The notes beneath the pieces were generated by a model. The model ran no database searches, was not told where the DNA came from, and saw only the letters and a list, made by a program, of their open reading frames with translations. The position numbers and the translations under genes were made by a program. Shown one piece after another: positions 1 to 64,000 of a DNA stretch of 64,000 nt; positions within the stretch are counted from its first letter, which is position 1; the number at the start of each line of letters is the position of its first letter. The stretch spans positions 3,658,001 to 3,722,000 of the forward strand of contig NC_017075.1 of NCBI RefSeq assembly GCF_000284255.1, in the 5' to 3' direction. The stretch comes from Rubrivivax gelatinosus IL144 (GTDB taxonomy: Bacteria > Pseudomonadota > Gammaproteobacteria > Burkholderiales > Burkholderiaceae_C).

Positions 1-743
1 AACAGCTCCAGCCGGCTCTCGAAGACCGCCGGCGGCACGATGGGCTCGCGCGGGTCGGCCCGCCGGCCCAGCAGCTGATCGAGTTCGTCCAGCAGCGGGC
101 TGCCGAAGCGGCGGGCGACGCCATCACGCGGCAGCGACTGCAGCTCGCCCAACGTGCGCACGCCCATGCCCTGCAGCGCCGCGGCGGGCTCGCGCCCAGC
201 GTCCAGCAAAGCCAGCGGCGCGCCGGCAAGCAGCGCCTGCAGCGCCACCAGCCGGTCGCCCGGCACGAGCATGAAGCCGGCCTGATCCCCCCGCCAGCGC
301 GCCAGCAGCGAAGCGCCACGGGCGGTGGGCGCACTGGCGATGCCCAGCGTGTGCCCCAGCGGCTCGACGGCGGCCTGCAGACGCTGCAGCAGCCGGGGCC
401 CGCCGCCGAAGCAGCGCAGGCTGGCCGCCACCTCCAGCAGCACGGTGGCCGGCGGCTCGGGCACGACCATCGGCGTGAACGCCAGCGCGGCATGCGCCAG
501 CGCCGTCAGCGCGGCGGCGTCGCGCACCGGATCGGCCTCGCCGTGCACCAGATCGGGCGCCAGCGCCAGCGCGGTGCCGCGCCGCATGCCGGGCTGCACG
601 CCGCGTTCGGCGGCCAGGCGGTCGACGACGGCGATGCGGTGCGCGGCCACCAGCGCCAGCGGCCGCTCCTGTTCGGCCGGGCCCAGCGTCGCGCGCCAGG
701 ACTCCAGCGACAGCCGCGGGGCGTGCAGCGCGATCCAGAACAT
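1..743 (-). CDS. imuB: ImuB, Y-family polymerase-like SOS mutagenesis protein (3' end outside window)
   Basis: N-terminal ~247 residues of ImuB; the rest lies left of the window. It starts MFWIALHAPRLSLESW, the usual ImuB opening. In active Y-family polymerases this place holds the first metal-binding Asp (DxD/AFFASVE type); here it is WIALHAPRLSLE, as expected for ImuB, which is regarded as a non-catalytic adaptor linking DnaE2 to the beta clamp and ImuA. The ATG at 743 gives the family-typical N-terminus, but no clear Shine-Dalgarno precedes it. It lies 108 nt after the SnoaL-like gene, last visible gene of the SOS operon. dnaE2 would be expected further left; this cannot be seen. Confidence 0.9.
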   Translation of the reverse strand, partial: MFWIALHAPRLSLESWRATLGPAEQERPLALVAAHRIAVVDRLAAERGVQPGMRRGTALALAPDLVHGEADPVRDAAALTALAHAALAFTPMVVPEPPATVLLEVAASLRCFGGGPRLLQRLQAAVEPLGHTLGIASAPTARGASLLARWRGDQAGFMLVPGDRLVALQALLAGAPLALLDAGREPAAALQGMGVRTLGELQSLPRDGVARRFGSPLLDELDQLLGRRADPREPIVPPAVFESRLEL

Positions 744-851
744 GGCCGAAACAGGGCACGAGCCAGCCGGCCGGGCAACGGCCGGGGCCGAGCCGCAGGA
801 CGCAGCGCAGGCGCCCCGCCGCGTCGGCGGCCCGGCGCCCGGCCACCGGCT

Positions 852-1292
852 TCAGCCGCCCTCGCCTTCCGTGTCGTCGATCGGCTCGGCCAGGTGGGCG
901 CGGTTCGGCGGCGCCGCGTACGGCTCGGGCCAGAACTCGACCAGGCGGCGCACGCGGCCGGCGGCGAGGTCGCAGTCGAAGAACGAGATCACACGCGCCT
1001 GCTGCACGCCGTCGGTGACGACGACGTCGGACACCGCGTCGTGCGCGCCGCCGACGACGCGGTGCACACGAAAGCGCCAGGGCCCGTTCGCCGGGTACTC
1101 CTGGTTCATGCGCACGAAACGTTCGGCACCACGGAAACGTTCGCCGGACTGGGGCCAGTCGAGCACGAAGTCCTCGGCCAGCAGCTCGCCGACCGAAACG
1201 AAGTCGTTGCTCGCCATGCGGCGCCAGAACTCGTTCACCAGCAGGGTGGTGTCGGCCGCCGGGGCGGCGGCCGAAGCGGCGGGGGTGTTCAT
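852..1292 (-). CDS. SnoaL/NTF2-like protein inside the imu operon
   Basis: A 146-residue protein with the look of the SnoaL-like/nuclear transport factor 2 fold: helix with NEFWRRM at ~20-26, FVLDWPQSGERFRG at ~42-55, a VVGGAHDAVSDVVV strand pair and FFDCDLAAGRVRRLVEFW near the end. Such proteins are small cone-shaped isomerases, hydrolases or binding domains, and the substrate cannot be read from the sequence. The start overlaps the stop of the DUF3224 gene by 4 nt (ATGA), so the two are translationally coupled and sit between imuA and imuB. By position it should be LexA-controlled. Its role in mutagenesis or DNA damage is unknown. Confidence 0.8.
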   Translation of the reverse strand: MNTPAASAAAPAADTTLLVNEFWRRMASNDFVSVGELLAEDFVLDWPQSGERFRGAERFVRMNQEYPANGPWRFRVHRVVGGAHDAVSDVVVTDGVQQARVISFFDCDLAAGRVRRLVEFWPEPYAAPPNRAHLAEPIDDTEGEGG

Positions 1293-1678
1293 CGCGGCAG
1301 GTCCTCCAGCGTGTAGTCCAGGGCGTAGACATGGCGGCCGTCGGGCTCGATGCGGATGTCCAGCCGCCCGGCCAGGCCGGCGAGCGCACCGGTGCCCGAA
1401 TCGGGCACGACGAGCACCTCCAGCCGCGGCTGGCCGCGTTCCATCACGCCATGGTGCTGCAGCACGAAGCTGCCTTCGCGGCCGTCGAGCCTGCCGACGA
1501 CACGCTCGATCGCGACGTAGCCGGCCGAGCCCGGCACCGGGCTCACGAAGCTCAGCATCCGCCCCTCGCCGACGGCGTCGAGCGGGCCGTGGTAGCGCTT
1601 GTCCAGCCGCCGGGCGAGCGGGAACTCGCCGGGCTCGGGCGTCAGCCTGACATCGAAGACGCCGGATGCGTGGTTCAT
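1289..1678 (-). CDS. DUF3224-family protein inside the imu operon
   Basis: A 129-residue protein resembling the DUF3224 family, a small beta-rich fold of unknown function. Visible features are the opening HASGVFDVRLTPEP, LDKRYHGPLDAVGEGRM at ~25-41, YVAIERVVGRLDGREGSFVLQHHG at ~54-77 in several strands, and a C-terminal DGRHVYALDYTLEDLP. Its ATG overlaps the imuA TGA (ATGA, 1676-1680) and its own stop overlaps the next start in the same way. This tight packing argues that the three genes are one translation-coupled SOS unit. No catalytic residues are known for the family. Confidence 0.82.
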   Translation of the reverse strand: MNHASGVFDVRLTPEPGEFPLARRLDKRYHGPLDAVGEGRMLSFVSPVPGSAGYVAIERVVGRLDGREGSFVLQHHGVMERGQPRLEVLVVPDSGTGALAGLAGRLDIRIEPDGRHVYALDYTLEDLPR

Positions 1679-2559
1679 CACAAGACCTCCTGGGCGAACG
1701 TGGGGCGGAGCACCGGCGCCGCCGCACGGGCGCGGGCCGCGGCCGGCAGCACCGGGGGCAAGGCCAGCGCCAGCGGCTGGGCCAGCGGCGGGCCGCGGCG
1801 CTTGAGCAGGTGCACACGCAGCGCGTCGGCCCCGGCGGCGCAGAGCCACAGCCGCAGCGGCGCGACACTGGGCCGGGTGCGCGCGGCGTCGTCGCGCAGC
1901 ACGAAAGCCGGGCCTTCGTGCGTCTGGGCCGCGAGCTGCAGCCGGCGCAGCGCGTCGGCCGGCAGCCGCGCCGGCAGCCAGGCGAGCACGGCACCGACCT
2001 GGCCCGAACGCAGCGCCTGCTCCAGCGCCCAGAGCACGTCGGCGGCGGGCAGCGGCCCACGCGCCCGGCCACGCTGCGCCTGGCGGCTGCGCACGACGAA
2101 CAACCGCGCCAGATCGAGCCCGCATTCGGCCAGCGCCCAGCCGAAAGGCAGCGCCGGCGGGTCGAACAGCATCACGCAGCGTTCGTCGCGCTGCACCGCG
2201 GCCAGCGCCGGCGCCAGCAAGCGCATCTCGCCCAGGCCGGCACGCGGCAGCAGCAGCTCGGTGAGCACGCGCGAGGGCCAGCCACCGCCGGGCAGCACCG
2301 CGTCGAGCGCGGCGAAACCGCTGGGCCAGGTGGTCTCGTGCTGGCGGCCGAGCTGGTGCGCACGCCACAGCGCCGGGTGCAGGTCTTCCAGCGCCGCGGG
2401 CCGCGAAGGCACGGCCGGCGCAGGCGGCGCCACCGCAGCAGCCGGCACGGCCAGCACAGGCGCCGCCGGGGCCGGCACAGGCCACACCCGCCGCGCACGC
2501 CGCCCCTCCACCGGCACGGCAGCCGGCGGCGACGGGGCGAACAGGGGCAGTGTCTCCAT
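1678..2559 (-). CDS. imuA: ImuA, RecA-like SOS mutagenesis accessory protein
   Basis: A 293-residue ImuA homologue with a RecA/SulA-like core. LHPALWRAHQLG is followed by PSGFAALDAVLPGGGWPSRVLTELLLP, where RecA would have its Walker A loop; here the loop is degenerate, as in other ImuA proteins. ImuA works with ImuB and DnaE2 in damage-induced mutagenesis. The ATG at 2559 (METLPLF) is chosen because a perfect LexA box (2568-2583) lies 8 nt upstream and a -10 hexamer overlaps it; an in-frame ATG 12 codons earlier (2595) would lie upstream of the operator and inside the putative -35. First gene of the operon. Confidence 0.9.
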   Translation of the reverse strand: METLPLFAPSPPAAVPVEGRRARRVWPVPAPAAPVLAVPAAAVAPPAPAVPSRPAALEDLHPALWRAHQLGRQHETTWPSGFAALDAVLPGGGWPSRVLTELLLPRAGLGEMRLLAPALAAVQRDERCVMLFDPPALPFGWALAECGLDLARLFVVRSRQAQRGRARGPLPAADVLWALEQALRSGQVGAVLAWLPARLPADALRRLQLAAQTHEGPAFVLRDDAARTRPSVAPLRLWLCAAGADALRVHLLKRRGPPLAQPLALALPPVLPAAARARAAAPVLRPTFAQEVL

Positions 2560-2566
2560 GAAGGAG

Positions 2567-2595
2567 ACTGTATGCCCATACAGTGCTCGCCGCAA
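2567..2595 (-). promoter_or_regulatory. SOS promoter of imuA with LexA operator
   Basis: The E. coli-type LexA box CTGT-N8-ACAG is perfect at 2568-2583, within the 18-bp palindrome ACTGTATGCCCATACAGT (2567-2584). On the minus strand a -35-like TTGCGG (2595-2590), a 17-nt spacer and -10 TACAGT (2572-2567) can be drawn, so LexA would cover the spacer and the -10. Transcription would start about 2562-2558, at or just before the imuA ATG (2559). No Shine-Dalgarno is present, so the mRNA may be leaderless. The LexA box is near certain; the promoter hexamers are inferred. Confidence 0.85.
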
Positions 2596-2631
2596 GCACC
2601 CGGCGCCGCGCCTGGCGGCATCCGGTCACGG

Positions 2632-4368
2632 TCAGCCGGGCCCCGCCTCCAGCGACAACAGCGCCGGCCGTCCCGGCACGAAGCCCACGCTCAGCACCGG
2701 CACCGGCTGGCGTGCAACGAGCGCCGCCTGCGTCGCCGCCCGCCCGGCCTCGTCGGCGACGAAGAGGCCGACCAGCTCGCCGGCGGCCAGCGCCTGCGCC
2801 GCGCGGTCCACGGCCTCGGCATGCGCCGCAGCGTCCTCGTGCGCGGGCACCCAGGCGACGGCGCCGGCGCGGCGCAGCAGCGCGCCCAGACCCGGCCCGG
2901 CGAGCCGCTGCCGGTCGACGACCCAGCGCAGCGGCCGCGGCCCGGCGGCCGCCGGCAGCAGCAGGTCGGCTCCGCCCGGGGCCGCGCCGACGAGCAGCGC
3001 GGCGCCGTCGGCCGGCGGCTGCAGCCCGGCCACACGCAGCCGGCGCAGCAGCCGGCCGTGCAGCAGCGCCAGGCAGCGCAGCAGGTACTCGGGCACGAAC
3101 CAGAACACCGCGCCGGCGACGACGGCGTTGACGACGCCGGCGACGAGGAACACGCCTGGAATCGACAGCCCCGCGCCGAGCAGCGCCCCGGCGCCCAACG
3201 CGCTGGCGATCATGAACAGCGCGTTGAGGATGTTGTTGGCGGCGATGATGCGGGCGCGGTGCGTCGCCGGGCTGCGCAGCTGGATCAGCGCGTACATCGG
3301 CACGCTGTAGACGCCGGCGGCCAGCGCCAGCAGCACCAGATCGGCCATCACGCGCCAGTGCGCCGGCTGGGCGACGAAGGCGGCCACCGGCATCAGCGCC
3401 GAGGCCGGCAGAGCGTGCGCGGCGAAATACAGGTCGACGGCGAAGACGCTCATGCCGGCTGCGCCCAGCGGCACCAGACCGATCTCGACGTGGCGCCGCG
3501 ACAGCGTCTCGCACAGCAGCGCGCCGACGCCCACACCGACCGAGAACAGCACCAGCAGCAGCGAGGCCACCTGCTCGTCGCCGTGCAGCACGTCCTTGGC
3601 GAAGGCCGGGAACTGCGACAGGAAGACCGCGCCGAAGGCCCACATCCACGAGATGCCCAGCAGCGAGCGGAAGACCACCGGGTCCTCGCGCGACAGCCGC
3701 AGGTTGCGCCAGGTCTCGCTGAACGGGTTCCAGTTGATGACCAGGTCGGGCTGCGGCGCCGGCGAACGCGGCACCGCCTGGGCCACCAGCCGGCCGAGCA
3801 TCGCCACGCCCAGGCAGGCGACAGCCACCAGGCGCGCGCCGGCCTCGGGCACCGCCATCAGCAGGCCGCCTGCCAGGTTGCCCAGCAGGATGGCGACGAA
3901 GGTGCCCATCTCGACCAGGCCGTTGCCGCCGGTCAGCTCGCGCTCGTCCAGGTGCTGCGGCAGGTAGGCGTACTTCACCGGGCCGAACAGCGTCGAATGC
4001 AGCCCCATGCCGAAGACGCAGGCCAGCAGCACGACGGCGTCGGCGCGCACAAAGCCCCAGCCGGCGGCGGCCATGATCGCGATCTCCAGCGACTTGACCC
4101 AGCGCGCCAGCAGCGCCTTGTCGTACTTGTCGGCCAGCTGCCCGGCGGTGGCCGAGAACAGCACGAAGGGCAGGATGAAGACCGCGCCGATCACCAGCCC
4201 GGCCAGCGAAGGCGGCATCCAGTGGAGCTGCAGCTCGTAGGTCGCCATCACGGTGAAGGCGAACTTGAACAGGTTGTCGTTGCCAGCGCCGAGGAACTGC
4301 ACGGCGAAGAACGGCGCGAAGCGGCGCTGGGCGAGCAGCGCGAACTGGTTCGGGTGGCCGCCGCTCAT
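2632..4368 (-). CDS. LplT-like MFS lysophospholipid transporter with degenerate acyltransferase tail
   Basis: 578 residues. Residues ~10-430 form a 12-helix MFS transporter of the LplT type (FFAVQFLGAGNDNLFKFAF, FSATAGQLADKYDK, FGPVKYAYLPQ), the family that flips lysophospholipids across the inner membrane for re-acylation. Residues ~440-578 follow a PlsC/Aas acyltransferase domain in order and spacing, but the catalytic NHxxxxD region reads GAAPGGAD (461-468) and the FPEG motif reads FVADE (536-540), so this half should be inactive. It may be a structural remnant or a binding domain. Stand-alone gene; 72 nt separate it from the imuA start. Confidence 0.85.
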   Translation of the reverse strand: MSGGHPNQFALLAQRRFAPFFAVQFLGAGNDNLFKFAFTVMATYELQLHWMPPSLAGLVIGAVFILPFVLFSATAGQLADKYDKALLARWVKSLEIAIMAAAGWGFVRADAVVLLACVFGMGLHSTLFGPVKYAYLPQHLDERELTGGNGLVEMGTFVAILLGNLAGGLLMAVPEAGARLVAVACLGVAMLGRLVAQAVPRSPAPQPDLVINWNPFSETWRNLRLSREDPVVFRSLLGISWMWAFGAVFLSQFPAFAKDVLHGDEQVASLLLVLFSVGVGVGALLCETLSRRHVEIGLVPLGAAGMSVFAVDLYFAAHALPASALMPVAAFVAQPAHWRVMADLVLLALAAGVYSVPMYALIQLRSPATHRARIIAANNILNALFMIASALGAGALLGAGLSIPGVFLVAGVVNAVVAGAVFWFVPEYLLRCLALLHGRLLRRLRVAGLQPPADGAALLVGAAPGGADLLLPAAAGPRPLRWVVDRQRLAGPGLGALLRRAGAVAWVPAHEDAAAHAEAVDRAAQALAAGELVGLFVADEAGRAATQAALVARQPVPVLSVGFVPGRPALLSLEAGPG

Positions 4369-4399
4369 CGGCGCCCCCGCGGCAACAGGCGGCGCACCG

Positions 4400-5326
4400 T
4401 CAGGCCGCCACCGGCGCGAGCGCCTCGCGCAGGAAGCCGCCGGCCAGCGCGAGCGCGGTGTGGGCTTCGTCGAGCACGCGGCCCATCGTCACGAAGCCGT
4501 GGATCTGGCGCTCGAAGCCGACGTATTGCACGCGGTTGCCGGCGGCAGACAGCGCGTCGGCGTACTGCAGACCCTCGTCGCGCAGCGGGTCGTAGCCGGC
4601 GGTGATGACCAGCGCCCGCGGCAGCCGGCTCAGGTCGGGCGCCAGCAGCGGCGAGGCGCGCCAGTCGGTCCACGAGGCCTCGTCGGGCACGTAGTGGCTG
4701 CGGAACCAGGCGATGCTGTCGTTCGTCAGCAGATAGCCCTGGCCGTTGGTGGCGTGCGAGGGCGCGACGGCGCGCATGTCGGTCACCGGGTAGATCAGCA
4801 ACTGCGCGGCCAGCGGGTCGTGCGCGTCGCGTGCGGCGATCGCCGCGACGGCGGCCAGGTTGCCGCCGGCGCTGTCGCCGCCGACGGCCACCCGCGCCGG
4901 GTCGACGCCGAGTGCGACGGCTTCGCGCCGCGCCCAGCGCACGGCGGCGACGGCGTCGTCGACGGCGGCCGGGAAACGGTGCTCGGGCGCCAGGCGGTAG
5001 TCCACCGACAGCACGGCGCAGCCCGAGGCCAGCGCCAGCGTGCGGCAGACGACGTCGTGCGTGTCCAGGTCGCCGATCGTCCAGCCGCCACCGTGGAAGT
5101 AGACGAGCAGCGCCAGCACACCCTCGCCCGGACGGTACAGGCGCAGCGCCAGGCCGGTGTCGGTGACCAGGTCGCGCACCTCGGCCACCGCCGGAGGCTC
5201 GGGCTGGGTGAAGGCACGGCGCTCGGCATAGAAGCGCCGGGCTTCGGCCGGCTGCAGCGTGTGCACCGGCGGCACGCGCTTGTCGATCATCAGGTCCAGC
5301 AGCGCGCGGGCTTGGGGGTCGAGCAT
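4400..5326 (-). CDS. alpha/beta hydrolase of the hormone-sensitive lipase (HSL) family
   Basis: 308-residue carboxylesterase-type hydrolase. The oxyanion-hole motif HGGGW is at 78-82, the nucleophile elbow GDSAGG at 150-155 (Ser152), and the likely catalytic Asp246 (in YDPLRDEG) and His276 (in QIHGF) follow in the right order. These are the hallmarks of bacterial HSL/family IV esterases, which cut short-chain acyl esters; the natural substrate is unknown. No signal peptide, so cytoplasmic. The ATG at 5326 is preceded by AGGAA at good spacing. A -10-like TACACT lies ~55 nt upstream on the same strand. Confidence 0.92.
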   Translation of the reverse strand: MLDPQARALLDLMIDKRVPPVHTLQPAEARRFYAERRAFTQPEPPAVAEVRDLVTDTGLALRLYRPGEGVLALLVYFHGGGWTIGDLDTHDVVCRTLALASGCAVLSVDYRLAPEHRFPAAVDDAVAAVRWARREAVALGVDPARVAVGGDSAGGNLAAVAAIAARDAHDPLAAQLLIYPVTDMRAVAPSHATNGQGYLLTNDSIAWFRSHYVPDEASWTDWRASPLLAPDLSRLPRALVITAGYDPLRDEGLQYADALSAAGNRVQYVGFERQIHGFVTMGRVLDEAHTALALAGGFLREALAPVAA

Positions 5327-5452
5327 CGGGAGTTCCTGGCGGGACGGTGGCGTGCACGCGACGCGTGCGCGAGCCGGCTGCGCCCGAGTGTAGCCAGCGC
5401 ATCCCGGCTGCACGGCCGGCGCCGTATGCTCGCGCCGCCCGAGGACCAGACG

Positions 5453-5818
5453 ATGACCCCCTGCCCCTGCGGCCTGAAGGCCGACTACGACGACTGCTGC
5501 GGCCGCTGGCATGCCGGCGCCGCGGCACCGACCGCCGAGGCGCTGATGCGCTCGCGTTACAGCGCCTACGTGCTGGCGCTGGAGCCCTACCTGCTGGCCA
5601 CCTGGCACGCCAGCACGCGGCCGGAGAGCGTCGAGTTCGAGCCCGGCCTGAAGTGGCTGGGCCTGGAGGTCCGCCGCGCCCGCGAAGACGGCGACACCGC
5701 GACGGTCGAGTTCGTCGCCCGCAGCAAGCTCGCCGGCCGCGCCTTCCGGCTGCACGAGACCAGCCGCTTCGTGCGCGAGGACGGCCGCTGGTACTACGTC
5801 GACGGCGAGATGCGCTAA
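5453..5818 (+). CDS. YchJ-type (UPF0225) protein with N-terminal SEC-C zinc motif
   Basis: 121-residue protein of the YchJ/UPF0225 family. An N-terminal SEC-C motif holds Cys4, Cys6, Cys15 and Cys16 (CPCG...CC), a zinc-binding knuckle also found in SecA. It is followed by the family motif MRSRYSAYVL and an NTF2-like second half ending in GRWYYVDGEM. Function is unknown. ATG 5453 has GAGG about 9 nt upstream; an in-frame ATG at 5426 would add nine residues. The stop overlaps the convergent stop of the BNR-repeat gene by 4 nt. Confidence 0.9.
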   Translation: MTPCPCGLKADYDDCCGRWHAGAAAPTAEALMRSRYSAYVLALEPYLLATWHASTRPESVEFEPGLKWLGLEVRRAREDGDTATVEFVARSKLAGRAFRLHETSRFVREDGRWYYVDGEMR

Positions 5819-6891
5819 CCGAAACGCACGGCGTGGATCGGCGGCAAGGTCGTCGCCACCGTGTGCCACTGCTCGCCGCCGTCGACGCTGGCCCACAGCC
5901 CGCCGGTCGTGCTGCCCAGCAGCAGGCTCGTGCCGTCGGCGGCCACGTCCAGCGCGTGGCGGTAGACGAGTTCGTAGCAGTCGCGCTGCGGCAGCCCGGC
6001 GCGCAGCGTCTCGAAGCTGGCGCCGCCGTCGCGCGTGCGGTTGACGGCCAGCGCGGCACCCACCGGCACGCGGCACTCGTCCTTCACCGCCGGCACGAAC
6101 CAGGCGGTGCCGGGGTCGCGCGGGTGCACCGCGACGGCGAAGCCGAACGAGGACAGCGGCGCCTGCACGCGCTGCCAGGAGCGCGCGCCGTCGGTGGAGC
6201 GCCAGATGCCGTTGTGGTGCTGGCACCAGAGCACCTCGGGCGCCGCGGCGCAGCGCACGATGCGGTGCGGGTCCTGCACCGCCGGGTCGTCGGCGCGTTC
6301 GGGCGGCATGTAGTCGGCGCGCATGCCGCTCGCCGCCAGCGCCCAGCTCGCGCCGTCGTCCTCGCTCGCCCAGGCGCCGCCGCAGGACACGCCGACCAGC
6401 AGCGCGCCCGGCCGCGACGGGTCGGGGCAGACCGAGTGCAGCCCCGGCACCTCGTAGCCGCCGCCGAACCACTCGGCGCGGCCGGGCGCGTGCCACAAAG
6501 CCTCGACCAGGCGCCACGAGGCGCCGAAGTCCTCGCTGCGGAACAGCCCGCCGGGCAAGGTGCCGGCCCAGACGGTGCCGCGGTCGCGCTCCAGCGTCCA
6601 GACCTGCACCAGCGTCCAGGCCGGCCCGGGCGCGCCTTCGGGCTGAGGCGGATAAACGGGGGCGGCGACTTCGCGCCAGCTCGCGCCGCCGTCGTCGCTG
6701 GCGTGCAGCTTGACGCCGAAGTGCCCCAGGTTCAGCGCCGCGAGCATGCGGCCGTCGGCGTCGGGCGGCAGCAGCGCCGACACCGGCTCGCCGAGAAAGG
6801 AGACGCCGGCCACGCGCCAGGCACCGGCGCCGTCGTGGCGCAGTTCGAACAGGCCTTTGCGCGTCGCGGCCCAGGCGCGGTCGTGGTCCAT
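5815..6891 (-). CDS. BNR/Asp-box repeat (sialidase/VPS10-like) beta-propeller protein
   Basis: 358 residues with about six Asp-box motifs (S/T-x-D-x-G-x-x-W/F): near 65-72, 119-126, 176-183, 232-239, 287-293 and 335-342. Together they suggest a six- or seven-bladed propeller like those in sialidases, VPS10 and photosystem assembly factor YCF48. No signal peptide is visible, so it is probably cytoplasmic, which is unusual for a sialidase; the sialidase FRIP motif was not seen. It follows the MoaD/ThiS-like gene by 12 nt on the same strand, implying an operon and a shared role. Annotating it as a sialidase would be unsafe. Confidence 0.82.
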   Translation of the reverse strand: MDHDRAWAATRKGLFELRHDGAGAWRVAGVSFLGEPVSALLPPDADGRMLAALNLGHFGVKLHASDDGGASWREVAAPVYPPQPEGAPGPAWTLVQVWTLERDRGTVWAGTLPGGLFRSEDFGASWRLVEALWHAPGRAEWFGGGYEVPGLHSVCPDPSRPGALLVGVSCGGAWASEDDGASWALAASGMRADYMPPERADDPAVQDPHRIVRCAAAPEVLWCQHHNGIWRSTDGARSWQRVQAPLSSFGFAVAVHPRDPGTAWFVPAVKDECRVPVGAALAVNRTRDGGASFETLRAGLPQRDCYELVYRHALDVAADGTSLLLGSTTGGLWASVDGGEQWHTVATTLPPIHAVRFG

Positions 6892-6903
6892 CTTGGCCCC
6901 CTT

Positions 6904-7167
6904 TCAGCCTCCGGACAGCGCCTGCAGCACGTGCACGGTGCTGGCGGGCGCGAGCGTGTCGGCCAGCGCCGTGCGGCGCTGGCCGTCGACGAAGACGGCG
7001 ACGTTGGCGCGCAGCGCGCCCTGGTCGTCGAGCACGTAGCCTCTCAGCCGCGGATGGTGCTCGAACGCGGCGGCGAGCGCCTCGCCCAGCGTGCCCGCGT
7101 CGGCCTGCACCGCGTCGACGGGGCCGACGAAGCGGGCGAGCTGCGGGGTGAAGACGACACGCGGCAC
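6904..7167 (-). CDS. MoaD/ThiS-type ubiquitin-like sulfur carrier protein
   Basis: 87 residues with a ubiquitin-like beta-grasp pattern (VVFTPQLARF at the start, LGEALAAAF, LRGYVLDDQG, ANVAVFVDG) and a C-terminal Gly-Gly (LSGG), the site that is adenylated and thiocarboxylated in MoaD and ThiS. The substrate pathway is unknown: neither moaE nor thiG is adjacent. GTG 7167 is preferred over the upstream in-frame GTG 7194 because it gives the usual family length and because CATGAT, a -10-like hexamer, ends exactly 6 nt before it; no Shine-Dalgarno is visible. It is the first gene of a pair with the BNR-repeat protein. Confidence 0.8.
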   Translation of the reverse strand: MPRVVFTPQLARFVGPVDAVQADAGTLGEALAAAFEHHPRLRGYVLDDQGALRANVAVFVDGQRRTALADTLAPASTVHVLQALSGG

Positions 7168-7301
7168 CGCCGCATCATGCGGCGCTGAAGCCACCGCGCC
7201 GAACGCGAGACCGCGCCGGCGTCAGGGGATCAGGGGAGCACCCTTCGGCCTGGCGGCCGGTCCCGCCAAGCGGGAGTGAGCACCGGACAAGTCCTGAGGT
7301 C

Positions 7302-8201
7302 TCAGGCGACCTCGTGGCCCATGCTCGCCTGCCAGACGCGGTACCAGGCTTCGGCCGGCAGGCGCAGCGCGAGCGCCGCGGTCGCCTCGGCCAGCGCCTC
7401 GATGCGCGACGAGCCGGTGATCGGCACCGGCCGCGACGGGTGGCGCAGGATCCAGGCGTAGGCGACGGTGGCCGCCGAGACGCCGTGTTCGGCGCCCAGC
7501 GCCTCGAGCACCGCGCGCACGCGCCGCGCCTGCTCGTCGTCGCCGCGGAACAGCCGGCCGCCGGCCAGCGGCGACCAGATCATCGGCGGCAGCCCCAGGT
7601 CCAGCGCCTGCTCCAGCGTGCCGTCGGCCAGCGCCTGCATCTGCAAGGGCGAGAGCTCGAGCTGGTTGGTGACGAGCGGGATACGCCGGTGCAGCAGCGC
7701 GAACTGCGAGGGCGTGTGGTTGGAAACGCCGAAATGCAGCACCTTGCCGGCGCGGCGCAGGTCGTCGAAGGTGGCGGCGATCTCGTCGGGGTCGGCCAGC
7801 AGGTCGGGCCGGTGCAGCAGCAGCAGGTCCAGCCGGTCGGTGCGCAGCGCGCGCAGCGAGGCCTCGACCGAGGCGACGACGTGCTCGCGCGAGCCGTCGT
7901 AGGACTTGATCGCATGCGCCGGGCGGGCGTCGCAGACGAGCTTGATGCCGCACTTGCTGACCAGCCGCAGCCTCTCGCGCAGCCCCGGCGCGGCGGCCAG
8001 CGCCTCGCCGAACAGCGCCTCGACGCGGTAGCCGCCGTAGATGTCGGCGTGGTCGAAGGTGATGATGCCGAGCTCGAGCGCCTGCTCGATCCAGCGCACG
8101 CGCGCCGCGACGTCGAAGCCCCATTCGTGCAGCCGCCAGCAGCCGGCGACGACGGGCGACAGCAGGCCGTCGTGCGGCGGGTGCGAGGTGTTCCGGTCCA
8201 T
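7302..8201 (-). CDS. aldo/keto reductase (YdhF-like)
   Basis: 299-residue NADPH-dependent aldo/keto reductase. The catalytic tetrad is recognisable: Asp50 (ITFDHAD), Tyr55 (IYGG), Lys83 (LVSKCG) and His130 (LLLHRPD). The C-terminal PITGSSR motif binds the cofactor phosphate. The closest type is E. coli YdhF, a cytoplasmic oxidoreductase of unknown physiological substrate. No Shine-Dalgarno is seen; TATCGT ends exactly 6 nt before the ATG, so the transcript may be leaderless. Transcribed alone, divergent from the tRNA gene. Confidence 0.93.
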   Translation of the reverse strand: MDRNTSHPPHDGLLSPVVAGCWRLHEWGFDVAARVRWIEQALELGIITFDHADIYGGYRVEALFGEALAAAPGLRERLRLVSKCGIKLVCDARPAHAIKSYDGSREHVVASVEASLRALRTDRLDLLLLHRPDLLADPDEIAATFDDLRRAGKVLHFGVSNHTPSQFALLHRRIPLVTNQLELSPLQMQALADGTLEQALDLGLPPMIWSPLAGGRLFRGDDEQARRVRAVLEALGAEHGVSAATVAYAWILRHPSRPVPITGSSRIEALAEATAALALRLPAEAWYRVWQASMGHEVA

Positions 8202-8249
8202 GCGGCGACGATAGCGCCACGGGCGCGCGAACGCGTCGCGCGCAGCGAC

Positions 8250-8280
8250 TTGATGACAAGCCCGTTTTTGGTGCTATACT
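8250..8280 (+). promoter_or_regulatory. promoter of tRNA-Ala
   Basis: A clear -10 TATACT (8275-8280) lies 12 nt before the mature tRNA 5' end. The best -35 is ATGACA (8253-8258, 16-nt spacer); TTGATG (8250-8255) with a 19-nt spacer is an alternative. The run of T (8264-8269) in the spacer stands out in this GC-rich DNA. Confidence 0.75.
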
Positions 8281-8292
8281 GCTAGCTGTTTC

Positions 8293-8368
<76 letters not shown>

Positions 8369-8376
8369 AAACAACG

Positions 8377-8407
8377 AAGCCGCTGATCGCAAGATCAGCG
8401 GCTTTTT
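8377..8407 (+). terminator. rho-independent terminator after tRNA-Ala
   Basis: Perfect 12-bp stem AAGCCGCTGATC (8377-8388) / GATCAGCGGCTT (8393-8404), loop GCAA, then a T run. It starts 8 nt after the tRNA CCA end and separates it from the convergent MCP gene. Confidence 0.93.
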
Positions 8408-8458
8408 CGTTTCCGGCTCGCCGCAAGAGCCGCCGCCAGGCGGCCCGCGGCGCGGGGA

Positions 8459-10033
8459 TCAGGCGAGCGCTCGTGCCGCCGCGGCGTCGAGCTTGAAGAT
8501 CGACACCACGCGCGCCAGCTGCTGCGCCTGCACCTTCAGGCTCTCGGCCGCGGCCGCGCTTTCTTCGACCAGCGCCGCGTTCTGCTGCGTCACCTGGTCC
8601 ATCTGGCCGACGGCGTCGCCAACCTGCTGGATGCCGGTGCTCTGCTCCGACGTCGCCGAGCTGATCTCACCGACGATGTCGCTGACGCGCCGGATCGAGC
8701 CGACGATCTCGTCCATCGTCTGGCCGGCCCGGTCGACCAGCGACGAGCCCTGCTCGACCTGCTCGACGTTGCGCGTGATCAGCGCCTTGATCTCGCGCGC
8801 CGCCTCGGCGCTGCGCTGGGCAAGCGTGCGCACCTCGCCGGCCACCACGGCGAAACCGCGGCCCTGCTCGCCGGCCCGCGCCGCTTCGACCGCGGCGTTG
8901 AGCGCCAGGATGTTGGTCTGGAAGGCGATGCCGTCGATGACGCCGATGATGTCGCCGATCTTGCGGCTGGAGTCGCTGATGCCCTCCATCGTCGTCACCA
9001 CCTGGCCGACGACCTCGCCGCCCTGCGCCGCGACCTGCGCCGCGGCCCGGGCGAGCTGGTCGGCCTGGCGGGCGTTGTCGGCGTTGTTGCGCACCGTGCT
9101 GCTCAGCTCGTCCATCGTCGCCGCGGTCTGCTGCAGCGCGCTGGCCTGCTCCTCGGTGCGGCTGGAGAGGTCGTGGTTGCCGTGCGCGATCTGCGTCGAC
9201 GCGGTGACCACGCTGTCGCTGCTGGAGCGCACCGTGCCGACGATCTGCGACAGCTCCTCCTTCATCGTGCGCAGCGCGGCCAGCAACTGGCCGATCTCGT
9301 CCTGGGACGTGGCCTCGACCTGCACGCCGAGGTCGCCGGCGGCCACGGCCCGCAGCGCGACGACCGCCCGGTCGACCGGGCGCGTGATCGAGCGCGTGAT
9401 CAGCAGCCCGCCGGCGGCAGCCAGCAGCATCGACAGCACGGTGGCGCCAGCGACGATGGCGATGGTCCAGGCGTAGGTGCGTGCCGCCGCGTCGACGTCG
9501 TCCTTGGCGGCGTGCAACTGCAGCTCGATGAGCTCGGCGATCTTGGCGCTGATCGGGTCGACGGTGTCGTACATCGCGCCGTTGAACTGCGCGAGCTGGC
9601 CGGCCACCGGCCCCGACAGCGGCTGCAGCGTCTTCTTCACGCGCTCGATGTCGGCGTCCGCCGGGCCGAACAGCCGCTCGGCGTCCTCGGCCAGCCGCGC
9701 TTCGGCGGGCGTCATCGTCGTGCTCTTGTAGTCGCGCCAGGACTTCGCGATGAGCTCCTGCGCGCCTCCCAGCGCCTGGAGCGCGTCCTGCGCCGGCAGA
9801 CGCCCGGCGTTGGCCTTGTTGACGGTGTCGATCACCTTGACCGCGTAGGCGTCGGCGATCAGCTTGAGCTGCTGCAGCGGCACGACGCGGTCGCCGTAGA
9901 TCGACTCCAGCCGCGCCTGGGTGTTCTGCAGGCTTCGCAGACCGACGGCGCCGGTGATGGCGAGCAGCAGGACGAGGCCGAAAAAGGCCACGCCTAGACG
10001 AACCCCGATGCGGGCATCACGCAAGAACTTCAT
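8459..10033 (-). CDS. methyl-accepting chemotaxis protein (4-helix-bundle sensor)
   Basis: 524-residue transmembrane chemoreceptor. TM1 at ~11-33, a ~155-residue periplasmic four-helix-bundle (4HB_MCP-type) domain, TM2 at ~188-212, HAMP ([11 protein letters not shown]...GDLGVQVE) to ~245, and a signalling domain whose hairpin tip spans ~361-402 ([20 protein letters not shown]). CheA/CheW would bind the tip. The C-terminus lacks the NWETF-type CheR-tethering pentapeptide. ATG 10033 ([14 protein letters not shown]) is chosen because it starts just before TM1; in-frame starts upstream would add an unlikely polar leader. One of two MCPs flanking a BCCT transporter. Confidence 0.93.
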
Positions 10034-10225
10034 GAATCGACTCGACGGCTTTGGCGTTGTGGGGGGGGTGTCCGCCGGGGCTCGGGGCGATTCCCCAGCG
10101 GTCGTCCTTGCCATCGGTCTTCTGCATCCGGTTCTTGAACCGCGAACCGGTTTCATTTCACGCTCGGCCGGATTGGAGCGCCCCCGCGCCCGTCGCCCGG
10201 AGGGCGCGGGGCGTCGGGGCCCGGG

Positions 10226-11752
10226 TCACGCGGCGCCGCCGCCGACCATCGTGCGCAGCCGCCGGCGCAGCTCGCGCTCGCGGCGCTGTTCGGCCAGCCA
10301 GTCCTCGCGCACCGCACGCCACAGCGCCACGGCCATCAGCACGATGACCAGCGTGAACGGCAGCGCGAAGACGATGGTCGCCGTCTGCACCGCCTTGATG
10401 CCCCCCGACAGCAGCAGGCTCGCGGCGATGCCGGCCACCAGCAGGCCCCAGACGAGCTTCACGCGCGCCTTCGGGTCGGGGGCGCCCTTGGAACTCATGA
10501 TGCCCAGCACCAGCGTCGCCGAATCGCCCGAGGTGACGAAGAAGACCAGCACGAGCAGCGTCGCGACGACCGACATCAGGCCGCCCAGCGGCAAGGCCTG
10601 GAGCATCGCGAACAGCGCCGTCGAGACGTCGGCCTGCACCGCCGCGGCGATCGGCGCGCGGCCGAAGATCTCCAGGTTCAGCGCCGTGCCGCCGAAGACC
10701 GCGAACCAGGCGATGCCGGCCAGCGTCGGCGCGAACACCGTGCCGAGCACGAACTCGCGGATCGTGCGGCCGCGCGAGACGCGCGCTATGAACAGGCCGA
10801 CGAACGGCGACCACGCGATCCACCAGGCCCAGTAGAAGACGGTCCAGCTGCCGATCCAGCTGCTGTCGCGGAACGGCGTCATGCGCAGGCTCATGCGCAC
10901 GAACTCGCTGACGTAGGCGCCCAGCGTCGTCGTGAAGGTGTCGATGATCGCCACCGTCGGCCCGACGAGGAACACGACCAGCGCCAGTGCCGCGGCGAGC
11001 AGCAGGTTGGCGACGGACAGCCACTTGATGCCGCGCGTCACGCCGCTGAGCGCCGAGCCGATGAACAGCGCCGTCGTCACGGCGATGATCGCCATCTGCG
11101 GTCCGATGCCCACCGGCAGACCGAAGACGGCGTTCAGGCCGCTGTTGATCTGCAGCGCGCCGATGCCCAGCGACGCGGCGACGCCGAAGGCGGTGGCGAT
11201 GACGGCCAGCACGTTGACCAGCGGCGACAGCAGCCGCGCGCCGCGCCAGGGCAGCGCCTCGGTGGCCGAGCTGATCAGCGGCGCGCTGCCGCGGCGGAAG
11301 GTGAAGAACGCGATCGCCAGCGCGACGACGCTGTACACCGCCCACGGGTGCAGCCCCCAGTGGAAGAAGGCGTAGCGCATCGCGGCGCTGGCGGCTTCGG
11401 GCGAGCGTGGCGCCACGCCCGGCGGCGGCGACAGGTAATGCGACAAGGGCTCGGCGACGCCCCAAAAGACGAGCCCGATGCCCATGCCGGCGGCGAACAG
11501 CATCGCGAACCAGGTCGGGCGCGAGAACTCGGGCTCCTCGTCGTCGGCGCCCAGCTTGAGGCTGCCGTAGCGCCCGAAGGCGAGCAGCGCGCAGACGACG
11601 ACGAGGCCGAGCACGACCCACAGGTACAGCCAGCCGAAATGGACGGTGATGTAGGCCAGCGCGCGGTCGAAGACCACGCCCAGCGAGGCCGGGGCGACCA
11701 GCCCCCAGGCGACGATCGCGGCGATCAGGCCGGCGGACACGAACAACTGCAT
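10226..11752 (-). CDS. BCCT-family transporter (betaine/carnitine/choline type)
   Basis: 508-residue secondary transporter with about 12 membrane helices. Family signatures are GMGIGLVFWGVAEPLSHY (~89-106) in TM4 and the Trp-rich YWAWWIAWSPFVGLFIARVS (~308-327) in TM8, which forms the aromatic box for quaternary ammonium substrates. BCCT carriers import glycine betaine, choline or carnitine driven by Na+ or H+. ATG 11752 has a strong AGGAGG at 9-nt spacing. The tail after the last helix (~40 residues) is Arg/Glu-rich, like the osmosensing tails of some members. Flanked on both sides by co-directional MCP genes, so substrate sensing and uptake could be linked. Confidence 0.93.
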   Translation of the reverse strand: MQLFVSAGLIAAIVAWGLVAPASLGVVFDRALAYITVHFGWLYLWVVLGLVVVCALLAFGRYGSLKLGADDEEPEFSRPTWFAMLFAAGMGIGLVFWGVAEPLSHYLSPPPGVAPRSPEAASAAMRYAFFHWGLHPWAVYSVVALAIAFFTFRRGSAPLISSATEALPWRGARLLSPLVNVLAVIATAFGVAASLGIGALQINSGLNAVFGLPVGIGPQMAIIAVTTALFIGSALSGVTRGIKWLSVANLLLAAALALVVFLVGPTVAIIDTFTTTLGAYVSEFVRMSLRMTPFRDSSWIGSWTVFYWAWWIAWSPFVGLFIARVSRGRTIREFVLGTVFAPTLAGIAWFAVFGGTALNLEIFGRAPIAAAVQADVSTALFAMLQALPLGGLMSVVATLLVLVFFVTSGDSATLVLGIMSSKGAPDPKARVKLVWGLLVAGIAASLLLSGGIKAVQTATIVFALPFTLVIVLMAVALWRAVREDWLAEQRRERELRRRLRTMVGGGAA

Positions 11753-11953
11753 CGGATGGGTTCCTCCTCTCGGTGTCGGCCGCGTGCTGCCGCGCACGGG
11801 CTCCGGACAGAGGAACGATGCAGGACGGAAGACGACGCAGCCGGGGCCGTGGCGCAGCGCTGGCGCGCCGCGCGGCCCGGTTTGGAAACGGGATGTGTCC
11901 TGAAGGAGTCGGAAAGCGGCGCCCGAGTTCCGTGGCGCCGCTGCCGCCGCGGC

Positions 11954-13507
11954 TCAGGCGCCGGCGACCTGGAATCGCGCGACCTGGCCCGACAGCTGCG
12001 CGGACTGGTCCTCCAGCGCCTTCGACGCGGCGCTGGACTGCTCGACGAGCGCCGCGTTCTGCTGCGTCATGCGGTCCAGCGCGGCCACCGCGACGTTGAC
12101 CTGCTCCAGGCCGTCGCTCTGCTCGCCGGCGGCCGCGCTGATGCGGCCGACGAGTTCGGCGACGCGCCCGACCTGGCCGACGATGTCGTGCATCGTCGTG
12201 CCGGCGTCGGCCACCAGACGCGAGCCGGCCTCGACCCGGTCGACCGAGGCGCCGATCAGCGACTTGATCTCGGTGGCCGCCTGAGCGCTGCGCTGCGCCA
12301 GCGCGCGCACCTCGCCGGCGACGACGGCGAAGCCGCGGCCCGATTCCCCGGCACGCGCTGCCTCCACCGCGGCATTGAGCGCCAGGATGTTGGTCTGGAA
12401 CGCGATGCCGTCGATGACACCGATGATCTCGGCGATGCGCGTCGAGCTGGTGTGGATGGCCTGCATCGTCGTCACCACTTCCTGCACCAGCTCGCCGCCA
12501 CGGGCGGCGACGCCGGCGGCCTCGGCGGCGCAGGCATCGGCCTCGTGCGCCGCCTGCGCCGACTGGCGCACCGTGCCGGTGAGCTGCTCCATCGACGCCG
12601 CCGTCTGCTGCAGGTTGGCGGCCGACTCCTCGGTGCGCTGCGACAGGTCGCGGCTGGCCGCGGCGATCTCGCGGCTGGCGCCGAGGATGCCTTCGGTGCC
12701 CGTGTGCACCGCGCCGACGACGCTGCTCAGCGACTGGCGCATCGCCTCCAGCGTGCGCAGCAGGTCGCCGAACTCGTCGCCGCGCATCGACGGCACCGGG
12801 CGCGTCAGGTCGCCCGAGGCGATCGTGTTCGCGACGCCCATCGCCTCGAGCAGCGGGACCTGGATCGAGCGGCGCAGCGCGATCGTGCCGAGCACCGCCG
12901 CGCCGATGACGGCGGCGATCAGCGCGCCGGCCACGCCGACGATCCGGAGCCGCTCTGCGAGCACGCGCTCGCGCACCGCGTCGGCGTTCGCACGCTGGCT
13001 GGCGATGAACTCGCGCACCGAAGGGATGAAGATGTCCATGGCCGGCAGGAAGCGCGTCTCCAGCACGGCACGCGCGCCGGCGTTGTCACCGCGGTGCTTG
13101 AAGTCCGAGATCGCCAGGGCCGCGGCGCGCGCGGCGGCGTGCTTGACGTCGATCGACTTGAGCATCGTCCTCTCGGCCTCGGTCGTCGCCAGAGCGTTGA
13201 TCTGCGGCTTGATGTCGGTCTTCATCTTCTCGACGTTGGCTTCGTTGAGCGGCAGGATGGCCGCGTGCACGGCGGGCTCGGTGCTCAGGGCTGCGGCGTA
13301 CTCGCGCCCGATGTTCACCTCGACCAGGTGCAGCCAGGCGTTGGCGAGTTCGACCTTGCGCTGGGCAACCGAGATCGACTGCTCGGCCTCGATTTCCGAC
13401 ATGTACAACCATCGGCCGGCAATGCCGACGACGGTCACGACGAGGAGCGCGAATGTGCCGACGAACAGCCACAGGCGCTGGCCGACACGCAGGGAGTTGA
13501 GCTTCAT
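11954..13507 (-). CDS. methyl-accepting chemotaxis protein
   Basis: 517 residues. TM1 ~11-31 ([20 protein letters not shown]), a periplasmic helical-bundle sensor with a conserved [20 protein letters not shown] segment, TM2 ~190-210, HAMP ending near GDEFGDLL, and an MCP signalling domain with the same highly conserved tip as its neighbour at 8459. No CheR pentapeptide at the C-terminus (VARFQVAGA). The ATG at 13507 ([14 protein letters not shown]) sits directly before TM1 with GGAAAG upstream. Paralogue of the receptor on the other side of the BCCT gene; the ligand is unknown. Confidence 0.92.
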
Positions 13508-13970
13508 GTGCTGTGCTTTCCGATGGGCGACGCTCCAGTCGCCGCGGGCGTGCTGAGGGAAACACCCGCACAAGCCGCCCGCTGGTGCCGCGTCGCTGAA
13601 CGACAGCTTCGACGGCACGCCCGAGCGCCTTGAGATGCGCAGCACCGGCAATGTCAACGCTTGACATTTGACGCCGACTTTTGCGGCCGCCGAGGCCCTG
13701 CTCGAAACGCAAGGAAGCAAGCGCGCGGAACGCGCATCCCGAGGCCCGGCGCCCCGTTAGGATGCTGGCCCCGAACTTGCAACGGGCTACCGGAGCGCAA
13801 ACCAGCGACTCGGAGCCAGGGCAAGCCCCCGGCCGGGGTCGCTTGACTTTCGCGCTATAGTCCCGCGCTTCGCGGTCGACCAGGCCGCCTGCGGTCCACG
13901 AGGCCGCGTGAGAAGTTGGTCGCGGGTTCCGGCTCCGAATGGCGGAGCGGGAACTCCTGGAGGATTCTGA
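13508..13970 (+). other. 463-bp intergenic region between a divergent MCP gene and tonB
   Basis: No gene was found here. It contains a perfect inverted repeat at 13650-13668, a T-rich patch (13679-13682) and a -10-like TATAGT (13856-13861) that could serve the tonB operon with a ~110-nt leader but has no acceptable -35. A hairpin GCTCCG-AATGG-CGGAGC (13932-13948, outer arms TTCC/GGAA) lies just before the tonB Shine-Dalgarno. The long leader plus hairpin leaves room for RNA-level control. No clear Fur box was recognised. Confidence 0.6.
13650..13668. promoter_or_regulatory. perfect palindrome, candidate operator
   Basis: AATGTCAA-CGC-TTGACATT: two perfect 8-nt arms around 3 nt, A/T-rich in G+C-rich surroundings, the usual look of a dimeric repressor site. 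It lies 143 bp upstream of the MCP start (13507) and 303 bp upstream of tonB, nearer the MCP. The factor is not identifiable. The arms contain TTGACA on both strands, but no matching -10 follows either. Confidence 0.6.
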
Positions 13971-14636
13971 GTGGATTACGCCCAGCAACAACGAAACCCG
14001 GGCAAGCACGCCGTTGGGATCGGCATCGTTCTAGCCCTGCACCTGCTGCTCGGCTGGGCCCTGATCTCGGGTCTCGCGCAACGCATGGTCGAGGTCATCA
14101 AGGCCCCGATCGAGACCAAGATCATCGAGGAGGTGAAACCGCCGGAGCCCCCGCCGCCGGAAAACCTCCCGCCGCCGCCGAAGTTCGCGCCGCCGCCGCC
14201 GTCGTTCGTGCCGCCGCCCGAAGTCAACGTGAACCCGCCGCCGACCCCGGCGCCGACGATCACGACGACCACGGTCGCCCCGCCGCCGCAGGCCGTCACG
14301 GTCCAGCGCGCCGTCGAGGCGCCGCCGGCGCCGCGCAACGCCCGGCCGACGATCATCAGCGCCCGTTCCTGCGCCCCGACTCGCGAGGACTATCCGCCCG
14401 CGGCCGTGCGTGTCGAGGCCACGGGCACGACGAAGGTCCGGTTCAGCGTGGACGCGAACGGTCGCGTCTCCGGCTCCGAACTGGTCCGCTCCGCCGGTCC
14501 GTCGCGTGAGCACAAGCTGCTCGACCGCGTCGCGATCAGCAAGCTCAGCCAGTGCCAGTTCAAGCCTGGCACCGACGAGCACGGCAACCCCGTCGGCGGG
14601 CAAGCCGAAGTCGAATACGTCTGGAACCTCGAGTAG
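13971..14636 (+). CDS. tonB: TonB energy transducer
   Basis: 221 residues. One N-terminal membrane anchor (~13-35), a periplasmic proline-rich stretch (~56-108, many PPP/PPEP) that spans the periplasm, and a C-terminal TonB domain (YPPAAVRVEATGTTKVRFSV, then KPGTDEHGNPV and VEYVWNLE) that contacts the TonB box of outer-membrane receptors. It draws energy from ExbB/ExbD, encoded next. Start codon GTG with GGAGG 7 nt upstream; no ATG fits. First gene of a five-gene co-directional cluster. No TonB-dependent receptor gene lies nearby, so the cargo is unknown. Confidence 0.93.
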   Translation: MDYAQQQRNPGKHAVGIGIVLALHLLLGWALISGLAQRMVEVIKAPIETKIIEEVKPPEPPPPENLPPPPKFAPPPPSFVPPPEVNVNPPPTPAPTITTTTVAPPPQAVTVQRAVEAPPAPRNARPTIISARSCAPTREDYPPAAVRVEATGTTKVRFSVDANGRVSGSELVRSAGPSREHKLLDRVAISKLSQCQFKPGTDEHGNPVGGQAEVEYVWNLE

Positions 14637-14731
14637 CGAGGCAACCTGTTGTTGCGTCTCGCCGCGTGCGCGCGGCGGCGCTCTTACCCACGTGCGGCGG
14701 TGCGCCGGCGTTCTTTCCCCTTGGAGGCACG

Positions 14732-15544
14732 ATGTCCTTGATGAAACTGATGCGATCGTCGCTCGTGGCGATGATGGTCGCGCTGGTCGCCGCGTTCGGC
14801 ACCCAACCCGCCCTCGCCCAGGCCGACACCGCCGCGCAACCGGCCGCGACGGCGCCGGCCGCGGCCGCAGCCACCGAACATGAATCGGTGGACAACCCCT
14901 ACGGCCTGCAGGCCCTGTGGCAGCAAGGCGACTTCGTCGCCAAGGGCACGCTGATCATCCTCGTGATCATGTCGATGGGCAGCTGGTACATCATCTTCAC
15001 GAAGCTCTACGAGCAACGTTCGATGATGAAGAGCGCGCGCCAGTCGGCCGACGCGTTCTGGAAGGCCGGCTCGGTCAAGACCGGCCTCACCGCGCTGGAA
15101 GAAGGCTCGGCCTTCCGCTACATCGCCGAGTCGGGCATCAAGGCCAGCGATCATCACGAAGGCACGATGGTCGAGACCATCGACAAGCACACCTGGGTGA
15201 CGATGAGCGTCGACCGCGCCGTCGGCAACATCCAGAGCCGCCTGACCGACGGCCTGGCCTTCCTGGCGACCGTCGGCTCGACCGCTCCGTTCGTCGGCCT
15301 GTTCGGTACCGTCTGGGGCATCTACAACGCCCTGGTGCGCATCGGCATCAGCGGCCAGGCCTCGATCGACAAGGTCGCCGGCCCGGTCGGTGAAGCGCTG
15401 ATCATGACCGCCATCGGTCTGGCCGTCGCCGTGCCGGCGGTCATGGGCTACAACTGGCTGATCCGCCGCAACAAGGCCGTTCTGGATCAGGTCCGCAGCT
15501 TCAGCGCCGACCTGCACAACGTGCTGATCGCCGGCAAGCGCTGA
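14732..15544 (+). CDS. exbB: ExbB/TolQ/MotA-type proton channel subunit
   Basis: 270 residues with an N-terminal signal-like helix (LVAMMVALVAAFGTQPALAQA) and three membrane helices: ~68-88 (TLIILVIMSMGSWYIIFTKL) and a pair near ~180 (ATVGSTAPFVGLFGTVWGIY) and ~220 (GEALIMTAIGLAVAVPAVMGY), the last two being the diagnostic MotA/TolQ/ExbB core. With ExbD it forms the proton-driven motor for TonB. TTGGAGG precedes ATG 14732. The 95-nt gap after tonB and the 96-nt hairpin-bearing gap before exbD suggest uneven expression along the operon. Confidence 0.95.
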   Translation: MSLMKLMRSSLVAMMVALVAAFGTQPALAQADTAAQPAATAPAAAAATEHESVDNPYGLQALWQQGDFVAKGTLIILVIMSMGSWYIIFTKLYEQRSMMKSARQSADAFWKAGSVKTGLTALEEGSAFRYIAESGIKASDHHEGTMVETIDKHTWVTMSVDRAVGNIQSRLTDGLAFLATVGSTAPFVGLFGTVWGIYNALVRIGISGQASIDKVAGPVGEALIMTAIGLAVAVPAVMGYNWLIRRNKAVLDQVRSFSADLHNVLIAGKR

Positions 15545-15576
15545 CGTGATGCCGACCGGCTGCCGCCGCCGTGACA

Positions 15577-15596
15577 GCCGTGCCCCCGGGCACGGC
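15577..15596 (+). other. hairpin in the exbB-exbD spacer
   Basis: Self-complementary GCCGTGCCC (15577-15585) / GGGCACGGC (15588-15596) around two bases; in RNA the inner pair would open to give an 8-bp stem with a 4-nt loop. No T run follows, so it is more likely an mRNA-stability or processing element than a terminator. It could raise exbB over exbD, as the ~7:2 stoichiometry of the complex would need; this is inference. Confidence 0.6.
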
Positions 15597-15640
15597 CGCG
15601 CACGCGGGGCACGGCAGCCGTCGTCCTCCAGGAGATCGCG

Positions 15641-16081
15641 ATGGCGATGCAAGTAGGCCCTGCCGACAACGGCGGGGAGGAGCAGCTCAACAGCTCGATC
15701 AACACCACGCCGCTGGTCGACGTGATGCTGGTGCTGCTGATCATCTTCCTGATCACGATTCCCGTGGTCACCCAGTCGATCAAGCTCGAGCTGCCCAAGG
15801 AACGCAACATCCCGCTGCAGACCAAGCCGGAGAACATCGTCATCGCGGTCAACCGCGACGGCGAGATGTTCTGGGGCATCGAGCGCCTTCCGGACATCGA
15901 GACGCTCGTGAACCGGTTGAAGGTCGAATCGGTCAAGGAACCGCAGCCCGAGGTGCACATCCGCGGCGACGGTGACGTGCGCTACGAATCGGTCGGCCGC
16001 GTCGTCGTGGCCTGCCAGCGCGCCGGCATCTTCAAGGTCGGCTTCATCACCGAGCCGCCGGCTGGCGTCGCGGCGCGCTGA
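15641..16081 (+). CDS. exbD: ExbD/TolR family protein (first copy)
   Basis: 146 residues: a short cytoplasmic start, one membrane helix (~24-45) with the motif NTTPLVDVMLVLLIIFLIT carrying the essential membrane Asp (Asp27), then a periplasmic TolR-like domain (VHIRGDGDVRYESVGRVVVA). ExbD helices sit inside the ExbB pentamer and shuttle protons. GGAG precedes the ATG. Followed 11 nt later by a second exbD; both start MAMQVG, suggesting tandem duplication, although the rest has diverged. Confidence 0.95.
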   Translation: MAMQVGPADNGGEEQLNSSINTTPLVDVMLVLLIIFLITIPVVTQSIKLELPKERNIPLQTKPENIVIAVNRDGEMFWGIERLPDIETLVNRLKVESVKEPQPEVHIRGDGDVRYESVGRVVVACQRAGIFKVGFITEPPAGVAAR

Positions 16082-16092
16082 GGAGAACAACC

Positions 16093-16518
16093 ATGGCCAT
16101 GCAAGTAGGTTCCGCCGCCGAAGACGACGTGATGGTGGACATCAACACCACGCCGCTGATCGACGTGATGCTGGTGCTGCTGATCATGTTCATCATCACC
16201 ATCCCGATCCAGACGCACGCGGTGAAGATGAACATGCCGACGCCGAACAACGCGGCGCCGCCGCCGCAGCCGCCGGAGATCATCCGCATCGACGTCGACT
16301 TCGACGGCACGATCGCGTGGAACGGCGAGATCGTGCCCGACCGCGGTGCGCTCGAAGGCAAGCTGGCGACGGTCGCCGCCGCGGCCGACCAGCCCGAGGT
16401 GCACCTGCGCCCGAACAAGCTCGTGACCTACAAGGTCGTCGCGATGATCATGGCCAGCGCCCAGCGCCTGGGCGTGACCAAGATCGGCATCGTCGGCAAC
16501 GAGCAGTTCCTGAATTGA
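16093..16518 (+). CDS. exbD: ExbD/TolR family protein (second copy)
   Basis: 141 residues with the same plan as the first copy: helix with NTTPLIDVMLVLLIMFIITI including the essential Asp, a Pro-rich linker (NNAAPPPQPPEI) and a periplasmic domain ending GIVGNEQFLN. GAGGAGAA precedes ATG 16093. Two different ExbD proteins with one ExbB suggest a heteromeric ExbD dimer or alternative motors. Some TonB2-type systems of other bacteria are likewise expanded, with TPR partners. Confidence 0.95.
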   Translation: MAMQVGSAAEDDVMVDINTTPLIDVMLVLLIMFIITIPIQTHAVKMNMPTPNNAAPPPQPPEIIRIDVDFDGTIAWNGEIVPDRGALEGKLATVAAAADQPEVHLRPNKLVTYKVVAMIMASAQRLGVTKIGIVGNEQFLN

Positions 16519-16624
16519 TCCACCCCCGCAGCGGCTGCGAGGTCCCGTTCGTCCGGGACGGCGCGCCGCTGTTTTTCATCGGGCGTGCCGTTTGCTGGAC
16601 GGGCCACGCCGAGGAATCCAAGAG

Positions 16625-17821
16625 ATGAAGACCAAGCTGCGTACCGTTGCCCTGTGCCTCGTCGCTGCCGGCTGGCTGTCCGTCGCCGGGGCCCAGGGGC
16701 TGCGTGCCGAGATCGGAAAGCCGCTGCAACAAGCGGGTGAGCTGCTGAAGGCCGGCAAGGCGCGCGAGGCGCTGGCCAAGGTTCGCGAAGCCGAGAGCGT
16801 CGGTGGCCGCACCGCCGCCGAGCAGCAGACCATCGACCGCATGAAGGCCGCCGCCGCCCAGCGTGCCGGCGACTACGCCGCCGCCGCCCAGGCGCTGGAA
16901 GCGCTGGCCGCCAAGGCCAGCGGCAACGAACTCGGTCAGCTCGCCGAACAGCTCGCCGCTGCCTACGCCCAGCTGCGCAACAACGCCAAGGCCACCGAGT
17001 GGCTGAACAAGGCGGTGGCCGCCGGCAACAACAGCGCCACGGTCAAGCAGCTCCAGGGCTATCTGCAGTCGGCCAGCGGCGACTACAGCGCGATCGCCCG
17101 CGACGCCGGTGCCGCCGTCGCCGCCGCCGAATCGGCCGGCCGCAAGCCCGAGGAGAGCGACCTGCTGCGCCTGGCCGACGCCCAGCAGCGCACCGGCAAC
17201 ACCAACGGCTACGTCGGCACGCTCGAGAAGCTGGTCACCTACTACCCGAAGAAGGACTACTGGACGGCCTACCTCGGCCGCCTGCAGCGCCGCAGCGGGT
17301 TCGCCGACCGTTTCGCGCTCGACGTGATGCGCCTGAAGCTGGCCACCGGCACGCTGGGCAAGACCGACGAGTACATGGAGATGGCCCAGCTGGCGCTGCA
17401 GGCCGGGCTGCCCAACGAGGCCGTGCGCATCGTCGAGCAGGGCTACAAGACCGGCGCCCTGGGCACCGGCGCCGAAGCCTCGCGCCACCAGCGCCTGCGT
17501 GACCTGGCGCAGAAGCAGGCGGCGCAGCAGAAGGCGGACATCGCCGGTCAGGCCGACGCGGCGAACGCCGAGAAGACCGGCGACGACCTGGTCAAGGTCG
17601 GCTTCGCATACGCCTCGATGGGCGACGCCGCGAAGGGTGCGACGCTGATCCAGAAGGGCATCGCCAAGGGCGGCCTGCGCCGCCCCGAGGACGCCAAGCT
17701 GCGCCTGGGCCAGGCCCAGGCCCAGGCCGGCCAGAAGGCCGCTGCCGCGCAGACGCTGCACGGCGTGAAGGGCAACGACGGCGCCGCGGACATCGCGCGC
17801 CTCTGGCTGGCGGCGCACTGA
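16625..17821 (+). CDS. periplasmic TPR-like protein of the TonB operon
   Basis: 398 residues with a signal peptide (LRTVALCLVAAGWLSVAGAQG) and then an almost fully helical, Ala-rich protein with several TPR-like units (EALAKVREAESV, AAQALEALAAKA, AEQLAAAYAQLRNN, EMAQLALQAGLPNEAVRIV). Probably periplasmic. TPR proteins accompany some TonB2 systems (TtpC in Vibrio has TPR-like repeats), so a scaffold role for the TonB complex is plausible but inferred. GAGGAA lies ~11 nt before ATG 16625. A GC-rich hairpin follows 7 nt after the stop and probably ends the operon. Confidence 0.8.
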   Translation: MKTKLRTVALCLVAAGWLSVAGAQGLRAEIGKPLQQAGELLKAGKAREALAKVREAESVGGRTAAEQQTIDRMKAAAAQRAGDYAAAAQALEALAAKASGNELGQLAEQLAAAYAQLRNNAKATEWLNKAVAAGNNSATVKQLQGYLQSASGDYSAIARDAGAAVAAAESAGRKPEESDLLRLADAQQRTGNTNGYVGTLEKLVTYYPKKDYWTAYLGRLQRRSGFADRFALDVMRLKLATGTLGKTDEYMEMAQLALQAGLPNEAVRIVEQGYKTGALGTGAEASRHQRLRDLAQKQAAQQKADIAGQADAANAEKTGDDLVKVGFAYASMGDAAKGATLIQKGIAKGGLRRPEDAKLRLGQAQAQAGQKAAAAQTLHGVKGNDGAADIARLWLAAH

Positions 17822-17828
17822 GGCCGCT

Positions 17829-17851
17829 GCGGCCCGCCGAAGACGGGCCGC
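17829..17851 (+). terminator. GC hairpin after the tonB operon
   Basis: Stem GCGGCCCG/CGGGCCGC (8 bp) with loop CCGAAGA directly after the TPR gene; no T run, so it is terminator-like at best. Confidence 0.45.
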
Positions 17852-17900
17852 CACCACGGCTTCCCGCGCTGCGGGGAGCGGCCGCGCCGACAATCGGCGC

Positions 17901-18875
17901 ATGACCGCTCCCGCCCTCCCCTCCTTCGTCGAGCCCTGCGGGCACGACGTCTACGCCGTCGACACCGGCTTCCACCGCCCGCGTTTCGACGCCGCCTACC
18001 TCGTGCTGCACGCCGGCCGCGCGGCCGTCGTCGACGCCGGTACCAACCACGCGGTGCCGCGCATCCTCGAGGCGCTGGCGGCGCTGGGCCTGGCCCGCGA
18101 CGCCGTCGACTGGGTCATCCCGACCCACATCCACCTCGACCACGCCGGCGGCGTCGGCCTGCTGATGCAGGAGCTGCCCGCAGCGCGCGTGATGGCCCAC
18201 CCACGCGCCGCACGCCACCTCGTCGACCCCTCGCAGATCTGGGCCGGCGCCACCGCGGTCTACGGCGAAGCCGAGATGCAGCGCAACTACGGCACGCTGG
18301 TTCCGGTGCCGGCCGAACGCGTGGACACCAGCGGCGACGGCCTGCGGCTCTCGCTGGCCGGGCGCACGCTGGAGTTCGCCGACACCCCGGGGCACGCCCG
18401 CCACCACCACTGCATCTGGGACGAGGCCTCCCAGGGCTGGTTCACCGGCGACACCTTCGGCCTGTCGTACCGCGAGTTCGACACCGCGCACGGCGCATGG
18501 CTGCTGCCGACCTCGACGCCGGTGCAGTTCGAGCCCGAGGCCTTGCGCGCTTCGGTCGAACGGCTGCTCGCCCGCACGCCGCGCGCGATGTACCTGACGC
18601 ACTACGGCCGCGTCGACGAGGTGCCGCGCCTGGGCGCGCTGCTGCTGGCGCTGCTCGACGAGATGGTGGCGCTGGGCCGCCGCGTCGCCGGCCTCGGCGA
18701 GGCCCGCCATGCCGCGCTGTGCGAGGGGCTGGCCGCGATCTACCGCGACAGCCTGGCCCGGCACGGCTGCACGCTGGCCCCGACGGCCGTGCAGCAGTTG
18801 CTGGCCCTGGACGTCGAACTCAACGCCCAAGGCATGGCGATCTGGCTCGACCGCGAAGCCGGCACGAAGCGGTAA
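17901..18875 (+). CDS. metallo-beta-lactamase-fold hydrolase
   Basis: 324 residues. The dinuclear metal motif THIHLDHAGG (HxHxDH) lies at ~74-83, with a later GHARHHH, the metal-bridging Asp in FTGDTFGLS and a final His in LTHYGR. This is the glyoxalase-II-like/MBL hydrolase layout; the C-terminal ~100 residues are helical. The substrate is unknown; thioester or lactone hydrolysis is common in the family. No Shine-Dalgarno: GACAAT ends exactly 6 nt before the ATG, consistent with leaderless transcription. Confidence 0.9.
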   Translation: MTAPALPSFVEPCGHDVYAVDTGFHRPRFDAAYLVLHAGRAAVVDAGTNHAVPRILEALAALGLARDAVDWVIPTHIHLDHAGGVGLLMQELPAARVMAHPRAARHLVDPSQIWAGATAVYGEAEMQRNYGTLVPVPAERVDTSGDGLRLSLAGRTLEFADTPGHARHHHCIWDEASQGWFTGDTFGLSYREFDTAHGAWLLPTSTPVQFEPEALRASVERLLARTPRAMYLTHYGRVDEVPRLGALLLALLDEMVALGRRVAGLGEARHAALCEGLAAIYRDSLARHGCTLAPTAVQQLLALDVELNAQGMAIWLDREAGTKR

Positions 18876-19018
18876 GAAACCGCAACAAGGCTCAAGCCCG
18901 GGGGCCTTTGGCCGACCCCCGGGCCGCAATTGACGGCACCGGTGAAATCGCCAAAATCAAGCCGCGATTCGCACACTTTTTCGCGCACGTATCAGTCATC
19001 GCATCTTTATCGTAGCGA

Positions 19019-19037
19019 TTCTGGACCGATTCCAGAA
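19019..19037 (+). promoter_or_regulatory. inverted repeat upstream of the aerotaxis receptor
   Basis: TTCTGGA-CCGAT-TCCAGAA: perfect 7-nt arms around 5 nt, 28 bp before the receptor start. It could be an operator or an mRNA hairpin just upstream of the Shine-Dalgarno (GGAGG, 19057-19061). No promoter was confidently placed in the 190-bp gap. Confidence 0.5.
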
Positions 19038-19065
19038 ACCATACTGATGACCAGCGGAGGCCCCG

Positions 19066-20715
19066 ATGCGCGTGAACCTGCCTGTGAGCGACCAGGAGTA
19101 TCCGTTCCCGGCGGGTGAGACCCTCGTCTCGACGACCGACCTGAAGGGCCGGATCGTCTACTGCAACCCGGCCTTCATCTCGGTGAGCGGCTACGTCAAG
19201 GACGAGCTGCTGGGCCAGCCGCACAACCTGATCCGCCACCCCGACATGCCGGAGGAAGCCTTCCGCGACATGTGGGCCAGCATCGGCGCCGGCCAGCCCT
19301 GGTCGGCGCCGGTGAAGAACCGGCGCAAGGACGGCCGCTACTACTGGGTCATGGCCAACGTGACGCCGCTGATGCGCGACGGCCACCCGGTGGGCTACAT
19401 GTCGGTGCGCACCGAACCGACGCGTGAGGAAGTGCGGGCCGCCGAGTCCTTGTACGCCCGGATGCGCGCCGAGAAGGCCGCCGGCCGCGTCACGCTGCGC
19501 CTGGAGGCCGGCACGCCCTATCGGTCGACGCCGATGGGCCGGATCAAGCGCCTGGCGCGCCTGCGCCGCCACCTGCCGCTGGTGCTGGCCACGGCGCTGC
19601 TGGCCGGCGGCAGCGCGCTGGTCGGCCATTTCCTTGGCTGGTACGCCGTGCTCGGCTGCGTACTGCTGGGCAGCACGGCCGGGGCGGCGCTGCTCGCCCG
19701 CCTGGTACTCGCGCCGCTGGCGCCGCTGCTGGGCTTTGCCAACCGCATGGCCGCCGGCGACCTGACCGAACGCCTGCCGGCCGGCGGCGACGACGGCTTC
19801 GGCCGCCTGTCCAAAGCCCTGAACCAGCTCAACGTGAACCTGCGCTCGATCGTGCGCGACGCCCGCAACGAGATCGACCACATGCGCGGCGCCACCTGCG
19901 AGATAGCCAGCGGCAACCAGGACCTCTCGAGCCGCACCGAGTCGCAGGCCGCCAACGTGCAGCAGACCGCCTCGTCGATGGAGGAGATCACGAGCACCGT
20001 GCGCCAGAGCGCCACTGCGGCGTCCGAAGCCGCCAAGCTCGCCGCCGAGGCCGCCGGCGTCACGCGCCGCGGCAGCGAGGCCGTCGAGGAGGTCACGCGC
20101 ACGATGCAGGTCATCAGCGAGTCTTCGCGGCGCATCGGCGAGATCATCAACGTCATCGACGGCATCGCCTTCCAGACCAACATCCTGGCGCTCAACGCCG
20201 CCGTCGAGGCGGCGCGTGCCGGCGAGTCGGGGCGCGGCTTCGCCGTCGTCGCCGGCGAGGTGCGTGCGCTGGCCCAGCGCTCGGCCACCGCGGCACGCGA
20301 GATCAAGCACCTGATCGTCGACTCCACCGAGAAGGTCGACGCCGGCAACCGCCTGAGCAGCGCCGCCCGGGCGACGATCGCCGAGGCCGTGGAAACCGTC
20401 GAACGGGTCGGCGGCGTCGTCGCCGGCATCAGCCACGGCGCCGACGAACAGCTGCAAGGCATTTCGCAGATCAACACCGCGGTCTCGCAGCTCGACGGCA
20501 TCACGCAGCAGAACGCCGCGCTGGTCGAGCAGATCGCCGCCGCCGCGCTGCAGCTGCGCGCCAAGGCGAACACCGTGACCGAGGCGGTGCAGCTGTTCCA
20601 CCTCGACGCCGGCGGCGGTGCATCGGCCCAGCCGGTCGATGCCGTCGCGCTGCGCCGCGCCGCGCGCGGGCACTCGCACGCCGCGAAGGTCGCAGAAGAA
20701 GTCTGCGCCGGCTGA
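19066..20715 (+). CDS. aer: Aer-type aerotaxis receptor (PAS + MCP)
   Basis: 549 residues. The N-terminal PAS domain (~10-115) matches the E. coli Aer pattern: LVSTTDLKGRIVYCNPAFI, SGYVKDELLGQPHNLIRHPD, MPEEAFRDMW and VKNRRKDGRYYWV. In Aer this domain binds FAD and senses redox state. A hydrophobic pair of helices (~165-210) anchors it without a periplasmic domain, then HAMP and an MCP signalling domain with the usual tip. No CheR pentapeptide. GGAGG precedes ATG 19066. A single gene, likely steering the cell by oxygen or energy state. Confidence 0.93.
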   Translation: MRVNLPVSDQEYPFPAGETLVSTTDLKGRIVYCNPAFISVSGYVKDELLGQPHNLIRHPDMPEEAFRDMWASIGAGQPWSAPVKNRRKDGRYYWVMANVTPLMRDGHPVGYMSVRTEPTREEVRAAESLYARMRAEKAAGRVTLRLEAGTPYRSTPMGRIKRLARLRRHLPLVLATALLAGGSALVGHFLGWYAVLGCVLLGSTAGAALLARLVLAPLAPLLGFANRMAAGDLTERLPAGGDDGFGRLSKALNQLNVNLRSIVRDARNEIDHMRGATCEIASGNQDLSSRTESQAANVQQTASSMEEITSTVRQSATAASEAAKLAAEAAGVTRRGSEAVEEVTRTMQVISESSRRIGEIINVIDGIAFQTNILALNAAVEAARAGESGRGFAVVAGEVRALAQRSATAAREIKHLIVDSTEKVDAGNRLSSAARATIAEAVETVERVGGVVAGISHGADEQLQGISQINTAVSQLDGITQQNAALVEQIAAAALQLRAKANTVTEAVQLFHLDAGGGASAQPVDAVALRRAARGHSHAAKVAEEVCAG

Positions 20716-20818
20716 GAGCCGCCGCCACCGCGGCCGCAGGGGTCGTCGCGCTGCGGCCCGGGAGGCGTGCTTACACTGCGGGCCCGTCGAACCCGCCGCG
20801 GCCCGGCCGCCCGTCCCC

Positions 20819-21607
20819 ATGCAGCAAGGCGTTCATTACGGCCTCGATGGCCGCGTCGTCGTCATCACCGGCGCCTCGCAAGGCATCGGCGAAGCCTGTG
20901 CCCGCCGCCTCGTGCGCGACGGCGCCGCGGTCGCGCTCTGGGACGTGGCCGATGCGGCCGGCGAGCGCCTGGCCGACGAGCTGACGGCCGCCGGCCACCG
21001 CGCCGTCTACGCCCACTGCGACGTCTCGAAGAAGGCCGAGGTCGACGCCGCGCTGGCGGCGACGCTGACGGCCTTCGGCCGTGTCGACGGCCTGGTCAAC
21101 AACGCGGGCATCTTCAAGGCCGCCGACTTCCTGGAGGTCAGCGAAGCCGACTGGGACGCGGTCATCGCCGTCAACCTGAAGGGTTCGTTCCTCGTCGGTC
21201 AGGCGGTGGCGCGTGAACTGGTCAAGGCCGGCGGCGGCGCGATCGTCAACATGAGCTCGGTCAACGGCCGCCTGACGATCCCGTCGATCGCCAGCTACAA
21301 CGCCAGCAAGGGCGCGATCGACCAGCTGACGCGCGTGATGGCCTTGTCGCTCGCCGACCGCGGCGTGCGCGTCAACGCGGTGGCCCCGGGCACCATCGCC
21401 ACCGAGCTGGCGAAGAACGCGGTGCTGACCAGCGACGAGGCCAAGGCGCGCATCATGAGCCGCACGCCGATGAAGCGCCTGGGCGAGCCGGCCGAGGTCG
21501 CCGACGTCTGCGCCTGGCTGCTGTCGGACGCCGCCAGCTACGTCACCGGCGAGATCGTCGTCGTCGACGGCGGCCGCATGACGCTGAACTACACCGTGCC
21601 CGTCTAA
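20819..21607 (+). CDS. short-chain dehydrogenase/reductase (SDR)
   Basis: 262-residue classical SDR: nucleotide-binding TGASQGIG near 17-24, NNAG (VNNAGIF), catalytic Ser in NMSSVNG, YxxxK as YNASK, and the C-terminal GEIVVVDGG typical of 3-oxoacyl-ACP reductase-like members. The substrate is not evident. No Shine-Dalgarno; a -10-like TACACT (20772-20777) lies ~42 nt upstream. Followed 30 nt later by gloA. Confidence 0.92.
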   Translation: MQQGVHYGLDGRVVVITGASQGIGEACARRLVRDGAAVALWDVADAAGERLADELTAAGHRAVYAHCDVSKKAEVDAALAATLTAFGRVDGLVNNAGIFKAADFLEVSEADWDAVIAVNLKGSFLVGQAVARELVKAGGGAIVNMSSVNGRLTIPSIASYNASKGAIDQLTRVMALSLADRGVRVNAVAPGTIATELAKNAVLTSDEAKARIMSRTPMKRLGEPAEVADVCAWLLSDAASYVTGEIVVVDGGRMTLNYTVPV

Positions 21608-21637
21608 GGGCGGCCCGGCTGCGGGAAAATCGCCCGC

Positions 21638-22054
21638 ATGAGACTGCTCCACACGATGCTGCGCGTCGGCGACCTGCAACGGTCGATCGACTTCTACACG
21701 AAGGTCATGGGCATGACGCTGCTGCGCACCAGCGAGAACGCCGCCCACGGCTATTCGCTCGCCTTCCTCGGCTACGGCTCGAATCCCGAGCACGCCGAGA
21801 TCGAGCTCACCTACAACCACGGCGTGTCGTCGTACGACCTGGGCACGGCCTACGGCCACATCGCGATCGGCGTGCCCGATGCCTACGCGGCCTGCGACAA
21901 GATCCGCGCCGCCGGCGGCAACATCACGCGCGAGCCCGGCCCGGTCAAGGGCGGCACGACGGTGATCGCCTTCATCACCGACCCGGACGGCTACAAGGTC
22001 GAGCTGATCCAGCGCGCCGAGACGGCTGCGCCCGAGGACTCGCTGCGCGCCTGA
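21638..22054 (+). CDS. gloA: lactoylglutathione lyase (glyoxalase I)
   Basis: 138 residues. The metal ligands of the Ni-type E. coli enzyme are all present at identical numbering: His5, Glu56, His74 and Glu122. It converts the hemithioacetal of methylglyoxal and glutathione to S-lactoylglutathione. [17 protein letters not shown] and [13 protein letters not shown] are family motifs. No Shine-Dalgarno; GAAAAT ends 7 nt before the ATG, so it may be leaderless. The convergent eda-edd operon supplies pyruvate/glyceraldehyde-3-P flux, a source of methylglyoxal. Confidence 0.97.
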
Positions 22055-22062
22055 CGCGCGCA

Positions 22063-22084
22063 CCGGCGGCCGCCAGGCCGCCGG
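22063..22084. terminator. hairpin between convergent gloA and eda
   Basis: CCGGCGGCC (22063-22071) / GGCCGCCGG (22076-22084), loop GCCA: a perfect 9-bp stem lying within the 37-bp gap between two stop codons. No T run on either side. Confidence 0.5.
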
Positions 22085-22091
22085 GTCGATC

Positions 22092-22724
22092 TCAGCTCTC
22101 GCGCAGCGCCTGCGCGGCGCGCGCCAGCCGGGTGATCTGCGCCCAGTCGCCGGCGTCGATCGTCGCCTGCGGCGACAGCCACGAGCCGCCGCAGACCTTC
22201 ACGTTCGGCAGCGACAGGTACTGGCGCGCGTTTTCCGGCGTCAGGCCGCCGGTCGGGCAGAAGCCGATGTCCGGGAACGGCCCGGCCAGGGCCTTCAGCA
22301 TCGGGATGCCGCCGGCCGCGGCGGCCGGGAAGAACTTCAGGAAGTCGTAGCCGTCGGCCATCGCCGCCAGCACCTCGCTGGGCGTGGCCACGCCGGGCAG
22401 CAGCGGCAGCTCGATCTGGCGGCAGGCGCGGCCGATCTCGCTGGTGTAGCCGGGGCTGACGGCGAACCGCGCGCCGGCCTCGCGCGCCGCCTGGGCGTCG
22501 GCGACGCTGCGCACCGTGCCGGCGCCGACCAGCGCCTCGGGCAGCTCGCGCGCGATGCGGCGGATCGCTTCCAGCCCGGCCGGCGTGCGCAGCGTGACCT
22601 CGAGCACCCGCACGCCACCGGCCAGCAGCGCTTCGGCCAGCGGCAGCGCGTCCTCGACACGCTGGATGACGATGACCGGGATGACGGGTCCCGGGGCGGC
22701 GAGTTCGATCGGTTTCAGAGCCAT
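22092..22724 (-). CDS. eda: KDPG aldolase (2-dehydro-3-deoxy-phosphogluconate aldolase)
   Basis: 210 residues. It has the Schiff-base lysine Lys130 in YDFLKFFPA and the general acid/base Glu42 in VLEVTLRTP, with phosphate-binding FCPTGGLTP. It splits KDPG into pyruvate and glyceraldehyde 3-phosphate, the last step of the Entner-Doudoroff pathway. Its start overlaps the end of edd by 10 nt, so the two are translationally coupled. Confidence 0.96.
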
Positions 22725-24529
22725 GTGACGGCGCCCTCCTCGGCGCTGCGGGCGTTGCGTCGCATGCCCGCGAACAGTTCGCGGCCCAGGTTGTGGCCGT
22801 TGGCCGCCGCCTGGTCCGGGGTGATGGTGGCCGGCGTGCGCGCGGCCCATTCGGCCGGGTCGACCAGCGCTTGCAGGGTGCCGGCGTCGGCGTCGACACG
22901 CAGCAGGTCGCCGTCGCGCACCTTGGCCAGCGGCCCGCCGGCCAGCGCCTCGGGGCTGACGTGGATCGCCGCGGGCACCTTGCCCGAGGCGCCGCTCATG
23001 CGCCCGTCGGTGACCAGCGCGACGCGGTAACCCTTGCCCTGCAGCACCGCCAGCGGCGGCGTCAGCTTGTGCAGCTCGGGCATGCCGTTGGCGTGCGGCC
23101 CCTGGAAACGCACGACGGCGACGAGGTCGCGGTCGAGTTCACCGGCCTTGAACGCGGTCTGCAGCGATTCCTGGTCGTCGAAGACCCGCGCCGGCGCCTC
23201 GACGACGTGGCGATCGGCCGGCACCGCCGAAACCTTGATGACCGCGCGGCCCAGGTTGCCCTGCAGCAGCTTCAAGCCGCCGGTCGGCGAGAACGGCGCG
23301 TCGGCCGGACGCAGGATCGCGGCGTCGCCGCTGGCGCCCACCGGCGTCCAGGTGACAGCGCCGGCCTCGGTGGCGGCCGGCCGCGTCGCGTAGCGCTCCA
23401 GGCCGGGGCCGGCGATGGTCGCCACGTCCGGGTGCAGGCAGCCGGCGCGCAGCAGTTCGCCGATCACGTAGCCCGGGCCGCCAGCGGCCTGGAACTGGTT
23501 CACGTCGGCGGCGCCGTTGGGATAGACACGCGCCAGCAGCGGCACCTCGGCCGACAGCGCGGCGAAGTCGCTCCAGTCGATCGTGATGCCGGCCGAACGC
23601 GCCACCGCCACCCAGTGGATCAGGTGGTTGGTGCTGCCGCCGGTGGCCAGCAGCGCGGCCATCGCGTTGACGATCGCACGCTCGTCGACGAGGCGGCCGA
23701 TCGGCATGAAGTCGGCGCCCGGGCCGAGCGCCAGCACGCGGCGCACGGCCTCGCGCGTCAGCGCCTCGCGCAGGCCCTCGTGCGGGTGCACGAAGGCGGC
23801 GCCCGGCACGTGCAGGCCCATCGCCTCCATCAGCATCTGGTTGCTGTTGGCGGTGCCGTAGAAGGTGCAGGTGCCCGGGCCGTGGTAGGCGGCGGACTCG
23901 GCGGCCAGTAGCGCGTCGCGGCCGACCAGGCCTTGCGCGTACTGCTCACGCACCTTGGCCTTGTCCTCGTTGGCCAGCCCGGTGCTCATCGGCCCGGCGG
24001 GCACGAAGACCGTCGGCAGGTGGCCGAAGTGCAGCGCGCCGATCAGCAGCCCCGGCACGATCTTGTCGCAGATGCCCAGCATCAGCGCGCCGTCGAAGAC
24101 GTCGTGCGACAGCGCGATCGCCGTGCCCATCGCGATCGTGTCGCGCGAGAACAGGCTCAGCTCCATGCCCGGCAGGCCTTGCGTGACGCCGTCGCACATC
24201 GCCGGCACGCCGCCGGCCACCTGGGCGCTGGCGCCGTGGCGCCGGGCCTCGTCGCGGATCACCGCCGGGAAGCCCTCGAACGGCTGGTGCGCCGACAGCA
24301 TGTCGTTGTAGGCGGTGACGATCGCGACGTTGGGCGCGCGTTCGGCGACGACCCGCAGCTTGGCGTCGCCCGGCAGCGCCGCGAAGGCGTGCGCGACGTT
24401 GGCACAGCCCATGCGTTCGGCCCCGCGCGGTCGGCGCGCGAGGCGGTCCACGCGTTGAAGATAAGCCGCACGGGTGTCCGCGCTGCGTTCCCGGATGCGA
24501 TCGGTGATGGCTTGGATGGCGGGCTTCAT
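22715..24529 (-). CDS. edd: phosphogluconate dehydratase (Entner-Doudoroff)
   Basis: 604 residues of the IlvD/Edd iron-sulfur dehydratase family, with [25 protein letters not shown] (Fe-S cysteines), [14 protein letters not shown] and [20 protein letters not shown]. It converts 6-phosphogluconate to KDPG. ATG 24529 is preceded by GGAGGT at 5-nt spacing; an in-frame alternative 9 codons upstream lacks this. First gene of the edd-eda operon, with a palindromic operator-like site overlapping the predicted -35 region. Confidence 0.97.
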
Positions 24530-24543
24530 GCTGACCTCCGTCC

Positions 24544-24579
24544 GTAACCATAGCACCGAAAATGGGGTAACCCGGTTAC
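24544..24579 (-). promoter_or_regulatory. edd promoter region with palindromic operator
   Basis: A perfect palindrome GTAACC-C-GGTTAC lies at 24567-24579, and a further GTAACC half-site at 24544-24549. On the minus strand TATGGT (about 24551-24546) is a -10 candidate, which puts the palindrome over the -35. Its shape fits a LacI/GntR-type or HexR-like sugar regulator, but none is encoded nearby, so the factor is unknown. Confidence 0.6.
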
Positions 24580-24669
24580 ATCGCGATTTCGTGAAGGGCT
24601 TCCCGGGGACATCGCCGAAAGGCCCGCGGCATCGTTATTGCAAGTCTTCGGCTGCCGACAATGAAGTCC

Positions 24670-24711
24670 ATGATCCGGCTCTCGCGCCCAGCGGCGCGCT
24701 CGCACCCGTGA
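24670..24711 (+). CDS. possible 13-residue leader ORF before the ChaC-like gene
   Basis: ATG 24670 opens [13 protein letters not shown] and stops at TGA 24709-24711, overlapping the GTG start (24708) of the ChaC-like gene as GTGA. A -10-like GACAAT (24657-24662) ends 7 nt before this ATG, and the downstream GTG has no Shine-Dalgarno. Translation of the leader could therefore deliver ribosomes to the main gene. With only 13 codons, chance cannot be excluded. Confidence 0.35.
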   Translation: MIRLSRPAARSHP

Positions 24712-25421
24712 GCGATTGCCCGCACGACCCCGCCGCCCGGCTGGCGCTGCTGCGCGCGCAGTGGGGCGGGCGCGGCGACCTGTGGGTCTTCGGCTACGCC
24801 TCGCTGATCTGGCGCCCCGAGTTCGAGGCCGCCGAGCACCGCCCGGCGCTGGTGCGCGGCTGGCACCGCGCCTTGCGCATGCGCTCGCAGATCAACCGCG
24901 GCACGCCGCAGCAGCCGGGCCTCGTCTTCGCGCTGATGGCCGGCGGCGCCTGCCGCGGCTTCGTCTACCGCATGCGGCCCGAAACGGCCGAAGCCGAGCT
25001 GGAGCGCCTGTGGGACCGTGAGATGGTCGGCGGCGGCATCTACGACCCGCGTTTCCTGCCCTGCCAGACGCCGCAAGGCACGGTGCCGGCGCTGGCCTTC
25101 ACGCTCAGCCGGCGCAGCGAGCACTACACGGGCCGGCTCTGCGACGAGGAGGTGCTCGCCATCCTGCGCCACGCGCGCGGCCGCTACGGCACGACGCTGC
25201 AGTACCTGGCCGAAACCGCCTGCGCGCTGCGCGAGCGCGGCGTGCGCGACCGCGAGATCGAACGCCTGATGCGCGTGGCCGTGAACGCCGGCCTCGTGCG
25301 GCCGGGCGATCAGCCGGCCGCGGCGCGGCGCAGCGGCCGGCGCAGCGAGTCCAGGTCGTCCTCGGTGTCGACGTCGACCAGCACGCCGTCGTCGTCGACC
25401 TCGACGCCCACCGCCGGATAA
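24708..25421 (+). CDS. ChaC-like gamma-glutamylcyclotransferase
   Basis: 237 residues. The VFGYASLIW motif at 27-35 binds the gamma-glutamyl group, [10 protein letters not shown] and FVYRM follow, and the LWDREM Glu (~105) fits the catalytic acid. ChaC enzymes break glutathione to 5-oxoproline and Cys-Gly. The start is uncertain: GTG 24708 gives a normal N-terminus, and no in-frame ATG lies nearby. The last ~35 residues (Ser/Thr/Arg-rich) are antisense to the end of the MobA-like gene and look like read-on to the next stop rather than a folded domain. Confidence 0.88.
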
Positions 25422-25912
25422 CGCGCCAGCAGCCGGCGCGCGCCTTCGTCGCCTTGCAGCGACGCCAGCTCCGAATACAGCTCGGCGGCGAAACCGACCG
25501 GATGCCCGCGCCGTCCGCCGTGTTGGGCATAGGCCACCGCGTGCAGCGCGACCGACTGCGCGACCGCGGCCATCGTCTGCGGCCGCACACGCGGCATGTC
25601 GCCGGGCAGCACCAGCCAGCCGCCGGAATCGGGGCTGTCGCGCACGCCGGCGGCGATCGAATGGCCCATGCCGCGCTGGGCGTTGGCCTCGTCGAGCACC
25701 AGCAGGTCGCGCAGGCCGAGCTGCGGCAGCACCAGCGGCACCAGGCGCCCGGTGGTCACGACCAGCACGCGCAGCCCGGTCTGCAGCGCGTGCGCGACGG
25801 TGGTGCCGAGCACGGTCGAACCGTCGAGCGGCTGCTCCAGCTTGTGCCGCGTCGGGTGGAAGCGTGTCCCCTGCCCGGCAGCCAGCACGACGATCGTCGG
25901 GCTCGTGTTCAT
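25310..25912 (-). CDS. MobA/MocA-like nucleotidyltransferase
   Basis: 200 residues of the MobA-like NTP-transferase family: N-terminal nucleotide loop [11 protein letters not shown] (~8-18) with downstream Lys (HKLEQPLDG), metal-binding Asp in VLPGDMPRV and a second in [12 protein letters not shown]. Relatives (MocA, MobA) attach CMP or GMP to molybdopterin; without a neighbouring molybdoenzyme gene the nucleotide target is open. GAGGAAGG precedes the ATG. It overlaps the ChaC-like gene tail to tail by 112 bp. Confidence 0.85.
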
Positions 25913-26070
25913 GGCGCTCGCCTTCCTCGTCGGCTCCCCGTGGCGCCAAGAATGGCTGCCGCGACGGGCGGCCGGCAGTGGGACGATCACCTACGGCGTT
26001 CCACGTAAGGGAAGCACCGCCTGGGCGGCGGCGGTGCCGGGCGCCGCGGGCCGCTTCCTATACTCGGTGC

Positions 26071-26703
26071 ATGGATCTGGCTGCCCTCCGCAAGAGTTAC
26101 GAGCGCGACGCGCTCGACGAAACCGCTTCCGACGCCGACCCGCTGCGTCAGTTCGAACGCTGGATGACGCAGGCGATCGACGCCCAGGTGCCCGAGCCGA
26201 ACGCGATGACCGTGGCCACCGTCGGCGCCGACGGCCGGCCGTCGACGCGCGTCGTGCTGATCAAGGGCTTCGACGCGCGCGGCATCGTCTGGTACACGAA
26301 CTACGACAGCCGCAAAGGCCGCGAACTCGCCGTCAACCCCTACGCCGCGCTGCAGTTCCACTGGATCGAGCTGGAGCGGGTCGTGCGCATCGAAGGCCGG
26401 GTCGAGAAGACCGAACCGGAGCTGTCGGACGCCTATTTCGCGTCGCGGCCGCTGGACTCGCGCATCGGCGCCTGGGCCTCGCCGCAGAGCCAGGTGATCC
26501 CGTCGCGGGCGACGCTGGTCGCCAACGCCGCCAAGTACGCCGCGAGCTTCGCGCTGTCGCCGCCGCGGCCGCCGCACTGGGGCGGCTACCGCCTCGTCCC
26601 GGACACCTGGGAGTTCTGGCAAGGCCGCAAGAGCCGGCTGCACGACCGGCTGCGCTACCGCCTGGACGGCGGCGCGTGGGTGCGGGAGCGGCTGGCGCCG
26701 TAA
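26071..26703 (+). CDS. pdxH: pyridoxine/pyridoxamine 5'-phosphate oxidase
   Basis: 210-residue FMN enzyme making pyridoxal 5'-phosphate. Family landmarks are [12 protein letters not shown], the FMN/PLP segment [31 protein letters not shown], and the C-terminal [19 protein letters not shown]. No Shine-Dalgarno: TATACT (26059-26064) ends exactly 6 nt before the ATG, so the mRNA is probably leaderless. A strong hairpin element follows 52 nt after the stop. Confidence 0.97.
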
Positions 26704-26729
26704 GCGCCAACGCTGCGCGGGGCTCGGCG

Positions 26730-26801
26730 CTCGCGCGTGAAAACAGCGCTCGGGCCTGAGTCCGGCGTGCAAGGCCTTCCGGCCTTGCACGCCGGACTCA
26801 G
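26730..26801. repeat. 72-nt double-hairpin element, copy 1
   Basis: It begins CTCGCGCGTGAAA, continues GCGCTCGGGCCTGAG, and ends in a perfect 21-bp stem (26756-26776 with 26781-26801, loop TTCC) with AGGCCTTCCGGCCT at its tip. A second copy lies at 58237-58308. Here it fills the convergent gap between pdxH and the DUF799 lipoprotein gene and covers that gene's stop codon (TGA 26800-26798), so it could end transcription from both sides. No T run. Confidence 0.75.
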
Positions 26802-27475
26802 TCCTTGCCGTAGTTGGGGGAGCGGGGGCCGTAGAGCAGGCCGTTGGGCTTGTGCGGCGTGAGCAGGCGCGCGTCGGCCGTGCCGGCGTACTGGAAGCTG
26901 GAGTCCGACACCGTGTGCACGATCTGCTTGACCACCGCCTCGACCAGCACGCCGATCAAGCCGGCCTGGTTGCTGCTGTTCTGCTCGGCCGACGAGGCCT
27001 GGGCCTTGCCTTCCCACAGCACGCGGCCGCTGCGCAGGTCGACGATGCGGCCTTCGACTGCGACCGTCGTGTCGCTGCTGAGCACCTTGTAGGTCGTGCC
27101 GTACTGCGTCACCTTCAGGTAGACCGCGGCGTCGGCGCCGAAGATCTCGCGCAGCTTCTCGGTCGACACCTGCTGGATGTCGGCCGCCTGGGTCAGGCCG
27201 TTCTGCTTGAAGGTCTCGTCGACCAGGCCGACCGGCAGCACGTAATAGCCGGCCTCGGCCAGAGGCTGGGTGGCCTGGGCGAGCACGCCGTTGGTGGCCT
27301 TGACCTCGTTGGTGTTGTTCAGCGGCGGCAGGATCAGCATCGACGCCGGCCGGCTTTCCTTGAACGCGCTGTAGTCGTACGGCGCCGTCGTGGCGCAACC
27401 GCCGAGGGCCGCGGCAGCCAAAGCCGCGAGGGCCAGCCGCAGCGGACGTGCGGCAGGCAACAGGGACATCGTCAT
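26798..27475 (-). CDS. DUF799 (GNA1162-like) lipoprotein
   Basis: 225 residues with a lipoprotein signal peptide (LALAALAAAALGGC, acylated Cys27) and a DUF799/GNA1162-like domain (SRPASMLILPPLNNTNEVKA, AVYLKVTQYGTTYKVLSSDT, VDLRSGRVLWEG), an alpha/beta fold resembling the TolB N-terminal domain. Expected in the outer-membrane inner leaflet. Third gene of a three-lipoprotein operon; its ATG overlaps the DUF4810 stop by 4 nt. Function is unknown; the same trio is found in Neisseria and other Gram-negatives. Confidence 0.9.
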   Translation of the reverse strand: MTMSLLPAARPLRLALAALAAAALGGCATTAPYDYSAFKESRPASMLILPPLNNTNEVKATNGVLAQATQPLAEAGYYVLPVGLVDETFKQNGLTQAADIQQVSTEKLREIFGADAAVYLKVTQYGTTYKVLSSDTTVAVEGRIVDLRSGRVLWEGKAQASSAEQNSSNQAGLIGVLVEAVVKQIVHTVSDSSFQYAGTADARLLTPHKPNGLLYGPRSPNYGKD

Positions 27476-27864
27476 CGGGTCACCTCGGCAGGAGCGGCTT
27501 GTGCAGCCTTGGCAGGCTGCATGCGGCGCAACAGGAAGTTCATGTAGGCGGTCGACTCGGGGAAGGCCTGCTTCTCGGCTTCGAACTGCGCGGCGGCATC
27601 CGCGTCGCGCCCCAGGCGCAGCATCAGCAGACCGACGTGGGCCCGGAAGCCCGGGGGCAGCGCCGCCCCCTTTGCGCGGGCCTTCTCGGCCTGCTGTTCC
27701 AGCTGCTGCAGCTGTTCCTGCGGCCCGGTGTCGTCGGCATTCAGCGACTGGTACACCTGACGCTGGTAATCGCCCCAGTGATAGAGCTGCGGCGGCGCCG
27801 TGGCGCAGCCGGCCAGCGTGGCGGCCAGCGCGACGCCAGCCGCGGCAAGGAGACGACACTTCAT
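27472..27864 (-). CDS. DUF4810 lipoprotein
   Basis: 130 residues; lipobox LAGC with Cys20, then QLYHWGDYQRQVYQSLNA, the typical DUF4810 opening, and a TPR-like helical stretch (HVGLLMLRLGRDADAAAQFEAEKQAFPESTAYMNFLL). Predicted small periplasm-facing lipoprotein. ATGA overlaps on both sides (with the CsgG-like gene before and DUF799 after) show strict co-translation, which suggests a fixed three-protein complex. Confidence 0.9.
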   Translation of the reverse strand: MKCRLLAAAGVALAATLAGCATAPPQLYHWGDYQRQVYQSLNADDTGPQEQLQQLEQQAEKARAKGAALPPGFRAHVGLLMLRLGRDADAAAQFEAEKQAFPESTAYMNFLLRRMQPAKAAQAAPAEVTR

Positions 27865-28538
27865 CGGCGGGCTCCCGTGCGGCCCCACTGACCGGCGTCG
27901 ACGCCGCTGACCAGGCGTTCCACCGCTTCGCGGATGGCCAGGTCCAGCACCTTGCCGTTGAGCGTGGCGTCATAGCTCGAGGTGCCGCCGAAACCGACGA
28001 CCTCGCGCGTCGAGAGCTGGTACTCGCCGGCGCCCTGGGCCGAATACACGACCTCCGAAGTCGCGCTGTCGACGACGTTGATCGTCACCTTCGCGTAGGC
28101 GACCTGCGACTTGCCCTTGCCGAGCAGGCCGAAGAGCTGCTGGTCGCCCACTTCCTTGCGGCCGAACTCGGTGATGTCGCCGGTCAGCACGTAGTCGGCA
28201 CCGCGGATCGTCTGCGATTGCGACTTGAACTGCGCCTCCTGGCGCGTTTCGTTCAGGTTCTCGCGATCGAGCACGTTGAAGCGCTGCGACTGCTGCAGGT
28301 GCGAGATCAGCGTCGTCTTGGCCTGGCTGCCCAAGCGATCGACGTTGTCGGTGAAGACACCGCGCATGAAGTTGGAGCGGTTGTCGAACTTGCCGATCGA
28401 CACCGGCAGGCGCACGCCGACGTACGGCGCGGCGGCGGTGGACACCTTCGCGACCTCGACCGTGCGCGAAGACTCGGTCGCACAGCCGGCCAGCATGAAC
28501 GCGGCGGCCAGCGCCGCCCATTGAATACGTGATGACAT
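27861..28538 (-). CDS. CsgG/HfaB-like lipoprotein
   Basis: 225 residues, lipobox LAGC with Cys19, then a CsgG-type domain (VSIGKFDNRSNF, TLISHLQQSQRFNVLDREN, RGADYVLTGDITEFGRKEVG, INVVDSATSEVVYSAQG). CsgG forms the curli secretion pore; HfaB works in holdfast anchoring. This family member is shorter and lacks curli genes around it, so an export pore or anchor role is only possible. GAGGGAG precedes the ATG. First gene of the operon. Upstream (28565-28575) is a small palindrome CGGAC-C-GTCCG. Confidence 0.88.
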   Translation of the reverse strand: MSSRIQWAALAAAFMLAGCATESSRTVEVAKVSTAAAPYVGVRLPVSIGKFDNRSNFMRGVFTDNVDRLGSQAKTTLISHLQQSQRFNVLDRENLNETRQEAQFKSQSQTIRGADYVLTGDITEFGRKEVGDQQLFGLLGKGKSQVAYAKVTINVVDSATSEVVYSAQGAGEYQLSTREVVGFGGTSSYDATLNGKVLDLAIREAVERLVSGVDAGQWGRTGARR

Positions 28539-28811
28539 CGGTTCTCCCTCAGATGAACGGTTCTCGGACCGTCCGATCGAGTGTAACCAGCGGTCACCGT
28601 GGCGCCTTGATACGGCCCCGCAGCGCGCTCAAGCGTTGCCGTTCATCGCTCCGAGCGTGCATTTCGTCGCACTCCCGAGGCGCCGCACCCTCTCGCCACG
28701 CGACCATGCGCCATGGACAGCGCGGAAACCCTGTCGCGGACACTCCCGAGGCGCGGCCCCTGGCGCACGACGCAGAATCCGGCGTCCGCCGCCACCGGGG
28801 GGGTCCGCGGC

Positions 28812-31418
28812 ATGAGTTTCGCCCGCACCAAGATCCAGCCGCCGCGGCCGCGCGCCGGTACCGCCGGCACCTGGATCGATCGCCCGGCGCTCGACGCCCG
28901 TCTTCTGGACGCCTTGCTCGGCCAGCGGCTGGTGCTCGTCTGCGCGGCGGCCGGCTACGGCAAGACGACGGCGCTGGCGCGCCAGCTCGCGCGGCTGCCG
29001 GCGGGCACCGCCGTCGCCTGGGTCTCGGCCGATGCCGACGACGACCTGCACCGCCTGCTCGAATGCTGGGTCGCCGCGCTCGAACCCTATGACCTGCCCT
29101 GGCGCACCGCGCCCGAGGCGCTGCTGGCGCGTGTCGACGACCCGCGCGGCCGCGCCCGGCTGGCCGCCGAGCTGCTCGACGCGCTCGAATCCTGCGAAGT
29201 CGAGCACGGCGTCATCGTCTTCGACGACCTGCACCGCGTCGCCGACGCCGCGTTCTTCGAACTGCTCGACGGCGTGCTCGAACGCCTGGGCCCGCGCTGG
29301 ACGGTGGCCGTCGCGACGCGTGAAGACCCGCCGCTGTCGCTGGCCCGCTGGCGCGCCGCCGGCGAGCTGGCCGAGTTCCGCCGCCACGAGCTGCAGTTCG
29401 CCGCCGAGGAGGCCGAGGCCCTGGCCGGCGCGCTGGAAGCCGAGGGCCCGGGCGCGACCGCGCTGGTGGCGCGCACGCGCGGCTGGCCGGCCGGGCTGCG
29501 CCTGGCGCTGGCCCACGGGGCGCGCACGGCCGCGGCCGGCGAGCGCGCGATCCGCGACTTCCTCGCCGAGGAGGTGGTCGCGCCGCTCGCCGAGGACCTG
29601 CGCGCCTTCCTGCTGCGCAGCGCCGTGCTGCCCGAGCTGACCGCCGCCCGCGCCGCGGCCGTGACCGGTGACGCCCGCGCCGCGGCGCAGATCGAGCGCA
29701 TCGAGCGCCTGGGCCTGTTCGTCAGCAGCCTGGAGGCCGCCGAGCCGACGCTGCGGCTGCACGACCTGTTCCGCGAGACCCTGCTCGAACGCCTGCGCCT
29801 CGAACACCCCGACGAATGGCCGGCGCTGTGGCGGCGCGCGGCCGCCGGCGAAAGCGACCCTGCGCGCCAGCTGCCGATGCTGCTGCACGCCGGCGACGTC
29901 GACGGCGCCGCTGCGGCCCTGCTCGCCCAGGCGCCGACGCTGCTGACCGAAGGCGCGCTGGCCACCGTCGCCCACCTGCTGGCGCTGTTCCCGGAGAGCT
30001 TCTCCGCCGCCTCGCCGGCGCTGCACGAGGTGCGTGGCCTGCTCGCCTGGGCGCGCTGGGACTTCCCGGCGATGCTGCAGGCCATGCGCGCCGCCGAACG
30101 CGGCTGGACCGAACGCGGCGAGGCCGACCGCGCGCGCGCCGCGGTCGCGCACCAGTCGCTGGCGCTGAACGCGCTCGGCCGCCACGTCGAGAGCGCGGCG
30201 CGGCTGGGGCCGCTGCGGCGCGAAGCGATGTCGCGCGACACACGCGTCGTGGTGCTCGTCGCCTGCACCTGGCACGCGCTGGACCTGGGTTCGCTGCACC
30301 GGCTGGGGCCGCTGCTCGACGAGCTGGTCGCGCTGCTGGAGAGCTGCGACGACGCCTCGCTCTGGTACCGCGCCCACCCGCTGCCGCGGCTCAACGGCCT
30401 GCCCGGCACCGAGGCCGCGCTGCAGCGCTACGTGCGCGGCGCGCTGCGCGTCGCCGCCGACCGGCCGCTGCCGCTGCGCGCGCTGGCGCGTGTGCAGGCC
30501 GGCTGGCACCACGCCTGGCAGCGCGGCGACCTCGACGCCGCCGAGAGCGAACTCGCCGCGGTGCTGGAAGACTGCCGCTGGCTCGGCGAGCCGGCCAACG
30601 TCGCCGGCAGCGCGCAGCTGCTGGCGGCTTTCGTGCACGCTCTGCGCGGCGAACGCGGGCCGGCGCTGGCCGCTGCCGAGCGCATGGTCGACGAACACCC
30701 CACGGCGCGCGGCCCGGCCTCGCTGTGGGTGCAGCGGCTGCACGCGGCGCGGGTCGCCGCACGCTTCGACGACCGCGAACGCCTCGCGCGCCACCTCGAC
30801 TGGCTGCAGGGCCATCCGTCGGCCGACGGCTTCGCCGCCGCCGCCCAGGCGAGCCAGATCGAGGCCCTGGCCGGCCACGCCGAGCGGCTGCTGGGCCGGC
30901 GCGACGCGGCTGTCGCCTGCTGGAGCCGCGCGCTCGAATGCGAAGAGGCCGTCGACCGCCTGGGCCACGCCGTCGAGGTGCGGCTGTACCGCGCCGCGGC
31001 GCTGCTGGCCCAGGGCCGGCGCGAATCGGCCGCCGCCGAGGTCACGACCGCGGTGCGCCGCGTGGCCGGTGGTGCAGGCGTCGGCGCGGCGCTCTTCGCC
31101 CGCCCGGCGATCGAGGCCCTCGCCGCGGCCGACTGGGCCGGCACCCTGTCCGACGAAGCCCTCAGCGTGCTCGGCGGCTGGCTGGGCCGCGCCTTCGCAG
31201 CGCCGGCCGCCGCACCGGCCGCGCTGCCCGGCGGCCTCAGCGGCCGCGAATGGGAGGTGCTGGAACGCATCGCCGCCGGCGACAGCAACAAGCTGATCGC
31301 CCGCGCGCTGGACCTGAGCCCGCACACCGTCAAGCGCCACGTCGCCAACATCCTCGACAAGCTGGGCGCCGCCTCGCGCGGCCAGGCGGCGGCCTGGTAC
31401 GCCGTGCAGCGCGGCTGA
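28812..31418 (+). CDS. MalT-type (LAL-like) LuxR-family regulator
   Basis: 868 residues from ATG 28812. Layout is that of MalT/STAND regulators: Walker A CAAAGYGKTTAL (~46-57), Walker B VIVFDDLH, a winged-helix segment, a long helical TPR-like sensor (~330-780), and a C-terminal LuxR HTH (LSGREWEVLERIAAGDSNKL...SPHTVKRHVANILDKLG). Such proteins bind ATP and an inducer, then activate transcription. The opening MSFARTKIQPPRP is typical of the family; an upstream in-frame ATG (28713) would add 33 unlike residues. Ligand and targets are unknown. Confidence 0.9.
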   Translation: MSFARTKIQPPRPRAGTAGTWIDRPALDARLLDALLGQRLVLVCAAAGYGKTTALARQLARLPAGTAVAWVSADADDDLHRLLECWVAALEPYDLPWRTAPEALLARVDDPRGRARLAAELLDALESCEVEHGVIVFDDLHRVADAAFFELLDGVLERLGPRWTVAVATREDPPLSLARWRAAGELAEFRRHELQFAAEEAEALAGALEAEGPGATALVARTRGWPAGLRLALAHGARTAAAGERAIRDFLAEEVVAPLAEDLRAFLLRSAVLPELTAARAAAVTGDARAAAQIERIERLGLFVSSLEAAEPTLRLHDLFRETLLERLRLEHPDEWPALWRRAAAGESDPARQLPMLLHAGDVDGAAAALLAQAPTLLTEGALATVAHLLALFPESFSAASPALHEVRGLLAWARWDFPAMLQAMRAAERGWTERGEADRARAAVAHQSLALNALGRHVESAARLGPLRREAMSRDTRVVVLVACTWHALDLGSLHRLGPLLDELVALLESCDDASLWYRAHPLPRLNGLPGTEAALQRYVRGALRVAADRPLPLRALARVQAGWHHAWQRGDLDAAESELAAVLEDCRWLGEPANVAGSAQLLAAFVHALRGERGPALAAAERMVDEHPTARGPASLWVQRLHAARVAARFDDRERLARHLDWLQGHPSADGFAAAAQASQIEALAGHAERLLGRRDAAVACWSRALECEEAVDRLGHAVEVRLYRAAALLAQGRRESAAAEVTTAVRRVAGGAGVGAALFARPAIEALAAADWAGTLSDEALSVLGGWLGRAFAAPAAAPAALPGGLSGREWEVLERIAAGDSNKLIARALDLSPHTVKRHVANILDKLGAASRGQAAAWYAVQRG

Positions 31419-31542
31419 CCCGCCGCCGATGGCCCGTCGTGGCCATCACGATGGCTCCTGCGGGCGATGGCGGCGCGGGGGCCGATCTCCAGACTTCGGT
31501 TCCACGCCGGCCGCAGGGCGCCGGCGACAAAGAGGAACCCCG

Positions 31543-32265
31543 ATGCACACCGTCTCCGCCCTGCCGGGCAACACCTACGCCGCCGCCGCCGCGCCGGCAC
31601 CGCGCTTCGACATCTACGTCTTCATCCACAAGGCGCTGCGCGAGTTCATGCACCACACCGTCGCCGCCGTCGGCGCGATGGACGTCGACGACGCCGGCGA
31701 ACGTGCCGACGTCTGCGACCAGGTCGAACTGCTGCTGGCCACGCTGCGCGGCCACGTGCAACACGAGAACGATTTCATCCACACCGCGATCGAGGCGCGC
31801 CGCGCCGGCGGCGCCGCCGAGACCGCCGGCGACCACGTCGAGCACCTGGAGGCCATCGCCAACCTCGAGGACGAGACGCACGCGCTGCGTTGCGCCGCGC
31901 CGGCGCAGCGCACGATGCTGGCGCTGCGGCTGTACCGGCACCTGGCCGCCTTCGTCGGCGAGAACCTGCTGCACATGCAGGTCGAGGAGACGCGCAACAA
32001 CGCCTCGCTGTGGGCGCTGTACCGCGACGACGAGCTGGTCGAGCTGCACGGCCGGCTGATGGCGACGATCCCGCCGCAGGAGATGGCGATGACGGTGCGC
32101 TGGCTGGCGGTGGCGCTCAGCGTGCCCGAGCTGGCGATTCTCTTCGCGGACCTGCGCGCCAAGGCGCCGCCGCCCGCGGTCGAGGCCCTGCTGGGCGTGG
32201 TGCGCGAGCAGGTGTCGGCACCGCGCTGGGCGCGGCTGGCGCAGGCGATCGGGCGCCAGCCCTGA
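31543..32265 (+). CDS. hemerythrin-like domain protein
   Basis: 240 residues. Helices carry His/Glu spaced as in hemerythrin-type di-iron bundles: IHKALREFMHH (~28-38), HVQHENDFIH, HVEHLEAI, RHLAAFVGENLLHMQVEE. The second half (from ~165) is helical and less conserved. Possible O2, NO or iron binding; no linked redox gene. AGAGGAA precedes ATG 31543. It lies 124 nt after the MalT-type regulator and ends directly against the convergent MscS gene (stop to stop with no gap). Confidence 0.75.
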   Translation: MHTVSALPGNTYAAAAAPAPRFDIYVFIHKALREFMHHTVAAVGAMDVDDAGERADVCDQVELLLATLRGHVQHENDFIHTAIEARRAGGAAETAGDHVEHLEAIANLEDETHALRCAAPAQRTMLALRLYRHLAAFVGENLLHMQVEETRNNASLWALYRDDELVELHGRLMATIPPQEMAMTVRWLAVALSVPELAILFADLRAKAPPPAVEALLGVVREQVSAPRWARLAQAIGRQP

Positions 32266-33540
32266 TCAGTCGGCCGCGGCGGTGCCGCCGAGCTGGCGCA
32301 CGACCCGCTGCGGGAACGGGATCTCCACGCCTTCGGCGTTCAGCGTGCGCAGCACGGCCAGGTTGACCGCCGAGCGCACGTTGCCGGTGCCGTTGTGCGG
32401 GTCCTCGATCCAGAAGCCGATCGTCAGCTCCAGGCCGTCGGCGGCGAAGGCCGACAGCGTGACGCCCGGTGCCGGCTGCTGCAGCACGCGCGGCACCGCG
32501 GCCACCACCGCAGCCAGCTTGGGCATCAGCGCCTCGACGTCGGTGTCGTAGCCGACCTGCACGACGGTGCTCAGCGCCACGCGCGCGTCGGCCAGCGAGG
32601 AGTTCTCGACGCGCTGCACGATCATCATCTCGTTGGGCACGATGGACTCGCGGCCGTCGAGCGCGCGGATCACCGTGTAGCGCGTGTTGATGTCGGTGAT
32701 GCGGCCGGCGAAACCGTCGACGGTGACCATGTCGCCGATGCGCACGCTGCGCTCGGCCAGGATGACGAAGCCGCTGACGTAGTTGGCCGCCAGCTTCTGC
32801 AGGCCGAAACCCAGGCCGACGCCGATCGCGCCGCCGAGCACGCTGAGCGCCGTGAGGTCGATGCCGGCCGCCGACAGCGCCATCATCAGGCCGACGAACA
32901 GCAGCACCGAGCGCAGCAGGTTCGACGCCATCTTGCGCACCGACAGGTTGTCGCCCGCGCCCTTGAGCAGGCGCTGCTCGAGCACCTGCGAGATCCACAG
33001 CGTCAGCACCAGCACGATCGAGGTGTTGAACACCGCCTCGATGACGCTGCCCACCGACAGCCGCACGCTGCCGACCTTCCACTGGATCTGGTAGAGCTCG
33101 GCCATCAGCAGCGGCAGCACGCCGGTGATCCACAGCACCGCGCCGATCCAGGCGACCCAGGAGACGCTGCGCTCGACGACACGCATCACGCCCGACTGCG
33201 GGAAGGCCTGCTGCAGCACGCGCACCGTCAGCCGGATCAGCAGCAGCGACAGCAGCACCGGCACCGCGAGCTGGAACACCGCGCGCGGCACCGCGTCGCC
33301 GAGGATCCACTCGCCGGCGACGGCGAAACACAGCGCCAGCAGCGGGAACAGCACGCCGTCGACGCCGCGGTTGCCGAGCCAGATCGAGCCCTTGTGCTCG
33401 ATGCGCGCGGCGATCTGCCGCACCAGCGCCCAGGCCAGCGCCAGGCACAGCGCGACGATGCCCAGCTCGATGAGCGCGCCCGGCGCCCGCAGCGAATCGA
33501 GGATCTGGCCGAGGCGCTCGACCGTCGTAGCGCGCACCAT
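32266..33540 (-). CDS. MscS-family mechanosensitive channel
   Basis: 424 residues. About five membrane helices lead to the pore helix (~225-260, VLGGAIGVGLGFGLQKLAANYVSGF, Gly/Ala-rich as in MscS TM3), followed by the beta domain (RIGDMVTVDGFAGRITDINTRYTVIRALDGRESIVPN) and an alpha/beta cage. It releases solutes on hypo-osmotic shock. The ATG overlaps the stop of the deacetylase gene by one base (TGA/ATG sharing 33540), giving tight coupling with an unrelated enzyme. Confidence 0.95.
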   Translation of the reverse strand: MVRATTVERLGQILDSLRAPGALIELGIVALCLALAWALVRQIAARIEHKGSIWLGNRGVDGVLFPLLALCFAVAGEWILGDAVPRAVFQLAVPVLLSLLLIRLTVRVLQQAFPQSGVMRVVERSVSWVAWIGAVLWITGVLPLLMAELYQIQWKVGSVRLSVGSVIEAVFNTSIVLVLTLWISQVLEQRLLKGAGDNLSVRKMASNLLRSVLLFVGLMMALSAAGIDLTALSVLGGAIGVGLGFGLQKLAANYVSGFVILAERSVRIGDMVTVDGFAGRITDINTRYTVIRALDGRESIVPNEMMIVQRVENSSLADARVALSTVVQVGYDTDVEALMPKLAAVVAAVPRVLQQPAPGVTLSAFAADGLELTIGFWIEDPHNGTGNVRSAVNLAVLRTLNAEGVEIPFPQRVVRQLGGTAAAD

Positions 33541-34475
33541 CAGACGTCGGCCAGCACCCGGATGTGAGCGGCCACGCTGCGCGCCAGCGCGCTCAGGTTG
33601 TAGCCGCCTTCGAGCACCGAGACGACGCGGCCCTGCGCGCAGCGGTCGGCGACCTCGACGACCTGGCGCGTGATCCACTCGAAATCGGCCTCGACCAGGC
33701 CGAGCTGGCCCATGTCGTCCTCGCGGTGGGCGTCGAAGCCCGCGGAAATGAAGACCATCTGCGGCGAGAACTCCTCCAGCCGCGGCATCCACATCGCCAT
33801 CAGCGTCTCGCGCAGCTCGCCGCCGCGCGTGTACGGCGGGATCGGCACGTTGACCATGTTCTCGCCCTTGGGCACCGCACCGCTGTACGGGTACAGCGGG
33901 TGCTGGAAGAAGCTGCACATCAGGATGCGCTCGTCGCCGGCGACGATGTCCTCGGTGCCGTTGCCGTGGTGCACGTCGAAGTCGATGATCGCCACGCGCT
34001 TCAAGCCACGCACGTCGAGCGCGTGGCGCGCCGCGATGGCGACGTTGTTGAAGAAGCAGAAACCCATCGTCTCGTCGCGCGTCGCGTGGTGGCCCGGCGG
34101 GCGCACGGCGCAGAAGGCGTTGCGCGCACGGCCGTCGAGCACGTCGTCGGTGGCGGCGACGCAGGCCCCGGCGGCGCGCAGCGCGGCGCGCCAGGTGTCG
34201 GGGCAGGCGAAGGTGTCGGGGTCCAGCGCGCGCGCCTGGCCGCTTTCCTGGATCTGCACAAGCGCGTCCTGCAGCTGGAGGACGTAGCCGGCGCTGTGCG
34301 CCCGTTCGATCTGCTCCAGCGTGGCTTGCGGCGCGTCGCGGAAATCGAGCGCCACGTCCAGCCCGGTGGCCAGCAGATGGTCGGAGATCGCGTCCAGCCG
34401 CTGCGGACACTCGGGGTGCCCCGGCCCCATGTCGTGCAATCGGCACTCCGCATGGCTGTAGAACGCGGTCGTCAT
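33540..34475 (-). CDS. histone deacetylase-like amidohydrolase
   Basis: 311 residues of the arginase/HDAC fold. The zinc site is intact: [19 protein letters not shown] and [13 protein letters not shown]. Bacterial relatives deacetylate acetylpolyamines or acetoin-related substrates; the substrate here is unknown. The ATG at 34475 has no Shine-Dalgarno, and CATAAC (a weak -10) ends 8 nt before it. Divergent from the MoxR gene (24-36 nt apart) and coupled to mscS downstream. Confidence 0.93.
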
Positions 34476-34511
34476 GGGTCGTCGTTATGGTTTCGGGGTA
34501 TGGTCCCGCGC

Positions 34512-35434
<923 letters not shown>

Positions 35435-35438
<4 letters not shown>

Positions 35439-36397
35439 TCGCCGCCCCGCGTGCCGCCTTCGAGCGCTGGCTCGAGCGCCGGCTGCCGGCCGCCGACAGC
35501 TGGGCGCTGACCCAGCGCAGCGTCTACATCCTGCCGACACGCGCCGGCCTGGCCTTCGCCGCGACGCTGCTGGCGATGCTGCTGGCCTCGGTCAACTACC
35601 AGCTCAACCTGGGCTACGTGCTGACCTTCCTGCTCGCCGGCGCGGGCGTCGTCTCGATGCACCAGACGCACGGCACGCTGCGCGGCCTGGTGCTGCACCT
35701 GAAGCCGCCGCGCCCCGGCCACGCCGGCGAGGCCGCGACGGTGGAGATCGTGCTCACCAACCCCGGCCGGCGCACGCGCCACGGCATCGCGCTGCGCTGG
35801 CGCCAGCGCGTCGGCAGCGGCGGCTTCGCCTGGTGCGACGTCGCCGCCGGCGCCCAGAGCACGGTGCAGCTGGCCTTCGTGCCGCCGCAGCGCGGCTGGC
35901 ATGCGCTGCCGACGGTCGTCGCCGAGACCGTGTTCCCGCTCGGCCTGTTCCGCGCCTGGACGGTCTGGCGGCCGGCCTCGCGCGTGCTCGCCTGGCCGCG
36001 GCCGGAGACGCCGACGCCGCCGCTGCCGGCCGCGGCCGCGAAGCCCGGCGAGCCCCGCGCGGCGGCCACCGAGCAGGCCGGCGACGAGTTCGACGGCGTG
36101 CGCCACTACCGCCGCGGCGACAGCCTGCGCCACATCGTCTGGAAGAAGGTCGCGCAGACCGGCGAGCTGATCAGCCGCGACGCCCGCGGCGAGGGCCGGC
36201 GCGAACTCTGGCTGGACTGGGCCGACACCGGCGGCGACGTCGAACGCCGGCTCGCGCGCCTGGCCGCCTGGGTGCTGGCCTGCGAACGTGCCGACCGGCC
36301 CTGGGGCCTGCGCCTGCCGGGCCATGAACTGGCGCCGGGCCGCGGCGACGAACGCCGCCGCGCCGCGCTGGATCTGCTGGCGACCTGGCCCGGATGA
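35435..36397 (+). CDS. DUF58 protein
   Basis: 320 residues. Two membrane helices (~35-75), a beta-rich extracytoplasmic part, and the DUF58 core FDGVRHYRRGDSLRHIVWKK with downstream RRELWLDW. DUF58 proteins pair with MoxR ATPases. The GTG start overlaps the MoxR stop (GTGA), and its stop overlaps the TgpA start (ATGA), so all three are translationally coupled. Confidence 0.92.
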
Positions 36398-38382
36398 AGC
36401 CCGCGGCCCGGATGACGCGCGAGGCGCGCGACACGCTGTTCCTGCTGGCCGTCATCGGCTGGACGCTGCTGCCGCACGCCGGCCACGTGCCCGTCTGGTG
36501 CAGCGGGCTGGCCGCCGCCATCCTGGGCTGGCGCGCCTGGCTGGCCGTCGGCAACCGGCCGCTGCCGGGGCGCTGGGTGCTGGTCGCGCTGCTGCTGGCC
36601 GCCGGCGGACTCACCTTCTGGAGCGAACGCACGCTGCTGGGCAAGGAGGCCGGCGTCACGCTGATCGTCGTGCTGATGACGCTGAAGACGCTGGAGCTGC
36701 GCGCGCGGCGCGACGCGCTCGTCGTCTTCTTCCTCGGCTTCTTCGTCGTGCTGACGAACTTCCTCTATTCGCAAAGCCTGCTGGTCGCGGCCTCGATGCT
36801 GCTGTCGGTCTGGGGGCTGCTGGCGGCGCTGGTGCTGGCGCACATGCCGGTGGGCCGGCCGCCGCTGGCCGCCGCCGGCACGCTGGCCGCACGCGCGGCG
36901 CTGCTGGGCGCGCCGGTGATGGTCGTGCTCTTCCTGCTGTTCCCGCGTTTCGGCCCGCTCTGGGGCGTGCCCGAAGACGCCGCCGGGCGCACCGGGCTGT
37001 CGGGCACGATGCGCCTGGGCGGCGTCGCCAGCGTCGCCAACGACGAAACCATCGCGCTGCGCGTGCGTTTCGACGGCGCGCCGCCGCCGCCCGAGGCGAT
37101 GTACTTCCGCGGCCCGGTGCTGGGCCGCTTCGACGGTGTCGACTGGACCCGTTTGCCCGACGTGCCGGCCGGCGCGCGCGTGCAGGTGCTGGGCACGCCG
37201 CGGCACTACGAGATGACGCTGGAGCCCAGCCGGCTGGCGATGCTGCCGCTGCTGGAGCTGACGCCGGCCACCGCCGGCCCGCAGCTCGACGGCTGGAGCC
37301 TGCGCCTGCGCCAGGACCTGCAGTGGCAGCTCGACCGCCCGCTGTCCGACCGCATCCGCCTGCAGGCCTCGGCCTGGACCGATTACCGCCACGGCCCGCG
37401 CCGCACGACGCCGGAACTCGACGACTGGCGCCGCCTGCCGCCGGGCTACAACCCGCGCACGCTGGCCTGGGCGCAGGCGCTGCAGGCGCGGCCCGAGCTC
37501 GCCGGCGCCGACGCACGCACGCTGGCCGCGGCGCTGCTGCGCCACGTCGCCGACGGCGGCTACGGCTACACGCTGGAGCCCGGCGCCTACGGCCGCGACG
37601 CAATCGACGAGTTCTGGCTGGACCGCAAGCTGGGCTTTTGCGAGCACTTCGCCGCCGCCTTCGTCGTCGCGATGCGCGCGATGGGCGTGCCGGCGCGCAT
37701 CGTCACCGGCTACCAGGGCACCGACCCGGCACCGGTGGACGGCTGGTGGATCGTGCGCCAGAGCAACGCCCACGCCTGGGCCGAATACTGGCAGCCGGGC
37801 GTGGGCTGGCAACGTGCCGATCCGACCGCCGCCGTCGCGCCCGAGCGTGTGCAGCGCGGCCGCAGCCTGCCGCCGACGCCGGGCCTCGTCGCCGGCACGA
37901 TCGGCGCGGTCAACCCGGCGCTCGCGGCGCGGCTGCGCGAAGCCTGGGAGACGATCAACAACCGCTGGAACCAGGCTGTGCTGAACTACTCGCGCCAGCG
38001 CCAGTTCGACCTGCTGCGTGCGCTAGGCGTCGAGTCGCCCGACTGGGAGGACCTGGCACGCGCGCTGATCGTGCTCGCGGCGCTGGCCTCGGCCACCGGG
38101 GCCGGCTGGGCGCTCTGGGACCGCCACCGGCAGGACCCCTGGCAGCGCCTGCAGGCGCGTGTGCAGCGCGCGCTGGCGGCACGCGGCGTCGAGGTCGGCC
38201 CGCAGCACGCACCGCGCGCGCGCGCCGAACGCGTGCGCGCCGCGCTGGGCGCGGCAGGCGAGCCGCTGGCCGTGGAACTGGAGGCGCTGGACCGGCTGCG
38301 CTACGGCGAGGGCCTGGAGCGGCCGGCACGGCGCTGGTGGCCGGGCTTCGCGAAGGCCCTGCGCCAGGTGGGCCGCCCATAA
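36394..38382 (+). CDS. tgpA: TgpA-like membrane transglutaminase
   Basis: 662 residues. N-terminal ~190 residues hold about six membrane helices (DUF3488-like), then a periplasmic transglutaminase core with Cys416 (LGFCEHFA), His460 (NAHAWAEYW) and Asp476 (RADPT), then a helix (~555-575) and a C-terminal cytoplasmic tail (DUF4129-like). The Pseudomonas TgpA of this kind is essential and acts in the periplasm, possibly on wall peptides or proteins. Coupled to DUF58 by ATGA overlap; 7 nt before mltB. Confidence 0.93.
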   Translation: MKPAARMTREARDTLFLLAVIGWTLLPHAGHVPVWCSGLAAAILGWRAWLAVGNRPLPGRWVLVALLLAAGGLTFWSERTLLGKEAGVTLIVVLMTLKTLELRARRDALVVFFLGFFVVLTNFLYSQSLLVAASMLLSVWGLLAALVLAHMPVGRPPLAAAGTLAARAALLGAPVMVVLFLLFPRFGPLWGVPEDAAGRTGLSGTMRLGGVASVANDETIALRVRFDGAPPPPEAMYFRGPVLGRFDGVDWTRLPDVPAGARVQVLGTPRHYEMTLEPSRLAMLPLLELTPATAGPQLDGWSLRLRQDLQWQLDRPLSDRIRLQASAWTDYRHGPRRTTPELDDWRRLPPGYNPRTLAWAQALQARPELAGADARTLAAALLRHVADGGYGYTLEPGAYGRDAIDEFWLDRKLGFCEHFAAAFVVAMRAMGVPARIVTGYQGTDPAPVDGWWIVRQSNAHAWAEYWQPGVGWQRADPTAAVAPERVQRGRSLPPTPGLVAGTIGAVNPALAARLREAWETINNRWNQAVLNYSRQRQFDLLRALGVESPDWEDLARALIVLAALASATGAGWALWDRHRQDPWQRLQARVQRALAARGVEVGPQHAPRARAERVRAALGAAGEPLAVELEALDRLRYGEGLERPARRWWPGFAKALRQVGRP

Positions 38383-38389
38383 TCGGCCG

Positions 38390-39553
38390 ATGCCCGCCCC
38401 GAAGTCCGCCCTCGCGAGCATCGCGCTGATCGTCCTGGCCCTGGCCGCACCGTCCGTGGTGCACGCCGCCGACAAGCCCGCCCGCAAAGCCACCGCCGCG
38501 AAACACGCCGCGGCGAAGAAGAAACCCAAGGCCAAGGCCGTGGCCGCCGCGCCGCTCTACGGCGAACGCGAGGACCTGCGCCGCTTCGCCGCCGAGGTCG
38601 CCGAGCGCCGCGGCCTGGACGCCGACTGGGTGGCCGCCCAGCTCGCCCAGGCGCGCCGGCTGGACAGCGTGCAGCGCCTGGTGATGCCGCCGCCGGCCGG
38701 CACGGCCAAGGACTGGGCGGCCTACCGCGCGCGTTTCGTCGAACCGCGGCGCATCGCAGCCGGACTGGCCTTCTGGCAGGACCACGAGGACGCGCTGGCG
38801 CGCGCCCAGGCGCGCTGGGGCGTGCCGCCGGAGATCGTCGTCGGCATCATCGGCGTCGAGACCTTCTACGGCCGCATCACCGGGCGCTATCGCATCGTCG
38901 ACGCGCTGGCGACGCTGGCCTTCGACTTCCCGACCGGCCGCAGCGACCGCAGCCCCTTCTTCCGCCGCGAGCTGGAGGAGTTCCTGGTCTGGAGCGAGCG
39001 CGAGGGCCGCGACCCGCAGGAGGTGCGCGGCTCCTTCGCCGGCGCCATCGGCCTGCCGCAGTTCATGCCCAGCAACCTGAACCGGCTGGCCGTCGACTTC
39101 GACGGCGACGGCCACGTCGACCTGGGCGGCAACGGCGTCGACGCGGTCGGCAGCGTCGCCAACTTCCTGTCGGCGCACGGCTGGCAGCCGGGGCAGGCGA
39201 CGACGCACGCAGTGGCGCCGCCGGTGGACACCGCGGCGCGCGCGCGGCTGCTGGCGCCGGACATCGAACCCAGCTTCACGCCGGCCGAGTTCGCCGCCGC
39301 CGGCGCCGAGCTCGACGCCGCCGGCCGTGCCGAGGCCGGCAAGCTGGCGCTGGTGGAGCTGCAGAACGGCGCCGCGGCGCCGAGCTACGTCGCCGGCACG
39401 GCCAACTTCCGCGTGCTGACGCGCTACAACGCCTCGGCCTATTACGCGATGGCGGTCATCACGCTCGGCGACGCGGTGGCGCAGGCGCGTGCCGCGACGC
39501 GCGCCGCGGCGGCCGCCGACCCGGCGGCCAGCAGCGCGTCGGCGCCGCGCTGA
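38390..39553 (+). CDS. mltB: MltB-type lytic murein transglycosylase
   Basis: 387 residues. Sec signal peptide (SALASIALIVLALAAPSVVHA) rather than a lipobox, so soluble and periplasmic; an Ala/Lys-rich linker (~27-52); then an SLT domain family 3 with catalytic Glu157 in IIGVETFYGRITG and FAGAIGLPQFMPSN. It cleaves peptidoglycan glycan strands to 1,6-anhydro ends. CATAAT ends exactly 6 nt before the ATG and there is no Shine-Dalgarno, so it may also have its own leaderless transcript. Stop 1 nt from the convergent alpha-E gene. Confidence 0.94.
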   Translation: MPAPKSALASIALIVLALAAPSVVHAADKPARKATAAKHAAAKKKPKAKAVAAAPLYGEREDLRRFAAEVAERRGLDADWVAAQLAQARRLDSVQRLVMPPPAGTAKDWAAYRARFVEPRRIAAGLAFWQDHEDALARAQARWGVPPEIVVGIIGVETFYGRITGRYRIVDALATLAFDFPTGRSDRSPFFRRELEEFLVWSEREGRDPQEVRGSFAGAIGLPQFMPSNLNRLAVDFDGDGHVDLGGNGVDAVGSVANFLSAHGWQPGQATTHAVAPPVDTAARARLLAPDIEPSFTPAEFAAAGAELDAAGRAEAGKLALVELQNGAAAPSYVAGTANFRVLTRYNASAYYAMAVITLGDAVAQARAATRAAAAADPAASSASAPR

Positions 39554-39554
39554 A

Positions 39555-40517
39555 TCAGGCCGCCACCGGCACCAGGAAGTCGCGCCCGATGCCGGCGCCG
39601 AGGTCGTTGACGCGGTCCAGGAACTGCGTCAGGTAGGCGTGCAGCCCGGTGGCCAGGATCTCGTCGATGCGGCCGTACTGCAGGTCGGCCTGCAGCCGCC
39701 CGGCGCGGCGCAGGGTCTCGGCGCTCTGCTGGTTGGCCACCGGCTTCAGGTTGGCGACGACCTCGTTCATGCAGGCGGCCAGCGAACGCGGCATGTCCGG
39801 CCGCAGGATCAGCAGCTCGGCGACGAGTTCCGGGCGGATCACGTTGCGGTAGACCTTGCGGTAGATCTCGAAGCCGGAGACCGAACGCAGGATCGCGCTC
39901 CAGTGATAGAAGTCGACCTCCTGGGTCTCCTTGACGTTGCCGTTGCCGAAGTACTCCGACGACAGCGCGTGGAACTTCACGTCGAGCAGCCGCGCGGTGT
40001 TGTCGGCGCGTTCGAGGAAGGTGCCGACCCGCAGGAAGTGCATCGCCTCGTCCTGCAGCATCGTGCCGACGGTGACGCCGCGCGACAGGTGCGAGCGGTA
40101 CTTGACCCACTCGAAGACCATGCCGGGGTCGCGCTCGAAACGGCCTTCCTTCAGCAGGCGGTTGAACTCCAGCCAGGTCTGGTTCTGCGTCTCCCAGACC
40201 TCGGTGGTCAGCGCGCCGCGCACCGCACGCGCGTTCTCGCGCGCCGCGCGCAGGCAGCACAGGATGCTCGACGGGTTGGTCTCGTCGCGCACCATGAAGT
40301 CCATGACGTTGCGCGGCGTCAGCTCGCTGTACTTGCGCTGGAAGCTCCAGCTCAGCTCGCTGATCGACAGCAGCCCCTGCCAGCCCTGCTCCGCCATGTC
40401 CGCCGACTGCGGCAGCAGCGAGGTCTGGTAGTTGACGTCCAGCATGCGGGCGGTGTTTTCGGCCCGCTCCATGTAACGGGCCATCCAGAACAGATGATCC
40501 GCAGTCCTAGACAGCAT
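39555..40517 (-). CDS. alpha-E domain protein (stand-alone)
   Basis: 320 residues, all-helical alpha-E family (COG2307). It opens MLSRTADHLFWMARYMERA and contains FLRVGTFLERADNTARLLDVK, RSVSGFEIYRKVYR and FLDRVNDLGAGIGRDF. Alpha-E proteins always travel with circularly permuted ATP-grasp and transglutaminase genes in a predicted amide-bond-forming system of unknown product. GGAGG lies 5 nt before the ATG. Last gene of the operon. Its first 18 codons are unusually T- or A-ended (TCT AGG ACT GCG GAT CAT) compared with the near-copy just upstream. Confidence 0.93.
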   Translation of the reverse strand: MLSRTADHLFWMARYMERAENTARMLDVNYQTSLLPQSADMAEQGWQGLLSISELSWSFQRKYSELTPRNVMDFMVRDETNPSSILCCLRAARENARAVRGALTTEVWETQNQTWLEFNRLLKEGRFERDPGMVFEWVKYRSHLSRGVTVGTMLQDEAMHFLRVGTFLERADNTARLLDVKFHALSSEYFGNGNVKETQEVDFYHWSAILRSVSGFEIYRKVYRNVIRPELVAELLILRPDMPRSLAACMNEVVANLKPVANQQSAETLRRAGRLQADLQYGRIDEILATGLHAYLTQFLDRVNDLGAGIGRDFLVPVAA

Positions 40518-40662
40518 GGTGGTCCTCCATCAGGCCGAAAACCCCGCCGCGCGCTGCCGCGCGCCGCGGTATTTTGGCTTCGCCGCAGGCGCTTCGCGCC
40601 TGAACGGCGCGCTCCATGTAGCGGGCCATCCAGAACAGGTGGTCGGCGGTTCTCGACAGCAT
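40507..40662 (-). pseudogene. duplicated start of the alpha-E gene (remnant or short ORF)
   Basis: ATG 40662, with a strong AGGAGG 8-13 nt upstream and 18 nt after the ATP-grasp stop, encodes MLSRTADHLFWMARYMERA, identical to residues 1-19 of the alpha-E protein. It then runs into an unrelated GC-rich linker with a hairpin (CAGGCGC-GAA-GCGCCTG) and stops at 40507, overlapping the real gene's start in another frame (51 residues in all). The shared 57 nt differ at eight positions, all synonymous. Best read as the remnant of a paralogue or tandem duplication; a translated leader is possible. Confidence 0.75.
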
Positions 40663-40680
40663 CGTGCTCCCTCCTGCGTG

Positions 40681-42117
<1,437 letters not shown>

Positions 42118-42135
42118 CGTCGGAATCGCTCCTCT

Positions 42136-43053
42136 TCAACCGGGGTTAGCAACAACCGGACCCACCACCCGTGTCGTGACGCCGACGGCCAGCGTGTGCT
42201 GTCCTCCGCCGCGGATCACGCCACGCAGCGGCGTCACGTCGCCGAAGTCGCGGCCGACGGCGACACGCACGTGGCCGCTGCCGGGCACCAGGTCGTTGGT
42301 CGGGTCCAGGTCCAGCCAGTCGCCGTCGACACCCGGCGTGTCGGGGCACCAGGCCTGGACCCAGGCGTGCGAGGCGTCGGCGCCGACCATCGCCGCGCCG
42401 TCCTCGGGGCCGCGCGTCAGCAGGTAGCCGCTGACATAACGCGCCGGCAGGCCGTGCATGCGCAAGGCGCCGGCCAGCAGGTGGGCGAAGTCCTGGCAGA
42501 CGCCGCGGCGCTGCGCGAAGGCCTGGGCCAGCGGCGTGTCGACCTCGGTGCTGCGGCTCTCGTACTCGAACTCGCGGTGCAGCCGGCGCATCAGTTCGAT
42601 CGCCAGCTCGGCGACCGGCCGGCCCGGCGCACACGAGGGCGCGGCCCAGGCGCGCAGCGGCTCCAGCCGCGGCACGTAGGGCGAAGGCAGCACGAACTCC
42701 ACCGCCGGCTCGAACGGCGCACGCGCGACGTAGCGCAGCCGCGCCGCCAACGCATCCCAGGCCGGCGAACGCGCCGCCTGCAGCGCGCCGAAACGCGCCG
42801 CGACCCGCACCCGGCTCGTCGCGCGCACGAGCAGCGCACGGTGCGGGCGCAGCAGCGTGAAGTGGCTCTGCCGGTTGCCGAAGGCGTCGCCGTCGTCGCG
42901 GCGCTGCTGCGGCCCGGGCTCGACCTCCAGCTCGTGCGCCAGCAGGCGCTGGCCGGCGTCGTCCAGCGGCCGCAGATGCGCCAGGTGGTGCGCCAGCGTC
43001 ACCGGCGCGGCGTAGTCGTAGCGTGTCTCGTGGACGACCTCGAGCTCGGTCAC
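42136..43053 (-). CDS. transglutaminase-like protein (cytoplasmic)
   Basis: 305 residues. N-terminal beta domain typical of bacterial transglutaminases (LEVVHETRYDYAAPVTLAHH) and the core triad Cys186 (RRGVCQDFAH), His229 (ASHAWVQAW) and Asp250 (DLDPTND). Likely a peptidase or amidotransferase acting on gamma-glutamyl or similar bonds. No signal peptide. The GTG start (43053) overlaps the stop of the fused ATP-grasp/alpha-E gene as GTGA. Confidence 0.93.
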   Translation of the reverse strand: MTELEVVHETRYDYAAPVTLAHHLAHLRPLDDAGQRLLAHELEVEPGPQQRRDDGDAFGNRQSHFTLLRPHRALLVRATSRVRVAARFGALQAARSPAWDALAARLRYVARAPFEPAVEFVLPSPYVPRLEPLRAWAAPSCAPGRPVAELAIELMRRLHREFEYESRSTEVDTPLAQAFAQRRGVCQDFAHLLAGALRMHGLPARYVSGYLLTRGPEDGAAMVGADASHAWVQAWCPDTPGVDGDWLDLDPTNDLVPGSGHVRVAVGRDFGDVTPLRGVIRGGGQHTLAVGVTTRVVGPVVANPG

Positions 43054-45596
43054 ACGCGTTGGTCCTGTCCGTGCGCCAGCGTGAAGAAACGCGTGCCGAC
43101 GTCGTCGGCCAGCGCCATCGCCGCCGCGCGCAGCGACACCGACAGCGCCAGCAGGCGCTCGACGATCGCCGCGTCGCTGGCGCCGCGCAGCGACTCCAGC
43201 GTCAGCCCGACACCGTCGGCCGGCAGCCGCGCCAGCAGCGTCTCGACGCCGGCATCGTCCAGCGGCAGCTTGCGCAGCTCGGTGCGCAGCCGGCGCAGCA
43301 CGCCGGCGTAGCCGCGCGGGTTGGAGTCGTCGAAGACCAGCAGGTCGGCCAGCGCCAGCAGGTCTTCGTGGCGCTGGTAGCGCGCGCGGAAGGTGATCGC
43401 GCTGTCGAACAGCTCCAGCAGCAGGTCGACGCCGGCGGCGCTGGCCAGCGCGCCGGCCTGCAGCAGCGCTTCCAGCCGCGAGGTCAGGCCGATCAGGCGC
43501 TCCAGCAGCCGGCCGACGGCCAGCAGCCGCCAGCCGTGATCGCGTGTCATGCGGTCGGTCTGCACGCCGGTCACCGCGGCCAGGCGCAGCGCCAGGCGGT
43601 CGAGCGCCGGCAGCACCTCGGGCAGCGGCGGCGGGCGCGTCGGGCCGCCGGTGAAGCTGGCCTGGAAGGCCTCGCGCATCGAGCGGATCAGCCCCCATTG
43701 TTCGGAGGACAGGCGCTCGCGCAGCGCCTGCGAAGCCTGCTCCAGCGCGCGCAGGTTGAAGGCCACGCTCCAGGCGCCTTCGGCGTCGCCCAGCGCGCCC
43801 AGCAGCGCACGCTCGAAACGCGAGGCCGACTGCTCCAGCGTCGGCACGCCCGGCGGCGTCAGGCCGCCGCTCACGGCCATCGCCGACAGCGCACGCTGCA
43901 CCGCGAGGTCGGCGTCGCTCTCGGCGTCGATCTGCAGCAGCGTCGCACGCGCCAGGCGCACCAGCTGCTCGGTGCGCTCGGTGTAGCGGCCGAGCCAGAA
44001 CAGGTTCTCGCCGGTGCGGCTGGACACCGGCCGGCGCCGCGCGGCGATGTCGTCGACCTCCAGCCGGCGCGGCAGCATCGAGAAGGTGTCGACCGGGCCG
44101 TCGGTCAGCACCCAGGTGTCCAGGCTGGAGCCGCCGCGCTGCATCGACACCGAGGCGTCCTCGCGGCGCGAGACACGCGTCATGCCGCCGGGCAGCACGT
44201 GCCAGCGGCCGCCGCCTTCGGCGATCGCGTAGACACGCACCATCGCCGGGCGCGGGTTCAGCGCGCCGCCGCCCCAGATCGGCGCACGCGAGAAACGCAG
44301 CCGGCCCTGGATCGTCCAGGCGTCGGGGTCTTCGTCGACACGCAGCTGGTGCGCCTCGTGCACCTGCGACGTGCGCCCGGCGCGCGGGAAGGTGCTGCGC
44401 ACGAACTTGCCGTCGAGCTTGTCGCGCACGTCGCGCCAGGCGGCGGCTTCGCCGCACCACCAGGTCGGCAGCGCCGGCATGCGCAGCGGCTCGCCGGTCA
44501 GGCGCTCGCAGATGCCGGGCAGGAAGCCCTGCACCGCCGGCGATTCGAGGAAGGCGCTGCCCAGCGCGTTGGCCATCACGACGCTGCCGGCGCGTGCGGC
44601 CTGCAGCAGCCCGGGCACGCCCAGCGTCGAGTCGGGGCGCAGTTCCAGCGGGTCGCACCAGTCGTCGTCCAGGCGGCGCAGCAGCGCGTGCACCGGCTCC
44701 AGGCCTTCGACGGTCTTCAGGAAGACCCGCTCGTCGCGCACCGTCAGGTCGCCGCCTTCGACCAGCGGCAGGCCAAGGTAGCGCGCGAGGTAGGCGTGTT
44801 CGTAATAGGTCTCGCTGTAAGGCCCCGGCGTCAGCAGCGCGACACGCGGCGTGGCGCCGCCGGCGACTTCGTGCGCCGCGGCCTCCACCGTGTCGAGCAG
44901 GCGCCGGTAGCTGGCCGCCAGATGCTGCACACGCAGCTCGCGGAAGGCGTCGGGGAACTGGCGCGAGACCAGCAGCCGGTTGTGCAGCACGTAGCCCAGG
45001 CCCGAAGGCCCTTGCGTGCGCTGGGCGACGACCCACCAGCGGCCGTCGGGGCCGCGCGCGAGGTCGAAGGCGACGATGTGCAGGCGCAGGCCGCCCGGCA
45101 CACGCGCGCCGATCATCGGCCGCAGGTAGCCCGGATGGCGCAGCGCCAGCGCCGGCGGCAGCAGGCCTTCGGCGAGCAGGCGGCGTGCGCCGTAGAGGTC
45201 GTCGAGCACACGCTCCAGAAGCGCCGCGCGCTGCGTCACGCCGGCCTCGATCTCGGCCCAGTCGGCGGGCTCGATCAACAGCGGCAGCAGCTCCAGCGAC
45301 CAGGGCCGCATCGGCGCGCCCTGGTCGTCGAAGACGTTGTGCGTGACGCCGTCCAGGCGGATCTGCTGCGCGATCTGCAGCAGGCGCCGGTCGAGGTCGG
45401 CGGCCAGGTCGGCGCCGGCGGGCTCGGGCATCCAGTCGGCGAACTGCCGCCAGGCCGGCCGCACGCTGCCGTCGCCGGCACGCAGTTCGTCCCAGACGCC
45501 GGGCTCGGCCGGCAGGGCACGCTCGACGAACAGGCCGAGCGCACCGCCGGCGGCGGCGTCGGGGTCGAATGGCAGCGTGCTCTGCGAGGCGTTCAC
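43050..45596 (-). CDS. fused circularly permuted ATP-grasp + alpha-E protein
   Basis: 848 residues: a permuted ATP-grasp half (~1-510; LLTPGPYSETYYEHAYLA, RRLDDDWCDPLELRPDSTLG) fused to an alpha-E half from ~525 (SSRTGENLFWLGRYTERTEQ to the end). It is a diverged, fused counterpart of the separate ATP-grasp and alpha-E genes of the same operon, so two versions of the same pair are made together. GTG start with AGGA upstream, 22 nt after the DUF2126 gene. The fusion shows that the two domains physically cooperate. Confidence 0.93.
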   Translation of the reverse strand: MNASQSTLPFDPDAAAGGALGLFVERALPAEPGVWDELRAGDGSVRPAWRQFADWMPEPAGADLAADLDRRLLQIAQQIRLDGVTHNVFDDQGAPMRPWSLELLPLLIEPADWAEIEAGVTQRAALLERVLDDLYGARRLLAEGLLPPALALRHPGYLRPMIGARVPGGLRLHIVAFDLARGPDGRWWVVAQRTQGPSGLGYVLHNRLLVSRQFPDAFRELRVQHLAASYRRLLDTVEAAAHEVAGGATPRVALLTPGPYSETYYEHAYLARYLGLPLVEGGDLTVRDERVFLKTVEGLEPVHALLRRLDDDWCDPLELRPDSTLGVPGLLQAARAGSVVMANALGSAFLESPAVQGFLPGICERLTGEPLRMPALPTWWCGEAAAWRDVRDKLDGKFVRSTFPRAGRTSQVHEAHQLRVDEDPDAWTIQGRLRFSRAPIWGGGALNPRPAMVRVYAIAEGGGRWHVLPGGMTRVSRREDASVSMQRGGSSLDTWVLTDGPVDTFSMLPRRLEVDDIAARRRPVSSRTGENLFWLGRYTERTEQLVRLARATLLQIDAESDADLAVQRALSAMAVSGGLTPPGVPTLEQSASRFERALLGALGDAEGAWSVAFNLRALEQASQALRERLSSEQWGLIRSMREAFQASFTGGPTRPPPLPEVLPALDRLALRLAAVTGVQTDRMTRDHGWRLLAVGRLLERLIGLTSRLEALLQAGALASAAGVDLLLELFDSAITFRARYQRHEDLLALADLLVFDDSNPRGYAGVLRRLRTELRKLPLDDAGVETLLARLPADGVGLTLESLRGASDAAIVERLLALSVSLRAAAMALADDVGTRFFTLAHGQDQRV

Positions 45597-45618
45597 CGGC
45601 GCGATCCTGCCACGGCGT

Positions 45619-48600
45619 TCAGCCGCGGCGCAGGTCCAGCGTGAACGGGAACTCCAGGCTGGGCGCCGCCGGCTCGACCTTCAGCGTGCCGGGCGTGTGG
45701 CCGAAGCGGAAGAAACGCGCCAGGCGCCGGCTCTCGGCCTCGTAGGCGTTGACCGGGAAGGTCTCGTAGTTGCGCCCGCCCGGGTGCGCGACGTGGTAGC
45801 GGCAGCCGCCCAGCGAGCGCTCCAGCCAGCGGTCGACGAGGTCCACCGTCAGCGGCGCATGCTGCGGGATCGTCGGGTGCAGCGCCGACGGCGGCGCCCA
45901 GGCGCGGTAGCGCACGCCGCAGACGTACTCGCCGCTGCGCCCGGTGGGCTGCAGCGGCGCCGCGCGGCCGTTGACGGTGACGACGTGGCGGTTGTCGTTG
46001 AGGCCAGTGACCTTCAGCTCCAGCCGCTCCAGCGACGAGTCGACGTAGCGCACCGTGCCGCCGACCGCGCCCTCCTCGCCCATCACGTGCCAGGGTTCGA
46101 GCGCGGTGCGCAGCGTCAGGTTGACGCCCAGCGCCGCGACCTCGCCGATCAGCGGGAAGCGGAACTCGAAGTGCGGCGCGAACCAGGCGGCGTCGAAATC
46201 GAAGCCGGCGCGGTTCAGCTCGGCGATGACGTCGTCGAAGTCCAGCTGAACGAAGGTCGGCAGCAGGAAACGGTCGTGCAGCGCGGTGCCCCAGCGCGTC
46301 AGCCGCGTCGCGCCGCGGCCGGTGTAGGGCTCGCGCCAGAACCAGGCGACGAGCGCACGCAGCAGCAGCTGCTGCGCCAGGCTCATGCGCGCATGCGGCG
46401 GCATCTCGAAGGCACGCAGCTCCAGCAGCCCCAGGCGGCCGGTCGGGCCGTCGGGCGAATACAGCTTGTCGATGCAGAACTCGCTGCGGTGGGTGTTGCC
46501 GGTGACGTCGATCAGCAGGTTGCGCAAGCTGCGGTCGACGAGCCACGGCGGCACTTCGCCGCCTTCTTCGGCGATGCGGCGCTCCAGCTCGGCCAGCGCG
46601 ATCTCCAGCTCGTAGACCTGGTCGTTGCGTGCCTCGTCGATGCGCGGCGCCTGGCTGGTCGGGCCGATGAACAGGCCGCTGAACAGGTAGCTGAGGCTGG
46701 GGTGGTTGTGCCAGTAGGCCAGCAGGCTGGCCAGCAGGTCGGGCCGGCGCAGAAAGGGGCTGTCGGCCGGCGTCGCGCCGCCGAGCACGAAGTGGTTGCC
46801 GCCGCCGGTGCCGGTGTGGCGGCCGTCGAGCATGAACTTCTCGGTCGACAGCCGCGTGCGGTGCGCGGCGTCGTAGAGGAACTCGGTGTGCTCGACGAGC
46901 TCGGCCCAGTCGCGTGCCGGGTGGATGTTGACCTCGATGACGCCGGGGTCGGGCGTCACCGCCAGCGTCTTCAGGCGCGCGTCGCGCGGCGGCGGGTAGC
47001 CTTCGAGCACGATCTTGACGCCCAGCTCGGCGCAGGTCGCTTCGACCGCGGCCAGCAGGTCCAGGTAGTCCTCCAGGTGCTGCAGCGGCGGCATGAAGAC
47101 GTAGAGCACGCCGCTCTGGCCACCATGCTCGGCCTCGGCCCTGGGGCCGTTGGCGCGCTGCGGGTCGCGCACCTCGACACACAGCGCGGTGCGCGTGATC
47201 CAGCCGGCCGACTCGCGGCGCTCGGGGCGGCTGTCCAGCGGGCGATCGGGCGCCGGCACCGGCAGGTGCGGCACCTGGGCGACGAAGCCGGTGTCGACCG
47301 GGCCGCCGTCGAGCGCGCGCCAGGCGACCGCGCCGCCTTCGGCGAAACCGCCGCCTTCGCGGTGCGCGTCCCAGCCGCGCGGCTGGGCGCGCACGCTGGC
47401 CGGCACCGGCAGCGGCGCCTGCGGCGCGAACGGGTCGGGCGCGAACGAGGCCGGCTGGTCGCCGGCCTCCGCCCAGGGCAGCGAATCGAGCGGCAGGCGC
47501 CAGCCCATCGGCGAGTCGCCGGGGATGAGGTACAGGCGCTCGTCGCGCAGGAACCACGGGCCGCTGATCCATTCCGGCCCCGCGGCGCCGGCGAACCACT
47601 CGCGGCGCAACGGCAAGGCGTAGCCGGTGACGGCGTCCAGCCCGGCGCTGAAGACACGGCGCAGGCGTGCACGCTCCAGCTCGTCGTCCAGGCGCGAGTC
47701 GAAGGGGTCGACGTTGGTCGGCAGCCGGCGCTCGCGCCAGAGGTAGTACCAGGCGTCTTCGTGGCCGGGCATCAGCCACTTCGGGTCCAGGCCCAGCCGG
47801 CGCGCCAGCGCGGCGCCGAAACGTTCGGCGTCGGCCACCGTATAGGCGTGCGTGTCGCGTTCGTCGGCGAACAGCGAGGCGTCGTGCCAGCAGGGCTGGC
47901 CGTCGGCGCGCCAGGCGATCGTCAGCGCCCAGCGCGGCAGCTGCTCGCCGGGATACCACTTGCCCTGGCCGAAGTGCAGGAAACCGCCTTCGCCGTAGTG
48001 CGCGCGCAGCCGGTGCACGAGTTCGGTCGCCAGGCCGCGTTTGGTGGGGCCCAGCGCGTCGGTGTTCCATTCGGCACCGTCGCGGTCGTCGACCGAGACG
48101 AAGGTCGGTTCGCCGCCCATCGTCAATCGCACGTCGCCGCTTTCGAGTTCGCGGTCCACCGCCTCGCCGAGCGCCAGCACGTCCTGCCACTGGTCCTCGG
48201 TGTAGGGCTTGGTGACACGCGGCGACTCGTGCACGCGCGTGACCTGCATCGTGTGGCCGAACTCGACCTCGCAGGGGTCGACCGCGCCCGAGACCGGCGC
48301 CGCGGTCGAGGGTTCGGGCGTGCAGGCCACCGGGATGTGGCCTTCGCCGGCCAGCAGGCCCGAGGTCGGGTCCAGGCCGATCCAGCCGGCGCCCGGCAGG
48401 TAGACCTCGCACCAGGCGTGCAGGTCGGTGAAGTCGGTCTCGGCGCCGCTCGGGCCGTCGAGCGACTTCACGTCGGGCTTCAGCTGGATCAGGTAGCCGG
48501 AGACGAAACGCGCCGCCAGGCCGCAGTGGCGCAGCGCCTGCACCAGCAGCCAGCCGGTGTCGCGGCAGGAGCCGGACTTCTTCGCCAGCGTCTCCTCGGG

Positions 48601-49104
48601 CGTCTGCACGCCGGGCTCCAGGCGGATCAGGTAGCCGATGTCGCGCTGCAGCCGGCGGTTGATCTCGACCAAGAAGTCGATCGTGCGCACGCGTTCGCGC
48701 GGGATGCTGGCGACGAACTCGGCGAACAGCGGCGTCGCCTCGTCGCGCGCCAGGTAGGGCGCGAGGTCGTGTGCCAGCTCGGGCGCGTAGGCGAACGGGA
48801 AGTTCTCGGCCTCGGGTTCGAGGAAGAAGTCGAACGGGTTGTAGACCGACATCTCGGCCACCAGGTCGACGGTAACCTTGAACTCGGTCGTCTTCTCCGG
48901 GAACACCAGCCGCGCCAGGTGGTTGGCGAACGGGTCCTGCTGCCAGTTGACGAAGTGCTCGCCGGGCTCGATGCGCAGCGAGTACGAGACGATGGGCGTG
49001 CGGCAGTGCGGCGCCGGGCGCAGACGCACGACCTGCGGCGAGAGCCCGACGCGGCGGTCGTAGCGGTAGTGCGTGACGTGGTTCAGCGCGACGTGGATGG
49101 ACAC
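45619..49104 (-). CDS. DUF2126 transglutaminase-like large protein
   Basis: 1161 residues. The N-terminal transglutaminase domain has Cys180 (SGSCRDTGW), His229 (DLHAWCEVY) and Asp245 (GLDPTSG). The remaining ~800 residues are DUF2126, which includes segments resembling a glutamine-synthetase/amidoligase-like fold (TMGGEPTFVSVDDRDGAEWN, FHFGQGKWYPGEQLPRWAL, GTGGGNHFVLGGATPADSP). GTG start with AGGAG 8 nt upstream. First gene of the five-gene minus-strand operon and its likely organiser; the reaction is unknown. Confidence 0.93.
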   Translation of the reverse strand: MSIHVALNHVTHYRYDRRVGLSPQVVRLRPAPHCRTPIVSYSLRIEPGEHFVNWQQDPFANHLARLVFPEKTTEFKVTVDLVAEMSVYNPFDFFLEPEAENFPFAYAPELAHDLAPYLARDEATPLFAEFVASIPRERVRTIDFLVEINRRLQRDIGYLIRLEPGVQTPEETLAKKSGSCRDTGWLLVQALRHCGLAARFVSGYLIQLKPDVKSLDGPSGAETDFTDLHAWCEVYLPGAGWIGLDPTSGLLAGEGHIPVACTPEPSTAAPVSGAVDPCEVEFGHTMQVTRVHESPRVTKPYTEDQWQDVLALGEAVDRELESGDVRLTMGGEPTFVSVDDRDGAEWNTDALGPTKRGLATELVHRLRAHYGEGGFLHFGQGKWYPGEQLPRWALTIAWRADGQPCWHDASLFADERDTHAYTVADAERFGAALARRLGLDPKWLMPGHEDAWYYLWRERRLPTNVDPFDSRLDDELERARLRRVFSAGLDAVTGYALPLRREWFAGAAGPEWISGPWFLRDERLYLIPGDSPMGWRLPLDSLPWAEAGDQPASFAPDPFAPQAPLPVPASVRAQPRGWDAHREGGGFAEGGAVAWRALDGGPVDTGFVAQVPHLPVPAPDRPLDSRPERRESAGWITRTALCVEVRDPQRANGPRAEAEHGGQSGVLYVFMPPLQHLEDYLDLLAAVEATCAELGVKIVLEGYPPPRDARLKTLAVTPDPGVIEVNIHPARDWAELVEHTEFLYDAAHRTRLSTEKFMLDGRHTGTGGGNHFVLGGATPADSPFLRRPDLLASLLAYWHNHPSLSYLFSGLFIGPTSQAPRIDEARNDQVYELEIALAELERRIAEEGGEVPPWLVDRSLRNLLIDVTGNTHRSEFCIDKLYSPDGPTGRLGLLELRAFEMPPHARMSLAQQLLLRALVAWFWREPYTGRGATRLTRWGTALHDRFLLPTFVQLDFDDVIAELNRAGFDFDAAWFAPHFEFRFPLIGEVAALGVNLTLRTALEPWHVMGEEGAVGGTVRYVDSSLERLELKVTGLNDNRHVVTVNGRAAPLQPTGRSGEYVCGVRYRAWAPPSALHPTIPQHAPLTVDLVDRWLERSLGGCRYHVAHPGGRNYETFPVNAYEAESRRLARFFRFGHTPGTLKVEPAAPSLEFPFTLDLRRG

Positions 49105-49201
49105 GGACGGAGCTCCTGCGGCGGGATGCCACGGTGTTGCAAGTGCCGGGCCACGGGACGCAGCGCGGGCTGCGGCGATGATGCCAGCGCGCCGGTGACG
49201 C

Positions 49202-50563
49202 TCAGCCCAGCGCCGCTTCGAGTTCGGCCCGCAGCTCGGCCACCGCGTCGTCCCAGCGACCGACGGCCGGGCGGCGGAAGAGCCGCATCACGCCCGGGTA
49301 CCAGGGCGTGTCGGCGCGGCCTTCGAGCCAGCGCCAGTCGACGTTGAAGTCGGGCAGCAGCAACGCGCAGGGCGTGCCCAGCGCGCCGGCCAGGTGCGCG
49401 ACGGCGGTGTCGACGCTGACGACGAGGTCCAGGTTCTCGACGAGGGCCGCGGTGTCGGCCAGGTCGGCGACGGCGGGCATCGGGTTCAGCAGCTCGAACG
49501 GCGGCGCGGCGGCCTCGTCTTCGCCGGCACCCTTCTGCAGGCTGACGAGCTGCACGCCGGGCAGCGCAGCCAGCGGCGCCAGCGTGGCCAGCGAGGGCAG
49601 CGAACGCCAGGCGTCGGTCTCGAAGCCGGCGCTGCCGCGCCAGACCAGACCGATGCGGCGGCGGCCGCCGGCGTCGCCGAGCACGGCGCGCCAGTGTGCG
49701 ACCAAGGCCGGGTCGGGCCGCAGGTAGGGCAGCATCGCCGGCACCTTGTCGACCCGCGTGCCGAAGTGCAGCGGCAGGCTCATCGGCGGCGCCCAGAGGT
49801 CCCAGTCGCCCGGCGCGACCTCCGCCGACAGCGGCACGACCTCGTCGACGCCGTCGGCGCCGGCGAACAGCCGCGCCAGCGGCGGATAGGCGAGCACGCC
49901 GACACGCCCGGCGCCGGCGGCCTTGGCGATGGCGGCATAACGCACGAACTGGATCATGTCGCCCAGGCCGGCCTCGACGCCGATCAGCAGCGAACGCCCG
50001 GCCAGCGGCTCGCCGCCCCAGCGCGGCATCGGCAGCCGGGCGGCCAGCGCGGCGTACCAGCCGCGGCGCTCGAACAGCGGCCAGCCTTCGTCCCAGCGGC
50101 CCTGGCGCAGCAGCAGCGTCGCCAGGTTCAGCGTCGCGTCGGCGTGGCCGGGGTCGAGTTCGAGCGCACGGCGGTGGCAGCCCTCGGCCAGGCGGGCGAC
50201 GCCGCCCAGGGCATGCAGCAGGCCGAGGTGCGTCCAGGCGGCGGGCGACTGCGGGTCCAGCGCCACCGCGCGCGTCAGCGCAGCTTCGGCGTCGAGCCGG
50301 CGCCGGCGCATCAGCTGCAGCGTGCCCAGCAAGCCCCAGATCGGCGCGGCCTGCGGCGCGATCGCCAGCGCTTCGCGGTAGGCAGCTTCGGCCTCGTCGG
50401 GCCGGCCGGCGCGTTCGAGCGCCAGCCCCAGGTTGGCGTGGGCCTCGGCCAGCAGCGGCTGCAGCACGATCGCCTCGCGCAGCGCGGTCTCCGCGGCGGC
50501 CAGGTCGCCGCGCGCGAGCGCATCGGTGCCTTGGGCGAACAGCGACTCGGCGGTGGCGGACAC
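49202..50563 (-). CDS. TPR protein with glycosyltransferase-9-like C-terminal domain
   Basis: 453 residues. About four TPR units (~10-150: LREAIVLQPLLAEAHANLGLALERAG and similar), then a GT-B-like part with RSLLIGVEAGLGDMIQFVRY and the GT9-like VVSVDTAVAHLAGALGTPCALLLP. Comparable proteins are annotated as heptosyltransferase-like or protein O-glycosyl transferases; the acceptor is unknown. GTG 50563 is preferred; ATG 50623 would overlap comEC by 47 nt. 13 nt after comEC, so probably co-transcribed. Confidence 0.82.
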   Translation of the reverse strand: MSATAESLFAQGTDALARGDLAAAETALREAIVLQPLLAEAHANLGLALERAGRPDEAEAAYREALAIAPQAAPIWGLLGTLQLMRRRRLDAEAALTRAVALDPQSPAAWTHLGLLHALGGVARLAEGCHRRALELDPGHADATLNLATLLLRQGRWDEGWPLFERRGWYAALAARLPMPRWGGEPLAGRSLLIGVEAGLGDMIQFVRYAAIAKAAGAGRVGVLAYPPLARLFAGADGVDEVVPLSAEVAPGDWDLWAPPMSLPLHFGTRVDKVPAMLPYLRPDPALVAHWRAVLGDAGGRRRIGLVWRGSAGFETDAWRSLPSLATLAPLAALPGVQLVSLQKGAGEDEAAAPPFELLNPMPAVADLADTAALVENLDLVVSVDTAVAHLAGALGTPCALLLPDFNVDWRWLEGRADTPWYPGVMRLFRRPAVGRWDDAVAELRAELEAALG

Positions 50564-50576
50564 GGTGCAGGCAGGA

Positions 50577-52982
50577 TCAGGGCGGCGACGGCCGATGATG
50601 CCAGTAGCGGCGCGAGCGCTCACGTTCGCACTGCGCCTGGCCGTCGGCGGCCAGCGTCCAGGCGCCGCAGGCGTCGCTGCGCACGAGTTCGATGCCGCGC
50701 CCGACGAAGCGCGCGCTCACCTCCGGCGCAGGATGGCCGAAGCGGTTCAGGTAGCCGGCTTGCACGACGGCGACGCGCGGAGAGACCGCGTCGATGAAGC
50801 CGTCGCTCGATGAACTGCGGCTGCCGTGGTGCGGCACGACCAGCACCTCGGCCGTCAGCGACGCGCCGGCGGCGACCAGCGCCAGCTCCTGTGCCGCCGG
50901 CAGGTCGCCGGGCAGCAGCACACTGACGGTGGCACCGCGCACACGCAGAACGCAGCTCGTCGCGTTGGACGCCGCGTCGGCGATCACCATGCCGGCCGGC
51001 GGGTGCAGGATCTCGAAGTCGACGCCGTCCCAGGTCCAGCGCTCGCCGGCCGTGCAGCGCCGGTGCGGCACGGCACCGAGCAGCGGGTGGCCGTCGGGCA
51101 AGGAGCCGACGAGCTCGCCGACCGGCAGCGCCGCCAGCAGCGCGGCGGCACCGCCGACGTGGTCGCTGTCGCGGTGACTGAGCATCAGCACATCGATGCG
51201 GCGCTCGCCGCGCGCACGCAGCAGCGGCACGAGCACACGCGAGCCGGCATCGGCCTCGGGCCCCCAGCGCGGGCCGGCGTCGAAGACCAGCAGATGGCGC
51301 GCGGTGCGCAAGAGCAGCGCGCTGCCCTGGCCGACGTCGGCGGCGACGAGTTCGAAACGCCCCTCGGCCGGCCGCGGCACCGGCGGCGCCAGCAGCGGCA
51401 GCATCAGCGGCACGGCCAGCCAGCGCAGCCGCCAGGGCAGCGGCAGCACCGCGAGCAGGCCGCCCAGCAGCCCGCAGGCGACCGCCCAGGGCGGCGCCGC
51501 GGCCGCCGTCCACGAGGCCCCCGGCCACGCCGCCATCGCCGCCAGCAGCGCACGCAGCGCGTCGACCAGCAGCGCCGCCAGGCTCCACAGCGGCGGCAGC
51601 AGCACGCCGGCCAGCGCCAGCGGCGTGACGACCAGCGTCACCAGCGGGATCGCGACCAGGTTGGCAGCGAAACCGACCGCCGAGAGCTGCTGGAAGAACA
51701 GCATCGACAGCGGCGCCAGGCCGACGGTCGCCACCGCCTGGGTGCGCAGCCCGCCGCGCGCGGCCTGGCGCAGCGCGGCCCAGCGGCGCTGCCAGGGGCG
51801 CGGATCGTCGACCGCCGCCGGCCTTGCGGTGTGAGCCGGTTCGGACACCGCCAGCAGCGCCACCGCGACGAAGGACAGCCAGAAGCCCGGCTGCAGCGGC
51901 GCCCAGGGGTCGAGCATCACGACGGCCAGCGCCGCGGCCAGCAGCACCGCCGGCAGCGGCCAGCGCCGGCCCAGGCTGCGCAGCACGACGACGGTGGCCA
52001 GCATGCCGACCGTGCGCTGCGCCGGCACGCCCCAGCCGGCGGCCAGCGCGTAGGCCGCAGCGCAGGCCAGCCCGCCCCAGCGCGCCGCCTGCGGCGCCGG
52101 CAGCACGAGCAGGCCGCGTCCGCTGAGCCGCCACAGCCGCCCCAGCAGCGCGCCGGCCAGCCAGGCGAACATCGTCACGTGCAATCCGGAGATGCTCATC
52201 AGATGGGCGACGCCGGTCAGGCGGAAGACGTCCCAGTCCTCGCGATCGATGGCGGCCTGGTCGCCGATCGCCAACGCCGCCAGCACGCCGGCGGCGGCGG
52301 GGTCGGCGACCTGCCGGAAGATCGCGTCGCGCACCCGCTGGCGCCAGCGCTCCAGCGGCGCGGCGGCGTCCACCGCCAGCCGCTGCGGCGGCGGCGAGCC
52401 GCGCACGCTGCCGGTGGCGCCGACGCCCTGGAGGAACCAGGCCAGCTCGGCGTCGAAGCCGTGCGGGTTGAGCACGCCGTGCGGCGGCTTGAGCTTCACG
52501 CCCCAGTGCCAGCGTTCGCCGACCTGCGGCAGCGGCGGGCGCGCGTCGCCGTCGGCGTACCAGCCGAGCACGATGCGCGGCGGGACCGTGACCGACCGGC
52601 CGTCGGGCGTGGCGGCGCGCTCGGTGTCGACGACGAAACGCACGCCGCCGGCGTGCACCGCCGGCAGGCGCACGACGACGCCGGTCAGCACGAGTTCGGC
52701 GCCGGCGAGCGGCGGCGCCAGGCGCTCGTCGAGCCGCCGGGCGGCACGCCAGTCGGTGGCGGCGAACGCCAGGGCCGCGGCAGCGAGCGCCCAGCCGGCG
52801 TGGCGCCAGCCCGGCCGCCGGCAGCGCCAGGCGAGCATCAGGACGACGGCCGCGGCGGCCGCCAGCAGCGCCCGGTGGGCCTCGGAGGCCAGCGCCGCCT
52901 GCTGCAGCTGCGCCAGCGTGCCGGCCAGCCAGCCGGCTGCCGGCGCCCACCACCCTCGTGCCGCAGGCTCGTCACGGCCCAT
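50577..52982 (-). CDS. comEC: ComEC/Rec2 DNA-uptake channel
   Basis: 801 residues: N-terminal helices and an OB-like DUF4131 segment, a competence domain of many membrane helices (GVAHLMSISGLHVTMFAWLAG, QRTVGMLATVVVLRSLG), then a C-terminal metallo-beta-lactamase domain (VAADVGQGSALL, LMLSHRDSDHVGG, VPHHGSRSSSSD). It carries single-stranded DNA across the inner membrane in natural transformation. Full length, which suggests working competence machinery elsewhere in the genome. Confidence 0.95.
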   Translation of the reverse strand: MGRDEPAARGWWAPAAGWLAGTLAQLQQAALASEAHRALLAAAAAVVLMLAWRCRRPGWRHAGWALAAAALAFAATDWRAARRLDERLAPPLAGAELVLTGVVVRLPAVHAGGVRFVVDTERAATPDGRSVTVPPRIVLGWYADGDARPPLPQVGERWHWGVKLKPPHGVLNPHGFDAELAWFLQGVGATGSVRGSPPPQRLAVDAAAPLERWRQRVRDAIFRQVADPAAAGVLAALAIGDQAAIDREDWDVFRLTGVAHLMSISGLHVTMFAWLAGALLGRLWRLSGRGLLVLPAPQAARWGGLACAAAYALAAGWGVPAQRTVGMLATVVVLRSLGRRWPLPAVLLAAALAVVMLDPWAPLQPGFWLSFVAVALLAVSEPAHTARPAAVDDPRPWQRRWAALRQAARGGLRTQAVATVGLAPLSMLFFQQLSAVGFAANLVAIPLVTLVVTPLALAGVLLPPLWSLAALLVDALRALLAAMAAWPGASWTAAAAPPWAVACGLLGGLLAVLPLPWRLRWLAVPLMLPLLAPPVPRPAEGRFELVAADVGQGSALLLRTARHLLVFDAGPRWGPEADAGSRVLVPLLRARGERRIDVLMLSHRDSDHVGGAAALLAALPVGELVGSLPDGHPLLGAVPHRRCTAGERWTWDGVDFEILHPPAGMVIADAASNATSCVLRVRGATVSVLLPGDLPAAQELALVAAGASLTAEVLVVPHHGSRSSSSDGFIDAVSPRVAVVQAGYLNRFGHPAPEVSARFVGRGIELVRSDACGAWTLAADGQAQCERERSRRYWHHRPSPP

Positions 52983-53050
52983 ATCGGCCCAGTGTAGGAT
53001 GGCCCGTTCCCACGACGGGCACCCCCGAAGGCGTGCCCTCCGAGCCCACC

Positions 53051-53509
53051 ATGAGCATTCAAGACCGCCTCAACCAGCTGGGCATCACGCTGCCCGCCGT
53101 CGCCGTGCCTGCCGCCGCCTACGTGCCTTTCGTGCAGACCGGCAAGCTCGTCTTCATCTCCGGCCACATCGCCAAGCGCGACGCCAAGCCCTGGGTCGGC
53201 CAGCTCGGCCTGACGATGACGACCGCCGAAGGCCAGTCCGCGGCGCGCGCCATCGCCATCGACCTGCTGGGCACGCTGGCCGTCGCCGCCAACGGGCTCG
53301 AGAACGTGGCCCGCATCGTCAAGGTGATGAGCCTGGTGAACAGCACCCCGACCTACACCGAGCAGCACCTGGTGACCAACGGCGCCAGCGAGCTCTTCGT
53401 CGAGGTCTTCGGCGCCGAGATCGGCGCCCATGCACGCAGCGCCTTCGGCGTCGCCCAGATCCCGCTGGGCGCCTGCGTCGAGATCGAGCTCATCGCCGAG
53501 CTGAAGTGA
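53051..53509 (+). CDS. RidA/YjgF-family protein
   Basis: 152 residues: VQTGKLVFISGHIAKRD near 28-44, ENVARIVKVMSLVNSTPTY, RSAFGVAQIPLGACVEIELIA. The key Arg before the AFGVAQIPLG motif is kept, as in active enamine/imine deaminases, but it belongs to the longer YjgH-like branch, so 2-aminoacrylate deamination is probable rather than certain. The upstream -10-like TAGGAT (52995-53000) implies a ~45-nt leader. Divergent from comEC. Confidence 0.88.
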   Translation: MSIQDRLNQLGITLPAVAVPAAAYVPFVQTGKLVFISGHIAKRDAKPWVGQLGLTMTTAEGQSAARAIAIDLLGTLAVAANGLENVARIVKVMSLVNSTPTYTEQHLVTNGASELFVEVFGAEIGAHARSAFGVAQIPLGACVEIELIAELK

Positions 53510-53510
53510 T

Positions 53511-53584
53511 CCCCCCCGTAGCGCCTGCGGCGCTCCCCCCCGGGGGGGCAACGCCAGCGGCCCGGCAGAGCCGGTTCCGCGGCG
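53511..53584. repeat. triple-hairpin intergenic element
   Basis: Three hairpins in a row between ridA-like and dsbB: AGCGCC-TGC-GGCGCT (53520-53534), a 7-C/7-G run (about 53535-53548), and CCGGC-AGA-GCCGG with outer GCGG/CCGC arms. The same general layout is common between genes in related Burkholderiales as far as I recall; I cannot verify this here. It may end ridA-like transcription. Confidence 0.6.
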
Positions 53585-53636
53585 TTTGCTTGACGCGCTC
53601 GCGAATCCATTCATGGTCGACCGCGGGGAGCCAGCT

Positions 53637-54113
53637 ATGAAGCGCGCCGATCTGGTGCTGGGCGCGATCGCACTCGGCGGCCCCGCGGCCGTCGGGGCGG
53701 CGTACTACACCCAGCACGCCTGGAACATGCAGCCCTGCCCCTGGTGCGTGCTGCAGCGCCTGATCTTCCTGGCGCTGGCCGCCGCGGCGGCGCTGGCGCT
53801 GGTCTGGCACTCGCCGTTGGGCCGGCGCATCGGGGCGCTGCTGGTGCTGGGCTTCGCCGGCTGCGGCATCGGCGCGGCGCTGTGGCAGCACTTCGTCGCC
53901 GCCAGCCAGGCCTCCTGCGACCTGTCGCTGGCCGAGAAGATCATCGGCGCGCTCGGGCTGGACGCACGCTACCCCGACCTCTTCATGGCGATGACCAGCT
54001 GCGCCGACGCAGCGACCAAGCTCTTCGGTCTGCCTTACGAGTTCTGGAGCCTGGCGATGTTCACGCTGTCGGCGCTGGGCGCCATCACCGTGATGGCGCA
54101 GCCGAAGCGCTGA
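53637..54113 (+). CDS. dsbB: disulfide bond formation protein DsbB
   Basis: 158 residues with four membrane helices. The two periplasmic redox pairs are present: Cys34-Cys37 (QPCPWCVLQR, quinone-linked) and Cys94/Cys122 (ASCDLS, TSCADA). It re-oxidises DsbA and passes electrons to quinone. ATG 53637 gives a normal N-terminus; in-frame starts 17 codons earlier would add unlikely residues overlapping the hairpin element. Confidence 0.96.
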   Translation: MKRADLVLGAIALGGPAAVGAAYYTQHAWNMQPCPWCVLQRLIFLALAAAAALALVWHSPLGRRIGALLVLGFAGCGIGAALWQHFVAASQASCDLSLAEKIIGALGLDARYPDLFMAMTSCADAATKLFGLPYEFWSLAMFTLSALGAITVMAQPKR

Positions 54114-54123
54114 GGCAGGACGT

Positions 54124-54143
54124 GCGAGGCCGGCAGGCCTCGC
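54124..54143. terminator. hairpin between convergent dsbB and PEP-CTERM gene
   Basis: GCGAGGCC-GGCA-GGCCTCGC, perfect 8-bp stem in the 54-bp gap between the two stops; no T run. Confidence 0.5.
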
Positions 54144-54167
54144 GCGCCCGAACCGCGATCGTCGTCT

Positions 54168-54863
54168 TCAGGCCTTGCGGCGGCGCAGGCCGGCGCCGGC
54201 GGCGCCCAGCGCCAGCAGCGCTAGCGCGGCGGTGCCGGGTTCCGGCACGTTGGAGCCGCTGCCGCCGCCGCTGTCCTTCAGCGACACCAGCAGAAGGTCC
54301 TGCACGCCCCTGGCGCTGAGCGCGTAGACGTCGTAGATCGAATCGGTCAGCTTCGACGCCCCGGTCAGGATGATGTTCGCGCCGCGGGCGTAGGCGTTGT
54401 TGTTGTCGGTGGCGAAGGCGCCCTTGGTGACGCTCAGATCGGTGTCGTAGACGACGTTCCAGATCGCCAGCTGCAGCGCGCCGACCATGCCCCAGCCGTT
54501 CAGGCCGCCGGAATAACCGTCCGGGTTCAGCTTCGCGTAGGTCATCACCCGGCCGAGCAGGTCGGCCTTCGCGGCGCCGAAGTAGCTCGTGCCGGAGACG
54601 ATGTCGTACTGGTAGGTCTTGCCGAAGGAGACGGCCTCGGACAGCTGGATGCAGTAGGTGACGAAGTCGTCGGTCGAGAACGCGCCGGCGTTGCTCAGCG
54701 TGCCGGCGAACGCGCCGGCGCGGCCGTCGTACATCGACGTGTGCACGGTCGGCGAGCGGTCGTAGGCAAAGCCGTCGAGCGTCACGGTGGCGGCCTGGGC
54801 ACTGCCGCAGGCGGCGGCGAAAGCGACGGCGCCGAGGGTGGCGCGGAGAGCAGCTTGGAACAT
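54168..54863 (-). CDS. PEP-CTERM sorting domain protein
   Basis: 231 residues: Sec signal peptide (LGAVAFAAACGSAQA), a secreted domain rich in Gly/Asn/Asp/Ser, and a C-terminal PEP-CTERM signal: VPEPGT, a helix (AALALLALGAAGAGL) and RRRKA. Exosortase (EpsH/XrtA) cuts and anchors such proteins, often in strains that make exopolysaccharide. No exosortase or EPS gene lies in the window, so this is an orphan substrate. The body resembles secreted thioester-type proteins only loosely; function unknown. Confidence 0.92.
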   Translation of the reverse strand: MFQAALRATLGAVAFAAACGSAQAATVTLDGFAYDRSPTVHTSMYDGRAGAFAGTLSNAGAFSTDDFVTYCIQLSEAVSFGKTYQYDIVSGTSYFGAAKADLLGRVMTYAKLNPDGYSGGLNGWGMVGALQLAIWNVVYDTDLSVTKGAFATDNNNAYARGANIILTGASKLTDSIYDVYALSARGVQDLLLVSLKDSGGGSGSNVPEPGTAALALLALGAAGAGLRRRKA

Positions 54864-55009
54864 CGTCGAGTCCTTGGGGATGGAGCTTCCCGTTAGGGAT
54901 TGACGATACTTTTGCTTACGAGCGGCGGCATCCCCGCGCTCCGGGGACCCGCGTCCGGAAACGGCGTCACGGCGTGACGAAGGTCACGCCGGCCACCCTC
55001 CCCGCCCCC

Positions 55010-57325
55010 TCAGGCTGCGGGGGTGCGCAGCGCCGCGACCTTCTGGAAGCCGTCCAGCTTGCGGCCCTTGCGCGCGCGTTTGCCGATGCAGCTGGTGAAG
55101 GCGCTGTTGCGGATCTCCTCGTCGCGCGCCTTGCCGCCGCGGCCGCTGCCGACGACCAGCACCGACTGCGCGCAGGCCGCCACCGCGACCAGCGGCGTCG
55201 CCGCGTCGACGTCCATCAGCGTCAGGCCGCGGCCGCCGTTGGGCTGGTGCTTGAGTTCGTCGAGCGGATAGACCAGCAGCCGGCCGTCGGCCGCCAGGCA
55301 GGCGGCGTTGACCTGGCCGGCGGCCACGGCCCAGGGCTCGAGCGGACGTTCGCCGGCTTCCAGCGTCAGGAAGCTCTTGCCGGCGCGCTGGCGGCCGTGC
55401 AGGTCGCCGGCCTTGGCCAGCAGGCCGAAGCCGCCGCTGTTGGCCAGCAGCAGCGTCGTGTCGGCAGCGCCGGCCCAGTAGTGGGCGATGGCGGTGCCGG
55501 CTTCGAGCTCGATCAGCGTCGTGATCGGCACGCCGTCGCCGCGGCCGCCCGGCAGCGCCGAGACGGCGACGCTGTAGACCCGGCCACGGTCGCCGAAGAC
55601 CAGCAGCGTGTCGACGCTGCGACAGGCGAAGGTGGCGTAGAGCGCGTCGCCGGCCTTGAAGCCCAGCGTCGAACGCTCCACCTCGTGGCCTTTCAGCGCC
55701 CGCACCCAGCCCTTCTGGCTGACGACCACCGTCACCGGCTCGTCGACGACGCGGATCTCGGCGACCGCGCGGCGCTCTTCCTGGATCAGCGTGCGGCGCT
55801 CGTCGCCGAAGGCCTTGGCGTCGGCCTCGATCTCGCGGATCAGCGTGCGCTTGAGCACCGCCGGGCTGCCCAGGATCTCCTCGAGCTTGGCCTGCTGCTC
55901 GCGCAGGTCCTTCAGCTCCTGCTCGATCTTGATCGCCTCCAGCCGCGCCAGCTGGCGCAGCCGCAGGTCGAGGATGTCGTCGGCCTGGCGCTCGCTGAGA
56001 TTGAAGCGCGCGATCAGCGCCGCGCGCGGCTCGTCGCTCTCGCGGATGATGCGGATCACCTCGTCGATGTTCAGCAGCACCAGCTGCCGGCCTTCGAGCA
56101 CGTGGATGCGCTCCAGCACCTTGGCCAGGCGATGGCGCGTGCGCCGCTGCACCGTCTGCTGGCGGAAGCCGATCCACTCCTCCAGCATCTGGCGCAGGCT
56201 CTTCTGCGTCGGCCGGCCGTCGGCGCCGACCATCGTCAGGTTGACCGGCGAGTTGCACTCCAGGCTGGTGTTGGCCAAGAGCGTCGTGATCAGGTCCTGC
56301 TGCGAGACGGTGCGGCTCTTGGGCTCGAAGACCAGGCGCACCGGCGCGTCCTTGCTGGACTCGTCGCGCACCGCGTCCAGCACCGACAGCACGGTCTGCT
56401 TGAGCTGCTGCTGCTCCTGCGTCAGCGCCTTCTTGCCGGGGCGCAGCTTGGGGTTGGTCAGCTCCTCGATCTCCTCGAGCACACGCTGGGCGCTGGTGCC
56501 CGGCGGCAGCTCGTTGACGACGAGCTGCCACTGGCCGCGCGCCAGGTCCTCGATCGTCCAGCGCGCGCGCACCTTCAGGCTGCCGCGGCCGCCGGCGTAG
56601 GCGGCGCGGATCTCGGCGGCGCTGCTGATGATCTGGCCGCCGCCGGGGAAGTCGGGGCCGGGCAGCGTGGCGTAGAGCGCCTCGTCGGCCAGCGCCGGGT
56701 CGCGGATCAGCTCGACCGCGGCGGCCGCGACCTCGCGCAGGTTGTGGCTGGGGATCTCGGTGGCCAGGCCGACGGCGATGCCCGAGGCGCCGTTGAGCAG
56801 CACGAAAGGCAGGCGCGCCGGCAGCTGGCGCGGCTCCTCGGTCGAGCCGTCGTAGTTGGGCTGGAAGTCGACCGTGCCTTCGTCGATCTCCTCGAGCAGC
56901 AGGCGCGCGATCGGCGCCAGCCGAGCTTCGGTGTAGCGCATCGCCGCGGCGCCGTCGCCGTCGCGGCTGCCGAAGTTGCCCTGGCCGTCGACCAGCGGGT
57001 AGCGCTGGCTGAAGTCCTGGGCCATGCGCACCATCGCGTCGTAGGCCGCGGTGTCGCCGTGCGGGTGGTAGCGGCCGAGCACGTCGCCGACGACGCGTGC
57101 GCTCTTCACCGGCTTGGCGCCGACGTTGCCGTTGTAGCCCAGCCCCATGCGGTGCATCGCGTAGAGGATGCGCCGCTGCACCGGCTTCTGGCCGTCGCAG
57201 ACGTCGGGCAGCGCGCGGCCCTTGACGACCGACAGCGCGTACTCGAGGTAGGCGCGTTCGGCGTAGTCGGCCAGCGTGATGGTGTCGGCGGGTTCGGCCG
57301 CCGTGAAGTCGAAGAGATCTCGCAT
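55010..57325 (-). CDS. parC: DNA topoisomerase IV subunit A
   Basis: 771 residues with the ParC layout: winged-helix/tower breakage-reunion half ([26 protein letters not shown]; catalytic Tyr in the AMRYTEARL segment) and a C-terminal blade domain. It decatenates chromosomes with ParE. In the quinolone-determining region [12 protein letters not shown] has Thr and Asp at the places of E. coli Ser80 and Glu84; these look like natural variation, and no resistance claim is made. parC is separated from parE by an SLT gene and an S8 protease gene. Confidence 0.96.
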
Positions 57326-57411
57326 GCAGTGCGGGCGGCGCTCGCGGCCGCTCGGCTTCGAAAGGCGGCGATTCTCGCAAACGCCGCCGGGTGGCGCCGG
57401 CGCGGCGCCGA

Positions 57412-58113
57412 TCAGCCCAGCGCCAGCCGCGTCGCGCGCGCCGTCTGGCTGCGCTGCAGCAGCGCCCAGTACAGCTCGAGCACCAGGTGCACGTGGGCGC
57501 GGGTCTCGGCCAGCCGCGGCAGGCCGCCGGCGCGGCGCACCGTGCCTTCGCCGGCGTTCCAGGCGGCCAGCGCGAGATCGATGCGGCCGTAGCGCCGCGT
57601 CAGGTCGGCGAGCATGCGCGCGCCGGTGTGGATGTTGGTGCGCGCGTCGCGCAGGCGTTCGGCCGCGGGCTGGCGGCGCTCGGCCGGCGTCGCGTAGCGG
57701 TCGCCGGTGACGGCGGTGATCTGCATCAGCCCGATCGCGCCGCGCGGCGACACGGCGTCACGGCGGAAGCCCGACTCGACGGCGATGATGGCCGTCAGCA
57801 GTTCGGCGTCGACACCGTGCGTGCGCGCCGCCTCGCGCACCCAGGGCACCAGCGCCTTGACCTCCGGCGCGATCTCCATCCAGGTCAGCAGCGCATCGGC
57901 ACCGTCGCGTTTGCCCGGCACACGCGGGCCGCTGGCGGCTTCGTCGGCATGCACCAGGCGGTAGCGCGCATCGACGGCCCGCGGCGCGAAGTGCGCGACG
58001 CCGTAGGCATCGACGAAGCCCCAGAGTTCGGCGTGGGCGGCCGGGCCCCAGGCCAGCATCAAGGACAGGGCGACGGGGCGCAGATGAAGAAGACGGGAGC
58101 CGGGACGGGACAC
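57412..58113 (-). CDS. secreted lytic transglycosylase (SLT domain family 1)
   Basis: 233 residues from GTG 58113. Signal peptide ([18 protein letters not shown]), a short region with a DUF4124-like opening ([15 protein letters not shown]), and an SLT domain with catalytic Glu in [24 protein letters not shown] and [12 protein letters not shown]. It cleaves peptidoglycan. The GTG is chosen because it starts the signal peptide and because TACGAT ends 9 nt before it; an ATG 33 codons earlier would place a polar tract before the signal peptide and would run into the S8 terminator. Confidence 0.88.
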
Positions 58114-58192
58114 GATCGCCCCATCGTAGGCCGGCCGGTACGCCGCGATCGTGCGAACACCGCCGTGTCGACGGTGCAGTTCGGCGCCGTGC

Positions 58193-58223
58193 AAAAGAAA
58201 ACCGCCGGACATGGCCGGCGGTT
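58193..58223 (-). terminator. rho-independent terminator of the S8 protease gene
   Basis: On the minus strand AACCGCCGG-(6-nt loop)-CCGGCGGTT (58223-58200) is followed by TTCTTTT, a proper intrinsic terminator. It lies ~80 nt after the protease stop and isolates the protease from the transglycosylase gene. Confidence 0.85.
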
Positions 58224-58236
58224 CTGGAACTCAGCC

Positions 58237-58308
58237 CTCGCGCGTGAAATCGCGCTCGGGCCTGAGCCTGGCGCGAGAGGCCTTCCGGCCTCTCACGTCC
58301 CGGCTCAG
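58237..58308. repeat. 72-nt double-hairpin element, copy 2
   Basis: Same order as the copy at 26730-26801: CTCGCGCGTGAAA, GCGCTCGGGCCTGAG, then arms CTGAGCC/GGCTCAG around GAGAGGCC-TTCC-GGCCTCTC. Here the inner stem has a mismatched internal loop. The stop of the S8 protease (TGA, 58307-58305) lies inside the right arm, as with the lipoprotein gene in copy 1. A real terminator (58193-58223) follows, so this element is not needed for termination here. Confidence 0.72.
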
Positions 58309-59888
58309 TTGCCGCAGCCCATCGCGGTGATGCGGTCGATCGCGGCCTTGGCCTGCACGAGGCCGGCGCCGGTCTTGTCGTCACGGCCGGCGTCGCCGAT
58401 GTCCAGCGCGCTGTTGATCAGCGTCGTGCGGATCTGCTGCGCCGTGCAGCTCGGGAAGTAGCTCCACACCAGGCCGGCGACGGCCGAGACGTGCGGCGTG
58501 GCCATCGAGGTGCCGTTGAACGACGCGTACTTGGCCGGATCCGGCTCGATCGCGACGTAGGTCGAGGTGCCGAGCTGGCCCATCAGCGTGGCGCCGTCGG
58601 CCTGGGTGATGCCGACCGACGGGATCGTCGTGACGGTGTCGCCCATCGTGCCGGCCAGTTCGCCGCTGGTGTTGTTGTAGATGACCGCGCCGATGCCGCC
58701 GCTGGTCTGGCAGTTGACGACCTTGTCGGCGAACGAGATGTTGCCGCGCGAGATCAGGCAGATCTTGCCGGTCATCGAGCCGGCCACCGGCGCGTCGCCG
58801 AAGCCGAAGTCGGCCAGCGGGCCGGTGGCGCCCTTGACCGGCGCGCCTTCCATCGACAGCGACGGCACGGTGGCGCCGCCGACCTTCAGCACGCCCATCG
58901 TCAGCACGTTGGGCGGCACGGTCGAGACGACGGCCACGCCCGGGCCGGCGATGTCGACGGTCGAGTTGTATTGCGAGAACGAGGCCCAGGCCTTGTTCTC
59001 GTCGACCGCGGCCACCGACATCACGTTGTCGAAGCCCGCCGGGTAGGACACGGCCGTCGTGCCGTCGTTGCCGGCGGCGGCGACGAACAGGATGCCCTTC
59101 TTGGCCAGGCGGTCGATGGCGCGCTTCTCGGTCTTGCTGGCGCTGTTGGCACCCAGCGACATCGAGATGATGTTGGCCTTGGCACGGCCGCAGGCGTTCA
59201 TGGCCTTGGTGATCGTCGACGAGCTGGCGCTGCCGGTCGAATCGAACACCTTGCTGATGTACAGCGAGACCTGCTTCTTGCCGTTGACGCCGACGACGCC
59301 CAGGCCGTTGTCCAGCGCGGCGATGGTGCCGGCGACGTGCGTGCCGTGCGCGTTCTCGTCGGTGTTCCAGCTGCCGGAGCCGGAGAAGTTCTGGCCCGCG
59401 AGCTTGTTGCCCGCCAGGTCTTCGTGCGTCGCGTCGATGCCGGAGTCGACGATGCAGATCTTCGGCGTCCACTTCGGCGTGCCGGTGACCTGGTCGGCCT
59501 GCACCAGCGTGATGCCGTAGGGCACGGTCTGGGTGGAGGCCGCCGCGGCGGCGACCTTGCGGCTCTTGATCGAGTTGCTGCGCGTGCCCAGGATGTGGTG
59601 GACGACGTCTTCCTCGACGTAGTCCACGCCGGCCAGCGCCTTCAGCTTGGCGAGCTTGGCCTTGGGCACGCTGATGGCGATCGCGTTGTCGTCCGACAGA
59701 TCGTCACGCACCTTGCCGCCGAGCGCGACGAGGCCGTTGCGGATCTTGGCGGCGGCACCGGCCTTGTACGCGACGATGACGCGCACGCTGCCCGAGTCGG
59801 CACTGGCCGCGGCCATGGCCGCGCTGCACACGAACGCCGAGACAGCCAGCACGACGGCGGTGCGCAGCGGCTTGAAAACCTGGGTCAT
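58305..59888 (-). CDS. secreted subtilisin-like (S8) serine protease
   Basis: 527 residues: signal peptide (~1-28), an inhibitor-I9-type propeptide (~34-100, VRVIVAYKAGAAAKIRNGL), then the S8 catalytic domain with Asp148 (CIVDSGID), His181 (HGTHVAGT), Asn274 (AAAGNDG) and Ser461 (FNGTSMATPHV), with a PA-like insert (~340-440). Probably exported and self-activated. Lys/Asn/Ser-richer than neighbours. GGAG precedes the ATG. It sits between parE and the SLT-parC pair with its own terminator. Confidence 0.95.
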   Translation of the reverse strand: MTQVFKPLRTAVVLAVSAFVCSAAMAAASADSGSVRVIVAYKAGAAAKIRNGLVALGGKVRDDLSDDNAIAISVPKAKLAKLKALAGVDYVEEDVVHHILGTRSNSIKSRKVAAAAASTQTVPYGITLVQADQVTGTPKWTPKICIVDSGIDATHEDLAGNKLAGQNFSGSGSWNTDENAHGTHVAGTIAALDNGLGVVGVNGKKQVSLYISKVFDSTGSASSSTITKAMNACGRAKANIISMSLGANSASKTEKRAIDRLAKKGILFVAAAGNDGTTAVSYPAGFDNVMSVAAVDENKAWASFSQYNSTVDIAGPGVAVVSTVPPNVLTMGVLKVGGATVPSLSMEGAPVKGATGPLADFGFGDAPVAGSMTGKICLISRGNISFADKVVNCQTSGGIGAVIYNNTSGELAGTMGDTVTTIPSVGITQADGATLMGQLGTSTYVAIEPDPAKYASFNGTSMATPHVSAVAGLVWSYFPSCTAQQIRTTLINSALDIGDAGRDDKTGAGLVQAKAAIDRITAMGCGN

Positions 59889-60003
59889 GGATTCACTCCG
59901 GCAAAGAAAAGCCACAAACAGATGAAGTAAATGACTTTTCCGGCCGGTGCCGGGAGCGTCAACCCCCGATCCCGGCGTCCGGGGAACGCTCGATGGCGCC
60001 GGA

Positions 60004-61977
<1,974 letters not shown>

Positions 61978-62026
61978 GGGCGCGGATTCTAGGGAGCGGC
62001 CCGCGGCCGCCCCGGCGCGGGGGCGA

Positions 62027-63280
62027 TCAGCGGTAGCGCGCGATGTTCAGCGGCCGCACGTCGATCTCGGGCTGTCGGCCCGAGACGATGTCGGCGATGA
62101 CGCGCCCGGTGCCGGCGGCCATCGTCCAGCCCAGCGTGCCGTGGCCGGTGGCCAGCAGCAGGTCGCGCACCGGCGTCTCGCCGACGATCGGCGTGCCGTC
62201 GGGCGTCATCGGGCGCAGACCGCACCAGAACTCGGCGCGCGAGACGTCGCCGCCGCGCGGGAACAGGTCGGTGACGACGTGCTCCAGCGTGCGCCGGCGG
62301 CCGCCGCGCAGCGTCAGGTCGAAGCCGCCGAGCTCGGCCGTGCCGCCGACGCGGATGCGGTCGCCCAGGCGCGTGACCGCCACCTTGTGCGTCTCGTCCA
62401 TGATCGTCGACTCCGGCGCGCCGGCGGTGTCGGTGATCGGCACCGTGATCGAGTAGCCCTTGACCGGGTAGATCGGCAGGCTGAGGCCCAGCGGCTTCAT
62501 CCACTGCGGCGAGAAGCTGCCGAGCGCGACGACGACGCGGTCGGCGGTCAGCGTGCCGGCCGTCGTGCGCACCGCCGAGACGCGGCCGCCGCTGACTTCG
62601 ACACCCTGCACCGTCGTGTCGAAGCGGAAGCGCACGCCCAGCGCACGCGCCATCTCGGCCAGGCGGTTGGTGAACTTGAAGCAGTCGCCGGTCTCGTCGT
62701 TGGGCAGGCGCAGCGCACCGACGAACTTGTCCTTCGTCAGCGCCAGCGCCGGCTCGACCTTGACGAAACCCTCGCGGTCCAGCACCTCGAAGGGCACGCC
62801 GTACTGGCGCAGCACCTCGACGTCGCCGCCGATGCCGTCGAGCTGCTTCTGGGTGCGAAACAGCTGCAGCGTGCCCTGGGCGCGGTCGTCGTACTCGATG
62901 CCGGTCTCGGCGCGCAGCGCCTTCAGGCAGTCGCGGCTGTACTCGGCGATCGGCACCATGCGGCTCTTGTTGAGCGCATAGGCGCGGGCGTTGCAGTTGG
63001 CCAGCATCGCCATGCCCCAGCGCCACATCTTCGGGTCGAGCAGCGCGCTGACGACCAGCGGCGAGTGCTGCATCAGCATCCACTTGATGGCCTTCACCGG
63101 CACGCCCGGGCCGGCCCAGGGCGAGGAGTAGCCCGGCGAGATCTCGCCGGCGTTGCCGAAGCTCGTTTCCAGCGCCGGGCCGCTCTGGCGGTCGACGACC
63201 TCGACCTCGTGCCCCGACTTCGCGAGGTAGTAAGCCACCGAGGTGCCGATGACACCGCTGCCGAGGACCAGGACCTTCAT
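62027..63280 (-). CDS. dadA: D-amino acid dehydrogenase (small subunit type)
   Basis: 417 residues. FAD-binding [16 protein letters not shown] at 4-19, [42 protein letters not shown] and C-terminal [18 protein letters not shown] plus [19 protein letters not shown] are DadA signatures. It oxidises D-alanine and other D-amino acids to 2-oxo acids and feeds the respiratory chain. TACAGT ~33 nt upstream is a -10 candidate. No alanine racemase gene is adjacent on the visible side. Confidence 0.96.
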
Positions 63281-63509
63281 TCGTCGCTGCCGTTGCCGTT
63301 GAAGTGGCGCACTGTACCCAGCGCCAAGGCGTCGGTTTCACCATAGTTTTCCCGACATCGCCAAACAACTCGCCATTCAAAGCACGATGCACCGAATCGC
63401 CTACAACTGAACCGCCGAAGTGCACGAAGGAACCACGGCGGAGCACGCTCCCCGCCGCGCCGACCGCGACGCCGACATGCCCGGGGCGCTTTGGATACAT
63501 TGCGCCCCC

Positions 63510-64000
63510 ATGACCACCGCCACGACCGCCCCGCGCCTGTCGATGACGCAGGTGCTGCTCTGCGGCGCCGCCATCGTCACCCTCAGCATGGGCATCCGCC
63601 ACGGCTTCGGCCTGTGGCTGCAGCCGATCACGATGGACCGCGGCTGGACCCGCGAGACCTTCGCCTTCGCGCTGGCGGTGCAGAACCTGGCCTGGGGCCT
63701 GGCCGGGCCGGTGGCCGGCATGCTGGCCGACCGCTGGGGCGCCTTCCGCGTGCTGATCGTCGGCGCGGTGCTCTACGCGCTGGGCCTCGTGTCGATGGCG
63801 CTGGCGACCTCGGGGCTGGCTTTCACCGGCGGCGCCGGGCTGCTGATCGGCATCGCGCAGTCGGGCACGACCTACGCGGTGATCTACGGCGTCATCGCGC
63901 GCAACGTCGCGCCCGAGAAGCGCTCCTGGGCGATGGGTGTGGCCGCCGCCGCGGGCTCGTTCGGTCAGTTCCTGATGGTGCCGGTGGAGAACTGGCTGAT
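63510..64000 (+). CDS. MFS transporter, N-terminal part (runs off the window)
   Basis: First ~163 residues of an MFS permease: helices at ~14-35, ~50-75 and onward, with the MFS signature loop ADRWGAFRVLIVGAVLYALG between helices 2 and 3. It resembles oxalate/formate-antiporter-like and CynX-like carriers (MGIRHGFGLWLQPITMDRGW). Substrate unknown. Divergent from dadA with a 229-bp gap. TACATT (63496-63501) ends 8 nt before the ATG, no Shine-Dalgarno. Confidence 0.88.
   Translation, partial: MTTATTAPRLSMTQVLLCGAAIVTLSMGIRHGFGLWLQPITMDRGWTRETFAFALAVQNLAWGLAGPVAGMLADRWGAFRVLIVGAVLYALGLVSMALATSGLAFTGGAGLLIGIAQSGTTYAVIYGVIARNVAPEKRSWAMGVAAAAGSFGQFLMVPVENWL

Follow-up and report, generated by a model that had tools for sequence, protein, structure and literature searches.

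A three-hairpin insert and duplicated gene start ahead of alpha-E and biotin carboxylase genes, with a leader frame that stops at the gene start

Tandem inversion duplications follow the order direct copy, inverted piece, direct copy. Among gene pairs, stop/start spacings of -4, -1, and -8 are enriched and coupling falls with distance (PMC12548453), and in a synthetic study in E. coli, a short nonsense upstream open reading frame (ORF) with an internal ribosome-binding site (RBS) boosted downstream translation up to 20-fold (PMC13255528). The REP/RAYT repeats fall into GTAG and CGTC tag classes (PMC3733652). Here, we describe a unit that precedes an alpha-E gene within a 64,000-nucleotide window of the Rubrivivax gelatinosus IL144 chromosome and that recurs at other genes. 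We consider it probable that the native start of the gene, displaced by an insert that brought a second start, persists as a translated relay ORF coupling the gene to its upstream neighbor. The anatomy of the junction, its recurrence, the constant leader frame and stop, the synonymous codons that make the stop, and compensatory changes in the hairpins support this reading.

The alpha-E junction and its relatives

The alpha-E gene is preceded by a 51-codon ORF whose N terminus, MLSRTADHLFWMARYMERA, is identical to alpha-E residues 1 to 19. Over these 57 nt, the copy and the gene start differ at eight sites, all of them synonymous third positions (8 synonymous versus 0 nonsynonymous changes); the two start codons lie 145 nt apart, and 18 nt separate the ATP-grasp stop from the leader start. 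The first-pass annotation had reported this repeat and both distances, and our count and measurements agree with it. Because the leader TAG falls inside alpha-E codons 3 and 4 (40509..40507, nt 9 to 11 of the gene), the leader ORF overlaps the real gene. In Pfam, the gene matches Alpha-E (PF04168; E = 1.6e-100), and the 51-aa leader ORF matches positions 1 to 20 of the same family (E = 1.2e-8). The parts of the junction are listed in Table 1.

Table 1. Features of the alpha-E junction, in coordinates of the window
Feature	Coordinates	Strand	Remarks
ATP-grasp gene, circularly permuted (PF14403/PF04174)	40681..42117	(-)	upstream neighbor; Pfam CP_ATPgrasp_2/1
Leader ORF Shine-Dalgarno-like AGGAGG	40670..40675	(-)	read from sequence
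Leader (bridging) ORF, 51 codons, TAG stop	40507..40662	(-)	stop position conserved across units
Copy of alpha-E codons 1-19 (putative displaced native start)	40606..40662	(-)	
88-nt linker: three-hairpin insert and second Shine-Dalgarno	40518..40605	(-)	
Hairpin A, CAGGCGC-GAA-GCGCCTG, 7 bp	40586..40602	(-)	compensatory changes in 2/7 pairs, 14 genomes
Hairpin B, GGC-GAA-GCC (GGCGAAGCC), 3 bp	40576..40584	(-)	core that varies least
Hairpin C, long, GC	40533..40575	(-)	left arm 40559-40575, right arm 40533-40554
Alpha-E codons 18-23 (GGCCGAAAACACCGCC), right-arm match 15/16 nt	40449..40464	(-)	
Alpha-E Shine-Dalgarno-like GGAGG	40524..40528	(-)	read from sequence
Alpha-E gene, 320 aa, PF04168	39555..40517	(-)	TCTAGG at codons 3-4 is the leader stop source

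A search of the linker against its own 5,043,253-bp genome, as the first-pass annotation had proposed, found one full-length copy (next best match, 34 nt, E = 0.0015), which rules out a high-copy repeat. When the window and 400 kb of the same chromosome were scanned for N-terminal duplications (≥9/12 aa within 50 to 400 nt), just two matches appeared, the alpha-E unit and a weak in-frame one with a spacing of 315 nt; with so few in 464 kb, the alpha-E duplication is not a product of chance. Scanning the same 464 kb for direct repeats in DNA gave five matches, among which no further element was recognized; three of the other four are spaced by a multiple of three. Nor was a further element recognized in 800 kb of genome G108, where four matches remained once in-frame, core-less spacings were dropped; these stretches excluded contigs C22, C42, and C59, which carry G108's own elements, so that the scan had no positive control.

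For alpha-E, we searched 100 relatives at the protein level and 81 Rubrivivax genomes at the DNA level. This comparison of the junction among related genomes, another proposal of the first-pass annotation, placed the unit upstream of alpha-E in 14 of the 81, with a spacing of 145 nt in 12 (147 and 151 nt in the others) and a 51-codon leader stopping at +11 in 12 of the 14. G034 has two units in tandem ahead of alpha-E, and Caldimonas mangrovi (L224) has three, each of 151 nt. A covariance model (R1) built from the 14 alpha-E linkers, and including the first 12 nt of alpha-E, matched 14 of 299 family genomes at E ≤ 1e-4: our own, eight more at alpha-E, four at biotin carboxylase genes, and L280, which has no recognized duplication. 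Outside alpha-E, most well-scoring R1 matches lie where a biotin carboxylase gene begins (the one target tested is Biotin_carb_N in Pfam). The order there is a copy of about the first 11 codons, hairpins A, B, and C, a second Shine-Dalgarno sequence, and the intact gene.

A second model (R2), trained on 26 inserts, 25 of them from biotin carboxylase genes, contains no alpha-E sequences and matches the window insert with E = 2.5e-7, so the alpha-E and biotin carboxylase inserts look related; its training inserts came from alpha-E-based searches, making its independence incomplete, and E values from both models are rough. R2 matched 39 of 81 Rubrivivax genomes at E ≤ 1e-3, several weak matches being chance, and 68 of 399 family genomes in 44 of 141 family genera at E ≤ 1e-5. 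At the level of the order, 9 of 300 genomes matched, and five families other than this one account for 6 of the 9. Nearly all R2 matches that we read are biotin carboxylase starts, and many Burkholderiales carry the related insert there. By sequence comparison, the element is real and widespread.

Tandem units of equal or near-equal spacing occur at L029, L224, L319, and L433, the last consisting of five start units before a biotin carboxylase gene (G217:C12). At L433, the leaders can end one after another on the following unit's ATGTTTGA; the stop was computed for the first leader. Two more weakly scoring matches lie at other genes. That at L176 (R1 E = 2.3e-4, absent from the R2 matches) is at the 5' end of a gene without a Pfam family, which we take to resemble indolepyruvate oxidoreductase. 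That at L178 (R1 E = 9e-4, a member of the R2 training set) is antisense at the 3' end of what is, by motif, presumably a DNA ligase gene, and is flanked by a direct repeat of ~75 bp; if real, this case would tie the flanking duplication to the insert rather than to leader peptides. Alpha-E and biotin carboxylase targets thus share the same core, each with a direct repeat of its own target, a pattern that is weaker for L176 and L178. Since the insert arms are target derived, R1 and R2 favor known targets, and others may be missed.

Weak R1 or R2 matches without flanking repeats (L166, L173, L174, L177, L180-L188, L316, L318, and L321-L324) were set aside as chance after reading. Against plasmid and phage collections, the biotin carboxylase unit gave no matches, and the alpha-E query matched five plasmids, just over a short part of the copied coding sequence.

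Presence of the element is extremely patchy among sister genomes. On an alpha-E tree of 84 rows, which left out six duplicate or partial rows (one of them, L272, carrying the element), the 22 element rows need 18 changes, 13 of them forced by supported branches; shuffled labels need hardly more, 19.5 on average. In G050, which has no unit, the start equals the copy of our own genome (G000) at the first six of the eight differing sites and the G000 gene at the last two; over these few sites, it looks like the product of loss through repeat-repeat recombination. The same agreement bears on codon choice: the first-pass contrast between a gene start rich in T/A-ended codons and a copy written in preferred ones holds, but it is no sign of a foreign gene, because the copy matches this element-less sister at 6/8 sites and the TCT AGG pair is the leader stop. 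G009 has the linker end and TCTAG start as in its sister G043, without the copy. At L155, L160, L179, and L273, the leader's N terminus (MTFSKIL, MTFRKIP, MSFGGIL, and MSFSKIL, respectively) is unlike the gene's MF-type start. From the sister-genome pattern and these leaders, it seems that the second start came with the insert and that the leader is the native start, most simply by recombination between conserved gene heads.

Leader stop, hairpins, and right arm

In all 102 units counted, the leader frame has its first stop within -25 to +20 nt of the gene start, compared to 8 and 16 of 102 for frames +1 and +2; these counts are not independent events, given the relatedness of many units through descent or recombination. 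Coupled pairs have the upstream stop within ~20 nt of the downstream start or overlapping it, and the leader stops are so placed, 56 of them at +8 and 17 at +11. Units were selected for a start codon and a stop-free run over the first 10 codons, the remaining frame being no criterion; 4 of 55 newly listed loci were excluded from the count, having fewer than 6/10 residues matching. Among 14 further readings outside the count (three of the four excluded loci and eleven others; L396 is the same place as L273), 13 fit the leader-stop rule. The excluded locus L431 has its leader stop at +1. The exception is L436 (G390:C1), with two tandem units, the last leader of which runs on into the gene in frame without meeting a stop; in-frame read-through at L436 is a possible N-terminal extension. 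Of the 58 loci from L395 to L452, 11 lacked an N-terminal copy in the automatic scan, and most of these were later read or counted, except L399 and L449. At the other end of the leader, an upstream ORF (≥70 open codons) ends -11 to +42 nt from the leader start (median, 12) in 88 of 99 units and is lacking in 11, a count inflated because ORFs in GC-rich DNA are often spurious.

The leader stop is supplied by synonymous codons: TCTAG in alpha-E and TTT in place of TTC in biotin carboxylases. Because Ser-Arg at codons 3 and 4 needs TCTAG for a stop at +11, and Phe at codon 2 needs TTT for a stop at +8, associations within units are true by construction. They follow from the genetic code both in alpha-E units (TCTAG with a +11 stop, 16/16 versus 0/8) and in biotin carboxylase units (TTT with a +8 stop, 56; TTC with the stop elsewhere, 19; TTT with the stop elsewhere, 1). 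L395 obtains its leader stop, a TAA at +11, from TTC and ACT.

The informative comparison is with genes lacking the element. Among pccA-type genes (28 starts placeable among 30 loci), TTT stands at codon 2 in 6/6 with the element versus 1/22 without it (21/22 have TTC), and in the copies codon 2 is TTC in 49 of 71 and TTT in 21. At alpha-E codons 3 and 4, TCTAG was found in 3 of 36 short-gap rows and in none of 24 named element-less loci outside the genus set (L212-L239, with duplicates and L224 dropped; gene starts only). On the alpha-E tree, 13 independent pairs differing in the element were compared over 200 pairings: TCTAG differed in the same direction in a mean of 7.6 pairs, in the opposite direction in 0.0, and not at all in 5.3 (median p 0.008, up to 0.07). 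TCTAG is present without a leader at L025, L047, and L015. We dropped the idea that it is a fossil in element-less genomes, since the long-gap ones have other bridging ORFs; L047, L015, and L025 are perhaps exceptions.

The GC-rich hairpins of the first-pass annotation are present, but the linker is no passive spacer: it is structured and carries compensatory changes. In the 14 alpha-E linkers, 92.2% of cells pair, and 11 cells are double changed compared to 3.3 in shuffles (0/500 as high; slid versions, 1 to 6); the number of pairs with a double change, three, all in hairpins A and B, is not unusual (179/500 shuffles). In this set, one of the three hairpin B pairs is compensatory, and in hairpin C no pair changes on both sides. 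We scored hairpins B and C in the 26 R2 sequences and found eight two-sided pairs (1/500 shuffles) and 26 cells compared to 10.0 (slid versions, 0 to 7 cells); all eight pairs lie in hairpin C, and the three hairpin B pairs are invariant. A simple search of the 102 units found hairpin A with ≥6 bp in 63 (41 different stems) and not in 39, and a B-like core in 86. As these covariations indicate, the linker hairpins are under structural constraint. A second pairing scheme, with a closing stem and a longer hairpin C, fit the alpha-E set more poorly. No Rfam family reached its gathering score in the window (40200-41000) or at 16 further loci; L424 (1362-1456) weakly matched mir-1304 on either strand without reaching the gathering score, probably through a chance palindrome.

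Just 5' of the second Shine-Dalgarno sequence, the right arm of hairpin C reverse-complements the gene where the duplicated stretch ends. Where gene and copy differ, an automatic count over all compared columns gave 83 gene-like, 12 copy-like, and 17 neither; it took in flanking columns, those immediately beyond the copy, and four units of uncertain offset. A hand tally confined to columns inside both the arm and the copied stretch, which left out these four units as well as two tandem units in intermediate position, gave 29 gene-like, 0 copy-like, and 1 neither. The predicted duplex between arm and own gene in the window has an energy of -53.2, compared to -37.1 +- 3.6 for shuffled arms, and most units fall clearly below their shuffled values; L274, L029b, L158, and L175 are at or near them. 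Mean energies with the unit's own gene versus another gene of the same family are -45.2 versus -42.5 for alpha-E and -46.9 versus -43.6 for biotin carboxylases, and related genes of the same family often beat the own gene as partner. These relationships suggest either that arm and gene arrived as one unit or that they pair in RNA.

At the alpha-E junction, bridging extends to other inserts. Our junction set comprises 49 rows, 13 with a gap of ≥80 nt and 36 shorter (two from other families, one place twice). All 13 long gaps are bridged by an ORF with its start 1 to 27 nt past the ATP-grasp stop and its end at +11, -2, or -16; the L029 gap is bridged through two successive units. In six (L004, L019, L027, L034, L035, and L037), the insert appears by eye to be unrelated to the linker, with weak R1 matches at L019 and L027 (E about 2e-4 and 2e-3); L004 carries a shorter start copy of its own. 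Of these six bridges, five end at +11 in TCTAG. That all 13 long-gap junctions are bridged suggests that the common rule is a bridge from the upstream stop to the alpha-E start, whatever the insert.

Another GC-rich repeat (CCCCCAAG...GCTCGCTACCCCCC...GGGGGCC), also ORF bridged, lies at the alpha-E junction in L019, L027, L034, and L035. In L034-L037 (G020, G011, G004, and G047), alpha-E itself is split by an insert of ~60 to 130 nt near residues 184 to 197; the split gene is in frame in G020, G011, and G004, and the G047 frame ends after 219 codons. At L048 (G031:C147), alpha-E residues 289 to 320 are copied (81% identical) ~1.6 kb downstream, as if by an insertion-made 3' duplication.

A putative relay ORF and its alternatives

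We propose that a three-hairpin insert entered after codon 19 together with a second gene start (Shine-Dalgarno sequence, ATG, and ~19 codons), leaving an intact gene 145 nt downstream. The old alpha-E start would not have died but would have become a bridging leader ORF. Ribosomes passing the ATP-grasp stop would restart 18 nt on, at the leader; leader translation would read through the hairpins and melt them; and ribosomes stopping at the TAG, beside the alpha-E Shine-Dalgarno sequence and ATG, would then reinitiate. We infer leader translation and reinitiation, with coupling as the selected function. This reading joins two options of the first-pass annotation, an old insertion-duplication and a translated leader ORF, that go together and are both favored by the many species in which the frame stays open up to a stop at the gene start. 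For the same reason, and because other genes carry the arrangement too, the leader does not look like a decoy.

The right arm could instead belong to a regulatory attenuator, in which it would pair either with the left arm, as hairpin C, or with gene codons 18 to 24, the position of the leader ribosome choosing between them in response to a signal. The strong arm-gene duplexes of most units, the arm's adherence to the gene over the copy, the predicted arm-gene pairing (0.10 to 0.82 over 15 folded units), and the narrow target set, mostly biotin carboxylases and alpha-E, would all suit such a device. We nevertheless think it unlikely: other members of its family often outdo the own gene as a partner, four units have duplexes no better or hardly better than shuffled, presence varies greatly between sisters, and apparently unrelated inserts are bridged as well. 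In the same 15 units, predicted start access (0.12 to 0.69) is hardly altered by blocking the left arm; as a test of an RNA switch, folding gave no clear on/off difference.

The leader peptide itself could be functional, as a micropeptide or a nascent-chain sensor mimicking the N terminus, in favor of which pN/pS between copy and gene is low (0.086 for 24 alpha-E units and 0.108 for 21 biotin carboxylase units, omitting 6 units with noncollinear or cut starts). Between G000 and G024, moreover, the copies differ by 4 synonymous and 0 nonsynonymous changes. Low values would equally follow had the copy served as the real start before the insertion, or from copy-copy conversion; meanwhile, the accC-type peptide decays while frame and stop stay (L306, L314, L315, and L317), and the compensatory changes in hairpin A alter amino acids, which makes a functional peptide very improbable. 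We give still less credence to a neutral recent tandem duplication or a functionless leftover paralogue, the latter an option of the first-pass annotation that does not fit an arrangement recurring, with its frame kept, across many species and at other genes. Tandem units do exist, and G050 has the look of recombination loss between repeats. Neutral frames, however, would not stop at the gene start in every unit; the stop-forming codons and compensatory pairs are maintained; and the G000 and G024 linkers differ at only 1/88 sites (the gene's first 57 nt at 0). Absence from close relatives combined with random decay had been named as the mark of a neutral remnant: some sisters, such as G050, do lack the unit, but it is in frame wherever present.

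More tentatively, and with doubts that outweigh our confidence, the unit may represent a kind of chromosomal cassette, so far undescribed, that is specialized for gene starts: its three-hairpin core, bringing or creating a second RBS and start and an inverted copy of the target, would spread via conserved 5' ends of paralogues and across species and swap the start codon, the former start becoming a relay ORF whose stop the gene's own synonymous codons provide. In such a cassette, the helix between arm and gene may act as a translational throttle.

Comparison with known systems

Genes that survived insertion at their start, with many relay ORFs whose stop is precisely placed, would amount to a natural repeated experiment, and sister genomes with and without the unit make the needs of coupling (distance, overlap, and unfolding) testable. 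Start codons can apparently move while the protein stays unchanged, and the unit is a possible source of miscalled starts in annotated biotin carboxylase and alpha-E genes. A description of the arrangement was absent among the matches listed in full-text literature, subscription literature being mostly outside that scope; as far as our searches reach, it is undescribed.

Like tandem inversion duplications, the unit has a direct-inverted-direct order; unlike them, it is tiny, and its hairpin core is common to different target genes. It resembles REP/RAYT sequences, which are short GC-rich hairpins sometimes within genes (PMC3733652). It differs from them in having one full-length copy in this genome, three hairpins, a long flanking duplication, and a place at gene ends. 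In our own genome, the linker DNA, R1, and R2 each have one full-length match, and a GTAG or CGTC tag, on either strand and anywhere in the linker, occurs in 39 of 102 units (by eye, none in the window linker); the single copy and the lack of a constant tag rule out a REP-type repeat. Among the systems compared, the nearest intragenic small mobile sequences appear to be the enterobacterial RU-1/2/3 elements, which are ~100 to 170 bp long and provide open frames inside genes (PMC2759123). Those elements occupy many intergenic places and are fused into proteins, whereas our unit rebuilds the gene start and leaves a separate leader ORF.

In its layout, the unit is closest to termination-reinitiation coupling and bridging leader ORFs, in which the upstream ORF terminates on or slightly within the next start, beside an internal Shine-Dalgarno sequence (PMC12548453, PMC13255528). 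Judged by the positions of its stops and starts, it would work like a translationally coupled pair with -8, -11, or -4 overlaps. It departs from known coupling in that its upstream ORF is a duplicate of the head of the gene it precedes, comes with the insert, and recurs through repeated gain and loss.
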